Source: Bacillota bacterium
GTDB lineage: Bacteria > Bacillota_I > Bacilli_A > Acholeplasmatales > Acholeplasmataceae
Reading direction: 5' to 3'
DNA length: 64,000 bases
Assembly: GCA_018817915.1 (NCBI GenBank)
Contig: JAHISX010000084.1
Span: forward strand, 1-64,000
Position 1 is the first letter of the stretch. Every line of letters begins with the position of its first letter. Positions 1-64,000 of the stretch are shown here, in pieces. The notes under the pieces were generated by a model. It searched no databases and was not told where the DNA came from. It saw nothing but the letters and a program-made list of their open reading frames with translations. Both the position numbers and the translations under genes were made by a program.

Positions 1-8
1 CTTTGCAT
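1..8 (-). CDS. Possible start of a CDS running off the left edge (minus strand)
   Basis: Reverse complement reads AAGGAG-atcaactacct-ATG CAA..., with a TGTTATAAT extended -10-like box (+47..52) further upstream; only the first codons are visible. Confidence 0.35.
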
Positions 9-162
9 AGGTAGTTGATCTCCTTATATGTGATGTTCGCACATTCATTATAACACGGGATTAACTACTCTTTTTATTATCTTAAAGAGTATAAAAATAT
101 GAAGAAAAGTAGGTCAAAAAAATCAATTTTTGACACTACCAAAAATATATAGGGGGTTTAGA

Positions 163-1329
163 ATGAAAAAAATTATTGCTGTAATTATGGTTTTTGCTGT
201 AATGTTTACATTATTAAATTTGACTTCGGTTTCTGCAATGAACGATAAAACAGAGTCTAATCTATTAGAGAAACAAAATGAGCAAGCTTACAAATTTAAG
301 ATGTTTAATGACATGATGAATGAAGAAAAAAATAATGTAAGCTTTAATGAAATCTATGGTGGAGTATATTTTGAGGATACAACATTATTTATCAATGTTG
401 TGGAACATAATGTTGAGCGGTTTAAAAACAATTATAACCTTGGAGTTGAATACGAAGTAAAAAATGTTATATATTCATTAAAAAAACTTGAAGAAGTTAA
501 GGAGATAGTGCTGCAAAATATAGCTGATTTGAAGATTCGAGAAATTTCTGTTGATATAATCAAAAATAAAGTTGTCATATTGTCAGAGTTACCAATCTCT
601 GAGTTTAAAAATAAATTAAGCAACGACATTGATTTTGACACGCTAGAAGTGAAAACACTGATTCCAGAAATTGATTACAACGTTAAATACACAGTTAATG
701 GCCATGCATATGTAATAAGACAAAGTCAATGTACCGTTGGTTTCGCAGCAAAAGATAGTAATGGTAATCCTGGGTTTGTTACAGCTGGGCACTGTGTAGT
801 GTTGTCAGGTTCAACTACTGGTACAGATGTATATTATGATGGTTACCATGCAGGTGATGTTGCCAGTGGATGGCATTTTGAGGATGGAGATGTTGATGGC
901 GCATTTATAAAATTAAGAGATCCATGGATTGGAACAACTTGGCTACCATCTAGAAGTTTAATATTCGGTGGATCATATTATACTGTAGGTACCTTTTCTT
1001 CCTATTATGCTATAGGTACTTCAGTGTCATTTCATGGAACTTTCGCTGCTGATGGTGGAATTAATACTGCAGTGGAAAATGGACAAATTACAGGAAATGG
1101 AATAACAATTATTGATGACAATTACAATGTATTATATGTTGACATGTTTTCTACTGATATAGAAACCCACCATGGCGATTCAGGTGGGCCACTGACACTA
1201 ACTTTCTACATTGGAGAAGGGTATTATGAAACTAATGTTATCGGAGTCCTAAGTTTGGGTATTGATGGTAACTCGTATTTCAGTAAAGCTATAAATATTC
1301 TTTCTGAATTGAATTTGTCTGTATATTAA
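163..1329 (+). CDS. Secreted streptogrisin/alpha-lytic-like S1 serine protease with signal peptide and propeptide
   Basis: Motifs CTVGFAAKDSNGNPGFVTAGHC (His), DVDGAFIKL (Asp) and HHGDSGGPL (Ser); hydrophobic N-terminus MKKIIAVIMVFAVMFTLL; RBS agggggt before ATG 163, so the start is moved from 130. Confidence 0.9.
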   Translation: MKKIIAVIMVFAVMFTLLNLTSVSAMNDKTESNLLEKQNEQAYKFKMFNDMMNEEKNNVSFNEIYGGVYFEDTTLFINVVEHNVERFKNNYNLGVEYEVKNVIYSLKKLEEVKEIVLQNIADLKIREISVDIIKNKVVILSELPISEFKNKLSNDIDFDTLEVKTLIPEIDYNVKYTVNGHAYVIRQSQCTVGFAAKDSNGNPGFVTAGHCVVLSGSTTGTDVYYDGYHAGDVASGWHFEDGDVDGAFIKLRDPWIGTTWLPSRSLIFGGSYYTVGTFSSYYAIGTSVSFHGTFAADGGINTAVENGQITGNGITIIDDNYNVLYVDMFSTDIETHHGDSGGPLTLTFYIGEGYYETNVIGVLSLGIDGNSYFSKAINILSELNLSVY

Positions 1330-1332
1330 AAG

Positions 1333-1352
1333 CACTCACATGAGTGTTTTTT
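1333..1352 (+). terminator. Rho-independent terminator after the protease gene
   Basis: CACTC-ACAT-GAGTG stem followed by TTTTTT. Confidence 0.7.
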
Positions 1353-1393
1353 GCAACTTAAGGGTCAATATAATGCGACTTAATATAAAGTAA

Positions 1394-1421
1394 TTGAATA
1401 TTTAAATTAATATTGTACAAT
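1394..1421 (+). promoter_or_regulatory. Sigma-A-like promoter of the LytTR gene
   Basis: TTGAAT (1394-1399), 16-bp spacer, TACAAT (1416-1421). Confidence 0.5.
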
Positions 1422-1437
1422 TTAAGCAGGTGATGTG

Positions 1438-1899
1438 ATGAAAGTTAAAATTATTTGTAAAGAAGAGAATTATGATAAATTTAGAAATATTTTCGAAGAT
1501 AATGGATTTATTATTTCAGATATAGCAGATTATTACTTTATAGAAGTTGATTTTCAGAGAAAGCAAATTATAGGTTGTGATTTCAAAGGAAATAGAATTT
1601 ATGCGAATTTAAATGAAATTTGTTTAGTACAAGCTAACACATATAAAAACAAAGTTCTACTCAAAAATGGAAGCGAACTTTTTGTGAATGAGAATTTAAA
1701 TTTTTTTGAAGCCGATATTTACAGTGAGATATTTATTAGAGCTAATAAATCTCAAGTTGTAAATATATCAGAAATTAGAAAAATATCACCACAAATTAAT
1801 TCTAGAGTTAAATTAACACTAAAAAATAACGAAATTGTATACATTACTAGAACGTATGTAAGTAAATTTAAAGAGTCAATTGATAGAAGGAGGAAATAG
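1438..1899 (+). CDS. LytTR-type DNA-binding domain regulator
   Basis: C-terminal half FIRANKSQVVNISEIRKISPQINSRVKLTLKNNEIVYITRTYVSKFKESI matches the LytTR pattern; no response-regulator receiver motif recognised in the N-terminus. Confidence 0.75.
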   Translation: MKVKIICKEENYDKFRNIFEDNGFIISDIADYYFIEVDFQRKQIIGCDFKGNRIYANLNEICLVQANTYKNKVLLKNGSELFVNENLNFFEADIYSEIFIRANKSQVVNISEIRKISPQINSRVKLTLKNNEIVYITRTYVSKFKESIDRRRK

Positions 1900-1901
1900 T
1901 T

Positions 1902-2540
1902 ATGATTAGATATATCATAGTTTTGGTGGTTTTAATTTTTATAATCAGTGTATACACCATTCTTTATTACCGTAGATTTAATAAGGCTCTAACAACTAGA
2001 CAAGTTAAATTATATAAACTTACACCAAGTGTTTTTATGTTGAGTCTTTTAATCATCACTTTAGTTGTTGGTTTTACTAGTTCTATAACTAGTGTATATG
2101 CTTTGGAAAAAAAGGTGGCAGAATTGGAGAATATTGAGATAACTAACATTTACTTGAACGAAGGATTCCCAAATGCTGATTTTGAGTATATATATACTTA
2201 CTACAATCAATTTTTCGGAGGTGGGTATTCTGAAAATGGTAGTATGGTAGTTTGCATTAGAGATGATTCACCTCAAGATTTGCTTGATTATTTGGATGAT
2301 AAAAATGTTTCATATACATTTGTTAAAAATAATTTCTCCGACTTATTGCAATTACATCAATTGATTGTTGATTCTAGACTCGATATTGATGTAAATATGA
2401 TAATTACTAATAATGAGAAGGAAAACAAAGTGGTTATTATAACCAGTGATGTTGAATCTATTACTGAAATGTTTCAAACATACGTTGACAGTGGAATTTT
2501 AGAAGTTAGTTATGGAGGGGAAATTCAATATCTAATATAA
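1902..2540 (+). CDS. Two-TM membrane protein with a ~140-aa probable extracytoplasmic domain, co-oriented with LytTR
   Basis: Starts 2 nt after the LytTR stop; hydrophobic segments IIVLVVLIFIISVYTILYY and VFMLSLLIITLVVGFTSSI; C-terminal domain resembles the propeptide of the adjacent protease. Confidence 0.75.
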   Translation: MIRYIIVLVVLIFIISVYTILYYRRFNKALTTRQVKLYKLTPSVFMLSLLIITLVVGFTSSITSVYALEKKVAELENIEITNIYLNEGFPNADFEYIYTYYNQFFGGGYSENGSMVVCIRDDSPQDLLDYLDDKNVSYTFVKNNFSDLLQLHQLIVDSRLDIDVNMIITNNEKENKVVIITSDVESITEMFQTYVDSGILEVSYGGEIQYLI

Positions 2541-2612
2541 AAAACGGATTATTTCAAGTTTTTTATATCCTAGTCTTCTAAGTAAGTGTGTTGTATGAAT
2601 AATTAAGAAACC

Positions 2613-2641
2613 AAAGTTCTACTATTTAGTGGAACTTTTTT
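2613..2641 (+). terminator. Rho-independent terminator of the LytTR/membrane protein operon
   Basis: AAAGTTCTAC / GTGGAACTTT stem with one mismatch, then T-tract. Confidence 0.65.
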
Positions 2642-2704
2642 CATTATAACAGAAGTTCAGTGATAATTTATTAGCTAAGAAGAAATGTAGTATCTATGGA
2701 TTGA

Positions 2705-2933
2705 AAAGAGTTTCAGGACAAACTTGTAAAAATCAATGAAAAACAAGCCTATTATGCAAAGCATTATATATATTATTGAACTTGTAGGCAAGTATTTAAG
2801 TATAGAATCATCTGATATAGATCAATAAGAATTAGAATCAACACTCAGCCAATTTATGGCTGAACTTGATTATAGACTACCATCGAGGCTACGAACTAAA
2901 TTTCTTTCCATGGATTCTGCTGCATCCTCTTAG
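2705..2933 (+). pseudogene. Decayed coding remnant, family unknown
   Basis: Fragment KEFQDKLVKINEKQAYYAKHYI is followed after a +1 frameshift (2775) by IELVGKYLSIESSDIDQ*ELESTLSQFMAELDYRLPSRLRTKFLSMDSAAS with an in-frame TAA. Confidence 0.35.
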
Positions 2934-3023
2934 TCTTTTTAAAAATTGCATAAAAAGTGAGTATTTACTCAGACATTGATGCAAGGTGTCTACTTTGATA
3001 TTACCGGTTCAATTACTCTTATC

Positions 3024-3052
3024 AATAAAATAAAAACCCCGATTGACGGGGT
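3024..3052 (-). terminator. Terminator downstream of tRNA-Arg
   Basis: ACCCCG-attga-CGGGGT stem; T-rich on the minus strand. Confidence 0.75.
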
Positions 3053-3063
3053 AAATTACTTAG

Positions 3064-3140
<77 letters not shown>

Positions 3141-3159
3141 ACATGAGCAGGCAATGAAT

Positions 3160-3188
3160 ATTATAACCTAATCACGTTCGAATGTAAA
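3160..3188 (-). promoter_or_regulatory. Promoter of tRNA-Arg
   Basis: Minus strand TTTACA - 17 bp - TATAAT. Confidence 0.6.
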
Positions 3189-3254
3189 GTGCATACTTGT
3201 ATCAAATTATTGATACACTATTTTTTGTTTATTTATAAATAAAAAAAGGAAAGA

Positions 3255-3686
3255 TTATGCAATCTTTCCCATTTGACTGATTTTATCTAAGATGCGCATC
3301 AATGTTTGTGTATCTTCTTCTCCAAGGTTTCTTACAAGAAGTTTCAAAGGACGATAATACTCTTCCTTAATCGATTCTACATAAGCTTTTCCTTCAGGAG
3401 TCAGCTTAATATAAGTAACTCTTAAATCCTTAGTTGATGTTTCTTTTTCTAAATAATTCTTATCTACGAGCTCATTGACCTTATGTGTAATCGCAGGTAG
3501 TGTTACTCTAAGTGTATTTGCTACATCGGTTAATTTGACTTTTTGATACAAATCACAAAATGCCACACAAAACATAACCATGATGTCAGCATCACTTAAT
3601 TTAGTTGATGAACGCTTGTATACACCGCTTCTTCTAAAAACTTGAAGGGCTCTATCTAATCTTTGTAGTTTTTGATATTCTTTCAT
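3255..3686 (-). CDS. MarR-family transcriptional regulator
   Basis: wHTH LTDVANTLRVTLPAITHKVNELVDKNYLEKETSTKDLRVTYIKLTPEG. Confidence 0.85.
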   Translation of the reverse strand: MKEYQKLQRLDRALQVFRRSGVYKRSSTKLSDADIMVMFCVAFCDLYQKVKLTDVANTLRVTLPAITHKVNELVDKNYLEKETSTKDLRVTYIKLTPEGKAYVESIKEEYYRPLKLLVRNLGEEDTQTLMRILDKISQMGKIA

Positions 3687-3783
3687 TATTTTTTATCTCC
3701 TTTGGCAACGATATGAATTTTGCCATGTCTAGATGAGTGCATATGTAGTCAAGGTGCCTTAATCTACTTAAATTTTATCACAT

Positions 3784-4404
3784 TCAACTGTTTTTATAGA
3801 TTTTAAGCATTTTTTTAAGTATTTCTTGGCGCTTTTCGTCTGCATGAGGCAGTATTTTTTCAATTTGTTTCGCTTTTTTAGCATAATAAGGTAAAGCTTC
3901 TGATTTATTTTTTAGGATAGGACCTAAATAAATATCTTCATCAAGTAAATTCATTTTACCCCTAACGACCTTAAGAATCACATAAAAGAATTTATCAAGA
4001 ACGACATATTCATCGACAATTTTGAATTCATGATTTATTAAATATTCTCTTAAAATCTCAATTTTATCATTTGCTTGAAGTAGATAGGTTTGATTACCTT
4101 GGGGTGCATCATTCATGATTTCTGTGATCAAATACGCACCCATACCAGCAATAATTGCTAAATCAAAATCTCTTTGAATCCCTTTGAATCCATTTGCAAT
4201 TATATATTCAACCGGATATCCTTTAAGATTCGTTTTAGCTTGATTTAGGGGTTTCTCTCTTAAATCACTTGCTATCGCACTTTTGATTAAATTGTGTTCA
4301 AATGCATGTGCTAAAACAAAACCATGATCTGTGCCTATATCAAGGACTCTATCAAATCCTTTAGTGAGATTGGCTAGATATTCAATTCTCTTACTTCTTG
4401 CCAT
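3784..4404 (-). CDS. trmK: tRNA (adenine(22)-N(1))-methyltransferase
   Basis: SAM motif [14 protein letters not shown] and [11 protein letters not shown]; located directly after rpoD. Confidence 0.88.
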
Positions 4405-5659
4405 AATAAAATTCGCGTAGTTTGTTTTGTCTTGATGGGCTTCTTAGTTTTCTTAAAGCTTTTGCTTCAATTTGACGAATACGTTCACGTGTAACGCCAA
4501 ATTCACGACCTACTTCTTCTAACGTATGATTCTTTCCATCAAATAAACCATATCTTAATCTTAAAACTTTTTCTTCGCGGTCTGTGAGTGTTTCCAAGAC
4601 TTCGTCAAGTGTTTGTCTAACCATTTCTTGAAGCATAAATTCATGAGGAGTGAGCGCATTAGGATCAGAAATAAAATCACCCAATGAAGAATCTTCTTCT
4701 TCACCGACATGAGCTTCTAATGAAATTGGTTCCTTAGCAATACGTTGTATATTTTGAACTTTTTCAGCAGTTATACCCATCTTTTGAGCGATTTCTTCTA
4801 AAGAAGGTTCTCTGCCTAAATCCTGAATGAGTTGTCTTTGAATACGAATCATCTTGTTGATTGTTTCAACCATATGAACTGGAATACGAATCGTTCTCGC
4901 TTGGTCAGCTACCGCACGTGTAATCGCTTGGCGAATCCACCATGTTGCATATGTTGAAAACTTAAATCCTTTTTCATAATCAAACTTATCAACAGCACGC
5001 ATTAAGCCCATATTGCCTTCTTGAATTAAATCCAAGAAGAGTAATCCACGGCCTACATATCTTTTAGCTATAGAAACAACCAAACGATAGTTTGCTTCAA
5101 CCAGTTTGTTTTTTGCAATCATCGCACGTTCTAAAGATATTCTTAATTCTTCAATATCATTTTCTGGTAATTCTAGTGTTCCACTGTTAATTTCATCTAG
5201 TTGTTCTTTTGCATATCTACCATTAGAAACTAAAACAGCATACTTTTTTTCATCTTCTTGATTAAGTAGAGGTATTTGTCCGATTTCTTTCAAGTACATT
5301 CTTACAGGGTCATCAATCTTAATGTTAGATGCAATCGATTCGATGTTGATGAGTTCTTCTTCCTCAACTTCTAATCCACTTAAAGATAAGTCATCTGGCT
5401 CAACTTCTTCAAGGTCAAAATCAGTATCATCATCGTCATCTTCTTCAATTTCAAGTGAACTTGTTGATAATTCAGTTTCTTCATCATCTTCTAGTTCTTC
5501 AGGTAATAAGATATCCACATCATTATCTAATAATTCTCTTTCAATATTGAAATACGTTTCACTACCTGGTTTTGCAAATGGTAAAACATCTTCAAGATTT
5601 AAAAATTTCTCTTTCCCTGCTTTCTTAACGAGCTGGGCAATAACTTTTTCTAGTTCCAC
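4391..5659 (-). CDS. rpoD: RNA polymerase primary sigma factor
   Basis: Regions 2-4: [58 protein letters not shown] ... [15 protein letters not shown]. Confidence 0.97.
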
Positions 5660-5669
5660 AAAATACCTC

Positions 5670-7406
5670 CTAATTTTTATGTTTCAATTGCACAATAATC
5701 TGATCTCTTTCATTGATTAGAATACTGCTTACATTTTCTTCATTTTCAATTTTTTCTTTTAAATATTCATATCTTCGCTTCAGATTTGCTTCCTTGATTT
5801 GAGTGATGTACGATTCAACTTCTGCATCCGAAACTTCTAATTTTTTGACCCAAAACATGTCAGTTAATAGTTGGGTTTCAACATAAGTTCTTTGCTCACC
5901 AGTCAGTTGATCCAGAAAATCTTCTAAAACAAGTTCTGTATGCTCTTCATAATAAGTCTCTATATTCAAACGAATATTTGCAGTCAGTGGTTCAGCAAAG
6001 TCAGTTTGCTTTAACTTAATAATGACTTTTTCTGCTACTTTCTTAGATCTTAACATCGCAAAGATTAAATAGCGTTCTGCTTTCGCATATTTATCAAGCA
6101 TTCTTGGTTTATCTATTTTTGGTATGACTGGCTCTTTAAAGTTCTCTATTTTCCTTGGACTTAGGGTCTCTATAGGAATGTTTAGATCTTGAGCAAGTTT
6201 TTGTAGATAATAACCTTTAACACTTGCATCTGATGTTTGCAACATCATCATGACTTGTCTTCTAAAAGCCTTCATGTCATTTGCATCTTGTAGATTTTTG
6301 CTTTGCTTATAGTAATCATATCTAAATGCATAAGCATCCTTTGTATATTCACCAAAAAGCATTTCAAACTTTTCAGGTCCATATGCTTTTACAAAATCAT
6401 CTGGATCCATTTTTTCAGGTATTGTTAGTACCTCAACTTTGAGTTGTTCTTTTTCTAATACAGGAATAGCATGATCAATCGCTTTAAGTCCAGCCGAGTC
6501 TCCATCATAAGCAACAACAACTGATTGAGTTATACTCTTGATAAGTTTTGCTTGATTGACAGTGAGTGCTGTTCCCATGGTTGCTACACCATTTTTAACA
6601 CCTGCAGCATATGAACTAATGACATCAAAGAATCCTTCATATAAAACGACTTGTTTACTCATTCTAATATCACTTAAAGCTTCATTTAAATGATAAAGGA
6701 GATAACCTTTTTTAAATATGACTGTTTCTGGGCTGTTCACATATTTAACTAAATCTTTAGGATTCATGGTTCTTCCACTTAAGCCAACAACCTCGCCTTT
6801 AGGATTGGTAATAGGGAAAATGATGCGATCACTAAATAAATCATAATAAGATCCGTCATCGGATTGTTTAACAACACCAAGTAATATCATATCACTTACT
6901 GAGTATTTCTTATCCTTAAGTACTTGATAAAGTGTATTTCCGTGTGTTGGAGCATATCCCAATTTAAAATGATTGATCAATTCATCAGTCATCTGTCTTT
7001 GATATAAATACTTTAATGCTTCTTGTCCTTTTTCACTGTTTTTTAAGTTAAATTGATAAAAGGCAGCAACCTCATTCATGAGTTGATAATATAAAGTATT
7101 TGGATCCTTTTTGACTTTTTCTGTTTTTATCTCGATGCCTGCACGCTCTGCAAGGATGGAAGCTGCTTCTTCAAAAGATATATTTTTTATCTTTCTATAA
7201 AAATTAATCGGAGATCCACCTTCACCACAAGACATACATTTTGCAATATTTTTCTCAGGAGAAACCGAAAAACTTGGTGTTTTTTCCTGATGGAAAGGAC
7301 ATAGACCCATATAGTTCTTACCTTTTTTGGCAAGTGAAACAAACTCGCTGACCAAGTCAACAATCGGAGTTTTTTCATTGATTTCCAAAATCAGTTTATC
7401 TTCCAT
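5670..7406 (-). CDS. dnaG: DNA primase
   Basis: Zinc finger [29 protein letters not shown]; Toprim [11 protein letters not shown] / [10 protein letters not shown]. Confidence 0.96.
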
Positions 7407-7426
7407 ATTTGTCTTCCTTTCTATGA

Positions 7427-9256
7427 TTATGATCTATAGCTTAATCCGTAACCAAATGGAAACATTACATAGGATTCATCATAGTTTGATCTTGTTGATG
7501 TGTATCCTATTTGAGAAATATCTTTTGGCCACGTAAATGATAACTTACCTGTAAAATCATAATCTCCAAAAATAACATCAGCAATACCAGATCCACCTTC
7601 TGATCCAGGTAGCCAAGCTGCAATGAATGCATCAAAATCATCTAAATAACTTCCTAAAACTAATGGACGTCCAGAAATTAGAATGCCTATAACATTTTTA
7701 CCAGCTGCTTGAGCTTGGTTTGCAATCAGAAGAGCAGCTGCATTATCAGGATGAGACAATCCAGTTGTTAGTGTTAATTGATCGTGATCACCAACACCTT
7801 CACTATAAGGTGTTTCAGTTAAAACTACAATCACTGTATCTGCATTTGCCCAAGTTGTTGCTAAACTAACACTTTGAGCGTTAACAACATTAGATAGAGC
7901 ATCCTTAATTGAGATGCCAACACCGATATCACTTGCAGTATTGCCTTGCCAATAAGTTGTCCAACCACCACACATATAGCCAACATGATCTACTGCTGGT
8001 CCTGTAATGTATATACTCTCATTATTTGATAAAGGCAATGCTTGACCATCATTTTTTAATAGAACAAGTGATTTTCTCACTGCTTCTCTTGCTAAATCCT
8101 GATGTTCTTGTGTGTAAAGATTTGTTTCTGGAGCAAGTCGATCAAATGGATGATCCATTAATCCTCTTGTATATTTGACTGTTAGAATTCTAGAAACTGC
8201 ATCATCAATTCTTTCTATAGAAATACGTTGATTCAAAACAGCTTGACTTAATGTGTCATATGCAGAAAGCCAATCAGATGGCTCCATTAACATGTCAACA
8301 CCAGTATTGACTGAATTAACAATTTGGTCGCTATAATCTCCTGGAAGTTGATGAATTGCATTCCAGTCACTAATAATGAATCCCTTAAATCCCATTTCTT
8401 CTTTTAAGACATCATGAATCCAATAATCATTACCATGCATCTTCATATCATTGATTGAACTATATGAAATCATGATGGTATCTACACCAGCTTCAATGGC
8501 TTCATAATAAGGTAGTAAATGAATATCTCTAATGGTTTGTTCATCAAGGATGACATTTCCCTGATCAACACCAAAAGCAGTCCCACCATCACCAACAAAG
8601 TGTTTGGTTGTTGCACTCACACCATTGTCTTGTAATCCTAAAATCATGGATTGTACAAGATTTTGATGAATGATTGGATTTTCGCTAAGTCCTTCATAGG
8701 TTCTTCCCCATGAAATATCTGATACAACACTGACAGCAGGTGCAAATGTCCATGTGATGCCAGTGACTCGCATTTCTTCTGCGGTTGCTTTTCCAATTTC
8801 ATACATCAAATCAGGATCATTTGCTGCACCTAATCCAATATTGTGAGGAAAAATAGTTGCTCCATAAAGATTGTTATTACCATGTACAGCATCAATACCA
8901 TAAATGATTGGAATTTCACTTGAACTATTTAAAGCACTTTGCTGATAATTGAAATACATTTGATACCAATCATCTGCAGTGTCAAGATAGGATGTTGGAT
9001 GAGATCCACCACCACTCAAAATAGACCCAATACCGTATGTTTCAACTTGTTCAGGAGAAATATATCCCCTTTCAGCTTGAATCATTTGAGCAACCTTTTC
9101 ATTAAGGCTCAAAGAGTCTAATTTTGATTCGACTAATTCAGCAATGGTAGGTTCTACCACTATGGGTGGTTCAATTGGTGGAACGATTTCGGTTGTACAG
9201 CCACTCATGAAAACCAGTGACAAAATGAAGATGAAAAGTCCAATAAATTTTTTCAT
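7427..9256 (-). CDS. Glycoside hydrolase family 3 (beta-glucosidase-like) lipoprotein
   Basis: Lipobox LVFMSGC; KHFVGDGGT; nucleophile region GFIISDWNAI; C-terminal GH3 domain VIGILISGRPL, FTGKLSFTWP, FPFGYGLSY. Confidence 0.9.
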   Translation of the reverse strand: MKKFIGLFIFILSLVFMSGCTTEIVPPIEPPIVVEPTIAELVESKLDSLSLNEKVAQMIQAERGYISPEQVETYGIGSILSGGGSHPTSYLDTADDWYQMYFNYQQSALNSSSEIPIIYGIDAVHGNNNLYGATIFPHNIGLGAANDPDLMYEIGKATAEEMRVTGITWTFAPAVSVVSDISWGRTYEGLSENPIIHQNLVQSMILGLQDNGVSATTKHFVGDGGTAFGVDQGNVILDEQTIRDIHLLPYYEAIEAGVDTIMISYSSINDMKMHGNDYWIHDVLKEEMGFKGFIISDWNAIHQLPGDYSDQIVNSVNTGVDMLMEPSDWLSAYDTLSQAVLNQRISIERIDDAVSRILTVKYTRGLMDHPFDRLAPETNLYTQEHQDLAREAVRKSLVLLKNDGQALPLSNNESIYITGPAVDHVGYMCGGWTTYWQGNTASDIGVGISIKDALSNVVNAQSVSLATTWANADTVIVVLTETPYSEGVGDHDQLTLTTGLSHPDNAAALLIANQAQAAGKNVIGILISGRPLVLGSYLDDFDAFIAAWLPGSEGGSGIADVIFGDYDFTGKLSFTWPKDISQIGYTSTRSNYDESYVMFPFGYGLSYRS

Positions 9257-9276
9257 GAATACCTTCGCTTTCTGAA

Positions 9277-10647
9277 TTAAAATTGTGTTGCCTTTTCAAT
9301 ATAACTACGAAGTTCAGCAATAGGAACTCTAACTTGTAACATTGTATCTCTGTTTCTAACTGTAACTGCTTGATCATTTTCAGTTTCATGGTCAACAGTA
9401 ATGCATAAGTATGTACCTATGGAATCTTGTCTTCTATACCGTTTGCCGATATTTTGTGTTTCATCATATACCACATCAAAATATTGGTTTAGTTCATTAT
9501 AAATGTCAAGTGCCTTTTGGCTATGATCTTTTTTCATTAAAGGTAAGATTGCTGCTTTATAAGGAGCAAGTGTAGGATGAATGTGCAAGATTTGTCTTGT
9601 ATCGCCTGATTCAAGTGTTTCTTCATCATAGCCATTGGTTAAGAATGCTAAGATGAGTCTTTCAACACCAACAGATGGTTCGATGACATAAGGCAAGTAT
9701 CTTTCATTCGTATCAGGATCTAAATATCCTAAATTCTCACCTGATTGAATTTGATGTGCTTTTAAGTCATAATCAGTTCTAGATGCAATACCCCATAATT
9801 CATCAAATCCCCATGGGAATTGAAAGCGAATATCAGTCGTTGCATTTGAATAATGACTCAATGCTTCTGGTTTATGGTCATCAAAGACTAAAGCATCTTT
9901 TTTTAGACCTAAAGAAATGAGCCAATCCATACAGAATGCTTTCCAGTAATTAAACCATTCAATTTCAGTACCTGGTTTGCAAAAGAATTCTAATTCCATT
10001 TGCTCAAATTCTCTGGTTCTAAAAATAAAATTACCTGGAGTGATTTCATTTCTAAAGGATTTACCAACTTGACAAACGCCAAATGGAACCTTTTTTCTAG
10101 TTGTTCTTTGAATGTTCTTGAAATTGATAAAAATACCTTGAGCAGTCTCTGGACGTAAATAAATTTGGTTTGCTTGTTCTAAAACAACACCTTGGTGTGT
10201 TTGAAACATCATATTAAATGCTCTAATAGGAAGAAATTCTTTCTTACCGCAATTAGGGCATGTGACTTCATGTTCAGTCAAGTATTGATACATCTTGTCT
10301 GTAGTCCATCCATCAGCTGAAACCGAAGGATCATGATCTTCAATCAATTTGTCTGCTCTAAATCTTTGATTGCAGCTCTTACATTCAGTTAGAGGATCAC
10401 TAAAACCACCAACGTGTCCGCTAGCCTTCCATACTTCACTGTTCATTAAGATGGAACTATCTAGTAAAACATTATTTGGTGTTTGTCTTTGAAATTTTTT
10501 AATCCATGCATCTTTGATGTTTTTCTTGAGCAAGCTTCCTAAAGGACCATAATCCCAAGTATTGGCAAGCCCACCATATAATTCACTGCCTTGGTAAATA
10601 TATCCAGTTGATTTTGCAAATTGAACGAGTTGGTCTAAAGTAACCAT
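9277..10647 (-). CDS. glyS: Glycyl-tRNA synthetase (dimeric type)
   Basis: ELYGGLANTWDYGPLGSLLKKNIKDAW; YLRPETAQGIFINFKN; GIASRTDYDLKAH. Confidence 0.96.
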   Translation of the reverse strand: MVTLDQLVQFAKSTGYIYQGSELYGGLANTWDYGPLGSLLKKNIKDAWIKKFQRQTPNNVLLDSSILMNSEVWKASGHVGGFSDPLTECKSCNQRFRADKLIEDHDPSVSADGWTTDKMYQYLTEHEVTCPNCGKKEFLPIRAFNMMFQTHQGVVLEQANQIYLRPETAQGIFINFKNIQRTTRKKVPFGVCQVGKSFRNEITPGNFIFRTREFEQMELEFFCKPGTEIEWFNYWKAFCMDWLISLGLKKDALVFDDHKPEALSHYSNATTDIRFQFPWGFDELWGIASRTDYDLKAHQIQSGENLGYLDPDTNERYLPYVIEPSVGVERLILAFLTNGYDEETLESGDTRQILHIHPTLAPYKAAILPLMKKDHSQKALDIYNELNQYFDVVYDETQNIGKRYRRQDSIGTYLCITVDHETENDQAVTVRNRDTMLQVRVPIAELRSYIEKATQF

Positions 10648-10667
10648 GTGAACACATCCTTTAATGT

Positions 10668-11321
10668 CTATTGTAAATTTTTTAACGTTGATTGTAAATG
10701 ATACTGATAGTATTTTAAAATAAATTCTTTTATTTTATGAATAATCTCTGTTTCATACTGTTCTAAATCCTGATATGGTATAAAATTTAGCTTAAGTAAA
10801 ACAATTGCTTCTTTGATATCTAAATCAATGATGTTCGTTTCACCTTGATAGACTAAACCACCTTTTTCAATGTTAACACCTAATACTTTTCTGCCATCAG
10901 CATTCATGTCAAGAGGATAACCTAGAGGCTTTAAGATTTTAAGTGCAAAGCTTAAGCTAGCAATTTCAGGATACTTTGCGTGCAATGCCAGAATCAAATC
11001 CTGATAAATTTCTTGGTGGTTATAATCATCAACAATAAGTTGATCGATAATTTCAAGCATAAAGGCTGAATTTTTTGTGAGTAAATAATCCTCTTTTATT
11101 TTGGAGAAGTCATCAATGATTTTTGCTTCTGATAAGGTCAAAAAGCTCTTATCTTGATCCTTAAACTCAATTTGAGTTAAATATTGAGCCAAAATACGAT
11201 TGGGATGATTGAGCTTTTGAGAGCCTTGAGCAAGTAAGGTTTTTTTACCTTTTGGTGTATAAACGAATAAGAGTCGTGCATGCTCTTGATAGGGTTGCAC
11301 TTTATAAATCAAACCTTCCAT
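10668..11321 (-). CDS. recO: DNA repair protein RecO
   Basis: N-terminal OB-like GLIYKVQPYQEHARLLFVYTPKGKKTLLAQGSQK; located between era and glyS. Confidence 0.85.
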   Translation of the reverse strand: MEGLIYKVQPYQEHARLLFVYTPKGKKTLLAQGSQKLNHPNRILAQYLTQIEFKDQDKSFLTLSEAKIIDDFSKIKEDYLLTKNSAFMLEIIDQLIVDDYNHQEIYQDLILALHAKYPEIASLSFALKILKPLGYPLDMNADGRKVLGVNIEKGGLVYQGETNIIDLDIKEAIVLLKLNFIPYQDLEQYETEIIHKIKEFILKYYQYHLQSTLKNLQ

Positions 11322-12217
11322 TAGCTATCTTCACCATAACCAAAAGCTTTTAAATCGCTCGGGCGATTACGCCAATCTTTTTTAATCTTAACCCATAAGG
11401 TCAAATGAATCTTGGTATTGAGTAAACTATTAATCTCTTTTCTTGCTTCGGTTCCAATTTTTTTAATCTTATCACCATTTTTACCGATTAGAATTTGTTT
11501 TTGTGTTGCACGTTCAACAATAATTAATGCTGAAACATCTAAAGTATTGAGTTCTTCATTTTCTTCTATGGATTCAATCACAACAGCAACCGAATGGGGA
11601 ACCTCTTGTTCAGTATGATATAAGATCTTTTCTCTAATCAGTTCAGACATAATCTGATATTCACTTTGATCGCTTTTCATCTCTTCTGGAAAATAAAGTG
11701 GACCTTCTGGTAGATAAGGAATTAAAGTTTCAACAAGTTTATCTAGATGTGTGTGATCCTTAGCTGATATTGGAAAAACACCTTCATATTCATGAGATCC
11801 TAAATATGAAATAATAACTTCATCTATTTCAGATCTATTTTTTAGTTCATCAATTTTATTGATAACCAAAAACACAGGAATTTTCGATCCTCTAAAGTAT
11901 TGAATAATAATATCTTCAGCCTCACCTTTAGGATTGTCAACGACAAATAAGACCATATCAACATCTTTAATCGAAGATACAGCTAGTTTGTCAATGGATT
12001 TATTAAGTAAGTCTTTACCTTTATGCATACCTGGTGTGTCTACAAAAATCATTTGATAATCTTTTTGTGTATAAACACCCATGATTCTATTTCTTGTCGT
12101 TTGTGGCTTAGGACTTATAATTGACACTTTTTCGCCTATAAGGGCATTAAGTAATGTTGATTTACCTACATTGGGGCGACCAACAATCGCAATAAAACCA
12201 GACTTATGACTACTCAT
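11321..12217 (-). CDS. era: GTPase Era
   Basis: GRPNVGKSTLLNALIGEKVSIISPKPQTTRNRI; DTPG; NKID; C-terminal KH domain. Confidence 0.97.
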   Translation of the reverse strand: MSSHKSGFIAIVGRPNVGKSTLLNALIGEKVSIISPKPQTTRNRIMGVYTQKDYQMIFVDTPGMHKGKDLLNKSIDKLAVSSIKDVDMVLFVVDNPKGEAEDIIIQYFRGSKIPVFLVINKIDELKNRSEIDEVIISYLGSHEYEGVFPISAKDHTHLDKLVETLIPYLPEGPLYFPEEMKSDQSEYQIMSELIREKILYHTEQEVPHSVAVVIESIEENEELNTLDVSALIIVERATQKQILIGKNGDKIKKIGTEARKEINSLLNTKIHLTLWVKIKKDWRNRPSDLKAFGYGEDS

Positions 12218-12611
12218 CTTTTGGTTTTTCGTCTAATATAAAGGCATATGGTAACAATCCATCAGGTGTCGTTTCCATCGTTTTGCCTTCAGTGTTTGCT
12301 AAAACAATCTTTGTATCTTTAGGTAACAATTCATGCATGACTTGACGGCAAGCTCCACAAGGTGAAACTGGGCCATGATCATTTGCTACAATTGTTATTG
12401 AAACAATATCTTCCTTTTTATAGCCCTGGCTATACAAAGAAAATAATGCGCTTCTTTCAGCACAATTAGATAGTCCAAATGATGCATTCTCAATATTTGC
12501 ACCAAGTACATAAGTACCATCCTTGAGTAATATTGCTGCGCCTACCTTAAAATTTGAATAGGGTGTATATGCACGACTTCTTGCAAGTAATGCTTGTTCT
12601 AAATCCTTCAT
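12210..12611 (-). CDS. cdd: Cytidine deaminase
   Basis: GANIENASFGLSNCAERSALF; PCGACRQVMHEL. Confidence 0.95.
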   Translation of the reverse strand: MKDLEQALLARSRAYTPYSNFKVGAAILLKDGTYVLGANIENASFGLSNCAERSALFSLYSQGYKKEDIVSITIVANDHGPVSPCGACRQVMHELLPKDTKIVLANTEGKTMETTPDGLLPYAFILDEKPKDE

Positions 12612-12613
12612 GT

Positions 12614-13030
12614 CTAATTCCTTTCTAAGTTCGCATTCTTTAAAATGCGCTCCTGTTCAATTATCATTAGTTTTTCTTCCTCTTCGGTATGATGATCATA
12701 TCCCAAGAGATGTAAATATCCATGAACTGCTAAAAATCCTATTTCTCTTTCAAATGAATGACCATAGTCAAGTGCTTGGCTTCTAGCTTGTTCAATTGAA
12801 ATAAATATATCACCAATAGAGTCATCTTTTTCATCATCATTGATAAAACTTAATACATCTGTTGGTCTATCTATTTGGCGATAAGTCAAATTCATCTGAT
12901 GAATTGCATGTTGATCTAAAAAGATAATTTGCATATTTTTATCATTTTTAATTGGTTTGAATATCTTTTGGAGAATATCCTTTATCGGTTTGATATCTTC
13001 TTTGGTTTGATTATGAAGTTGGATTTTCAT
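12614..13030 (-). CDS. ybeY: rRNA maturation endoribonuclease YbeY
   Basis: HGYLHLLGYDHHTEEEE metal site; start placed at MKIQLHNQ, overlapping phoH slightly. Confidence 0.93.
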   Translation of the reverse strand: MKIQLHNQTKEDIKPIKDILQKIFKPIKNDKNMQIIFLDQHAIHQMNLTYRQIDRPTDVLSFINDDEKDDSIGDIFISIEQARSQALDYGHSFEREIGFLAVHGYLHLLGYDHHTEEEEKLMIIEQERILKNANLERN

Positions 13031-13973
13031 TATTCTCGTACCTTTCAAGTATGTGTTGAACAAGTGGGTGTCTCACGACATCAATCTTCTCAAATTGAAC
13101 AATCTTGATATCCTCTAATCCTTCAAGTAGATGAAGTGCTTGATTTAGACCAGATGATGCACCTTTAGGTAAATCTGTTTGTGATGGGTCACCTGTAATA
13201 ACCATTTTAGATGCAAAGCCTAAACGCGTAAGAAACATCTTCATTTGAACTTGAGTCGTATTTTGAGCTTCATCTAAAATGACGAAAGCATTTTCTAATG
13301 TTCTACCTCGCATATAAGCAAGAGGAGCAATCTCAATAATGCCTTTTTCCATTAAACTTAGTGTGGTTTGCATCCCCAACATTTCATAAAGGGCATCATA
13401 GAGAGGTACAAGGTATGGATCGACCTTATCTTTTAAATCTCCTGGTAAGAATCCAAGATTTTCACCAGCCTCAACGACTGGTCTTGTTAAAATTAATTTT
13501 TTGATTTTACTATTTTTTAAATCAGCAACTGCTTGAGCAACTGCTAAATATGTTTTACCTGTTCCAGCAGGTCCAACACCAAATACTAGATCGTAATTTG
13601 AAATAGCATCAACATATATTTTTTGATTGAATGTTTTCGGATAAATTGAACGACCAGAATCATTGACTAAAACCTTTCTCCGGTTTTGATAGAGCTCAAA
13701 CACATTGTCTAATTGATCTTTTTCGGCTAATTTGATGATATACATAACATCACGTTCTGATAATTGAATTTGATGTTCTGCAAGCTCGATTAAGACAGCA
13801 AAAATAGCTTCCAACAATGGTAGCTGTTCCTTTGGAGCATCAGTAATTATTTCAGAACCCATTAGAGAAACATTCATACCTAGATATTGCTTGAAAACTA
13901 GAAGGTTACGATCTTGTATGCCCACCAATCTTGCGATGGCTTCGGCATGATGAATTTGTCGATTTAATTTCAT
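13011..13973 (-). CDS. phoH: PhoH-family ATPase
   Basis: GPAGTGKTYLAVAQAV; LTRPVVEAGENLGFLPGDLKDKVDPYL; ILDEAQN. Confidence 0.95.
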   Translation of the reverse strand: MKLNRQIHHAEAIARLVGIQDRNLLVFKQYLGMNVSLMGSEIITDAPKEQLPLLEAIFAVLIELAEHQIQLSERDVMYIIKLAEKDQLDNVFELYQNRRKVLVNDSGRSIYPKTFNQKIYVDAISNYDLVFGVGPAGTGKTYLAVAQAVADLKNSKIKKLILTRPVVEAGENLGFLPGDLKDKVDPYLVPLYDALYEMLGMQTTLSLMEKGIIEIAPLAYMRGRTLENAFVILDEAQNTTQVQMKMFLTRLGFASKMVITGDPSQTDLPKGASSGLNQALHLLEGLEDIKIVQFEKIDVVRHPLVQHILERYENNENPTS

Positions 13974-14062
13974 TAAATCCGCTCCTTACCGTGTATTTAT
14001 TATACCACATGCCCAAAAATAAAAAAGCACTGGTGTACTTTTTTTTAGTCGAAATATAAAAA

Positions 14063-14080
14063 CGCACCATTTAAAGTGCG
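14063..14080 (-). terminator. Terminator of rpsU
   Basis: CGCAC-N8-GTGCG stem with minus-strand T-tract, 14 nt past the rpsU stop. Confidence 0.6.
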
Positions 14081-14093
14081 AATTTCATAAACT

Positions 14094-14267
14094 TTACTTT
14101 TTCTTGGCGCGTGCTGCACGTGCTGCTTCTTTACGTGCTACACTAGGTTTCATGTAAAATTCACGCTTGCGTGCTTCTTGGAGGTTTCCTGACTTAGAAA
14201 CGTCACGTTTAAAGCGGCGTAAAGCATCTTCAATTGATTCTTTTTCGCGAACGATTGTTTTAGGCAT
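14094..14267 (-). CDS. rpsU: 30S ribosomal protein S21
   Basis: [46 protein letters not shown]. Confidence 0.96.
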
Positions 14268-14341
14268 TGTCTGCCCTCCTTCCACGCTAGGTTCATAGCC
14301 TGTTTCATTATATATGATTTTTAAAAATTTGTCAAAATAAT

Positions 14342-15037
14342 TTAATATTTTTTAGTTGAAAGATAGCTTAATGCATAAAGGCATGCAGCTTCTGTTGGAA
14401 TGATGTTATGTCCAAGAGAAATAGAGATTGCTTTTTTATCTTGTAGCATTTCTCTTTCTGCAACAGTGATACCACCTTCAGGACCAATAATGAGGGCAAT
14501 CTTCATCCCTTTTATTGATTGAGGAATCACTTGATCAATCATTTGAGTCTTATTGTTTTCATCAGCAAGTAAGATTAAATCAAATGAATCAAATTTGATT
14601 TGATTTAAAGACTTTTCAAAAAAGATTTTTGGGACATCAAATCGATGTGCAAGTTCTGATGCTTCTTTAGCTATCATAGATAGTCTTTTCAATTTATTGT
14701 CTGTATTTTCCAATTTAGCGATACTTCTTTGCATTGGTGTAAATATGATTTTGTTAGCTCCAAAGATGGCTCCATATTTCACAACAAATTCATTTTTTGA
14801 ACCTTTTGGTAAGCCCTGAATAAGAGTAACATCCATAACTGAGGGTTGATCCAATTGGCGAATCACTTGATATGAAACCTCTGATCCTTCAATCTTAATT
14901 GAAGCTAAAAAACATTGCTCTTTTGAGCAAACAATGATTTCTTCTCCATCATTCATACGCATCACTTTAATCATGTGATGAGCATCTTGACCAGTAATCG
15001 GTTGATTCAGTTGATCTAAAAAGTATCTTTGTGGCAT
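14342..15037 (-). CDS. rsmE: 16S rRNA (uracil(1498)-N(3))-methyltransferase
   Basis: MPQRYFLDQ start; [17 protein letters not shown] and [24 protein letters not shown] motifs. Confidence 0.92.
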
Positions 15038-15105
15038 AGAACTCCTCATCCAATGAAAAAAGCGCTTCTTTGGAAACACTTTTTACTTATCAGTATGCAT
15101 TTGAA

Positions 15106-15354
15106 TTAGTGTGGCAAATTGTTTGATAAAACAACTGTAACTACCAAAATGACGGATAATACTGCAGCTGTACGCATTAAAAATAATTCAAAACCTCTAG
15201 TTTTCTTATTCTTAAATAATTCAGACTTTTCACCACTAAAGGCGTCTTTAATATTATCTGTTGAATGCATCATCATGACGACTGTTGCAAGTAAAACTGC
15301 TGTTACTATGACTATATAATCTACCCAAATCATAAACTTCCTCCTAAAACTCAA
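15106..15354 (-). CDS. secG: Preprotein translocase subunit SecG
   Basis: Small two-TM protein with the SecG pattern MMMHSTDNIKDAFSG...FKNKKTRGFELFLMRTAAVLSVILV. Confidence 0.75.
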   Translation of the reverse strand: MSFRRKFMIWVDYIVIVTAVLLATVVMMMHSTDNIKDAFSGEKSELFKNKKTRGFELFLMRTAAVLSVILVVTVVLSNNLPH

Positions 15355-15443
15355 TTAATGATAACAAATTTTGCATTTTTTGTCAATGTATATCTTAACA
15401 TTAACATAGTTTATTCTAAAAAGAATAGGATGTCAAACCTGAA

Positions 15444-15974
15444 TCAATTTTTTGCTTCATTTGTTGGAAAATGATGCGCAGGAATGCCTTTTAACCGACT
15501 ATTTGCAGGTGCATCCTTAACAACTACTGAATTTGCGCCAATAATAGAATTATCTCCAATATGCACAGGACCAATAATTTTAGCACCTGCATACACGATA
15601 ACGTTTCTACCTAATTTTGGATGACGATCTACTTTATCAAAAGTATTCGCGCCTAAAGTGACACCGTGATATAACACACAGTGATCACCAACAACTGCTG
15701 TTTCTCCAATAACTAACCCCATACCATGGTCAATAAAGACACATTTACCAATCACTGCTGCTGGATGAATATCAATACCCGTTTTTTTACGTGTTCGATA
15801 TGAAATCCATCTGGCTAGATTTTTTAACCCTTTTAAATAAAGCTTGTGGGCGAATCTATGTCTTCTCAATGCAATGACACCTGGATATGTGAAATAGATC
15901 ATCAATTTACAAGGTGCTGCTGGATCATATCTTTTAGCAGCTGCAACATCACCTCGTGTACATTTAAATGCCAT
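15444..15974 (-). CDS. cysE: Serine O-acetyltransferase
   Basis: Left-handed beta-helix [43 protein letters not shown]; alternative upstream start 16031. Confidence 0.92.
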
Positions 15975-16899
15975 CGTTATATAATGCTGTCGATAAATAT
16001 CTTTCACCAGTGTCACAAGTGATGACAACAATCCTCTTTCCTTTATTTTCTTCTAGTATTGCAAGTTGAGTTGCTGCATATAGGATTGCTCCTGATGAAA
16101 TACCAGCAAAGACACCTTCAGTTTTAGCATATTGTCTAGCAGTTTCAAAAGCATCTTCATTTGATACTGTAATGATTTGATCAATAATTTTTGTGTTGAG
16201 TACACTAGGAATAAATCCAGCACCAATACCTTGGATTTTATGAGGTCCTGGTTTACCACCTGATAAAACTGGAGAATCTTTAGGCTCAACAGCCACTATT
16301 TGAATGTTAGGATTATATTTTTTCAATACTTCTCCTACGCCTGTAATTGTTCCACCTGTGCCTACACCTGCTATGAATATATCAATCTTTCCACCTGTAT
16401 CTTCAAGAATTTCTATTGCTGTGGTTTTGCGATGAATTTCTGGATTAGCTAAGTTCTCAAACTGCATTGGTATGATATAGTTAGGATTTGCTTGTTGTAA
16501 TTGATTTGCTTTTTCTATAGATCCTTTCATCCCTAAAGAACCATCTGTTAAGATCACTGTTGCACCAAGTGCTTTTGCGACAAGTATTCTTTCTTTAGAA
16601 ACTGATTCAGGCATTGTTAAAATGAGATTATACCCTTTTGCTGCACAAACAAAAGCTAAGCCAATACCTGTATTACCTGATGTTGGTTCAACGAATACAG
16701 TTTGTTCATTCACTAATCCTAATTTTTCAATGGATTCTATTAATGCCATTGCCAAACGGTCCTTAACACTTGATAATGGATTATGATTCTCCAGTTTTGC
16801 GATAATTTCCGCTTTACTACCTACTAATTTTTCATATCTATTCAATCGAAGCATCGGCGTTTTACCAATGAGTTCGACATAATTATTTGCTATTTTCAT
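15964..16899 (-). CDS. cysK: Cysteine synthase A
   Basis: [10 protein letters not shown] (PLP Lys), [30 protein letters not shown]; start placed at [19 protein letters not shown]. Confidence 0.95.
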
Positions 16900-16999
16900 G
16901 TAATCACTCCTATCCTTAGTTATTATACTTTTTTTTGTCTTCGAATGCATGAAATACGACTGCAAAGTTCATTATGTTATAATATGTTTGGGTGATATC

Positions 17000-17605
17000 A
17001 TGGAAATAATGAAATTTGTATTAGGAGACTATCGAAGTAACTGCTATATCGTATCAGAAGGTCAAAAAGCATTTGTTATTGATCCGGGATATGAAAGTGA
17101 AGAAGTCATTGATTATATTCATAAAAACAACTTAATTTTAGAAGGCATCTACTTAACACATGGTCATGTTGATCATGTGGGTGGTGTTAAACAAATCAAA
17201 GACTTATTTGGAACAACCGTTTATGCTCCTAAAAAAGATGAGATTTGGTTTCATGTTGGTCCTTATAATAGATGGGGTTATGAAATACCTGTAGATGTTT
17301 GGGTTCATGATATGAAAGAGCTCCAATTTTTAAATAAGAAGTTTACTGTTTATGAGACACCAGGTCATTCAGAAGGTTCAACAGTTTTATATACAGATAT
17401 GACTTTATTTGCGGGTGATACTCTATTCTTTCAAAGCATCGGAAGAACAGATATTCCTTTTTCCGATTCAATGACAATCTATAAAAGTATCAAACATCTA
17501 TACGAATTATTTGGTGATGATGTAGATGTTTATCCAGGACATGGAAGAGCAACAACCATTGGACATGAAAAAAAATTCAACCCCTTTGTCAGAAGTGAAA
17601 AATAA
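17000..17605 (+). CDS. MBL-fold metallo-hydrolase (glyoxalase II-like)
   Basis: THGHVDHVGG; ETPGHSEGS; FAGDTLFFQSIGRTD; YPGHG. Confidence 0.9.
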   Translation: MEIMKFVLGDYRSNCYIVSEGQKAFVIDPGYESEEVIDYIHKNNLILEGIYLTHGHVDHVGGVKQIKDLFGTTVYAPKKDEIWFHVGPYNRWGYEIPVDVWVHDMKELQFLNKKFTVYETPGHSEGSTVLYTDMTLFAGDTLFFQSIGRTDIPFSDSMTIYKSIKHLYELFGDDVDVYPGHGRATTIGHEKKFNPFVRSEK

Positions 17606-17622
17606 AAACTCAATTGAGTTTT
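17605..17622. terminator. Bidirectional terminator between convergent genes
   Basis: Perfect palindrome AAAACTCAATTGAGTTTT followed by T-tract. Confidence 0.7.
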
Positions 17623-17625
17623 TTT

Positions 17626-18909
17626 TTATTTATGATTAAGAATGACTAGCGTCTCCAATGATGTTGTATGGAAGAACATGCGTATTGGATAAATGTCTTT
17701 GATTTCATATTGACTCGATAATAAAGAAATATCTCTAACCAATGTCTTTACGTCACAAGATAAATAAAAGATTTTTTTATAGCTTTGTTTAAGGACTGAT
17801 TGAATGAAAGACTCCATTAATCCATTGCGTGGAGGATCAACGATTAAATAATCTCCATCGAAATGTTGAATCACCTTTTCCGCACGATCATCGATGACTT
17901 CAATTTGCTCAAAGCCCAGTTTTTCTTTAATTAACTTCGCCATGGTTGAACTCTCATCATTGGACTCAATCATGATAACTTTCTTAGCTTTTTTTGCTAA
18001 ATAGAACCCGATACTACCTACACCACTATACGCATCAATAATTGTTTGATTATCTGGAATTTCTTTTTTGATGAGTGCATATGCTTTTTCTATAACTGGA
18101 AGATTAATCTGAAAGAATGATTGATCATTGATCATAAGATCTATATCGTTTATTGGCTCAACAATAAGATTATCACCATATAAGACTAATGATAGGTTTC
18201 CTAATATTCTGTTTGGTTGGTCATTTATATTAATTGTTATACCTACAACATTATGCATTTGTTTAATGTATTCTACTAGATTTTCTCGACCTAAAAAAAG
18301 TTCCTTTGTAGCTACCAATGTCACCAATATCTCTTGGTTTAAATTGGTTCTAAAGACCATATGTTTAAAGACTCTAGGGTTAATTAAAACACGCTTAGCA
18401 GCTAAGTGTTTCAACATTTCATTGGTCTTCAAATCTGATAAGATAAATTGGTCAACAGGGATAAGTTCTGTGCTTTCTTTATTGTATAAACCAAGCGTTA
18501 AGAATGGCGTATCCATAACGTGAAAGACACTCTTGTTGCGATAAAATTCTGATTTGTTATCCGTTAATGTAGGATGAACATCTACATCTAAATCCATAAT
18601 CTTTTTGAAGGTTTCTTTTGTAATTCTTTGTTGCCATAAAAGTTGTTTTTCTGGAGACACATGAATCATATCACAGCTACCAAGATCTTGCATCTCAATG
18701 TTAACACGATCAGGACTTGATTTAATAAGTTCAGTAATTTCTCCTTGTCCAAACCGCTTATTTAAGTGAGTAATCTTAATTTTAGCTTCTTCATTATCAA
18801 GCATACCGCGCACAAAAACAACATATCCTTCATGTTTGACGATACCTTGACCTTGATAATCTATGTCGACTGAACGACCAAAAAATACATCACCAACAGT
18901 TAACATCAT
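17626..18909 (-). CDS. 23S rRNA (uracil-C5)-methyltransferase, RumA/RlmCD family
   Basis: TRAM-like N-terminus; IIDAYSGVGSIGFYLAKKAKKVIMIE; LIVDPPRNGL; YLSCDVKTLVRD. Confidence 0.9.
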   Translation of the reverse strand: MMLTVGDVFFGRSVDIDYQGQGIVKHEGYVVFVRGMLDNEEAKIKITHLNKRFGQGEITELIKSSPDRVNIEMQDLGSCDMIHVSPEKQLLWQQRITKETFKKIMDLDVDVHPTLTDNKSEFYRNKSVFHVMDTPFLTLGLYNKESTELIPVDQFILSDLKTNEMLKHLAAKRVLINPRVFKHMVFRTNLNQEILVTLVATKELFLGRENLVEYIKQMHNVVGITININDQPNRILGNLSLVLYGDNLIVEPINDIDLMINDQSFFQINLPVIEKAYALIKKEIPDNQTIIDAYSGVGSIGFYLAKKAKKVIMIESNDESSTMAKLIKEKLGFEQIEVIDDRAEKVIQHFDGDYLIVDPPRNGLMESFIQSVLKQSYKKIFYLSCDVKTLVRDISLLSSQYEIKDIYPIRMFFHTTSLETLVILNHK

Positions 18910-20104
18910 CGTCCTCCTTATAATACTGAGCAAGTCCACCTTGTGAAGTTTCTTTGTAGGATGAGTGCATATCTAGTCCAGTTTGATACATGGTTTGAAC
19001 CACCATATCAAATGAGATTTTACGTGAATCAGTTAAAAAATATGCAAGTCCACACGCATCAATTGCTCTAAGTGCAGCAACTGCATTACGTTCGATACAA
19101 GGAATTTGTACGTACCCATTCACTGGATCGCATGTCAGTCCTAGGTGATGCTCGATAGCGATTTCTGCAGCATATTCAACTTGATCCATTGATAAATTAA
19201 ATAATGTAGCATGCGCGGCTGCTGCCATGGCACATGCACTTCCTATCTCTGCTTGACATCCTGCAACTGCACCGCTTATGGATGCATTATGTTTGATAAG
19301 ATTCCCAATAAGCCCTGCAACAGCAAGACCTCTTAGAATACGTTCTTTGGTCACTACCTGGTGCTTTTCATGCATATAATAGAGAACTGATGGCAATACA
19401 CCACAAGCCCCGCATGTGGGAGCTGTGACGATGATACCGCCACTTGCATTTTCTTCACTCACTGCGAAAGCATAACTGCTCACCAATCTATTTTCAGTGA
19501 TTTCAGGAACTTCTTGTTCTGCATCTCTACTGTATAAGTCTGGTGCTTTTCTTTTCATTTTAAGAGGCCCAGGAAGTGTACCTCTCGTTGATATACCATT
19601 AATAATTGAAGTTTTCATCGTTTCCCAAATGCTTTCGAGAAACTCATCGAATCCTTCTCCTTCAATCAAGTAGACATAATCTGCAAGAGTCATGTGGTGG
19701 GTTCTACAATAATTTTTAATTTCTTTAAATGTATTGAGTGGATAAATTGAAGGTTCCTTTTCTTCTTCACCAACAAAAATAACGCGGCCTCCACCAACAC
19801 TTTGAACTTCTTTTTCAATAATTAAATGATTTTCTTTAAATCCTCTAATCATTAATGTGTTTGGATGCTTATGAACGTCAATAGACGTCAAAAAAGTCAC
19901 TTGACATGGTGAAAGTGACTCTTTAATTGCTTCTTCCGTCAAATGCCCTTTTCCAGTCAAAGCCAAAGAATTATAGAGTGTGATTTCATAATAGTCAAGA
20001 TCAGGAACCTGATCTTTGATGATTTTGACTGCTTTGGCTGGCCCCATCGTATGTGAACTTGAGGGACCATAACCAACTTGATACAATGACCGGATAGATA
20101 ACAT
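18890..20104 (-). CDS. sdaA: L-serine ammonia-lyase, iron-sulfur dependent, single chain
   Basis: GPSSSHTMGPAKA; TAPTCGACGVLPSVLYYM; GLTCDPVNGYVQIPCIERNA. Confidence 0.93.
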   Translation of the reverse strand: MLSIRSLYQVGYGPSSSHTMGPAKAVKIIKDQVPDLDYYEITLYNSLALTGKGHLTEEAIKESLSPCQVTFLTSIDVHKHPNTLMIRGFKENHLIIEKEVQSVGGGRVIFVGEEEKEPSIYPLNTFKEIKNYCRTHHMTLADYVYLIEGEGFDEFLESIWETMKTSIINGISTRGTLPGPLKMKRKAPDLYSRDAEQEVPEITENRLVSSYAFAVSEENASGGIIVTAPTCGACGVLPSVLYYMHEKHQVVTKERILRGLAVAGLIGNLIKHNASISGAVAGCQAEIGSACAMAAAAHATLFNLSMDQVEYAAEIAIEHHLGLTCDPVNGYVQIPCIERNAVAALRAIDACGLAYFLTDSRKISFDMVVQTMYQTGLDMHSSYKETSQGGLAQYYKEDDDVNCW

Positions 20105-20120
20105 AATTTAATTTTTTTCC

Positions 20121-21614
20121 TTAATTGCTAAATTTTTCTTTCAAATATTCAACATAATATTTTGGAGTAAAATCTTGTTGAGTTGCTATTTGAAGAATTT
20201 GTTTAGGTGTCTTTGTTTGAGCAAACTTGTGGATATGTTCTTTGCTCCAAGCATTGATTGCTGCAATATTATTTTCTTCAATTACTTTTTCAACATTGAT
20301 TTCTTTATTCATTGAGCGATAAATTTGCGCTGCATATGCTGAACCTAAAGCATAGGTTGGGAAGTATCCAATAGCTCCACCAGACCAGTGAATATCTTGT
20401 AAGACACCTTCTTTATTGGTTGAAGGACGTTTGCCAACATATTGTCCCATCAATTGATTCCATTTTCTTGGAAGATCTTTGACTTTAAGTTTACCATTGA
20501 TCAATTCTTTTTCAATTTCATATCTGACGAGGACATGAAGAGAATAAGTGAGTTCATCTGCTTCAACACGGATAAGTGAACGTTTTGCTTGATTGATGTA
20601 TTGATAAAATTCTTCAACTGGTATATCTTTAAGTTGTTTTGGAAAACATTCTACCAGTTTAGCATAATGAGTCTTCCAAAATGCAAATGATCTACCGATC
20701 ATGTTTTCATACATTCTTGATTGTGATTCATGGATACCTAAACTTGTTCCACCGTGAAGTGCAGTATCATCATATTTAGGATCGTTTTGTTGTTCATATA
20801 TGCCATGACCCATTTCATGAATGGTCGAAAAAATTGCAGATGCAAGATTATTTTCATAAAAATGAGTTGTAATACGTGTATCAACACTGCTTACACCAGA
20901 AGTAAATGGATGTGCACTTTCTTTAAGCAACCCTTTATTTGTATCATAACTGAATACTTCCATCAAATAATGAGAGAATTCACTTTGCTTATCTTTAGGA
21001 TAAACAGCTTTTGATAATCTACGATTAAACTTTTGTTTAGGTCTGGATGTAACTTCTAAAACAAAAGGTACAAGTTCCTCTTTGACAGTATTAAAGAAAG
21101 TGTCATATTCTTTAACACCAAATCCTTCTTCAAACATATCAAGTAAGATATCATATCCTTTTAATTCTGGAGTTTCTAGATATTTGACAAGTTTCTTATT
21201 GAAATCAACAATTTTTTCAAGCGTTGGTGCATACATATCAAAATCGTTTTTTTCTTTAGCTTGTGCCCAAATATGAGAACCAGATTGAGTTAATACCTGA
21301 TATTCAATCCATTCATCTTTAGGAACTTTCTTAACGATTCTTAATCCTTTATTTGCTTCTTTAATTTCAATCTTCAAATCTTCATCTTCTAATTGATCAA
21401 GGTTTTCATATAGCTTTTCAATTGCTTCGATATATTTGGGATCCGATTCAAGCATATAAGATTCTGTAGCTAATACTTGAAATTGTTTACTACGATAATC
21501 AACAGATGCATTCGGTGCCTCAGTTTCTTGATCCCAACTCATTAACCAAAAAGCATATTCGAATGCTTTAATTTTTTGTCTGAATTCTTTATACAAATTA
21601 ATATACTGTTCCAT
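20121..21614 (-). CDS. M32-family carboxypeptidase (Taq-type)
   Basis: FSTIHEMGHGIYEQQ zinc motif; GIHESQSRMYENMIGRS. Confidence 0.94.
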   Translation of the reverse strand: MEQYINLYKEFRQKIKAFEYAFWLMSWDQETEAPNASVDYRSKQFQVLATESYMLESDPKYIEAIEKLYENLDQLEDEDLKIEIKEANKGLRIVKKVPKDEWIEYQVLTQSGSHIWAQAKEKNDFDMYAPTLEKIVDFNKKLVKYLETPELKGYDILLDMFEEGFGVKEYDTFFNTVKEELVPFVLEVTSRPKQKFNRRLSKAVYPKDKQSEFSHYLMEVFSYDTNKGLLKESAHPFTSGVSSVDTRITTHFYENNLASAIFSTIHEMGHGIYEQQNDPKYDDTALHGGTSLGIHESQSRMYENMIGRSFAFWKTHYAKLVECFPKQLKDIPVEEFYQYINQAKRSLIRVEADELTYSLHVLVRYEIEKELINGKLKVKDLPRKWNQLMGQYVGKRPSTNKEGVLQDIHWSGGAIGYFPTYALGSAYAAQIYRSMNKEINVEKVIEENNIAAINAWSKEHIHKFAQTKTPKQILQIATQQDFTPKYYVEYLKEKFSN

Positions 21615-21689
21615 ATTTCTCCTTCTTTCTAAAGACTTTTCTATTATTATACCATATTTTTATATGGTAGAATTTGATGATGCTAATTT

Positions 21690-23051
21690 TTAAATGAATA
21701 CAATAGTGGCAATTCCAAAATAAATAACAAGGGTGACTAGATCATTGATGGTTGCCATGATGGGTCCAGATGCAGCGGATGGATCGATGTGAAAATGGTT
21801 GAATATCAAGGGAACTAAAGCACCCATAGTACCCGCAACAAACATAGAGGCAAACACTGAAATGAAAACGACTGATGCAATCGCAAAAGGTGCTTGACTG
21901 CCAGTAGGTGCGATTGATAAAAAGATTGTTACAAAAATAAATGCAGCGGATGCTAAAAGTAAGCTATTTATAAAACCAACTGTCATCTCTTTTAATGCAT
22001 GTTTTTTAGCCTTTTTCTTGCCATCAATTTCTTCTAAATGTAATCCTAAAATGGTCACGGCTAAAGATTGTGTTCCAATGTTACCTGCCATACCTAGAAT
22101 AGTTGGTTGAAATAAGACTAGTGCAATGACTTGGATTAAAGTAACTTGGAAAAGTGATAGGATGGTTGCAATAATTAAATTCAAAACAACAGCAATCATG
22201 AGCCAAGGTAGGCGCTGTCTCGACCGTCTAAATGCTGAAGATGATGAATCATGATCAGAAATTAAAGCCATTTTTTGATAATCTTCTTCTGAGCTTTCTA
22301 CAATCTCATCAAAGACATCATCTGCAGTTATAATTCCTATAATTTGTTTTTTACTATTTAAAACTGGTAAACAGTTTCTATCATAATCTTGGACAGCTTC
22401 AATTGCTTTTTCTATCGTTTCATATTCATAGACATATTGGATGTCTTCAACCATAACTTCAAATATCTTTTTGCCACTTCTAGTCATAATCAATTGTTTT
22501 AAGTCAATTAACCCAACAATTTCTTTATCAGAATTTTCAACAAAGATGGTATCAATATAATCTTGTTCTCTTGAAGATATAACGATATAATCGGTTGCTT
22601 CCTTGATTGTCATATCTCTTGAAAGTGTCATATAATCCGTGGACATGATGGATGCTGCTAAATTTTCATTATAAGTCAAAAGAAGGTGAATTGCTTTTCT
22701 CTTAACAGCTGAAAGCAAGCTAATGATATGTTCTTTTTCTTGTTCCTCTTCAAATTCTTCAATGAATGCTTTTAAATCATCACTTTCTAGATTTCTTAAT
22801 AGTACTTTTTGTTTAGGTGTTTCTAGAAGATTGAATAAATCTTCTTGTTCTTCATGGGCCATTGAGACAAACATATCTCTCAATCGGATATCATCTATTA
22901 GACGAATCAATTGCAATCTTTCTTCTGTATTTATTTTTTCAAATAGTAAAGCTAGGTCATATGCATGGATTGTTTTAAAGGTTTTTCTTAATGAATCATC
23001 AGAATGCTTAAAGTTAATTTTCTTATTCATCTTAAAAGCCTCCAAACACAA
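21690..23051 (-). CDS. MgtE-family divalent cation transporter (paralogue 1)
   Basis: N domain + CBS + C-terminal TM; PTILGMAGNIGTQSLAV; GPIMATINDLVTLVIYF. Confidence 0.92.
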   Translation of the reverse strand: MCLEAFKMNKKINFKHSDDSLRKTFKTIHAYDLALLFEKINTEERLQLIRLIDDIRLRDMFVSMAHEEQEDLFNLLETPKQKVLLRNLESDDLKAFIEEFEEEQEKEHIISLLSAVKRKAIHLLLTYNENLAASIMSTDYMTLSRDMTIKEATDYIVISSREQDYIDTIFVENSDKEIVGLIDLKQLIMTRSGKKIFEVMVEDIQYVYEYETIEKAIEAVQDYDRNCLPVLNSKKQIIGIITADDVFDEIVESSEEDYQKMALISDHDSSSSAFRRSRQRLPWLMIAVVLNLIIATILSLFQVTLIQVIALVLFQPTILGMAGNIGTQSLAVTILGLHLEEIDGKKKAKKHALKEMTVGFINSLLLASAAFIFVTIFLSIAPTGSQAPFAIASVVFISVFASMFVAGTMGALVPLIFNHFHIDPSAASGPIMATINDLVTLVIYFGIATIVFI

Positions 23052-24357
23052 AAGTAGCTAATCCAAAATATACGGATAAAGCTGTCATATCGAGTAAAGT
23101 TGTAATAAATGGGCCAGATGCTACTGCAGGATCGAATTTAAAAAACTTTAAGATGGATGGAATCGTGATTGCAATGATAGGTGCAATGAAAATTGTCATC
23201 CATAAAGAAGCACCTACGACAAATGCTATTTTTATAGGTTGTTCAGATGTTGAAGTATTAAAACTAGTAAAAGCAAAGGTAGTTCCAAAAGCAATTGAAC
23301 CAATGACAAAGCCGTTCATCATACCTGTAAGAATTTCTCTAATCGAGTTTTTAACAAACCCTTTTTCATTCGTTGAAAACATTTTTAGAGTTACCGCCAA
23401 CGTTTGCGTTGCCACATTACCAGCAGACCCTGAAATTAAGGGTTGAAATATAACAAGGATAGCTGCAGCTGTAATCACACTCTCATAATGAGAGGTAATC
23501 ATCGCAATCGGTACTGATATTGCTAGAAGCAATAAAAGCCATGGTACACGGTGAAGTGCAGTCTTAAAAGGATTCCCTTGAACTGTTTCAGGCAACCCAG
23601 AAAGTCTTTCAAAATCTTCTTGAGCCTCTTCTTGATAGATATCAAGTGCATCATCTAAAGTAACCATACCTAAAAGTTTATTATTTTCATTACAAACAGG
23701 CATTTCAAAAATACTATAGTTATTAATAGCTTCCAAAGTCTGTGTGATTGGATCAGTATCTCTAACCGTAGGACAATATTCAATTAGTTCTGATATATAG
23801 CATGGTGTTTTCGCTTTAATGAGTTTCTTTAACGGAACAACACCTAAAAATAAGTGATTAACATCTGTAATAAACAAAGTATTAATTGTTTCAACATCAT
23901 TTGCTTCTTGTATGACTTTTTTAGTTGCTTGTTTAACTTCCATTTCAGGAAATAAAACAACCATTAAATTGGTCATTGCAGAACCAGTAACATCGTCATC
24001 ATAAGAAATAAGTTGAGCGATATCAGAACTTTCTCCAAGTGCTGCGAGCAATTCTTCTTGTTCCTCATCTTCTAATTCCATGATGATATCAGCAGCATCA
24101 TCTGGTTCCATCATTTCAACCAATTGTTTTTGCTTATCAATGTCAAAATCAGTTAAAACTTCAGCTGCTTCATCAAGTTCCAAATAAGAAACAAGCTCAG
24201 CTAACTTTTCATTAGAGAGTAGGCTATAAACCTTATCTTTTTCTTCATCATTAAGTTCAATAAATAGTTCAGCTAGATCGTAGGCATGAACATCATTTAA
24301 GTATTCTTTGATGACTTTATTACTTTCATTTTGAATCATATCTTTAAGCATGTTCAC
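23032..24357 (-). CDS. mgtE: MgtE-family divalent cation transporter (paralogue 2)
   Basis: PLISGSAGNVATQTLAVTL; GPFITTLLDMTALSVYF. Confidence 0.93.
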   Translation of the reverse strand: MNMLKDMIQNESNKVIKEYLNDVHAYDLAELFIELNDEEKDKVYSLLSNEKLAELVSYLELDEAAEVLTDFDIDKQKQLVEMMEPDDAADIIMELEDEEQEELLAALGESSDIAQLISYDDDVTGSAMTNLMVVLFPEMEVKQATKKVIQEANDVETINTLFITDVNHLFLGVVPLKKLIKAKTPCYISELIEYCPTVRDTDPITQTLEAINNYSIFEMPVCNENNKLLGMVTLDDALDIYQEEAQEDFERLSGLPETVQGNPFKTALHRVPWLLLLLAISVPIAMITSHYESVITAAAILVIFQPLISGSAGNVATQTLAVTLKMFSTNEKGFVKNSIREILTGMMNGFVIGSIAFGTTFAFTSFNTSTSEQPIKIAFVVGASLWMTIFIAPIIAITIPSILKFFKFDPAVASGPFITTLLDMTALSVYFGLATFVFGGF

Positions 24358-24371
24358 AACCCCTTTCTTTT

Positions 24372-25025
24372 TTATATTTGATGACCAAATAGCATTCTTG
24401 CTGTTTTAAAACTTAATAAATGTTGTGTCTTTTTATCTTCTATTGTTATCGTTTGATTAAAATCATCTTTTTTAACTACAGTAAATATATCATAAAGTTT
24501 AATGTTCTTATCATTTAAAAATGTTAACAATTCTTTTGAATCTAAAACTCTCGTTATTTTGAATTGATTTTGAGCCTCTATATCTACAAGTGATAAGGTT
24601 GCTGACTCTTCCATATGCCCTTCAAAGTCAGGAATTGGATTACCATGTTGACAAAATTTAGGTTTATCTAAGTATTCATAAAGGTTTTCTAATAGTCGAT
24701 CACTTGATGCATGCTCAAGCATTTCTGCATCTCCATGAACAGTTTCCCATGGAAACCCAAGTTTTTGTGTTAAAAAGACTTCCCAAATTCGGTGAGCTCT
24801 AATCATTCGAATGGCAATTTGTTTACCTTTATGTGTTAAAGATAATCCTTTATAAGGGATAAAGGTCACCAGATGTTTACTTTCTAATCTTTTAATCATT
24901 TCATTGACACTTTGATCAGTATAGCCAAAACGATCAGATAATTCATTTGTTTTGATCAATGCTTGTTTTCTTTCAACCGTCAACTCATAGATTGTTTTTA
25001 TATAATCTTCTTCAGCTCTATTCAT
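24372..25025 (-). CDS. DtxR/MntR-family metal-dependent transcriptional regulator
   Basis: EEDYIKTIYEL; LSDRFGYTDQSVNEMIKRLESKHLVTFIPYKGLSLTHKGK; RIWEVFL..LG; HGNPIP. Confidence 0.9.
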   Translation of the reverse strand: MNRAEEDYIKTIYELTVERKQALIKTNELSDRFGYTDQSVNEMIKRLESKHLVTFIPYKGLSLTHKGKQIAIRMIRAHRIWEVFLTQKLGFPWETVHGDAEMLEHASSDRLLENLYEYLDKPKFCQHGNPIPDFEGHMEESATLSLVDIEAQNQFKITRVLDSKELLTFLNDKNIKLYDIFTVVKKDDFNQTITIEDKKTQHLLSFKTARMLFGHQI

Positions 25026-25038
25026 TTTTTCACCTACT

Positions 25039-25872
25039 TTAACCTAAGGCAACATCTAAAACCATCATCACAATAAATCCGACCATGACACCAAATGTTG
25101 CATAATGTGCACCTTTTGGAGTCACTTTTTGTTGTGCCTCAGGAATGAGTTCTTCAACAACAACATAAATCATAGCTCCTGCAGCAAATGCAAGTGCATA
25201 AGGAAGAATTGGTCTCACGTAAAGTACTAAAATAGCACCGAGAACACCAGCAATTGGTTCTACTAATCCAGATGCTTGACCTAATAAGAAAGCTTTTGTT
25301 CTGCTCATCCCCTCTTGTCTTAAGGGTATCGCAACTGCTGCGCCTTCTGGAAGGTTTTGAATCCCAATTCCTATTGCAAGTCCTATAGCTGATAAAGTAG
25401 CAGCTGTGACATCACCTGTAACATAGTGAACTGCACCAAATGCAACACCCACAGCTAAGCCTTCAGGAATATTATGAAGTGTGATTGCAAATACCAATAA
25501 GACTGTTCTTTTCAATCTAGTTGGCAGACCTTCTTTATCATGATTAAAACCGAAATGCATATGTGGTACTGTCTTATCTGCTAAATATAAAAAGATACCT
25601 CCCAAAGCAAATCCTGTAGCAACAACAATCCAAGTTACTGCACCCATTTCTTCTGCCATAATGATTGCTGGAGCTAGTAATGACCAAAAACTTGCAGCGA
25701 TCATCACACCTGATGCAAAACCTAACATTAAATTAAATACATTTCTTTCTATGGTCTTGAAGAAAAATACTAAAGCTGCACCTACCGCAGTGAGTCCCCA
25801 AGTAAATAGTGTTCCCAACAATGCTTGTAACCATACTTCCTGGCCTATAAACCAATTGAGCATTACGTTCAC
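25039..25872 (-). CDS. ZIP-family metal transporter
   Basis: TLHNIPEGLAVGVAFGA; GIGIQNLPEGAAVAIPLR; GQASGLVEPIAG. Confidence 0.93.
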   Translation of the reverse strand: MNVMLNWFIGQEVWLQALLGTLFTWGLTAVGAALVFFFKTIERNVFNLMLGFASGVMIAASFWSLLAPAIIMAEEMGAVTWIVVATGFALGGIFLYLADKTVPHMHFGFNHDKEGLPTRLKRTVLLVFAITLHNIPEGLAVGVAFGAVHYVTGDVTAATLSAIGLAIGIGIQNLPEGAAVAIPLRQEGMSRTKAFLLGQASGLVEPIAGVLGAILVLYVRPILPYALAFAAGAMIYVVVEELIPEAQQKVTPKGAHYATFGVMVGFIVMMVLDVALG

Positions 25873-25885
25873 ATCTCTTTCTATT

Positions 25886-25901
25886 TTAAGGTATACCTTA
25901 A
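25886..25901. promoter_or_regulatory. Predicted operator of the ZIP/DtxR-type operon
   Basis: Perfect 16-bp palindrome TTAAGGTATACCTTAA just downstream of the -10 box. Confidence 0.55.
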
Positions 25902-25911
25902 TTCTAAATTA

Positions 25912-25940
25912 AGTATACCACTATAAAACAATCATGTCAA
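25912..25940 (-). promoter_or_regulatory. Promoter of the ZIP/DtxR/MgtE/MgtE operon
   Basis: Minus strand TTGACA - 17 bp - TATACT with TG extension. Confidence 0.75.
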
Positions 25941-25975
25941 CATAATTATATACTTAATAAAAAGTGCAAAAAAAA

Positions 25976-26143
25976 CTGACTTTTGGTGTAATTAGTTGAT
26001 AGCAATCTGATAAAGCCCTGAAATAAGGTTGTCAACTAGCATTTTAATTAATAGCGGATTATTTTCATTTGTTAATAGTTCATATAACGCCTATATAGTG
26101 CTACCAAGAGGTTCTCTTATCAACTATTTGCACCAAACGTCAG
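25976..26143. repeat. Inverted-repeat element: MITE-like, or a very long-loop terminator of tldE
   Basis: 27-bp arms with 23/27 identity: CTGACTTTTGGTGTAATTAGTTGATAG (25976-26002) and the reverse complement of 26117-26143; each side flanked by A8. Confidence 0.55.
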
Positions 26144-26156
26144 AAAAAAAAGAGGC

Positions 26157-27467
26157 CTAAGCCCCTCCACCTATCATTAATGATTCAACGTATACACTAG
26201 GGCTACCAACACCGGATAATCCAAATTTAAGATCAGATCCAATCCCCTTGACACGATTGATTGCTTCAAAGAAATTGCCTGAAACAACGATCATTTTAAC
26301 TGGGTGATCAAGTTTTCCATTTTTGATTTTAAACCCGCTTGCTTGCAAACTAAACTCACCAGAAACAGTCTTAACACCTGCATGAAGCCCAACCATATCA
26401 GTAATATAAACACCATCTTTAATATCAGATATTAATGTATCAAAATCTTTTTCTTGAGGTTCTAAAAAGAAATTTGTTGTAGAAATCCCGCCACGAAATC
26501 CATTACCAGTTGGTTTTTCTTTAAAGATAGCTGCTGTTTTTAAATTATGATTAAATCCCTTAAATACGCCATTTTCAACAATATAACGTTTGGAACATGC
26601 TACACCTTCATCATCGAAACCTGTTTTAAAATGAGCATCTGGATGTAATGGATCATCAACTAAATTAATATCTGAGCCAGCAATTTGTTGATTGACTTTA
26701 TCTTTTAGGAAAGTCATGTTTCTATAGGCAGCTTCACCTGAGAAAATTGAACTAAACACTTCAAGTATATCAGCAAACATTTCATTTGAGAAGACAACAG
26801 GATACTCACCTGATCGGATAGATGTTCCACCAAGCATAGCTACACCTTTTGTCACTGTCGTTTCAGCCATTTGATTTATATCAAACTCATTGAAATTTTT
26901 AGCCAGTTTAATATCGTAAGCTGTTTTAATATCATCATCTTTTTGAAAGACACCGATTGCATATGCATAGGCATATGTATTATGTCTTGATAGATGTAAT
27001 CCTTTAGAATTAACGAGTGTAGTTTCTGTGTCAACTTCTTGATAAATTGATGACTGTACTTGAGTAACAGATGAATTAGCCAATATCTTTTGTTCTAAAT
27101 TCTTTAATAAATCAATCTTTTGAATTACAGGAATACTGCCAAAATCAAAGAGTTCATCTTTAACTTCTGGGTATGATTCTGATCCTTCAAAGATAATTGC
27201 AGGTTCTACAACAGTTAATGCTTTCGCATTTGCCTTGAGTTGATCAAGCAAATGATCAACATTGGAATCTGATAAATTTTCAAAGCGAACTGTACTTAAT
27301 TTATTTTCATAAATACCGCGAATCGTAATAGATTCAACATCACTTTGAACATGTTGATCGAGTTTATTTTGGTAAACTGATAATTTTAATGATTTATTTC
27401 TTACGGCAAAAACTTCTAAATCAGTAATGCCTTTTTTTAATCCTAAATCAATCCAGTTCTGATACAT
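26157..27467 (-). CDS. TldE/PmbA-like metalloprotease subunit
   Basis: PmbA/TldE-type C-terminus (GVKTVSGEFSLQASGFKIKNGKL); directly downstream of tldD. Confidence 0.88.
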   Translation of the reverse strand: MYQNWIDLGLKKGITDLEVFAVRNKSLKLSVYQNKLDQHVQSDVESITIRGIYENKLSTVRFENLSDSNVDHLLDQLKANAKALTVVEPAIIFEGSESYPEVKDELFDFGSIPVIQKIDLLKNLEQKILANSSVTQVQSSIYQEVDTETTLVNSKGLHLSRHNTYAYAYAIGVFQKDDDIKTAYDIKLAKNFNEFDINQMAETTVTKGVAMLGGTSIRSGEYPVVFSNEMFADILEVFSSIFSGEAAYRNMTFLKDKVNQQIAGSDINLVDDPLHPDAHFKTGFDDEGVACSKRYIVENGVFKGFNHNLKTAAIFKEKPTGNGFRGGISTTNFFLEPQEKDFDTLISDIKDGVYITDMVGLHAGVKTVSGEFSLQASGFKIKNGKLDHPVKMIVVSGNFFEAINRVKGIGSDLKFGLSGVGSPSVYVESLMIGGGA

Positions 27468-28852
27468 TATTTTTTACCTCCTGATCCACCAACGGTCATG
27501 GATGATACTCTGATTGTTGGTTGCCCAACATCAACAGGAATACTTCCTGATAAAGAACCGCACATACCTTGTCCAAATTCTAGGTTGTCAGAGACTTTAT
27601 CAATCTTAAATAATACATCCTTACCATGTCCGATGAGCATTGCTCCACGAACAGGTCGTGTCAATTTGCCATCTTCGATCATATAACCCTCTTGTACAGC
27701 AAAATTGAATTCACCAGTTGCTGGAACGACAGTTCCACCACCAAGTTTTCTAGCAAACAAACCATATTTTGTATCCTTAATAATATCTTCAAATTTGTCT
27801 TTACCAGGAGCAATATATGTCGAGTTCATTCTAGAAGTTGGTGAGAATTTGTAAGATTGTCTACGTCCTGAACCAGTCGTATCCATATTCATCTTTCTTG
27901 CATTTCGGTAATCGATTAAATAACCTTTTAAAACGCCATTTTCAATTAAGAGATTCTTTTGAGTTTCTTTTCCTTCATCGTCATAGCTTAGTCTTCCCCA
28001 AGCACCTTCAACATTACCATCATCATATGCAGTGACAAGATCAGATCCAACTTTTTGACCTAATTTACCTACAAATGGTGATAAACCTTTGGCAACTGCT
28101 GTTGCTTCTAAAGGATGTCCGCATGCTTCATGAAAAATAACACCACCAAATCCATTATGCAAGACAACTGGCATCACTTGAGCTGTCATATCTTCTGCAG
28201 AAAGAAGCATGATTGCACTCTTAGCAACTTCATCTGCTAAAGATTTCATGTCAACAGCATCAAATATTTCAAAGCCCATGTACCGACCAGGTCCTTCGTA
28301 AGCTTGCTGCATCACACCATTTTCTTGAGCCACAGCCATCAACATCACACGCGTATATGTTCTCTTATCATCCTGATAGACGCCTTCACTATTAGCAACT
28401 AATATATTTTGTTCGGTTTCTAGCATCATTGTTATTGCTTGTACGATGCGCGCATCGTAGTTTTTGATTTGATTAGATAACGATTGAAGCACCACAGATT
28501 TTTCTTCAACAGATACAGAATTCATTGGTTTCTTAATGTTGTCTGTATATGGTTTCTTTTCTCCTAGTGATTTGACTTTTGTAAGTTCACCTGAAAAAGA
28601 AACTCTTAGATTTTTTACAACACCTAAAATAGATTCATAAGAAACATGATTTGTAAAGCCATAAACTTCATCTACACCTTGTATTAATCTTACGCCAGCC
28701 CCATGGACATTTGCTCTATCAATAGAAGTGACATCTCCACTTGTTACTCTAATGCTTGATGATTCTGTATCTTCTAAAAATATTTCTGCAAAATCAGCAC
28801 CCGTGAGCAATGCTTCATTTAATAATTCTTGTATTTCCGTTTTTTTCAACAT
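27467..28852 (-). CDS. tldD: TldD metalloprotease
   Basis: Zinc motif VIFHEACGHPLEATAVAKGLSPF; GRRQSYKFSPTSRMNSTYI. Confidence 0.92.
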   Translation of the reverse strand: MLKKTEIQELLNEALLTGADFAEIFLEDTESSSIRVTSGDVTSIDRANVHGAGVRLIQGVDEVYGFTNHVSYESILGVVKNLRVSFSGELTKVKSLGEKKPYTDNIKKPMNSVSVEEKSVVLQSLSNQIKNYDARIVQAITMMLETEQNILVANSEGVYQDDKRTYTRVMLMAVAQENGVMQQAYEGPGRYMGFEIFDAVDMKSLADEVAKSAIMLLSAEDMTAQVMPVVLHNGFGGVIFHEACGHPLEATAVAKGLSPFVGKLGQKVGSDLVTAYDDGNVEGAWGRLSYDDEGKETQKNLLIENGVLKGYLIDYRNARKMNMDTTGSGRRQSYKFSPTSRMNSTYIAPGKDKFEDIIKDTKYGLFARKLGGGTVVPATGEFNFAVQEGYMIEDGKLTRPVRGAMLIGHGKDVLFKIDKVSDNLEFGQGMCGSLSGSIPVDVGQPTIRVSSMTVGGSGGKK

Positions 28853-28907
28853 AATAAAACCTCTTTCCAACTTTATTTATTTAAGGTAATTCAACATCAA
28901 TGGATTC

Positions 28908-30692
28908 TTAGATTTCTTGTGCATCATACTGAAGTTGATATAAATTGTAATATAAGCCTTTTTGTTTTAAGAGTTCTTGATGTGTACCTTCTTCTTTGAT
29001 TTCACCCTTTTGCATAACTAGAATCTTATTGCTATGCTGGATGGTTGATAATCTGTGAGCAACAATCAACATGGTTGATATATTCATCATTTTTTCTAAT
29101 GATTGTTGGATGAGTTCTTCGGTTTCACTATCGATGTTTGCTGTTGCTTCATCTAAGATCATGAGGCTAGGCTTATATACCAATGCTCTGGCGAAACTGA
29201 TGAGTTGACGTTGTCCACTAGAAAAATTATTACCTCGTTCTAGTACCATATGATTATAGCCATCATTCAATCGATCAATAAACGTGTTTGCTCCAACATA
29301 GTTTGAAGCTGATATAACTTCATCAATGGTAATTTCGTCGTCTCTCAATGTAATATTATCAGCAATTGATCCGCTAAATAAGAACACATCTTGAAGCATT
29401 TGACCTATATGTTTTCTAAGTGAAGAACGTTTGATCTTTCTAATATCAATACCATCAATTAAGATTTGTCCTTTTTGAATTTCATAGTTTCGAACAATTA
29501 AACTTAAGATGGTTGTTTTACCAGAACCAGTTGCTCCAACGAAAGCTACAGTATCACCAGGATTAACTTTGAAACTAATCCCCTTTAATACCCATTCATC
29601 CTTCAAATAATAAAACCAAACATCCTTAAATTCGATTCTTCCTGAAAATTCAGCTAGTTCTACAGCATCTTCAGCATCGGTAATTTCAGGTACAGTATCT
29701 AAAACATCAAATACTTTTTCTGCAGCAGCAAAACCACTTTGCATGACATTGAACTGCTCTGCTAATTCTTGTATTGGTTCAAAGAAATCTCTAACATAGT
29801 AAAAATATGAGAAGAGAAGACCAGCAGTAAATGCCGTTGTTAAGACCTCTTGGTAACCTATGTATAAAACAATTAAAGTTCCAACCATTGATAATCCATA
29901 GATTGTCGGTCTGAAAATACCAAAGACTAAAATTTCTTGTAGATAGCTATTTCTTAATTTTTTGCTATTATATTGAAATTCTTTTCTCTTCTTTTCTTGC
30001 TGATTAAATATTTGTGTAACTTTCATTCCAGAAAGGTTTTCTGATAGGAATGCATTAACTTCGGAAAGACTTGCTCTAACTCTTCTATACGAAGCTCTAG
30101 AGAACTTTCTAAATAGATATGCTGCCAGTATTACAATTGGAATCACAATGATAACATAAAGCGTGATTCGATAATTTAAAATAAATAGAACAATTAGAAT
30201 TGCAAATAGATATAATATATTTCTAATCAGATTAACCGCAACTGAAGTATACATTTCAGAAATTGTATTGGTATCATTGGTGACTCTAGTGACCAGTTTA
30301 CCAACCGGTACTTGATTGACTTGACCAATCGCTAAGTTTTCAATATGATTAAAAACATCATTTCTTAAGACTACTACAGTTTTTTGTCCTACCTTTTGGA
30401 GCATATAATTTTGATAAAAGTTTGTAAAATTACCTAAAAACATTGAAAACAAGAATGCTCCACCCATTAAGAAAATGTATAAGACTTGTTGGTCTCTTGC
30501 CATCGTGGTGCTGCTTACAATATCAATGGTATATCCAATTAATAAAGCAGGTAACAACTGAATACCAATACCTACAAACATCAATATAATGATGAGTAGA
30601 AATTCTTTCTTATAAGGCATTGCATAGTTTATCAAACGTTTTAAAACTTCTTTGTCACTACGTTCTCTTGTATTATCTTTAAAGTCCTTCAT
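28908..30692 (-). CDS. ABC exporter half-transporter, canonical catalytic Glu
   Basis: GATGSGKTTI; FSSGQRQLISFARAL; LMILDEATANID. Confidence 0.95.
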   Translation of the reverse strand: MKDFKDNTRERSDKEVLKRLINYAMPYKKEFLLIIILMFVGIGIQLLPALLIGYTIDIVSSTTMARDQQVLYIFLMGGAFLFSMFLGNFTNFYQNYMLQKVGQKTVVVLRNDVFNHIENLAIGQVNQVPVGKLVTRVTNDTNTISEMYTSVAVNLIRNILYLFAILIVLFILNYRITLYVIIVIPIVILAAYLFRKFSRASYRRVRASLSEVNAFLSENLSGMKVTQIFNQQEKKRKEFQYNSKKLRNSYLQEILVFGIFRPTIYGLSMVGTLIVLYIGYQEVLTTAFTAGLLFSYFYYVRDFFEPIQELAEQFNVMQSGFAAAEKVFDVLDTVPEITDAEDAVELAEFSGRIEFKDVWFYYLKDEWVLKGISFKVNPGDTVAFVGATGSGKTTILSLIVRNYEIQKGQILIDGIDIRKIKRSSLRKHIGQMLQDVFLFSGSIADNITLRDDEITIDEVISASNYVGANTFIDRLNDGYNHMVLERGNNFSSGQRQLISFARALVYKPSLMILDEATANIDSETEELIQQSLEKMMNISTMLIVAHRLSTIQHSNKILVMQKGEIKEEGTHQELLKQKGLYYNLYQLQYDAQEI

Positions 30693-32490
30693 GATTATCG
30701 CCTCCTTGAACTAGATTTTCTAATGTCTGGCGTTTAACCATATCTTGATATAAGGCAGATGCTTTCATCAGTGTTGCATGACTACCAATTGCTGAAATTC
30801 TACCTTGATCTAATAATATAATTTTATCCATCTTTTTAACTGTTGATATACGATGAGCTATAAAGATGGTTGTTTTTCCTTTTCTTACTTTATGAAGATT
30901 ATTAATAATTGCATCTTCTGTTTTAGTATCAACAGCGGATACAGAATCATCTAAAATTAAGATCTCAGGGTTCTTCGCTAATGCTCTAGCAATACTGATT
31001 CTTTGTTTTTGACCACCAGAAACAGTCACTCCACGTTCACCAAGAATCGTGTTGAATTGTTCTTTAAATTCCATGACATTTTCATAGACATCAGCTAATC
31101 TCGCTGATTCTCTGATCGCATTTTCGTCAGGGACTTCATATGCAAAACCTATATTATTAGTAATCGTGTCTGAAAACAAGAAATTATCTTGTGGTACATA
31201 ACCAATTGTTTGTCTGACTGATTTCAAGGTGAGCTTCATAATATCATGATCTCCGATGAAGACTGAATCTTCATCAAGATTATAGATACGTAATAGAAGG
31301 TCTACTAAACTACTCTTCCCACTACCTGTGCGTCCTAAAATACCGACCATTTCACCAGCCTTTATATCAAAGGATACATTTTTTAAGACGGGTTCTTCTC
31401 CATCGGGATATTGGAATGTGAGATTCTTAACTGAAATACTTCCTTTTAAATCTTCAATATCAACCGCCTCAGCGCTATCTTTGATTTCAACTTCAGAATT
31501 CAAGAACTTATCAATGCGTATAGCGCTAGCTTTTGCTTGTGATTGAATTTGTATGAATCTTGAAATTGCCATCACTGGCCAAATCAAAGTAAAGAAATAA
31601 CTGATATATTCTGTAAGCTGACCAGTTGTAAGTCCCGTTCCATCTGTTCTAAGTACTAAGAAGCTTCCATACATGATAATCAGTAAGATAATAAGATTGA
31701 GTGCAAGTGATATCGCAATATTGACTGTAATGATGAATTTGACAAAAACCATGTTTTTGTTATATAAATCTGTATTTCTTTTGTTAAAGAAAATAGCTTC
31801 TTTTGTTTCTCTTACAAATGCTTTAATGACTGAAATACCTGAAAAGTTTTCTTGTGTGAAATCACTTAATTGTTCAAATGATTCTTGTCTTTTCTTAAAA
31901 ATTGATGCAATAGATTTACGTGCTATGCCTAACATAACACCTAAAATAAGCATTGGAATTGCTGCATATAATGTCAATCGAGCATTTAAACTTGCCATAC
32001 GATATAAAGCAAAGCTTCCAAGCATCAATCCATCTACTAGTGTTAAAATACCAGGACCATAAACTTGACGTACAGCTTCTAGATCATTGATAAAATACGC
32101 CATGAGCCCTCCAACCTTCTCTTGACTGTAGTAGCTTTGAGATAATTTGGTTGCATGAACAAACATAGCATTTCTTAAATTATATTCAATTCTTCTTGAT
32201 GCACCAAAAATCGTATATCTCCAAAGAAAACGCCCTAAAGTGATCAATCCTGCAAGTATTGCTATTTGCAGAATGGAATCTTTTATGGCTTGTGTGTCTG
32301 GAGTATCTGATTTTAATGTGTCAATGATTCCCCCAACTAGTTTCGGTATATCGAGTTGAATCCAGTCAACATAGATTAAAACTCCAATCCCTATAATAAA
32401 ATAAAGGGCGTATTTGAGGTAATATTTTCTAAAGTGTTTCCCTAATAACATGATGTTCTCCTTCGTGACTACAATACTATTATAGTACAT
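30679..32490 (-). CDS. ABC exporter half-transporter, degenerate Walker B
   Basis: GRTGSGKSSL; VSGGQKQRISIARAL; ILILDDSVSAVD; probable start MLLGKHFRKYYLKY. Confidence 0.94.
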   Translation of the reverse strand: MYYNSIVVTKENIMLLGKHFRKYYLKYALYFIIGIGVLIYVDWIQLDIPKLVGGIIDTLKSDTPDTQAIKDSILQIAILAGLITLGRFLWRYTIFGASRRIEYNLRNAMFVHATKLSQSYYSQEKVGGLMAYFINDLEAVRQVYGPGILTLVDGLMLGSFALYRMASLNARLTLYAAIPMLILGVMLGIARKSIASIFKKRQESFEQLSDFTQENFSGISVIKAFVRETKEAIFFNKRNTDLYNKNMVFVKFIITVNIAISLALNLIILLIIMYGSFLVLRTDGTGLTTGQLTEYISYFFTLIWPVMAISRFIQIQSQAKASAIRIDKFLNSEVEIKDSAEAVDIEDLKGSISVKNLTFQYPDGEEPVLKNVSFDIKAGEMVGILGRTGSGKSSLVDLLLRIYNLDEDSVFIGDHDIMKLTLKSVRQTIGYVPQDNFLFSDTITNNIGFAYEVPDENAIRESARLADVYENVMEFKEQFNTILGERGVTVSGGQKQRISIARALAKNPEILILDDSVSAVDTKTEDAIINNLHKVRKGKTTIFIAHRISTVKKMDKIILLDQGRISAIGSHATLMKASALYQDMVKRQTLENLVQGGDNHEGL

Positions 32491-32560
32491 GATGCCCTAA
32501 TAACAATAAAGACGTTTAAAATAAACGCTTTATTGGTAAAAATATTTGGTTTTTCGTCAT

Positions 32561-32962
32561 TTATTCAACGATTATTTTAACATTATCGCCATCAGCTGAT
32601 TGAATATTTACAATCTCACCCATGACACCTTGGCTGATCATTTCAAGTAATGCATCAATATCAATGTCTGTATCTTGCAAGTTCATCTTGAATTTATCAG
32701 TTTTAAGTAATTTTGCAAACTCAATTGGTATTTGTACTCTAACAACATCTCCATCCTGAGAATCCACTAAAATCTTTAGCATTCTAAATGGCGCTTTCTT
32801 TGGATTTGTTACAATCACTTGTTCAGCAAATTTTTCTTCTGATGGACGTTCCATAGAAGATAATAATCTTTCTGCATCATCAGCATTGATAACGCCTTTA
32901 GCAAGTAAATCTAATATTTTCATTCTTTCTTCTTTAAGTTGGTCTTTTGACATTTCATTCAC
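32561..32962 (-). CDS. SHOCT-like/YvlB N-terminal-like small protein
   Basis: RMKILDLLAKGVINADDAERLLSSME helical-hairpin motif; C-terminal LLEMISQ...DGDNVKIIVE. Confidence 0.6.
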   Translation of the reverse strand: MNEMSKDQLKEERMKILDLLAKGVINADDAERLLSSMERPSEEKFAEQVIVTNPKKAPFRMLKILVDSQDGDVVRVQIPIEFAKLLKTDKFKMNLQDTDIDIDALLEMISQGVMGEIVNIQSADGDNVKIIVE

Positions 32963-32973
32963 CTTTTCTTGGA

Positions 32974-33177
32974 TTATTTTTTAAATTCTTGAAATTGCTC
33001 AGGAATACTGTTGAATTGAGCTAAATCTTGTTCTTGTTCTTCGATTCTGTAAAAGACATTATGTACAACGTGTTCAGGTTGCATAGCATATAAGCTACAT
33101 AATTGACTTTCACCTCTTGTATTTGCGCTTCTGTGTTCTTGGTAAATTTGAGTTGGATGGAATAGATTCTTTCTCAT
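32974..33177 (-). CDS. Small hypothetical protein (67 aa)
   Basis: ORF in tight co-oriented array between the DUF2089-like and SHOCT-like genes. Confidence 0.5.
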   Translation of the reverse strand: MRKNLFHPTQIYQEHRSANTRGESQLCSLYAMQPEHVVHNVFYRIEEQEQDLAQFNSIPEQFQEFKK

Positions 33178-33185
33178 GATGTCAC

Positions 33186-33602
33186 CTATTTTCCTTTCTT
33201 GAAGATTTCGACTGCATCAGCAACCGTAAGTTCTCCTTTTTCGATTTTTTCTAATATGCTTGCTTTGCTCACTTTTGGAGCTTCTGGTTCTTTGTTGATT
33301 TGTTCATCCTCAAATGGTTCTAAGGAATAACCAAGTCCAACAATAACATCATCAAGCATTTTTTTAACTGTTGGGTAACTAATATTAAGTTCCTTTTCAA
33401 TCATCTTGATATTTCCTCTGTTTTTAATAAAGACTTCGATGAAATATAATTTTTCTGTTTCGAGATAATTAAATTTAGATAATGTGAAGTCACCTTCAAT
33501 GGTTGTATCGCAATGATCACAATGTAATTTGACAACATTTAAGCTATGTTTACATACTGGGCAAGTGCTTAAGACTGGGTTTACTTTACTTCGTTCTTTC
33601 AT
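33186..33602 (-). CDS. DUF2089-like zinc-ribbon/HTH protein
   Basis: CPVCKHSLNVVKLHCDHCDTTIEGDFTLSKFNYLETEKLYFIEVFIKNRGNIKMIEKELNISYPTVKKML. Confidence 0.85.
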   Translation of the reverse strand: MKERSKVNPVLSTCPVCKHSLNVVKLHCDHCDTTIEGDFTLSKFNYLETEKLYFIEVFIKNRGNIKMIEKELNISYPTVKKMLDDVIVGLGYSLEPFEDEQINKEPEAPKVSKASILEKIEKGELTVADAVEIFKKGK

Positions 33603-33634
33603 TTGTATTTCTCCTTTAATTTGATTTTTTATTT

Positions 33635-33751
33635 TTATAATGAATTAACATCGTAATAGGTTAACAACATCGTTTGATTCAGAGAATATCTAATTGTTTG
33701 ATCTTGTTTTTCCTGATGTATTTTAATGTGTTTCTTTTTAATTTGTCTCAT
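33635..33751 (-). CDS. Small ORF, 38 aa, not in the supplied track
   Basis: MRQIKKKHIKIHQEKQDQTIRYSLNQTMLLTYYDVNSL*; strong RBS aaaaaggagaaaaac immediately upstream; co-oriented. Confidence 0.5.
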   Translation of the reverse strand: MRQIKKKHIKIHQEKQDQTIRYSLNQTMLLTYYDVNSL

Positions 33752-33765
33752 TGTTTTTCTCCTTT

Positions 33766-34128
33766 TTATATCGTTTTCATATATACCCTAACATTGTCGT
33801 GTGTCTTAATATCAATTTTGATACCTCTCATAGAAATGAGTTGAAGCATTTCACTGAAGTTTACTGGTAGTTGATCGCTGATAGGACTTGTACTATTTTT
33901 TATTTTTCTTGGTATGAATAATTTAGCTAAAACAATTGGCATTGGTAGGAACAATAGGATTCCTAAAAATATAGTTGCTCCTTTACTCTCTGGTACCCTG
34001 ATTCTTACTTTGAGGAAGAACGCTTTTTTAGGTTTACGTTCTTTTGGAATTTTATATAAAAGATTATATGCCTTTGTTGTGTCAAGTTCATTATTATTCA
34101 ATTGATTTAACACTTCATATTTTGTCAT
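33766..34128 (-). CDS. SHOCT-like small membrane protein, paralogous to 32561..32962
   Basis: KYEVLNQLNNNELDTTKAYNLLYK motif; one TM (ATIFLGILLFLPMPIVLAKLF); C-terminal MLQLISMRGIKIDIKTHDNVRVYM. Confidence 0.6.
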   Translation of the reverse strand: MTKYEVLNQLNNNELDTTKAYNLLYKIPKERKPKKAFFLKVRIRVPESKGATIFLGILLFLPMPIVLAKLFIPRKIKNSTSPISDQLPVNFSEMLQLISMRGIKIDIKTHDNVRVYMKTI

Positions 34129-34345
34129 TTTTTGTTCGCCTTTATTGATTTATTTAATTTACACCTTAATTATATTCATTTTTAATCCAAATGTCAACAC
34201 TTTTATTGAAAAAAAGTTAATAAAATTAATTTTTGCCTTAATTTTATTGATATTTTTAACTTTTTACTTAATTTTATTTACTTTTACCTATTTTTTTGTT
34301 CATTTTTGCGTTATAATATGTTCTAGAAGGAGGTTGATGTATCTT

Positions 34346-35560
34346 ATGGAACGATTAATTGAAAGATTTATTAAATATGTTAAGGTCGATACACAATCAG
34401 ATCACGATTCAACGACATTCCCATCAACTGAAAAACAAAAGGATTTAAGTAGAATATTATTAGAAGAATTAAAAGGTATGGGTTTACCAGCATTTTTAGA
34501 TGATTATGGGTACGTATACGCGAAGATCAATAAGAATAAGGAAGGCGCGTACGCGATAGGGTTTGTCGCACATGTAGATACTTCTCCTGATGCACCGGGT
34601 AAAGATGTTCATCCTAGAATCATTAAAAAGTATGATGGATCAGAAATCAAACTGAATGATAAGATATCCATGAATCCAGTTGCATTCCCTAGTTTAAAGC
34701 GTGTTATCGGTGATGATATCATTGTCACTGATGGCAATACATTATTAGGTGCTGATGATAAATGTGGCGTAGCTGAAATTATGGAACTTGCACAATATTT
34801 TGTTGCTCACCCCGAAGAAAAGCACGGAGACATTTATATTTGTTTCACTCCAGATGAAGAAATCGGTAATGGTGCTAACCATTTCGATTATGATTATTTC
34901 AAAGCTGATTTTGCTTACACCGCTGATGGTAGTGAAGTTGGTGGAATTGAATATGAGAATTTCAATGCTGCAGGAGTAAACCTTTCCTTCATCGGAAAGA
35001 GTATTCATCCGGGTTCAGCTAAAAACAAGCTGATCAACGCACTACATTTAGCTATGGAATTTCATGATATGCTTCCTAAATTTAAAAATCCCGCATATAC
35101 AGAAAATTATGAAGGATTCAATCACTTAACAAATTTAAAAGGTGAAGTTGAACAAGCGCATGCACACTATATCATTAGAAATCATGATATGAATCTATTT
35201 AATGAACAAAAGAAAGAATTTGAAGTCATTAAAGACTATATGAATGAAAAGTATGGATATCAAGCAGTTGAATTAACAATCACAGATAGTTACTTCAATA
35301 TGTATGAAGTCCTAAAAGATCATATGTATGTCATCGATATTGCTAAGCAAGCGATTATCAATGCTGGGCTCACCCCTCAAGCAGAACCCATTCGTGGTGG
35401 TACTGATGGGGCAAGACTAACTTATGAAGGTTTGTTGTGTCCTAATTTAGGTACTGGTGGATACCAATTCCATGGACGCTTGGAATTTGCATCCATCCAG
35501 CAGATGGAAAAAGCAGTCCAAGTCTTAATTGAAATTGTAAAATTAGGATCAAATAAATAA
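34346..35560 (+). CDS. pepT: Peptidase T (tripeptide aminopeptidase)
   Basis: IGFVAHVDTSPDAPG; LLGADDKCGVAEIMELA; TPDEEIGNGANHFDYDYF; RGGTDGARLT; RBS aaggagg before ATG 34346. Confidence 0.94.
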   Translation: MERLIERFIKYVKVDTQSDHDSTTFPSTEKQKDLSRILLEELKGMGLPAFLDDYGYVYAKINKNKEGAYAIGFVAHVDTSPDAPGKDVHPRIIKKYDGSEIKLNDKISMNPVAFPSLKRVIGDDIIVTDGNTLLGADDKCGVAEIMELAQYFVAHPEEKHGDIYICFTPDEEIGNGANHFDYDYFKADFAYTADGSEVGGIEYENFNAAGVNLSFIGKSIHPGSAKNKLINALHLAMEFHDMLPKFKNPAYTENYEGFNHLTNLKGEVEQAHAHYIIRNHDMNLFNEQKKEFEVIKDYMNEKYGYQAVELTITDSYFNMYEVLKDHMYVIDIAKQAIINAGLTPQAEPIRGGTDGARLTYEGLLCPNLGTGGYQFHGRLEFASIQQMEKAVQVLIEIVKLGSNK

Positions 35561-35563
35561 AAG

Positions 35564-35608
35564 AAAAAGAATTCAGCTTGCTAGGCAAGTTAACTGAATT
35601 CTTTTTTT
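35564..35608. terminator. Bidirectional terminator between pepT and the 90-aa gene
   Basis: AAAAAGAATTCAG / CTGAATTCTTTTT outer stem with inner CTTGC-tag-GCAAG. Confidence 0.75.
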
Positions 35609-35879
35609 AGTCATACAAACTAAATAAGGGAAAAATGACAATACCTAGATACAAAGTTACCTTCATATAAGTTGCAAAATCTTTAAACGGCCTTTTAAAT
35701 ATCTTTTCTGTCCAAAGTATGCAAACATAATCAAATGCTAATAAAACAAAAGACAATACTGAAAATATGATTTTTCTATCGAGTATTTCTAGTACATTAG
35801 GGTTTGAATAAGAAATGATATTTACACTGATATAGAGGATTAACCCAAATCCTAAATAGGTATATTTTAAGATTGCCAT
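35607..35879 (-). CDS. Small membrane protein (90 aa)
   Basis: Hydrophobic segments; overlaps the end of the upstream Sel1-repeat gene. Confidence 0.6.
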   Translation of the reverse strand: MAILKYTYLGFGLILYISVNIISYSNPNVLEILDRKIIFSVLSFVLLAFDYVCILWTEKIFKRPFKDFATYMKVTLYLGIVIFPLFSLYD

Positions 35880-37129
35880 TGTGATTTTTGTAGTTTCTCG
35901 TAATTATTGATTGAGAACATCAACTTAACAGCGATTTCTAATCCTTGTGCTGCAGCTTTTTCCCATAGTTCTTTCGCTTTAGCTTCATCTTTTTCGACAA
36001 TAGCACCTTCAAAATAGATCATACCCAAATTATATTGTGCAATTGCTAAATTAGCGTTAGCAGATTTTTCATACCAATAGAATGCTTTACTCATGTTTTG
36101 TGGAACCCCATCACCCTTTTGATACATAACAGCTAAATTATATTGCGCATGAGGATGTTCAAGATCTGCTGCTTGTTCTAAAAGTCTTGCAACCAATGCA
36201 AAATCTTTATCTTCGTGTTTAATTAAAAGCATTGCTAAATGATATAAAGCATTCTTATCTTTCTTTAAAGCTGCTTTTTCATACCATAAAACTGCTTGAT
36301 CAATATTTTGAGCAACACCTTTACCATTCTGATAATATAAGCCAACATAGTATTCTGCTTCTGTATGTCCTTGTTTGGCAGCAACCATAAACCATTCAAA
36401 TGCTTTAAGTGGATATTTAGGTTCCTTTTCATGGTAGTAGAGTCCTAAAGTGAATGCAGCAAGACCATATTGCTGGCTAGCAGCTCTTTCTAGATAGATT
36501 TCAGCAGTTGACCACTGTTGTTCTTCAAGTGCATTAACAGCCAATGCATACTGTGCATATGGATGATCTTGCTTAGCAGCAAGTTCATAATAGTGCTTTG
36601 CACTTTCTGCTTGCTTCTCATCGTGACCAATTGTTTCATAGATCATACCGAGCATGTATTGAGAATCACTGTATCCAAGTTCAGAAGCTTTTAAAAACCA
36701 TTCAATGGCTTTAAATATATAGCGTTGAACATTAAATCCATAATAATAGTAAGTTCCTAAAATGTGAATACTGACTGGATCTTTCTTTTCAGCTTCCATG
36801 AGTAAGATTTCATAGTTCTTTTTAAAATATTCTTTAGCTGCTTCTTCATCTTTATCAACACCAGTGCCTGTATGCAACATCAATCCAATAGCATATCCAC
36901 ATTTCGCACTACCTAAAGATGCACCTTTGCGATAATGATCCATCGCCAAATTGTAATCAATAGAAACGCCATCGCCTAAACCATAAAAACGGCCTAGGAA
37001 ATAGTAAGCATCTGCATGTCCTTGATTAGCAGCTAGATTGAAATGTTCAATCGCAACCATGATATTTTTTTTAGGTGTATTCAAGACGTAATTGGATAAA
37101 CCTGCTTGATAATTTGTATTTGCATTCAT
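35867..37129 (-). CDS. Sel1-like repeat (TPR-like) protein
   Basis: Many ~36-aa Sel1 units, e.g. AEYYVGLYYQNGKGVAQNIDQAVLWYEKAA. Confidence 0.92.
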   Translation of the reverse strand: MNANTNYQAGLSNYVLNTPKKNIMVAIEHFNLAANQGHADAYYFLGRFYGLGDGVSIDYNLAMDHYRKGASLGSAKCGYAIGLMLHTGTGVDKDEEAAKEYFKKNYEILLMEAEKKDPVSIHILGTYYYYGFNVQRYIFKAIEWFLKASELGYSDSQYMLGMIYETIGHDEKQAESAKHYYELAAKQDHPYAQYALAVNALEEQQWSTAEIYLERAASQQYGLAAFTLGLYYHEKEPKYPLKAFEWFMVAAKQGHTEAEYYVGLYYQNGKGVAQNIDQAVLWYEKAALKKDKNALYHLAMLLIKHEDKDFALVARLLEQAADLEHPHAQYNLAVMYQKGDGVPQNMSKAFYWYEKSANANLAIAQYNLGMIYFEGAIVEKDEAKAKELWEKAAAQGLEIAVKLMFSINNYEKLQKSQWQS

Positions 37130-37186
37130 ATAATCAACTCCAATACTATGATAACATAAAGCAACTTTTTATTCATGCAAAAAGAA

Positions 37187-37204
37187 AGCCACTAATTAGT
37201 GGCT
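37187..37204 (-). terminator. Terminator after the 297-aa membrane protein gene
   Basis: Perfect palindrome AGCCACTAATTAGTGGCT with minus-strand T-rich tail. Confidence 0.6.
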
Positions 37205-37210
37205 ATCGTT

Positions 37211-38104
37211 TTATTTAAATGCTTCTAAATCTTTTTTAATCTTCCCATGTGTTTGGTTGTAGATGCTTCTAAATGAAATTAGGATACCTATCGCAACAAA
37301 TACTAGACTCATAATTAAATTTGAAGTGAATCCTAATTCTGGATCACTAATCACTTCTTGAAATGGTACTCCAGTTGTAGTTGCAAATGAAGAATAAAGT
37401 AAATACATGTAGCCTGGTGCTACAATTGCTGAAAAGATGGCGATAACAATCGGAACATAGGAAGCTTTTGGTCCACCACCAAGCTTATAACCATAAAATG
37501 ATGCTAAAGGAATTAAAGCATAAAGCAATCCAACAAAGTATCCGAAATCAAAGACAATCGCTGCAGGAATCAGTCCAACGACTGCACCAATGAAAGCAAG
37601 GATTAAACTTTTAATTAAATGCTTCGTCGATTTAGCTTCACTTTGAATGTAGGTATCTGCTTTTTCAACAAATGATTTAACACAAGCAGCATGTACACCT
37701 ACTTTTACACCTTTAATGATTTTATATGTGTCAACATCATCTAATCCACAAAATGGACAGTGCTCAAGGTTATTCAACCCTTCTTCATTAAATACTGTAG
37801 TTAATTTGTTCAACAAAGCATAATATTTATCGTTTGCTTTTTTTGATTTGAGTGGTTGAACTATTGCGTTATCAATGAGTCCAACTGATTCGATTCTAGG
37901 AATAGGGAATCCACTGACTTTACGAATTTTAACAAATGTTTCTTTAGATATCTTTTTATCAAATGCGAAAATTAAGCAAAACTGTTTGATTAAAGGATCA
38001 TAGCGATACTCAATAATTGAATAGTGATATCCTTCATTTTTCCCGGTGCAAGCACCATCTGTAACACTCAGCCCATAAGCAAGAGCTATTTTATCCAAAT
38101 TCAT
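37211..38104 (-). CDS. Membrane protein with a CPFC...HAAC zinc-ribbon-like segment
   Basis: EHCPFCGLDDVDTYKIIKGVKVGVHAACVKSF followed by several TM segments. Confidence 0.7.
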   Translation of the reverse strand: MNLDKIALAYGLSVTDGACTGKNEGYHYSIIEYRYDPLIKQFCLIFAFDKKISKETFVKIRKVSGFPIPRIESVGLIDNAIVQPLKSKKANDKYYALLNKLTTVFNEEGLNNLEHCPFCGLDDVDTYKIIKGVKVGVHAACVKSFVEKADTYIQSEAKSTKHLIKSLILAFIGAVVGLIPAAIVFDFGYFVGLLYALIPLASFYGYKLGGGPKASYVPIVIAIFSAIVAPGYMYLLYSSFATTTGVPFQEVISDPELGFTSNLIMSLVFVAIGILISFRSIYNQTHGKIKKDLEAFK

Positions 38105-38201
38105 TTTTTCCCTCCATAATGATACATCTTGTTTTTATGATAGCAAATTCATCATGAATAAACAATCACATTTTATATTTTTTCTATATTTATCAAGAAA
38201 A

Positions 38202-38221
38202 AAGACCACTTATGTGGTCTT
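38202..38221 (-). terminator. Terminator of the serine hydrolase gene
   Basis: AAGACCAC-TTAT-GTGGTCTT; minus-strand T-tract. Confidence 0.65.
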
Positions 38222-38239
38222 AAATGTCTTTTTAAATGA

Positions 38240-39250
38240 CTATGACAGTAGTATATCTTCCATTTTTGAGTGAGCATCATTAAAATTATTTCTGTCATTG
38301 ATATTTGTGATTATAATACATAACAATTCATCTTCTGGATAATATGCCAAAATGGATCTTACGCCTGGTCCACCACCTGTATGATAGTTTTTATGTCTAT
38401 CTTTACCGCAAATTTCTGCTTGAGCTAAAAATAAGCCAAATCCATAATGTGTTTGTTCGTTTATAACAACTTGATTCGTATTCATTAAATCAAAACTTTC
38501 CTTTGTGAGGATTTGATGATTGAGCAAACCTCTTTGAAATAAAAACAAGTCTTCTGCTGTAGAGTATAATCCACCACCACCTCCAGCAATTCGCATATCA
38601 AAGAAGTCACCATTTCTGATTTGACCTTTTTCTACTTCATAAGTTTTAGCTCTACCTTTAATGATTGGCCGATAAAAATCAAGACCTGAGTTTCCCATCT
38701 TAAGCGGTTCGAATATATGTTTCTTTAAATACTGTTCATAAGTAAATCCAGTTACTTTTTCTATGATGTAACTTAATAATAAATAGCCAGATACAGAATA
38801 TTCATAATCTGTTCCAGGTGTAAATCGAAGTGGTTCATGTTTAAATAAATCAATTAATTTTTCTGAGAATGAGGTTGCATGTTCAACTTCATAAAAGTCA
38901 GCTTCTAATTCAAAATTACTGATGCCAGAAGTATGTGTTAGCAATTGGTAGATTGTAATTTGTTCGCCATTCGGATAATCTGGAAAGAACTGAATCAACC
39001 GGTCTTCAAGATTAAGTGTCTTTTTTTCTATTAATTGTAAGATAGCAACAGCAGTAATCATTTTTGTAATCGAGGCAATTCTTAGTTTCGTTTGAACTTG
39101 CATGGGTACATCAAGTTCAAAATCAGCAAATCCATATGCTTTTGACAACAAGATATCAGACTGATGGGCAATAAGTACAGTACCATTAAATTTGGTATTA
39201 ACCAGCATCTGATCAACAAGATTGATTTTATTTTCAAACACAAAAATCAC
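38240..39250 (-). CDS. Beta-lactamase-like serine hydrolase (class C/PBP4*-like)
   Basis: RIASITKMITAVAILQL (SxxK); YEYSVSGYLLLSYIIE (YxN-like); HTGGGPG. Confidence 0.9.
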   Translation of the reverse strand: MIFVFENKINLVDQMLVNTKFNGTVLIAHQSDILLSKAYGFADFELDVPMQVQTKLRIASITKMITAVAILQLIEKKTLNLEDRLIQFFPDYPNGEQITIYQLLTHTSGISNFELEADFYEVEHATSFSEKLIDLFKHEPLRFTPGTDYEYSVSGYLLLSYIIEKVTGFTYEQYLKKHIFEPLKMGNSGLDFYRPIIKGRAKTYEVEKGQIRNGDFFDMRIAGGGGGLYSTAEDLFLFQRGLLNHQILTKESFDLMNTNQVVINEQTHYGFGLFLAQAEICGKDRHKNYHTGGGPGVRSILAYYPEDELLCIIITNINDRNNFNDAHSKMEDILLS

Positions 39251-39358
39251 TCCTTTTATTCAATTCTATGACTAAACACGATATCATTCCATTTTATTTT
39301 AACATATCACAATCTAAAAATTGTCTTTGCATATGTAATATTAAATAAAAAAGAGGAT

Positions 39359-41314
39359 CTAGTCCTCTGATTTTAATTCAAATAATAAATCTCTAAGTTC
39401 TGCAGCTTTTTCAAAGTTAAGGCTCTTCGCAGCATCTTTCATTTCAGCTTCGATCGACTTTAACATCTTATCTCTATCTTTTTTAGATAGCTTGGTATAA
39501 TCTTTTTCTTCTGCAATCAAATCTTCTTTTAAGCTTATCTTGTCTCTAATATCTTTTTGAATAGACACGGGAACAACATGATTCAGTTCATTGAAATCCA
39601 TTTGAAGCTTTCTTCTGCGATTGGTTTCATTAATTGCATAATCCATTGCTGCAGATATGTTATCTGCATACATGATGACACGACCATTTTGATTTCTTGC
39701 TGCTCTACCGATGGTTTGGACTAAGCTGCGTTCACTTCTTAAGAAACCCTGTTTGTCAGCATCTAGTATAGCAACTAAAGATACTTCAGGTAAGTCTAGT
39801 CCTTCTCTTAATAAGTTGATTCCAATTAAGACATCATACTTTCCTAATCTTAGGTCTCTTAAGATTGTAATACGTTCTAATGATTTGATTTCACTGTGTA
39901 AATAAGCCACTTTGACACCTAACTGCTTGAAATATGCTGTTAAATCTTCGCTCATGCGAATGGTCAGTGTCGTAACTAAGACACGTTCGTTAACGGCAAC
40001 TCTTTTTTTAATTTCAAAGAACAAGTCATCCATCTGACCTTTGCCAGATCTAACTTCAATGACAGGGTCTAAAAGATAAGTAGGTCTAATGATTTGCTCA
40101 ATGACTGGAATGTTTTTCCCTAGTTCATAAGGACCTGGAGTAGCTGATAGATAAATGACGTTTTTCATTTTGTTTTCAAATTCATCGAATTGAAGTGGTC
40201 TATTATCTAATGCGCTTGGTAATCTAAAACCATGATCAACTAATGTCTGTTTTCTGGATCGATCACCAAAGTACATTCCTCTGACTTGAGGAATCGTGAC
40301 ATGAGATTCATCAATGATTAATAAAAAATCATCTCCAAAGAAATCCATAAGTGTCGCAGGTGTTTCTCCTGCTTCACGAAGCACTAAATGTCTGGAGTAG
40401 TTTTCAATACCGCTACAAATCCCAATTTCTTCTAGCATTTCCATATCATATCTAGTACGCTGTTCAATTCTTTGTGCTTCTAAAAGGAGATTTTCTCCTT
40501 TGAAATATGCGATTTGTTCTTGTAGTTCGTTTTTAATGCGACGAATGGATTCCTTGAGTTTATCTTTATTCGTCATAAAATGCGTTGCTGGAAATATTGT
40601 AGCAAACGTTAAGGATTCAAGTGCTTGACCCGTCAAGACATCAAATCTCTTAATCTCATCGATTTCATCACCAAAAAATGAAATACGAATACCTTGTGCT
40701 CTTTCATATGCAGGAATGACTTCAATGGAGTCACCACGTACTCTAAAAGTTCCACGATGGAAATCAATATCATTTCTTTGATATGTTTGTTCGACCAGCT
40801 TATTGATGAGATGATCTCTACCATAAGAATCACCTAAACGAATGAATATCATCGAGTTTTTATAATCGTCTGGATCACCAATACCATAAATACATGAAAC
40901 AGATGCGACAACAATCACATCATCATTTTCTAAGAGTGAAGATGTTGCACTATGTCTCATCTCATCAATTTCATCATTGATCGATGAATCTTTTTCAATA
41001 TAAGTATCTGTTGATACGACATAAGCTTCAGGTTGAAAATAATCATAATATGAAATAAAATATTCAACGCGATTATGAGGAAAAAAAGCTTTAAGTTCGC
41101 CATAAAGTTGACCAGCTAAGGTCTTATTAGGGGCTAAAATCAAAGTCTTCTTTTGAATGTGCTCAACAATGTTTGCTATTGTAAATGTTTTACCTGTGCC
41201 TGTTGCACCTAAAAGAACCTGCTCTTTGACACCATTAAAAATATTTTCTTTTAATGTTTCAATAGCTTTAATTTGGTCACCTTTGGGTGTGAAAGGGGCT
41301 TTTAAATCGAACAT
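39359..41314 (-). CDS. uvrB: Excinuclease ABC subunit B
   Basis: [65 protein letters not shown]-terminal UVR motif. Confidence 0.97.
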
Positions 41315-41326
41315 TTAAATCTCCTT

Positions 41327-43030
41327 TTAAATATCTTTATCTATTTCGTGAGGTTTTGGTACTAAAACACTTTGAGGAATATAGAGTGGTTCAATAACTG
41401 AACTCGCTATGTTCATCAAATGGTCACCAATGCGTTCTAAATTAGATAAAATATCTGGGTAATTGGCAGCAACAATAAATGTTACTTCACCATTCTTTAA
41501 TCTTTCAATATAACGATATCTAAATCTTTCTTCAAGTTCATCAACAACATCTTCGTTTTCAACAACACGTCTTGCTACAATTGGATCGATATTCGCAAAG
41601 CTTTCTAATGTATCATTAAGCATTTGTTCTAATACATCATACAAAGCATTTAAATCATTAGATCCTTCACCAGATAATAATTGTGACTCACCATATCTTT
41701 CGTGGAAGAATTGAACAATATTTGTTAAATGATCTCCGATACGTTCGAAATCCTTTATCGTATCTAAGTCTCTTGATAATTTTTTTGAATCATTGGCATC
41801 AAGACCTGCTTGAGCTATTTTGATTAAGTAGTCATGGATCTTTTGATCATATGTATCAATCATCATTTCCAATGTATATGCTTCTTCTACCATTTTAGAA
41901 TTTTCTTTAAAACTATATGCTCTAGCTATTGCAAAGTAATCTTTAACAATAGATCCTGTATAGAGTAAAGCTTTTCTAACGAACTCTAAAGCTAAAGAAG
42001 GTGATTCGTGAATTAATTTTTCATCGAACATATCTTCAGGGATCTGATTATTGCCCTTATCTTTAACAATTAATTTTGCGGTTTTAATCATTGGTTTGAT
42101 AAACCAGAACAAAATAAATGTCATGGTTATATTTTGAATCGCATGTGCAATTGCGATTGTAATCATTGAGAACGGTTTTAGGAATCTATTTTCGAACCAT
42201 TGAATGAGTGATTCATAAGGTAAAAGAATAGCAAGGAAGAATACAGCACTAATCAAATTAAACATCACGTGAATAACTGCTGCTCTTTTACTTTCAACAT
42301 TACCACCAATGGATGCGAGAAATGCTGTAATGGTTGTACCAATGTTTGCACCTAATAAAATAGGAACTGCACCTGATAATGTAATGGACTGAATGCCTTC
42401 GGCATTAAGTGCATAAAGTTTTTCCAAAACCCCAATAGCTGCTGAAGAAGATTGAATGATTGCAGTAAATAAAGTCCCAAATAAAGTGCCTAAAAACCAG
42501 TTTTGCGAGAATGTTTGAAACATTGTTTCTGCTGTTTGAGTTGCTGCTAAAGGTTTAAGTCCTGATGACATTGTATTAAGCCCAACAAACAACATACCTA
42601 ATCCAAGAAGAACACCACCATAATGATTGATTTTATTCTTCTTAATAAAAGACATAATCACGCCAACAAATATAAAGGCTAATCCATAATCAGCAATAGG
42701 AAGACCAATAATGAATGCTGTGACGGTTGTTCCTATATTTGCACCCATAATAATACCAACAGATTGTGGCAAAGTCATGAGTCCTGCTCTGAGTAGACCA
42801 ATCATTAAAGCTGTTGTTCCAGAAGATGATTGGATGAGAAGGGTCAAAAATAAACCAACAAGTATCCCTTTCAAAGGTGTATTTGTTGTTTTTTCAATGA
42901 TTGATTTCAATCGGTTACCAGCTGCTGCTTTTAAAGAATCACTCATGAGAGTTATCCCAAAAATAAACAGTGCTAGTCCCCCAAAAACATACATTAAGTT
43001 ATCACTGAAGGTTGCTGCGGCGATGATCAT
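41327..43030 (-). CDS. Na+/phosphate cotransporter family protein (PhoU-like C-terminus)
   Basis: QSSSGTTALMIGLL and QSSSAAIGVLEKL repeats; FERIGDHLTNI / LERIGDHLMNI; start placed at MIIAAATF with RBS aggagg. Confidence 0.93.
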   Translation of the reverse strand: MIIAAATFSDNLMYVFGGLALFIFGITLMSDSLKAAAGNRLKSIIEKTTNTPLKGILVGLFLTLLIQSSSGTTALMIGLLRAGLMTLPQSVGIIMGANIGTTVTAFIIGLPIADYGLAFIFVGVIMSFIKKNKINHYGGVLLGLGMLFVGLNTMSSGLKPLAATQTAETMFQTFSQNWFLGTLFGTLFTAIIQSSSAAIGVLEKLYALNAEGIQSITLSGAVPILLGANIGTTITAFLASIGGNVESKRAAVIHVMFNLISAVFFLAILLPYESLIQWFENRFLKPFSMITIAIAHAIQNITMTFILFWFIKPMIKTAKLIVKDKGNNQIPEDMFDEKLIHESPSLALEFVRKALLYTGSIVKDYFAIARAYSFKENSKMVEEAYTLEMMIDTYDQKIHDYLIKIAQAGLDANDSKKLSRDLDTIKDFERIGDHLTNIVQFFHERYGESQLLSGEGSNDLNALYDVLEQMLNDTLESFANIDPIVARRVVENEDVVDELEERFRYRYIERLKNGEVTFIVAANYPDILSNLERIGDHLMNIASSVIEPLYIPQSVLVPKPHEIDKDI

Positions 43031-43260
43031 TAATATCCTCCTAGTATGGTAATTATGTTGCTTTAAGTTGAAAGAATTTCTTTCGATGTTTTCATGAAAA
43101 AAGCATCCAATGATGCTCAATCTAGATGTTTATTCACCGAAGTTCTACAAGTCCAATCGTATTATATCATAATTTTATGGTTTCAAAAGCACGTGTAAAG
43201 AATAAAACGTTTTCTTGTAAAGAAAAAGGAATGTTATCCTATAAACATCCCTTGTTTGAA

Positions 43261-43680
43261 TTATTCTATTGCATCATAAAGTTTGGTTAAAATATTTTTA
43301 AGTTGATCCAATTCATCCTTACTAAGTGTTTCAAACACCTGCTGATGCATCTTAGTACCTTCAGCTTTAAAGGCTTGAGCAATTTCTAAACCTCTTTGAG
43401 TTAGCTTAAACTTATTTTTATACTTATTGATGTCTTCTTTCTCAACAATACCCTTTTCAACAAGTTCTTTTAATGATCTTGAAGTATGTGCTTTATCCAA
43501 AAAAGATTTTTCTGTGAGCTCATGCTGTGTCATACCATCTTTATTGGTATTGAGCATCATAATATAAGGCATATGTGCTTTGCTGATTTGGTATAAATCC
43601 ATAATCTTTTGATGCTGTTCCATCATCTTTTTTTGTAAGGCAGAAAACAACATAGGTAAAAGTGACATATCATGATTCAT
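43261..43680 (-). CDS. MarR-family regulator linked to the ABC exporter
   Basis: MTQHELTEKSFLDKAHTSRSLKELVEKGIVEKEDINKYKNKFKLTQRGLEIA. Confidence 0.88.
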   Translation of the reverse strand: MNHDMSLLPMLFSALQKKMMEQHQKIMDLYQISKAHMPYIMMLNTNKDGMTQHELTEKSFLDKAHTSRSLKELVEKGIVEKEDINKYKNKFKLTQRGLEIAQAFKAEGTKMHQQVFETLSKDELDQLKNILTKLYDAIE

Positions 43681-43689
43681 TGTGTTGAC

Positions 43690-45582
43690 CTACGCCGGTT
43701 CAAACTGACTATTGTATAGATCAGCATAGAACCCATTTTGATCGAGTAATTCTTGGTGTTTACCGGTTTCAATAACATTACCATCTTTGAGTACAAGAAT
43801 TAAATCAGCATTCTTGATTGTTGATAATCTGTGAGCGATAACGAATGTTGTTCTATCCTTCATCAATTGATCCATTGCTTCTTGAATTAATTTTTCAGTT
43901 CTCACATCAACGCTTGAAGTTGCTTCATCTAGAATAAGCATTGGTGCATCAGCTACCATCGCTCTTGCAATGGTTAATAACTGTTTTTGCCCTTGTGAAA
44001 TATTAGAATTTTCATCTAGGATCATATCATATCCAAAGGGTAATGATTTAACAAAGTGATGGACATTTGCAGTTTTAGAAGCCTCAATGACTTGTTCCAT
44101 CGTTGCATCTCTTCTACCATAGATTAAATTATCTGTGATTGAACCCTTAAATAACCATGTATCTTGTAGTACCATACCAAACAATTCATGAACATAATCT
44201 CTTGACATCCGTTTTGTTGAAACACCATCAACCAAGATATCTCCTGAATTGACATCGTAGAATCTCATCAACAAATTAACAATCGTTGTTTTACCAGCGC
44301 CGGTTGGTCCTACAATAGCAACTTTTTGTCCAGTTTTGATCTTAACATTTAAGTCATGAATGATTTCTTTATCTTCGCTATAGCCAAACTTAACATGTTT
44401 AAATTCAACTTCTCCTTGAATTTTTCTTAGGCAAATTGATTCTGTTTCAGCTTCCATTTCTTCTTCAGCCAAGAATTCAAATACTCTTTCAGATGCTGCA
44501 AGCGCTGATTGTGCTTGTGTCATCGCTTGAGCAATTTGCCCCAAAGGTTGACTAAATGTTCTAACATATTGCATCATGGATTGAATATCCCCAATTAAGA
44601 GGCTACCACCAACAGCTAGAATACCACCAAACACTGATATAGCAACATAACTTAAGTTACCAATAAAGCCCATGATTGGCATCATTAAACCTGAGAAAAA
44701 TTGACTCTTCCAAGCTGTATTTAATAATCCTTCATTCCATTCATCAAACGTTTCTTCAGCTTTTTCTTCTGCATTGAAGGCTTTAATGATTTGTTGACCC
44801 GAGTAAGTCTCTTCTATATGACCATTAAGTTTACCCAAGGTCTTTTGCTGACTTCTAAAATATTTTTGTGATCGTTTCATAATTAAACGCATGATCACAG
44901 CGCTTAAAGGTAAAGTTAAAAGTGCCACAATTGTTAATTGCCAACTGATTGTTAGCATCATGATGAATACACCAATAATTAAAGTGACAGATGAAAATAG
45001 TGATGAAACCGAACTATTAAGTGCTTGCCCAATGGTATCAATATCATTGGTCATTCTTGATAATGTATCTCCATGGCTTGTCTTGTCAAAATACTTAAGT
45101 GGGAGTTTAGCCATCTTATCAAACAAATTAGCACGCATTTCTTTAGTAATCTTTTGTGTCAATCTTGAAATGATGATACCTTGAGTTAAATTGAAAATAT
45201 AACTTCCAGCATATAATCCAATCAAGATGTAGACAATGTTCCATATCGCATCAAAATTAATATTTACAATAAATGCACTTGTCAAAGGATTATAAGCGAT
45301 TCCTTTTTGAACTTCATTGGTGATATTCCCCAAAAGTCTTGGTCCAAGAATAGAGAACGTTGCACCAATCATCGCAAATGCCATAACCATCATTAATTTA
45401 AAGCGATGGGGTCTTAAGTATTTGATTAACTGAGTTAAAGCTTTTTTCATGGATTTTGGCTTTTCGCCAATCATCACACGGCCTGGTCCATGTCCACTGC
45501 TTTGAGGTCTCTCTGGAGCTTTGTCTTTTCTTTCATCATTAGGCATGAGTGAGTTCCTCCTTTGAAAGTTGTGCATATGCAA
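43690..45582 (-). CDS. ABC exporter half-transporter, canonical catalytic Glu
   Basis: GPTGAGKTTI; ISQGQKQLLTIARAM; MLILDEATSSVD. Confidence 0.95.
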   Translation of the reverse strand: MHMHNFQRRNSLMPNDERKDKAPERPQSSGHGPGRVMIGEKPKSMKKALTQLIKYLRPHRFKLMMVMAFAMIGATFSILGPRLLGNITNEVQKGIAYNPLTSAFIVNINFDAIWNIVYILIGLYAGSYIFNLTQGIIISRLTQKITKEMRANLFDKMAKLPLKYFDKTSHGDTLSRMTNDIDTIGQALNSSVSSLFSSVTLIIGVFIMMLTISWQLTIVALLTLPLSAVIMRLIMKRSQKYFRSQQKTLGKLNGHIEETYSGQQIIKAFNAEEKAEETFDEWNEGLLNTAWKSQFFSGLMMPIMGFIGNLSYVAISVFGGILAVGGSLLIGDIQSMMQYVRTFSQPLGQIAQAMTQAQSALAASERVFEFLAEEEMEAETESICLRKIQGEVEFKHVKFGYSEDKEIIHDLNVKIKTGQKVAIVGPTGAGKTTIVNLLMRFYDVNSGDILVDGVSTKRMSRDYVHELFGMVLQDTWLFKGSITDNLIYGRRDATMEQVIEASKTANVHHFVKSLPFGYDMILDENSNISQGQKQLLTIARAMVADAPMLILDEATSSVDVRTEKLIQEAMDQLMKDRTTFVIAHRLSTIKNADLILVLKDGNVIETGKHQELLDQNGFYADLYNSQFEPA

Positions 45583-47308
45583 TATCTTGATATGCTTGAC
45601 ATGTTTCTAGTAATTCTTTGTGTGTACCTTTACCGACGATTGAACCTTCATCTAAAACAATGATTTGTTCAGCATCCATAATGGTACCAATACGTTGACC
45701 AACAATGATTTGTAAAGCACTTCTTGTTTCTTTTTTTAAGGCATTACGAAGCGATTTATCAGTTCTATAGTCTAGTGCGGAAAATGAGTCATCAAAGATA
45801 TAAATGCTAGGCTTTTTAACGAGTGCTCGTGCAATAGCAAGTCTTTGTTTCTGTCCACCTGAAACGTTGGTTCCACCTTGATCGATTGGACGATTTAATC
45901 CTTCTTCGGATTCATTAACATAATCTATTATTTGAGCCGTCTTAAGTGCTGATAAGACTTCATCTTCTGTAGCTGCTTCATTTCCAAGTCTAGAATTAGA
46001 TAAGACATCACCTGAGAATAATGTACCCTTTTGAGGAACATAGCCCATCATCTTATATAGATCATTAAGCTTATATGTTTTAATATCTTTTTTATTGATT
46101 AAAATCTGCCCTTCGCTCACATCGTAAAATCTTAAAATCAATTGAATAATTGTTGATTTCCCAGATCCGGTTGAACCAATGAAAGCTAAGGTTTGACCTT
46201 TTTTAGCAACGAAATTAATATCCTTTAAGACACACTCATCAGCATTTGGATATCTGAAGCAAACGTTTCTAAATTCCACTTCAACATTATCATTTGGTTG
46301 TACATCATCAACAAAACGTTCGTCGATTGTATATTCTGTCTTTAGGACTTCATTAATTCTTCTTGCGGATACCCATGCTCTAGGTAAAAAGATAAACATC
46401 ATAATGAGCATCATGAATGAAAATAAAATAGTCATCGCATAAGATGTAAACTGTATTTGTAATGATAAACCTTCATATGGGTTTGCTCCAAGTAAGCTAT
46501 CTCTAATGAGGAGTGAGCCCACAAGAATTAATCCTAAATTTAAACTATACATGATTAAGTTCATACCTGGTCCAATAAAGCTCATAGCAGTGTTAACAAA
46601 AATATTTGTATTTGTAAGTTTAGTGTTAACTTTATCAAATTTATTTTGTTGAACACTTTCAGCATGATGTGCTCTAACAACTCGAATACCTGTTAAGGTT
46701 TCTCTTGTTACTTGATTTAAGTCATCAGTTTGTTTTTGGATTTGTGTGAACTTAGGTCCAACAAGAACAAAGATAACTGTAATCATCGTGATAATAGCAA
46801 CCACACCAGCAATAATAACTAAGGACATAGTCAGATTAATACCTGTAACCTTATTAATACCTGATATCGCCATAATTGGTGCTGTGACCAACATACGCAA
46901 CATCAGAATTGTTGACATTTGAATTTGAGTCACATCATTTGTCGTACGCGTAATTAAGGAAGGTGTTGTAAACTTATTGACTTCTTCTGATGAAAAGCCT
47001 TGTACTTTTTGAAAAATATTCTTTCTAATTGTACTTGCGAGTTTAGTACCTAATCTAGAAGCAATAAAGCTTACAATGATGGTTGCTGTAATACTACCCA
47101 AAGTAATGAGTAACATTGTACCCCCTTCTTTAAGTATTTCAGAAGTTTGTGATGTTCCAGTGCCAACACCTTGGCTGATTAGAACAATAATTTTCCCCAT
47201 ATATTCGGGAAGGAGTAGATCAAGTTGAACTTGGGTATAAACAAAACCCACAATCAATAAGATCAACAACCAGTGATACCATTTAAAAAATCTAAATAAT
47301 TTTAGCAT
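45539..47308 (-). CDS. ABC exporter half-transporter, degenerate Walker B
   Basis: GSTGSGKSTI; VSGGQKQRLAIARAL; IYIFDDSFSALD. Confidence 0.95.
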   Translation of the reverse strand: MLKLFRFFKWYHWLLILLIVGFVYTQVQLDLLLPEYMGKIIVLISQGVGTGTSQTSEILKEGGTMLLITLGSITATIIVSFIASRLGTKLASTIRKNIFQKVQGFSSEEVNKFTTPSLITRTTNDVTQIQMSTILMLRMLVTAPIMAISGINKVTGINLTMSLVIIAGVVAIITMITVIFVLVGPKFTQIQKQTDDLNQVTRETLTGIRVVRAHHAESVQQNKFDKVNTKLTNTNIFVNTAMSFIGPGMNLIMYSLNLGLILVGSLLIRDSLLGANPYEGLSLQIQFTSYAMTILFSFMMLIMMFIFLPRAWVSARRINEVLKTEYTIDERFVDDVQPNDNVEVEFRNVCFRYPNADECVLKDINFVAKKGQTLAFIGSTGSGKSTIIQLILRFYDVSEGQILINKKDIKTYKLNDLYKMMGYVPQKGTLFSGDVLSNSRLGNEAATEDEVLSALKTAQIIDYVNESEEGLNRPIDQGGTNVSGGQKQRLAIARALVKKPSIYIFDDSFSALDYRTDKSLRNALKKETRSALQIIVGQRIGTIMDAEQIIVLDEGSIVGKGTHKELLETCQAYQDIAYAQLSKEELTHA

Positions 47309-47338
47309 ATTTCACCTCTTGTTATATGAACTACTCCT

Positions 47339-47366
47339 ATTATCCGTGTTTTTGTTGATTTGTCAA
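47339..47366 (-). promoter_or_regulatory. Promoter of the ABC-ABC-MarR operon
   Basis: Minus strand TTGACA - 16 bp - GATAAT. Confidence 0.65.
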
Positions 47367-47375
47367 CAAAAACAC
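47346..47375. promoter_or_regulatory. Predicted MarR-type operator overlapping the -35
   Basis: Perfect 13-bp inverted repeat GTGTTTTTGTTGA-tttg-TCAACAAAAACAC. Confidence 0.6.
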
Positions 47376-47420
47376 ATTTTTTATCATAGTTTAATGTTTG
47401 ATAATGTTTCTTTACTAAAA

Positions 47421-47446
47421 ACAGGAACTCTTATAAAAGTTCCTGT
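47421..47446 (-). terminator. Terminator of the lipoprotein operon
   Basis: ACAGGAACT / AGTTCCTGT 9-bp stem; minus-strand T-tract. Confidence 0.7.
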
Positions 47447-47492
47447 CAATAATAACGTTTATAGAATTTTGCAAAGAAATAATTACGATTAA

Positions 47493-48944
47493 CTACGAGA
47501 AAACATTAATTCTTACGTACTTGATTAGAGTTCGCTTCTCACCAAAATAGTCATAATTAATATATATCTTCAAATAAATATCTTCGAATTCGGAAAAATC
47601 ATGATATAAAATGATCGCTTTTTGCTCTGGATACAAAATTTCAATTCTTTCGACTGGTGTAGCATATTGTGATATAAATACTTCAATAATTATTTGTTCA
47701 TACATTTTTTCATAATCTGATTCATTCATAAAATCAATGTCGAAACTATATATATTACTTGTTCCTGTCGACTGTATGTGAATAATTGGCTCAAAGACTA
47801 TGTATGGTATTGAATGATATTGAATTTCATCTCTTTCATCAACTATCGCAAGAGTCTTGATATCTACAAGTTCCAATTTGGAAATATGTAAATTATTGAA
47901 TCCTGTTTCTATATCATAAATGTTAATGATCTCCTGATTATCACCAATGGTAACTAATTTTAGTTGAACAGTTTTAGTGGTATTATAGTATTTATATAAA
48001 TTATTGTTTTGGTAATAATATGATACCAATACATCATCACCATCGAAATTCAACCCCATAATAACTCCATACAACCCTTCATGGGAAGCATATATGAGAT
48101 TACCCCAATATGACAACACAGGTGTTTTGATTGTTTTTATTGCTATCACTTGGTTTTCAAAATCATCTATCCCATCATTACCTGATGCTTTGGCAACAAT
48201 TTGATAGTCAACATAAGGTGATAGATGATTAAAGGCATCAGTATCAATTTGACAACTTGATAAGCTGCATAATTCATCTTTATCAAAGAAATGCTGATCT
48301 AAAATCAATTTATCCATTGTCTGCAATTCAACAGTTATGTCATCTAGGATATGATTCTGATCATTAAATTCGAACCCATATTCAATCTGACTGTAAATGG
48401 ACCCTACAGGAGCATCTCCAGTTTGATCAATGATATTAATATCTTGAACGTGTTTTCTTGAATCGAAGTCAGGATCATCAAAATCAACCCATATTGTGCC
48501 ATTGATTGTCCCATCAAAATTAACAAGTGTATCCAAATCAATTTTACCAATGATAATTCTATAATCAGAAGAATCAGGAACATAGAAACAATTCTGCCCA
48601 TGATGCTGACTTTCATTCAGTGTTATAACATTTTCATCTACAGAAATCCATGTGGTCCTTTTTTGCATCACAACGAAATGTGTTGAATTAACATAATTTT
48701 CATCACTTAAATCATAAGTCACACAAATATTTTGATTGAGTGGATTATACTGAATATCTGTTATTGAAATGTCAAAATCTGGCAAAGCACTTTTCGTAAC
48801 TGTAGCACTAAAGTTCTTTGCATAGGTTGTAACAGTATAATCTGAGTGATCAATCACATCATCAAAATCATCCTTTTTGCAAGAGCTCAACATAATTATA
48901 ATCAAGATCATCAAGCACATCACCATAATTTTTTTCATCAGCAT
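47493..48944 (-). CDS. Hypothetical lipoprotein (483 aa)
   Basis: Signal/lipobox MKKIMVMCLMILIIIMLSSCKKD; no family recognised. Confidence 0.75.
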   Translation of the reverse strand: MLMKKIMVMCLMILIIIMLSSCKKDDFDDVIDHSDYTVTTYAKNFSATVTKSALPDFDISITDIQYNPLNQNICVTYDLSDENYVNSTHFVVMQKRTTWISVDENVITLNESQHHGQNCFYVPDSSDYRIIIGKIDLDTLVNFDGTINGTIWVDFDDPDFDSRKHVQDINIIDQTGDAPVGSIYSQIEYGFEFNDQNHILDDITVELQTMDKLILDQHFFDKDELCSLSSCQIDTDAFNHLSPYVDYQIVAKASGNDGIDDFENQVIAIKTIKTPVLSYWGNLIYASHEGLYGVIMGLNFDGDDVLVSYYYQNNNLYKYYNTTKTVQLKLVTIGDNQEIINIYDIETGFNNLHISKLELVDIKTLAIVDERDEIQYHSIPYIVFEPIIHIQSTGTSNIYSFDIDFMNESDYEKMYEQIIIEVFISQYATPVERIEILYPEQKAIILYHDFSEFEDIYLKIYINYDYFGEKRTLIKYVRINVFS

Positions 48945-48954
48945 ATTACTCGAT

Positions 48955-51042
48955 TCATGATTGTTGAACTGAGGAAATGTTCATGACAAACAGGTAGTAA
49001 TTTTGATTTAACGGCAAGATAATATTATATTTCCCTGCTGAAAAGAAATATGTATTGGTCAAGCCTGTATCTATGACAGTTATTGTTGTGTTATCAATAC
49101 CAAAAAACAAAGGAATTCCCTTGGAATCTTCCTCAAAAGTTACATAAACATTAGTCTCAAAAGTAATTTCATATAAAAAAGATTTCTCAGACGATGAAAA
49201 CAAACCGCTTATGCTTAATGAATCCTCGTATTCATCAACGATCCCGTATAAAGTATAGGACGTTAATCCAGTTGGTAAAATCTGATAATGATCTTTATCA
49301 AGGTTATCTATATGAATATCCACTATATCATAGAATTTTGTAAAATTATAAATTTTAATATAATAAGTTCCAGACTGCACATGATAAGTCCCATCAGATG
49401 CGAGATTGATAACATCTCCACTGGAGTCGTATAGCTGATTATTTGAGGCTGCACCTATAACATCAATGCGCAATGGTTGATTAATATCAATCCTCAAATA
49501 TGCTACTCCATCCAATTGGTTCGTGACAAATACTTCTCGACCTAAATCAAATAAATCAAAAAATTTTGCATCTTGATACGTAGCTTGGGTATCTTCTTTG
49601 TTATAGTAACTTACTGTAAAAGATCCTTCACCCATTACTTTTGAATAAAGAATCAAGTGGATATCTTGGTGATATGGATTGTAGATTATTTTCTGAATGG
49701 GTTGATTTACTGAGACATGTTCCAAATAAGTTTCATCAGCAATATAAATTTGTGAATTCGTCAGATAAAATTCAATCAATACATAATCAAAATTGTTATT
49801 TAAGACAAATGCATCATAATCCATATTATACTGAGTCATAAAACTATAGGTTCCCGAACCATCTATATAAGCTGTTTGTTCAGAAAAGGTGTTTGAATAA
49901 TCATCAGATACATCAAAAGTATCAATTGAAAAATCAAAAGTATCTCGATGATTAAAATCTCTAGTATCTAGTATGTTGATATAATATACACCTGGATCAA
50001 GATGAATATATTCTAAGGATCTCTCATTTTCAAAATCATAGTAAGGCAAGTCATGATAGTATATATTGTTTATCACATTCGAACCACAATCCATCAAAAA
50101 CCAATTCACATAATGACTGGATTGATCAATTGAAAACTTGTAGTCTCCACTTGATTCGATTGTAAAAAAGTAGTAGATTGCTTTACCAATGTAGTTTGAT
50201 GCATTGACAGTAACTGTATTGTCGATAGCAAAATGTGGCATTGTGCTAATTGATGTCATTGGGTCAAGGGCCTTATTGTATATATCAGTCAATTCAAACA
50301 ATGTCATTTCAGTATCTTCTTCAATGACAACCTTTTGTTCGAGTATAATATCATTATTTTGTAAAAGGGAAGAGTAATCCATATATATGGCTTGTTCCAC
50401 ACTTGTGAAACTTTCGTTAAGTGTTATTCTAACTTTGATTGTTTGGCTTTCTGAAACAATGTAATTTGGCTCATACACTCTGATGATTGATGCGATATAT
50501 TGTTGCTGCAACGCACTGAAATCTGATAAAGGAATTTCAGTAATATTTAAACTGCAGTAGTCAACTCCTTGTTTCATTAACGTTTGATCAATATAAAATG
50601 CTGGATGATTTTTGAATGATATAATTGCATCATAAGACGTTGAATCATTTTTCTTGATGTAAGGCGTCATTGCCGCTTCTATATTGGAGTCATTCCAACT
50701 GACCCTTTCATAATTAACAAAATCGCTTATCTTAAATAAAGCAAGCTTTTCACGTGTTTCAAATAAACCAGTCTTCTCATTTCTAGATTTATATTGACTA
50801 TATAGGTAATTATCATCATATACATATGTCTCTACAAGATGTGTCGGGTGTTCATCAGTACTGACTATGTAAATATCAGTTGTGACTACATAGGTGTAAT
50901 CATTGACATTATCTTTAATCTTGTCATAATATAATCTATCTTTATCAAAATCATCAATACTTAGAGTACTTAGATGGAAAAAGAACGAAACACCAAATAT
51001 CACAATCGATAAAAGAACAATTGATTTTTTTACTATATGCAT
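48955..51042 (-). CDS. Large secreted/membrane-anchored hypothetical protein (695 aa)
   Basis: N-terminal hydrophobic anchor; repeated beta-rich segments of 'SG.Y.F...' / 'DPGVYYINI' type reminiscent of pre-peptidase C-terminal domains. Confidence 0.7.
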   Translation of the reverse strand: MHIVKKSIVLLSIVIFGVSFFFHLSTLSIDDFDKDRLYYDKIKDNVNDYTYVVTTDIYIVSTDEHPTHLVETYVYDDNYLYSQYKSRNEKTGLFETREKLALFKISDFVNYERVSWNDSNIEAAMTPYIKKNDSTSYDAIISFKNHPAFYIDQTLMKQGVDYCSLNITEIPLSDFSALQQQYIASIIRVYEPNYIVSESQTIKVRITLNESFTSVEQAIYMDYSSLLQNNDIILEQKVVIEEDTEMTLFELTDIYNKALDPMTSISTMPHFAIDNTVTVNASNYIGKAIYYFFTIESSGDYKFSIDQSSHYVNWFLMDCGSNVINNIYYHDLPYYDFENERSLEYIHLDPGVYYINILDTRDFNHRDTFDFSIDTFDVSDDYSNTFSEQTAYIDGSGTYSFMTQYNMDYDAFVLNNNFDYVLIEFYLTNSQIYIADETYLEHVSVNQPIQKIIYNPYHQDIHLILYSKVMGEGSFTVSYYNKEDTQATYQDAKFFDLFDLGREVFVTNQLDGVAYLRIDINQPLRIDVIGAASNNQLYDSSGDVINLASDGTYHVQSGTYYIKIYNFTKFYDIVDIHIDNLDKDHYQILPTGLTSYTLYGIVDEYEDSLSISGLFSSSEKSFLYEITFETNVYVTFEEDSKGIPLFFGIDNTTITVIDTGLTNTYFFSAGKYNIILPLNQNYYLFVMNISSVQQS

Positions 51043-51169
51043 CCGATTACCTCGCTTTTCAAAAATGATTACCCCAAAACGAATTTTTATAAAATTATTA
51101 TATCATATAAAGAGATAGAAAGTAATGTCTCAATTCTCAAATTAATTTTTTGTCTTTGCTATAAGAAAA

Positions 51170-51200
51170 AACAGCAAATCGCGATAAAGGATTTGCAGTT
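51170..51200 (-). terminator. Terminator of ppdK
   Basis: AACAGCAAATC / GATTTGCAGTT stem (one mismatch); minus-strand TTTTTTCT follows. Confidence 0.65.
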
Positions 51201-51226
51201 TTTGCTTTCTATTCTTATATGTTTAC

Positions 51227-53851
51227 TTATCTAGGGTTCTTGATGTTTGCGTGTGCAGCAGCTAGTCTAGCAATTGGAACTCTGAATGGTGAACAAGAAA
51301 CATAGCTTAAACCAATATTATGACAGAACTCAACAGAGATAGGATCTCCACCATGTTCTCCACAAATACCAAGTTTAATATTTGGTCTTGTTTGTCTTCC
51401 AAGTTCTACAGCCATCTTCATCAATTTACCAACACCTTGTTGGTCAATGTGAGCAAATGGGTCGCTTGCAAAAATCTTCTTAGAATAATAATCACCTAAG
51501 AATTTACCAGCATCATCTCTTGAGAAACCAAAAGTCATTTGTGTTAAGTCATTTGTACCAAAACTGAAGAATTCAGCTTCTTTAGCAATTTCATCAGCGA
51601 GTAATGCAGCTCTAGGAATTTCAATCATTGTACCAACATAGTATTTAAGTTCAACACCAGCAGCTTTAATGATTGCATCAGCAGTTTCAACAACGATGTC
51701 TTTAACATATTGTAATTCTTTGACATCTCCAACAAGTGGAATCATGATTTCAGGAACAACATGCATGCCTTCTTTATTGACATGAATTGCAGCTTCAATA
51801 ACAGCTTGAGTTTGCATAACTGCAATTTCAGGATAAGTTACGCTTAAGCGTACACCACGGTGACCCAACATTGGATTTGTTTCATGAAGGTCATCAATCG
51901 TCTTTTGAAGTGTTTCATAAGTTAATCCCATATCTTTAGCTAATGCTACGATATCATCTTTGTCAGTTGGAACGAATTCATGTAGTGGTGGATCCAAATA
52001 ACGAATGGTTACGGCATAACCTTTCATTTCTTTGTATAAGCCAATGAAGTCTTCTCTTTGCATAGGAAGCAACTTAGCTAATGCTTTCTTTCTTTCTTCA
52101 ACATTCTTAGCAACGATCATTTCTCTAACTGCAGGAATACGATCAGCTTCGAAGAACATATGTTCAGTACGGCATAAACCAATACCTTGAGCACCATAGT
52201 TGTAAGCAACTTTAGCATCTCTAGGATTATCAGCATTCGCACGAACTTCTAAAGCTCTAAATTTATCAGCCCAAGCCATAAGTTTACCGAAATCTCCAGA
52301 TACTGTAGCATCTTGAGTTTCTACTTTTTGTCCATAAACTTTACCAGTAGAACCATCTAATGAAATCCAGTCGCCTTCTTTAAAGACTTCTCCATTAACT
52401 TCAAAAGTTAAGTTGTGTTCATCAACGTGAACTGCACCAGCACCAGCGACACAGCATGTTCCCATACCACGAGCAACAACTGCAGCATGTGATGTCATAC
52501 CACCGCGTGATGTTAAGACACCTGAAGATACGATCATACCTTCAATATCTTCTGGAGATGTTTCTTGACGTACTAAAACGACAGGAAGGCCATCTTGAGC
52601 TTTCATTTCTTTAGCTCTATCAGCAGTAAATGCAACACGACCAGTTGCTGCACCAGGAGATGCATTTAAACCTGTTGTAATGACTCTAGCTTTTTTAAGA
52701 GCTTCAGGATTGAACTGTGGATGTAATAATGCATCTAGTTGTGAAGGTTCAACCTTTAAGACTGCTTCTTTTTCTGTTAGAACGCCTTCTTCAACTAGGT
52801 CAATGGCAATTTTTAGAGCTGCTTGTGCAGTTCTCTTACCATTACGTGTTTGAAGCATATATAATTTACCTCTTTCGATGGTAAATTCCATATCTTGCAT
52901 ATCACGATAATGAGCTTCTAGTTTTCTGGAAATATCATCGAATTGTTCATATAATGCAAGATTGTCTGACTTAAGTTCTGCGATTGGTTTTGGAGTACGA
53001 ATACCAGCAACAACATCTTCACCTTGTGCATTAAATAGGTATTCTCCATAAAGTTCTTTAGTTCCATCTGATGGATTTCTTGAGAAAGCAACACCAGTTC
53101 CTGAATCTTCACCCATGTTACCAAAGACCATGCCTTGGACGTTAACGGCAGTTCCCCATTCGTAAGGAATGTGGTTTAAACGACGGTAAGTGTTCGCACG
53201 AGGATTATCCCATGATCTGAAAACCGCAGTAATTGATTCAATCAATTGAACTTTTGGATCTTGAGGGAATGGTTCACCCTTCAATTCTTCGTATTTCTTT
53301 AAGAAACGAGCAACTAATTCAACTAAATCATCTGCATTAAGATCAGTGTCTAATTCAACGCCCTTTTGTTTCTTCATTGCTTCAAGTAAATGTTCAAAAT
53401 TAGCTTTTTCGATATCCATGACGACATCAGCAAACATTTGAATGAAACGACGGTAAGAGTCATATGCAAAACGAGGATTATTTGTTAGCTTAGCTAATCC
53501 TTTAACAGAAACATCATTTAAACCTAAGTTTAAAATTGTATCCATCATCCCAGGCATAGATGCTCTAGCGCCCGAACGTACAGAAACTAAGAATGGATCA
53601 CTCTTATCTCCGAATTTTTTCCCTGCTTCTTTTTCTGTTACTGCTAATGCAGCATCAATTTGTGCAATGATTTCGCTAGAAATAACTTTCTTTTTAGCAT
53701 AATAATCATTACAAGCGTCTGTTGTTACTGTAAAACCTTGTGGCACTGGCATCCCTAGTGATGTCATTTCAGCTAGGTTGGCACCTTTACCACCAAGAAT
53801 GTTCTTCATGGTTGCATTGCCTTCTTTAAATAAATAAACATATTTAGCCAT
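51227..53851 (-). CDS. ppdK: Pyruvate, phosphate dikinase
   Basis: GGKGANLAEMTSLGMPVPQGFTV; GGMTSHAAVVARGMGTCCVAG; LGICGEHGGDP. Confidence 0.97.
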   Translation of the reverse strand: MAKYVYLFKEGNATMKNILGGKGANLAEMTSLGMPVPQGFTVTTDACNDYYAKKKVISSEIIAQIDAALAVTEKEAGKKFGDKSDPFLVSVRSGARASMPGMMDTILNLGLNDVSVKGLAKLTNNPRFAYDSYRRFIQMFADVVMDIEKANFEHLLEAMKKQKGVELDTDLNADDLVELVARFLKKYEELKGEPFPQDPKVQLIESITAVFRSWDNPRANTYRRLNHIPYEWGTAVNVQGMVFGNMGEDSGTGVAFSRNPSDGTKELYGEYLFNAQGEDVVAGIRTPKPIAELKSDNLALYEQFDDISRKLEAHYRDMQDMEFTIERGKLYMLQTRNGKRTAQAALKIAIDLVEEGVLTEKEAVLKVEPSQLDALLHPQFNPEALKKARVITTGLNASPGAATGRVAFTADRAKEMKAQDGLPVVLVRQETSPEDIEGMIVSSGVLTSRGGMTSHAAVVARGMGTCCVAGAGAVHVDEHNLTFEVNGEVFKEGDWISLDGSTGKVYGQKVETQDATVSGDFGKLMAWADKFRALEVRANADNPRDAKVAYNYGAQGIGLCRTEHMFFEADRIPAVREMIVAKNVEERKKALAKLLPMQREDFIGLYKEMKGYAVTIRYLDPPLHEFVPTDKDDIVALAKDMGLTYETLQKTIDDLHETNPMLGHRGVRLSVTYPEIAVMQTQAVIEAAIHVNKEGMHVVPEIMIPLVGDVKELQYVKDIVVETADAIIKAAGVELKYYVGTMIEIPRAALLADEIAKEAEFFSFGTNDLTQMTFGFSRDDAGKFLGDYYSKKIFASDPFAHIDQQGVGKLMKMAVELGRQTRPNIKLGICGEHGGDPISVEFCHNIGLSYVSCSPFRVPIARLAAAHANIKNPR

Positions 53852-53898
53852 TTGTATTTTCCTTTCTTTTTACAAAATATTTATAATCATAGTCTCAA

Positions 53899-54849
53899 CT
53901 AAGAAACTTTCTTAACTAACTTATATAATTCATTCTTTGGTCTTGTTTGACCAACGACATTTGCGAATGGTAAATGTACCATTCTTGAATCTCTAACTCC
54001 TACACAAACGCCATAGATACCATCATTTAATAGTTCAACAGCATAAGTACCCATTCTAGATCCTAAAATACGATCTTCAGGACATGGTGATCCACCTCTT
54101 TGAATATAACCTAACACTGTTGCTCTTGAAGCAAATCCTGTTTTTTCAGTTATTTCCTCTGCAAGTGCATGTGGATCTAATATTTTTTCGGTGATGACAA
54201 CAATCGCATGTCTTCTACCTTTTTCTTTATGTTCGGTAAGTCTTTTAAACATTAGTTCTTTTTCCATCGGATTTTCAGGTGTAATGATAAATTCAGCACC
54301 ACCACAAATACCAGCGAACAGTGCTAAATCTCCACAACGTCTACCCATGGTTTCAACGATAGAACATCGTTGATGAGATGTTGATGTATCTCTTAATTTA
54401 TCAATGGCATCAACAATAGTTTCAACTGCGGTAGAAAATCCTATGGTAAAGTCTGTTCCTGCAATATCATTATCGATCGTGCCAGGTAACCCAATAATTT
54501 TTACACCAAGTCTAGAGAATTCCATTGCGCCTCTATAGGTTCCATCTCCACCAATAACAATGAGTGCATCAATGCCTCTATTTTTTAAATTTTCAGCCGC
54601 TACTTTCCTAACATTTTCATCTAAAAATTCTGCTGATCTTGCAGTTCCCAAAAATGTTCCACCTAAAGATAACATCCCAGATACACTATTCGAAGTCAAA
54701 TGAATCATATCATCTTTAATCAATCCAGCATAACCATCTTTGATCCCAAATATTTCATGCTTATAAACTGTACCCGCACGGACAACCGCACGAATTGCAG
54801 CATTCATACCAGGTGCATCTCCACCAGATGTTAAAACAGCAATTTTCAT
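53899..54849 (-). CDS. pfkA: 6-phosphofructokinase, ATP-type
   Basis: [26 protein letters not shown] and [10 protein letters not shown], with the Gly residues typical of ATP-PFK. Confidence 0.95.
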
Positions 54850-55040
54850 ATTTTCTGCTCTCCTTACATAAAAAAACGGACTACCTCATATATTATAACA
54901 CATACTATGTATGAAATATACTCGAAGACACAACAATTTAGCGCTTATGAAAACGATTTTATCGCTGTTTGTCCATAGAATTTTTTTTATTTATGGTAAA
55001 ATAACAAATGGTAAAATAAAATAATGAGAATGGTGATTAT

Positions 55041-56285
55041 ATGAAAAATTTAGTAGGAGCAGCACTTCTAGGACAATCTGGTGGACCAACTAGTGTTATT
55101 AATGCAAGTGCAGCTGGCGTCTTTTTAGAAGCCTTAAAGCAAGAAAATATTACAGAAGTCTATGGTGCAGTTCACGGTATTAAAGGTGTTCTAAATGAAG
55201 ATTTTTATGACATGAAGCAGGAAGATCCTGCTGAACTATTGTTATTAAAAAATACGCCATCGTCTTCAATCGGTAGCGTTCGCTATAAGATGAAGAATCC
55301 AAAAGTTGATGATAGTGAATATCAAAGACTACTTGAAGTATTTAAGAAATACAATATTCGTTATTTCTTCTATAATGGTGGAAATGACTCCATGGATACA
55401 TGTAATAAAATCAGTAAATACTTGAAAAAATCAGGTTATGATTGCAATGTTATGGGCGTTCCTAAGACCATTGACAATGACTTAAATGCAACAGATCATT
55501 CACCTGGATATGCAAGTGCAGCAAAATATGTTGCAACAACTTTAATGGAACTATATCATGATGCCAATGTATATGATATCCCTCAAGTAACCATTGTAGA
55601 AGTCATGGGTAGAAATGCAGGTTGGTTAACTGCAGCAGCAGCTTTAGCACAATATAAAGGTCAAGGACCAGATTTAATTTATCTTCCTGAAATTCCTTTT
55701 GATTTTGATGATTTCTTTGTTCACGTTCAACGCGTTATTGCTGAAAAAGGTAAATGTATCGTTGCAGTGAGTGAAGGTATTAAGACTAAAGAAGGTAAAT
55801 ACATCCCAGAACTTTTTGCTGATTTGAAAAAAGATGCTTTTGGACATGCACAATTAGGTGGTACTGCACAAGTACTTGCTGAGGAAGTTGGAAAGAGAAC
55901 AAAAGTTAAAGTCAGAGCAATTGAATTTAGTTTACTTCAACGTTCTGCAGCTCATTTAGCATCAAAAGTTGATGTTGAAGAAGCTTTCAATTCAGGTAAA
56001 AAAGCTGTTCAAGCAGCTGTTCGTGGTACAACTGATAAGATGGTTGGATTCAAAAGAATTTCAAGCAATCCTTATAAGATGAAATATGTACTACTACCTC
56101 TTAAGTTAGCTGCTAATACAGAACAAAAGGTTCCACTAGAATGGATCTTGCCTGATGGTAAGGGAATGACTCAAGATTATATCGATTATGCACTTCCACT
56201 GATTCAAGGTGAGAGCAAAGCTAAATTGGTTGATGGTCTTCCAAGATTTGCAATGTTAAAGAAAATTAGAGTTGTAAAAAAGTAA
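55041..56285 (+). CDS. Phosphofructokinase, PPi-type
   Basis: QSGGPTSVINASAAG; YNGGNDSMDT and GVPKTIDNDL, with the Asp/Lys residues typical of PPi-PFK. Confidence 0.9.
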   Translation: MKNLVGAALLGQSGGPTSVINASAAGVFLEALKQENITEVYGAVHGIKGVLNEDFYDMKQEDPAELLLLKNTPSSSIGSVRYKMKNPKVDDSEYQRLLEVFKKYNIRYFFYNGGNDSMDTCNKISKYLKKSGYDCNVMGVPKTIDNDLNATDHSPGYASAAKYVATTLMELYHDANVYDIPQVTIVEVMGRNAGWLTAAAALAQYKGQGPDLIYLPEIPFDFDDFFVHVQRVIAEKGKCIVAVSEGIKTKEGKYIPELFADLKKDAFGHAQLGGTAQVLAEEVGKRTKVKVRAIEFSLLQRSAAHLASKVDVEEAFNSGKKAVQAAVRGTTDKMVGFKRISSNPYKMKYVLLPLKLAANTEQKVPLEWILPDGKGMTQDYIDYALPLIQGESKAKLVDGLPRFAMLKKIRVVKK

Positions 56286-56301
56286 AATTTTCTCAAAAAT
56301 A

Positions 56302-56325
56302 AAAGAGTCGACTGACTCTTTTTTT
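56302..56325. terminator. Terminator between PPi-PFK and the convergent lipoprotein gene
   Basis: AAAGAGTC-gact-GACTCTTT then T-tract. Confidence 0.7.
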
Positions 56326-56341
56326 GTTGTAAATATATGTT

Positions 56342-57436
56342 TTACTCAACTTGTGTAATTAAGATTTCAAAAATACCAATTCTTGCTCTATTAAAGAATG
56401 TAAGATCATATATGCCAGCATCAAGTACTAATTCATATCCGGGTTCTAAATTGTAATATCCTATAAATTGATGATCGACATCGTGAAGATGAAGTCCAAG
56501 ACTATATTCACTATTAATTTCTATGTGGTATGTACCTGATTGAGTTACATTAAAGGAAAGAACATCGGAATCCCTATCATATTCAAAGTTTATAGATTTT
56601 GGTATATTAAGCTCTATAAACGTTCTATCTGCTTCTATCGATGCATAATTAGGATAGTCATCAAGACCATATGTATCTAAGACATTTGTGTCATATGTGG
56701 TTGGATTATATTCATATTTGAAAAGGACTAAAGCGTTTAGGTATGGATTAAAACCTTCATTAGGAATTAAAACTTCATTTAGATAAGCAACAGTGTCAAA
56801 TGAGATAGAAAGGATTGCCCTTGTTGATTGGTCAAAACAAGCAGTTACATCAAAGTTGATATCTGACAAATCATAATCTACTTCATCTTTAAGTGTTGAA
56901 TAATCAAGTGTTAGTAAAAAGAATAAATAGCAAGGGTTATCTTCTAAAAAGACACCTGCATTGACAGAAAAGTTAAATTGATAGACTTGATCGTTACTAT
57001 CATCTAAAGTATATTGATCCACCTGTAAAACAGGAAGAAATCCAATACTTGTCCAATCATCCATAGTTGTATAAGCTAAGGTTTGAAAATATTCTGTATC
57101 TCCTTGATAGTACATATAATTTGTATCATCTATGTGTTCATAGAAGTTTTCCAACTTCTCATCATAAGCAAAAATACTACTATTGTTGAAAAATGTATAT
57201 TCAGATTCAAGAAAAGAATAATTACTTCCATATTCTCTTCTATCTCTACTCATTTGAACAACTATGTTATAACTGCTTTGGTTTTTCAACTCATCCAATG
57301 CATCATCAAATAAATTTTGAAAAGTAATTTCATCTGAATCAGAGCTGTCTGTACACCCAACAATAAAAAGACTATAAATAATCAATAATAAAATGAAAAA
57401 AAACTTTTTGCATGTTCTTGAATTCATTAACATCAT
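56342..57436 (-). CDS. Hypothetical lipoprotein (364 aa)
   Basis: Lipobox LIIYSLFIVGC; beta-rich C-terminus SGTYHIEINSEYSLGLHLHD...AGIYDLTFFN. Confidence 0.75.
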   Translation of the reverse strand: MMLMNSRTCKKFFFILLLIIYSLFIVGCTDSSDSDEITFQNLFDDALDELKNQSSYNIVVQMSRDRREYGSNYSFLESEYTFFNNSSIFAYDEKLENFYEHIDDTNYMYYQGDTEYFQTLAYTTMDDWTSIGFLPVLQVDQYTLDDSNDQVYQFNFSVNAGVFLEDNPCYLFFLLTLDYSTLKDEVDYDLSDINFDVTACFDQSTRAILSISFDTVAYLNEVLIPNEGFNPYLNALVLFKYEYNPTTYDTNVLDTYGLDDYPNYASIEADRTFIELNIPKSINFEYDRDSDVLSFNVTQSGTYHIEINSEYSLGLHLHDVDHQFIGYYNLEPGYELVLDAGIYDLTFFNRARIGIFEILITQVE

Positions 57437-57584
57437 AATTTGATTACCCCCGTTAGGTATTAATATAAATAATTATAACATAGATGCTTTTAAAGAGATA
57501 AGTCTGTATCAGTATTTATTTAACTATCAAAAGTCTGCTTTTCATTATATAATATAATAAAATAACGAAGAAGAGGTGCAACTC

Positions 57585-58319
57585 ATGGATTTTTTAAATT
57601 CTTGGTGGCTATATGTAATCATAGGTATTGTTTTTGCTTATGTACTATTACAATCCACTGTTTTTTTACTTAAGGCAAGAAGGAAAGCTAAAGAATTAGG
57701 CTTCACAAATAAGCAAATCAATAAAACGATGACATCATCAATGATCTTCAGTCTCGCTCCTTCATTTGCAATACTTATTGGATTAGTTGCACTAAGCAAA
57801 GTATTTGGTCCGATGATAGCAGGTATGAGACTTGGAACATTGGGAGCTGTTACTTATGAACTTCCTGCAGCTATCAATGTCATTACTGGTGTCTTCGGTA
57901 TGGAAATTGGGGATATATTAACATCTGAAATGGTTGTTACTGCATTATGGGTTATGACTTTTGGGTGTATTCCACCTTTATTGATCATTCCTTTGTTTTT
58001 CAAAAGATTTAATAAGAGTTTAGAAAATGTGAAGAAAAAGGATTCCACTTGGAATGCCGTCATGATGGATGCCTTATTTTTAGGAATGATTTCAGCTTTT
58101 GTCGGTTTCGTTTTAGCACCCAAAACAACTGATAGTGGTGAAACTTATATTTCTTTACTGGCAATATTGGTGCTTATTACTTCTGCTTTATTAATAATCG
58201 TCTTTGGGCTTCTCATGAAAAAATTCAAATGGGACTGGTTAAAGAACTATGCACTACCCTTATCAATGATTAGTGCAATGGCTCTTGCTATTTTGTTTGC
58301 AAGTTGGGGGGTAAGATAA
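57585..58319 (+). CDS. DUF5058-like membrane protein
   Basis: Multi-TM; YELPAAINVITGVFGMEIGDILTSEMVVTALWVMTFGCIPPLL. Confidence 0.75.
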   Translation: MDFLNSWWLYVIIGIVFAYVLLQSTVFLLKARRKAKELGFTNKQINKTMTSSMIFSLAPSFAILIGLVALSKVFGPMIAGMRLGTLGAVTYELPAAINVITGVFGMEIGDILTSEMVVTALWVMTFGCIPPLLIIPLFFKRFNKSLENVKKKDSTWNAVMMDALFLGMISAFVGFVLAPKTTDSGETYISLLAILVLITSALLIIVFGLLMKKFKWDWLKNYALPLSMISAMALAILFASWGVR

Positions 58320-58320
58320 A

Positions 58321-58980
58321 ATGAATAAAACATATCAAGATCAATTACATAGTGAAGGTAGAATTTGGATGCTTGGTGCATTAGCACTTTTCATCAGTGT
58401 GCCCTTAACAATCAGTCTTGTCACAGGTATCTGGCCAACTTTTGCAAAATTCTTACCAGGATTTATTGCAACTGCAGCTATTTTCTGGCCAGTTACAACC
58501 ATTGAAGTCTTTACATTTACACCAATGCTTGGTACTGGTTCGAGCTATTTAGCATTCGTAACTGGTAATTTAACAAATATGAAAGTTCCTGCTGCTCTTA
58601 ATGCTCAAGATGCACTAAATGTTAACAAAGGTACTGAAGAAGGGGATGTCATTTCAACAATTGCGGTTGCTTCTTCAAGTATCATCACAACAGTCATCAT
58701 TATCATTGGAGCTTTGTTAATCATTCCTTTAACACCAGTTCTTGAGTCAGATGCTTTAAAACCAGCATTTGATAACATTATTCCTGCTCTATTTGGAGCA
58801 CTTGGAATTGTTTATATAATGAAAAGATGGCAAGTTGCGCTCATTCCTGTTGCAATCATGATTTTATTCTTCTTATTAGTTCCAGGTAGCGGCAAGCTTG
58901 TCGGTATCATGGTACCAGTTGGTGTTGTAATTTCATTAGTTGTAGCAAGATACTTATATAAGAAAGGAATGATTAAATAA
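58321..58980 (+). CDS. Hypothetical multi-TM membrane protein (219 aa), partner of the DUF5058-like protein
   Basis: Starts 2 nt after the preceding gene; multiple hydrophobic segments; motif VPAALNAQDALNVNKGTEEGDVISTIAVASSSI. Confidence 0.75.
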   Translation: MNKTYQDQLHSEGRIWMLGALALFISVPLTISLVTGIWPTFAKFLPGFIATAAIFWPVTTIEVFTFTPMLGTGSSYLAFVTGNLTNMKVPAALNAQDALNVNKGTEEGDVISTIAVASSSIITTVIIIIGALLIIPLTPVLESDALKPAFDNIIPALFGALGIVYIMKRWQVALIPVAIMILFFLLVPGSGKLVGIMVPVGVVISLVVARYLYKKGMIK

Positions 58981-60407
58981 TGGAGTGGTATGGATTGCTC
59001 ATCATTCCGCTTGTAATGATTATTGTTGTTATCATTAGGACGATTAATTTTAGACCTAATGGCATTCCTGAAATGCGGAAAAGACATGAGATTGATGAGA
59101 AACATGTTGTAGAATCATTATCTAAAATGCTTCAATATAAAACAGTATCAAATCTAGATTCAGCCTTAGTTAATCAAGATGAATTCAAAGCCTTTAGAGA
59201 ATTCCTTAAGATTCGTTACCCCTTAATTAATGAACAAGCTGTTTACAGTGAACATCATGCAGGTGTTTTCTTCCATATCAAGGGTGAGTCTAATGAGTTC
59301 TCGACAGTATTGATGTCACATTATGATGTAGTTCCTGCTGTTGGGAATTGGCAAGAAGATCCATTTAGTGGACGCATTAATGATACAACAGTTTATGGTC
59401 GTGGCGCGTTAGATACAAAAAGCAGTTTAAATGCTGTGATGGAATCCGTTGAGTTTGCACTTAGCAAAGGTAAGGTATTTAAGAATGACCTGTATTTGGC
59501 CTTCTCAGGCGATGAAGAGATATATGGTCCTTCTGCTCCTGCAATTGTGAATTACTTTAAGGAACAAGGTATTAAACCTTATATGGTACTTGACGAGGGG
59601 GGAGCAATCGTTAGTAAGATGTTTCCTGGTGTTAGTAATAAAGTTGCTGTCATTGGTATTGCAGAAAAAGGTTTTATGAACTTAAAAATAACTGCACTCT
59701 CAAAAGGAGGACATGCTTCAACTCCTCCTAAAAATTCACCAATAACAGATCTTTCAAAAGCTGTAGGAAGACTTAATAATCATCCTTCATTTAAATTAAA
59801 ATTAACATCACCTGTAAGATCATTATTTGATACAATCGCTCCATATTCAAAATCGTTTGGTATCAAATTATTATTTGCTAATTTATGGTTATTTACCCCA
59901 GTTGTTAAGCTGATTGCTAAACTATCTGGAGGAGAATTCTTATCCATGTTTAAAACAACTCAAGCATTCACTTTAGCAACTGGAAGCGATGCAATCAATG
60001 TCTTACCATCGACTGCTTCATTTGGAATTAATTATCGTTTAAGACCTGGTGAAACATCAGAGGATATTGTTAAAAAAGTAAAAAAGATTATTAAGAATCC
60101 GAATATCTTAGTGGAAGTCATTGTTGCCAATGAAGCATCAACAATCAGTTTGATCGATGATGCTTACAAGATGATTCAAAAAGCCATTAGAAGAACTTGG
60201 ACGGATGTTATTCCATCTCCTTACTTAATGGTTGCTACATCTGATTCTAGACATTATCACGAAATATGTGACCATGTCTATAAGTTTTCTCCAATGGATG
60301 TATCTAAAAAAGATTTAGGAAAGATTCATGGATTTGATGAAGATATAACTATTGAGAATGTAATCAATGGCACAAATTTCTATTTGAACCTCATTGATCA
60401 ATTGTAG
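58980..60407 (+). CDS. Membrane-anchored M20 family peptidase (PM20D1/CPS1-like)
   Basis: N-terminal TM; VLMSHYDVVPAVGNWQEDPFSG; VYGRGALDTKSSLNAVMES; FSGDEEIYGPSA; ATSDSRHYHEI. Confidence 0.9.
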   Translation: MEWYGLLIIPLVMIIVVIIRTINFRPNGIPEMRKRHEIDEKHVVESLSKMLQYKTVSNLDSALVNQDEFKAFREFLKIRYPLINEQAVYSEHHAGVFFHIKGESNEFSTVLMSHYDVVPAVGNWQEDPFSGRINDTTVYGRGALDTKSSLNAVMESVEFALSKGKVFKNDLYLAFSGDEEIYGPSAPAIVNYFKEQGIKPYMVLDEGGAIVSKMFPGVSNKVAVIGIAEKGFMNLKITALSKGGHASTPPKNSPITDLSKAVGRLNNHPSFKLKLTSPVRSLFDTIAPYSKSFGIKLLFANLWLFTPVVKLIAKLSGGEFLSMFKTTQAFTLATGSDAINVLPSTASFGINYRLRPGETSEDIVKKVKKIIKNPNILVEVIVANEASTISLIDDAYKMIQKAIRRTWTDVIPSPYLMVATSDSRHYHEICDHVYKFSPMDVSKKDLGKIHGFDEDITIENVINGTNFYLNLIDQL

Positions 60408-60412
60408 TAAGT

Positions 60413-60441
60413 AAAACCGTCTGGTTTTTCCAGACGGTTTT
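60413..60441. terminator. Bidirectional terminator
   Basis: AAAACCGTCTGG-ttttt-CCAGACGGTTTT. Confidence 0.8.
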
Positions 60442-60442
60442 T

Positions 60443-61315
60443 TTAATCAAATAAACTTATTTGCTTAAACAATTTCTTTTCTTCATATGTATGTAAATAT
60501 TCAAAGACTTGATTGATATCGTGCATGATGCCGTGTTTCTCACATGTCTCATGGACCATACGATTAATTTCATCATGGTGATCACTATGAAGTTCATATT
60601 GATTGCCATATTTTTTGATATAAGTCTCTTTTAATCCTGGAAAGTGTTGGTCTAACTTCTGATAATAATATTCTCTATTGCCTTCTCTTAGGGTTAATCC
60701 CGCTCCAAACCAAATGATGCCCTTAACTTGAGCATCCACACAATATTTAAGTATGCCTGCAACATTTTCTAACGTATCATTGATCAATGGTAACAATGGT
60801 GATATCCAGACAACCGTTGGTATACCTTCATCTCTCATCATCTTTAGGACTTCATATCTTTCTTTGGTTGTTGATACACGAGGTTCTACTATTTTGCATA
60901 AAGCTTCATCATAGGTTGTTAAGGTCATTTGAACGACAAATTTTGAATCTTGATTGATTTGTTTAATTAAATCTAAATCCCTTAAGATGCGATTGGATTT
61001 TGTAATGATGGTTGCTCCAAATTTATACTTTGCTATTATTTTTAGAAGTGTTCTTGTCATTTCGAGTTTAATCTCTTCATGCACATATGGATCAGTCATA
61101 CTGCCTGTGCCAATCATACATTTCTTTCTTTTACTCATCAATGCTTTTTCTAGTAATTCTGGAGCATTGATTTTTACTTCAATGTCAGTAAATTCATGAT
61201 TCATTTGATAGACTTTACTTCTGGAATCACAATAAATGCATCCGTGGGTGCATCCTCTAAACATATTCATACCATTTTGTGCAGATAGGATACCTTTAGC
61301 TTCTTTATAGTGCAT
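60443..61315 (-). CDS. Radical SAM protein (SPL-like family)
   Basis: GCTHGCIYCDSRS; GTGSMTDPYVHEE; KFGATIITKSNRILRDLDLI. Confidence 0.88.
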   Translation of the reverse strand: MHYKEAKGILSAQNGMNMFRGCTHGCIYCDSRSKVYQMNHEFTDIEVKINAPELLEKALMSKRKKCMIGTGSMTDPYVHEEIKLEMTRTLLKIIAKYKFGATIITKSNRILRDLDLIKQINQDSKFVVQMTLTTYDEALCKIVEPRVSTTKERYEVLKMMRDEGIPTVVWISPLLPLINDTLENVAGILKYCVDAQVKGIIWFGAGLTLREGNREYYYQKLDQHFPGLKETYIKKYGNQYELHSDHHDEINRMVHETCEKHGIMHDINQVFEYLHTYEEKKLFKQISLFD

Positions 61316-61390
61316 AAATAACCTCTAAAAAGCTTTAAAAACTTTGTCATTATCATACCATAAAAAAATTAAAATTTTAATGCGTATTTG

Positions 61391-61423
61391 AAAAAAGAGG
61401 GCTACAGTCTGCACTGTAACCCT
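61391..61423 (-). terminator. Terminator of the tandem-repeat protein gene
   Basis: AGGGCTACAGT-ctgc-ACTGTAACCCT (one G-U-type pair); minus-strand T-tract. Confidence 0.65.
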
Positions 61424-61489
61424 GTAAACGTAGAATCGTTTTTTTTATAACCTCGTAGAATCAACGTTAATATTGAAATGAAATCATTA

Positions 61490-63994
61490 TTAATTATTAA
61501 AAATGATGAATGCACTCAAGTCATTTCTAATAACTGCTGTGAATCCGTAAGCATCTGTAGTCCGTGTTACACCTGGAATTGTACTATCGCCTGGATCCAT
61601 AATGCTATCTATGAAGTAATAAGTTAATGTTAAGTTGTTAGCTGCACTATTTGCAAATACAGCTGCGACTGCAATATCATCACTGAATGCTGCAAGAATA
61701 CCTGCTGAATCAGAGATTGCTGCGAAATCACTAATTGTACTTATACCAAGAGTATTCAAATCATCAATGAATCCTTGAACTTCAATTTCCTTAATATATC
61801 CATTCAAATCATATGCAATGGTTTGAGGATTAATGAGTACAAGTGAATCAGAAATAATATTATGAATGATATAAGAATCATAAAGCTCTGTAACTGGATC
61901 AGTACCCAAACCAATATAATGAAGATCTTGAAGTTGAGTTGTTGTTAAATCATCTGCGCTGAAAGTTGCTGATAAGTCAGCTAATCCCATAACTGTCATT
62001 GCTGCGACAACAGCATACATTTCATCGATATTCAAATCGCCTGTAACATATAATGCATCATAATTAAATTCACCGACTAAAGCATATGCTTGTACAACAT
62101 CAAGATTTGCTGAGATAATGCCTTCTGAAATCTGACGATCAATAATTAATGAATCTAAGTCTAATAATGCAGTAATCTTAGCTGGTGTCAATCCATTATT
62201 TGCAAATGACATTGAAGCAAGCGTTGCGGATGGATCTGTATTTAATATACCTATCGCACTAATTACATGTTGTACTTCTGCTGCTGTAATGTCACCGTTA
62301 CCCATATAGACGGTTGAAGGTCTATTTGTTAATGTACTTGCTATACCATCTGAAATCATATGGTGTACGATATAAGAATCATAGGTGTCAGTTCCTGGAT
62401 CAGTTCCTAAACCTACATAATGTAATGATTGTAAATTAGACACTGTAATACCACTTGGATTAAATGAACCTGTTAAATCGCTAATACCCATAATGTTCAT
62501 TGCTTCTACTAATGCATACATTTCTGGAATTGATAAGTCTCCTGTACCATATAATGCATCATAATTAAATTCACCAACTAAAGCATATGCTTCATCAACA
62601 TCAAGACTTGCAGTAATAATACCTTCAGAAATCTGTCGATCAACAATGAGTGAATTCAAGTCGAGTAATGATTCAATCTTAGATGGAGTTAATCCTGCAT
62701 TAGCAAATGACATAGAACCAAGCGTTGCCGATGGATTTGTATTTAATATACCAATTGCACTAATAACATGTTGTACTTCTGCTGCTGTAATGTCACCGTT
62801 ACCCATATAGACGGTTGATGGTCTATTTGCTAAGGCACTTACCACACCATTAGAAATCATATGATGTACCATATATGAATCATAAGTATCAGTTACTGGA
62901 TCTGTTCCTAAACCTACATAATGTAAGTCTTGTAAATTAGAGACCGTAATGGTGTTTGGATCAAATGAACCTGTTAAATCGCTAATACCCATAATGTTCA
63001 TTGCTTCTACTAAAGCATTCATTTCGGGTATTGAAATATCTCCGATTACATATGAAGCATCATAATTATACTCACCAACAAGTGCGTATGCTTCAGCAAC
63101 ATCTAAACTAACAGAGATGATGCCTTCTGATATTTGTCTATATACAATCTTTGAATTAAGATCAAGCAAATCAGAAATCTTAGCAGGTGTCAAACCTGCA
63201 TTCGCAAATGACATAGAACCCAAGGTTGCTGATGGATCTGTATTTAATACTGCAACAGCGCTAATTACACCTTGAACTTCATCTGCAACAAGATCACCAT
63301 TACCCATATAAACAGTTGACGGAATGTTTGTTAATACGCCTGTTACACCATCTGAAATCATGTGATGTACCATATAAGAATCATAAGTGTCGGTCACCGG
63401 ATCAGTTCCTAAACCTATATAATGTAAATTCTGTAGCTGAGCAACTGTAATCGTGTTTGGATCAAAAGTACCAGATAGATCACCAATACCCATCTCAGTC
63501 ATTGCTGCGACTAAAGCATTCATTTCAGGAATTGAAATGTCTCCGATTACATATGAAGCATCATAATTGTAATCACCAACAAGTGCATATGCTTCAGGAA
63601 CATCTAAACTAACAGAAATGATACCTTCTGATATTTGTCTATATATAATCTTCGAATTTAGGTCAAGCAAATCAGAAATCTTAGCAGGTGTCAATCCAGC
63701 GTTATCAAATGACATAGAACCCAAGGTTGCTGATGGATCTGCATTTAATACTGCAACTGCACTAATTACACCTTGAACTTCAATTGCTAATAAATCACCA
63801 TTACCCATATAAACAGTTGATGGGATGTTTGTTAATACACCAATAATGCCATCAGAAATTAAATGATGAATAATATATGATTCATATGTATCTGTTACAG
63901 GATCAGTTCCTAAGCCAATATAATGTAAGTTTTGTAGTTGTGCAACTGTGATCGTGTTTGGATCAAATGAACCAGATAGGTCGCTAATCCCCAT
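61490..63994 (-). repeat. In-frame tandem repeats, 501-bp period
   Basis: The ACCCATATA(g/a)ACgGTTGA block recurs at 62300, 62801, 63302 and 63803, exactly 501 bp apart. Confidence 0.95.
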
Positions 63995-64000
63995 TTCAGT
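61490..64000 (-). CDS. Large tandem-repeat protein, 5' end beyond the window
   Basis: Open frame reads through the window edge (T-E-MGISDL, as in internal AAMTEMGIGDL); four ~167-aa repeats plus a diverged fifth unit. Confidence 0.9.
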   Translation of the reverse strand, partial: TEMGISDLSGSFDPNTITVAQLQNLHYIGLGTDPVTDTYESYIIHHLISDGIIGVLTNIPSTVYMGNGDLLAIEVQGVISAVAVLNADPSATLGSMSFDNAGLTPAKISDLLDLNSKIIYRQISEGIISVSLDVPEAYALVGDYNYDASYVIGDISIPEMNALVAAMTEMGIGDLSGTFDPNTITVAQLQNLHYIGLGTDPVTDTYDSYMVHHMISDGVTGVLTNIPSTVYMGNGDLVADEVQGVISAVAVLNTDPSATLGSMSFANAGLTPAKISDLLDLNSKIVYRQISEGIISVSLDVAEAYALVGEYNYDASYVIGDISIPEMNALVEAMNIMGISDLTGSFDPNTITVSNLQDLHYVGLGTDPVTDTYDSYMVHHMISNGVVSALANRPSTVYMGNGDITAAEVQHVISAIGILNTNPSATLGSMSFANAGLTPSKIESLLDLNSLIVDRQISEGIITASLDVDEAYALVGEFNYDALYGTGDLSIPEMYALVEAMNIMGISDLTGSFNPSGITVSNLQSLHYVGLGTDPGTDTYDSYIVHHMISDGIASTLTNRPSTVYMGNGDITAAEVQHVISAIGILNTDPSATLASMSFANNGLTPAKITALLDLDSLIIDRQISEGIISANLDVVQAYALVGEFNYDALYVTGDLNIDEMYAVVAAMTVMGLADLSATFSADDLTTTQLQDLHYIGLGTDPVTELYDSYIIHNIISDSLVLINPQTIAYDLNGYIKEIEVQGFIDDLNTLGISTISDFAAISDSAGILAAFSDDIAVAAVFANSAANNLTLTYYFIDSIMDPGDSTIPGVTRTTDAYGFTAVIRNDLSAFIIFNN

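Follow-up and report, generated by a model that had tools for sequence, protein, structure and literature searches.

A stand-alone alpha-lytic-type pro-region in the membrane protein of a LytTR gene pair beside an S1 protease gene

A membrane protein encoded directly after a LytTR regulator in the window (the whole stretch of 64,000 nt that was analysed) carries a predicted extracellular domain that is homologous to the propeptide of the S1 protease encoded beside the pair, and genes of all three kinds recur together in other genomes. The recurrent triad points to a circuit through which the cell would detect its own protease and probably restrain it. Positions 1-2540 of the window form the start of contig G000:C39, in a home genome (G000) of 2.1 Mb. 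The named relatives of this genome belong to the Acholeplasmataceae: Peloplasma aerotolerans M4Ah (G006), MAG CSMAG_1207 (G002) and MAG HGW-Tenericutes-2 (G003). Peloplasma aerotolerans is a cell-wall-less, free-living mollicute (PMC11122141). The open reading frames and the sequence agree with the original prediction on the positions of the three genes and on the 2 nt that separate the LytTR stop from the start of the gene for the membrane protein with two transmembrane segments (two-TM protein). The order is S1 protease precursor, soluble LytTR regulator and two-TM protein, all on the plus strand. The features of the locus, including the repeats typical of LytTR Regulatory Systems (LRS), are:

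163-1329, plus strand: secreted S1 protease precursor, 388 aa (Pfam Trypsin, E 1e-4; profile A2 against the PDB)
280-684, plus strand: protease propeptide, residues ~40-174, with a predicted alpha-lytic pro-region fold (AF2 model, Foldseek, profile A6)
685-1326, plus strand: mature protease domain, its start placed to within a few residues from the alpha-lytic alignment
1333-1352, plus strand: hairpin CACTC-ACAT-GAGTG followed by T6, the likely terminator of the protease gene (read from the sequence; a scan lists the same hairpin on the minus strand)
1353-1361, plus strand: LRS direct repeat 1, GCAACTTAA, at the only place in the home genome that two spaced-repeat patterns match
1375-1383, plus strand: LRS direct repeat 2, GCGACTTAA, 13 bp past repeat 1 (spaced-repeat patterns)
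1394-1421, plus strand: promoter TTGAAT-16 bp-TACAAT, whose -35 begins 10 bp past repeat 2 (promoter scan; distance kept in relatives)
1438-1899, plus strand: soluble LytTR regulator, 153 aa, with an alternative start at GTG 1435 (Pfam LytTR, E 3.8e-15)
1902-2540, plus strand: two-TM membrane protein with an extracellular pro-domain, 212 aa (two hydrophobic segments; homologues in six other genomes)
2109-2537, plus strand: ectodomain, residues 70-212, a stand-alone alpha-lytic-type pro-region (AF2, Foldseek, hhalign)

The protease open reading frame extends from 130 to 1329 and has an in-frame TTG at 130, upstream of the ATG at 163; the ATG is the likelier start because a GGGGG-type ribosome site precedes it. 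Just upstream of the protease start, at window 108-141, lies an imperfect inverted repeat (GTAGGTCAAAAAAATCAATTTTTGACACTAC), a possible operator for another regulator. Downstream of the locus, a tRNA-Arg (TCT) is encoded on the minus strand at window 3064-3140.

The protease has the hallmarks of the alpha-lytic class in both of its parts. In searches of the PDB, profile A2 matches alpha-lytic protease and its relatives through the mature domain (E 4e-11 to 1e-4). The catalytic residues His210, Asp245 and Ser340 are invariant in A2, within the S1 motifs TAGHC, D245 and GDSG. By this predicted catalytic triad and the homology of its mature domain, the window protease is classed as an alpha-lytic/streptogrisin-type S1 protease. 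Position 178 of A2 is aligned to residue 4 of mature alpha-lytic protease, and the alignment places the mature N terminus of the window protease near residue 175, with Glu169 about 5-7 residues earlier. For the pro-region, the best PDB sequence match of profile A6, which is made from eight protease propeptides, is 2pro_A (E 0.0013). Moreover, the AF2 model of the propeptide (pLDDT 85) has 2pro, 3pro and 4pro as its best seven Foldseek matches (E 4e-6 to 4e-5).

The homology of the ectodomain and the adjacent propeptide is firmly established, at a low sequence identity of about 15-20% between ectodomains and propeptides. A pairwise alignment alone was rejected as proof of homology, being too weak: the Smith-Waterman comparison of the ectodomain with the adjacent propeptide yields a marginal Z of 3.4, and its score was reached by 9 of 1000 shuffles. 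Profile A3 was made from four ectodomains and three lipoproteins, with zero proteases; when it was searched against the whole home genome, its sole matches were itself and the adjacent propeptide (window 262-582, E 7.2e-6). The same search of genome G063 found another protease propeptide (L050, E 1.5e-6) and, reciprocally, the protease profile A2 matches the lipoprotein L034 of G374 (E 2.7e-7). An hhalign comparison of A3 with A6 reaches 97.8% over 108 columns (E 1e-12), against at most 1.4% for 100 column-shuffled controls and 4% for a reversed control. The match between the C-terminal domain of the two-TM protein and the neighbouring protease's propeptide, first proposed from the letters of the DNA, is thus borne out by the A3 searches, the hhalign comparison, the reciprocal A2 match and the AlphaFold folds.

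The structure prediction called for in the original prediction was carried out, and the predicted fold is that of the alpha-lytic pro-region for the ectodomain as for the propeptide. In particular, the AF2 model of the ectodomain (pLDDT 80, pTM 0.74), computed from an input alignment that excluded proteases, has alpha-lytic pro-region chains of 3pro, 4pro and 2pro as its top seven PDB matches in Foldseek (E 5e-4 to 1.4e-2, probability 0.96-1.0); the matches that follow have probabilities of 0.63 or less. The TM-scores between the ectodomain model and the pro-region are about 0.5 and some of the rmsd values are large, perhaps owing to the two sub-domains of the pro-region. The alpha-lytic pro-region in the PDB (2pro) is reached by the fold search and by the propeptide profile but not by the A3 sequence profile, and Pfam and NCBIfam returned no family above the cut-off for the two-TM protein, with chance matches only. 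The loop between its two hydrophobic segments contains six K/R and zero D/E; therefore the C-terminal 140 residues are predicted to lie outside the cell.

The ectodomain also ends at about the point where a pro-region ends. Its alignment with the propeptides extends through Glu207, the equivalent of protease Glu169, and the two-TM protein stops five residues further on; the remaining two-TM proteins and most of the lipoproteins terminate at about the same point. Since this is about the pro/mature boundary, the ectodomain resembles a cleaved pro-region whose C terminus is free. The C-terminal tail of the pro-region lies, in alpha-lytic protease, at the active site of the enzyme. The tail of the detached domain varies in sequence. 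As a separate observation, made post hoc on five sequences and useful as a lead only, the C termini of the protease-linked two-TM proteins lean to F, Y, L or I, as do the product ends of chymotrypsin-like proteases.

Seven genomes (G000, G002, G003, G006, G651, G637 and G638) were found to encode two-TM pro-domain proteins, several of the genomes in the study being MAGs of moderate completeness (75% for G651). The recurrent linkage that the original prediction asked for was recovered by the genome search: the protease, LytTR and two-TM genes are together again in G002 and G651, so that the triad is intact in three genomes and two families (G651 belongs to a different family, f16), with its order and orientation conserved. 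The G002 and G651 proteases are 59% identical, and the window LytTR is 36-39% identical to those of G002, G003 and G651. Peloplasma aerotolerans carries a decayed triad (L022 7462-8716), where the last 16 codons of a protease persist upstream as a scar, the LytTR gene is frameshifted and the two-TM gene is frameshifted near its first TM segment; in this genome, loss of the protease accompanied decay of the pair. Elsewhere the genes are found apart: in G003 the pair is intact with no protease next to it, and a pro-domain S1 protease is encoded at another locus (L088 5064-6260); G637 likewise has a pair with no neighbouring protease, G638 a two-TM gene with neither LytTR nor protease beside it, and G004 a protease without a pair. 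A scan of GTDB contigs with the two-TM alignment returned three loci, none beyond the set from the genome search.

Further, the stand-alone pro-domain occurs elsewhere as lipoproteins. On contig G651:C96, only 15 nt separate the gene of such a lipoprotein from a downstream gene for an S1 protease with a propeptide of its own (the protease is broken in the assembly), and the link between pro-domain and protease therefore exists without LytTR too. Such proteases and such pro-domain proteins are scarce in the class, with matches in 10 of 395 and 11 of 395 genomes, respectively; three triads and one other adjacency are thus far from chance. The triads may share one ancestral event or may have spread horizontally. 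Two further loci (L026 1026-2640 in G004 and L058 1501-3085 in G274) have a protease followed by a gene for a small lipoprotein (147 and 123 aa) that is unlike the pro-domain lipoproteins. Proteases with the same propeptide also lie near genes that, by eye, resemble those for phage terminase large subunits (L072 5894-10377 in G063 and L088 5064-10194 in G003), and could be phage cargo.

A recent duplication of the adjacent propeptide was considered as the origin of the ectodomain and rejected, as the ectodomains cluster with the lipoproteins (FastTree support 0.94; the IQ-TREE split has only 63). The original prediction's description of a membrane-tethered copy of the neighbouring propeptide consequently had to be given up: the ectodomain groups with free-standing lipoproteins instead. 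Because the ectodomain is closer to these lipoproteins than to the adjacent propeptide, a specificity matched to the neighbouring protease is not evident. Such lipoproteins also occur in genomes where a cognate protease was not detectable; five genomes (G184, G374, G445, G380 and G212) have stand-alone pro-domains, and only HtrA-like trypsins were found in them. The pro-domains could accordingly be general S1 inhibitors, or bait sensors directed against competitors, with the neighbouring protease incidental or a second user. This explanation takes in both the lipoproteins and the clustering of the ectodomains with them, but it leaves the recurrence of the triad in two families, despite the rarity of its parts, and the coincidence of protease loss with pair decay in G006 without a ready account, and we regard it as unlikely.

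It has also to be considered that the domain has kept the shape of a pro-region while sensing some other signal, with the linkage to the protease being historical. In addition to the low identity of ectodomains and propeptides and the orphan occurrences, four loci (L035, L038, L039 and L040) encode LytTR/two-TM pairs that have the same anchor and larger, unrelated ectodomains, and that form an uncharacterised LRS variety in Bacilli. In the light of these pairs, the pro-domain looks like a sensor that a modular type of LRS can exchange for others. Conservation of both the fold and the C-terminal boundary, together with the second type of adjacency, that of lipoprotein and protease, speaks against such a repurposing, which has a small probability in our estimation.

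The candidate LytTR sites bear on which gene the circuit would control. At six promoters, 9-bp direct repeats spaced by 12-13 bp are followed by a -10 box at +32/33 (0 of 5000 shuffles), and two held-out promoters (in G651 and G637) have the same layout, bringing the total to eight of eight related promoters; in the window, the -10 box is at +32. Across whole genomes, the spaced-repeat pattern occurs once in G000 and once in G002, at the promoter of the pair, and twice in G006, one of them there. The pattern alone is no proof because a reversed control pattern also has 0-2 matches per genome; position and geometry carry the weight. A search upstream of the protease with a trained matrix and two genome-wide patterns found no LytTR boxes, by a procedure that weaker sites could escape, and in none of G000, G002 and G651 was the repeat pair seen ahead of the protease gene. 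The candidate sites are confined to the region upstream of the pair itself. A tethered pro-domain that measures the outside protease, so that LytTR tunes transcription of the protease gene, would fit the adjacency and conserved order of the protease and the pair, as well as the control that LRS regulators exert on genes outside their own operons (PMC6193735). The lack of a repeat pair upstream of the protease in the three genomes and the hairpin and T run between the protease and the pair are at odds with such feedback, and it seems improbable.

A loop in which the pair senses the protease and protects the cell from it is favoured over control of the protease gene because the repeats are restricted to the pair itself. 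At rest, the membrane protein would keep LytTR inactive. The mature secreted protease, supplied by the adjacent gene or in trans, would then bind the tethered pro-region just as it would bind its own propeptide after cleavage, the free C-terminal tail lying at the active site or close to it; alternatively, the protease may digest the pro-region. LytTR, once freed, would bind the direct repeats at 1353-1383 and induce its own operon, generating more tethered inhibitor, and the loop would thereby sense protease at the cell surface and shield a wall-less membrane. We hold this loop tentatively, at slightly under an even chance. The pairs or genes without an adjacent protease in G637 and G638, the protease without a pair in G004, the five HtrA-only genomes, the closer kinship of the ectodomain with lipoproteins than with the adjacent propeptide and the variable tail all count against it. 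The original prediction had offered sensing, restraining or folding of the secreted protease, with a signal to the regulator; the structure and the gene linkage support that interpretation in part, and the circuit of sensing, restraint and signalling is what we infer from them. Of the three roles, folding is the least probable, since the protease retains a propeptide of its own. Alpha-lytic pro-regions are foldases, which would suit a tethered pro-domain that aids folding of the secreted protease in trans at the membrane, but the proteases found in this study carry propeptides of their own and such a role is highly improbable.

More broadly, the locus may represent a protease-immunity circuit, in which a detached pro-region is sensor and inhibitor at once and, when occupied, switches a transcription factor that raises production of the pro-region; we consider this a real possibility, though one that on balance may well not hold. 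Detached pro-regions may be a general bacterial way to feel secreted proteases, as the pro-domain is also found beside ECF sigma and RsgI-like genes. If the immunity circuit were true, it would show concretely what activates an LRS, a member of a widespread sensory class with thousands of putative operons; no activating signal was known for the systems studied in PMC6193735. Because the domain in the membrane partner has a well-understood binding partner, the mature S1 protease, the hypothesis about the signal can be tested directly.

Among known systems, the LytTR/two-TM pair is by sequence criteria an LRS. Similar to HdrRM, BrsRM and other LRS of Streptococcus mutans (PMC6193735), it is a two-gene operon with a soluble LytTR gene first (E 3.8e-15) and, after a 2-nt gap, the gene of a membrane protein with two hydrophobic segments. 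The described layout has 9-bp direct repeats with 11-13 bp between them and the -35 about 10 bp downstream; in the window, the repeats at 1353-1361 and 1375-1383 lie just upstream of the operon's -35 and resemble GCAACTTAG-11-GCAACTTGA of the SMU_1070c LRS (PMC6193735). LRS membrane proteins inhibit their LytTR partners (PMC6193735). Positive autoregulation is a further mark of the class. Unlike the described LRS, the two-TM protein matches no described membrane type (DUF3021, DUF2154) and bears an external protease pro-region, and a protease gene is linked; the membrane type is, however, not strictly required, and further varieties are expected (PMC6193735). The original prediction knew of no description of the arrangement. 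The pair belongs, as a variant, to an already described class (PMC6193735). Searches of the open-access literature yielded no description of LytTR together with a propeptide, or of a stand-alone alpha-lytic pro-region.

With respect to the alpha-lytic pro-region itself (PDB 2pro, 3pro, 4pro), the ectodomain shares the predicted fold, the sequence landmarks and the pro/mature boundary. Pro-regions of this type act as foldases and as tight inhibitors of the mature enzyme. The ectodomain differs in being encoded alone, membrane-anchored or as a lipoprotein, rather than fused N-terminally to a protease, an arrangement that only the neighbouring protease's own propeptide has. The closest likeness in role is to the subtilisin propeptide inhibitors of MEROPS family I9 (the Pleurotus inhibitor, SUB1-ProM and TgMIC5; PMC6993865), which are encoded apart from the protease and sometimes adjoin it; SUB1-ProM is the precedent for a stand-alone propeptide beside, and inhibiting, a protease (PMC6993865). 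Those inhibitors belong to another protease clan and fold and have no transcription regulator attached; the likeness is an analogy of role. With this locus, the stand-alone propeptides known among subtilases gain a counterpart in the alpha-lytic class, and one in a membrane-anchored form that is apparently coupled to transcription.

Three other loci place the propeptide or pro-domain next to signalling genes. In G445 (L032 1073-3067), an ECF sigma gene, an RsgI_M anti-sigma-like membrane protein (E 3.7e-12) and a pro-domain lipoprotein follow one another, a second type of coupling between the pro-domain and transmembrane signalling. In G286 (L117 4148-6869), an S1 protease with the same propeptide comes after a sigma-like gene and one for a small membrane protein, and in G380 (L070 3389-6411) a secreted stand-alone pro-domain protein directly follows an ABC ATPase, an FtsX-like permease and an apparent two-component pair. 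As in ECF sigma/anti-sigma systems, a transmembrane protein would hold a transcription factor in the window pair; unlike them, the pair uses LytTR and has no sigma factor.
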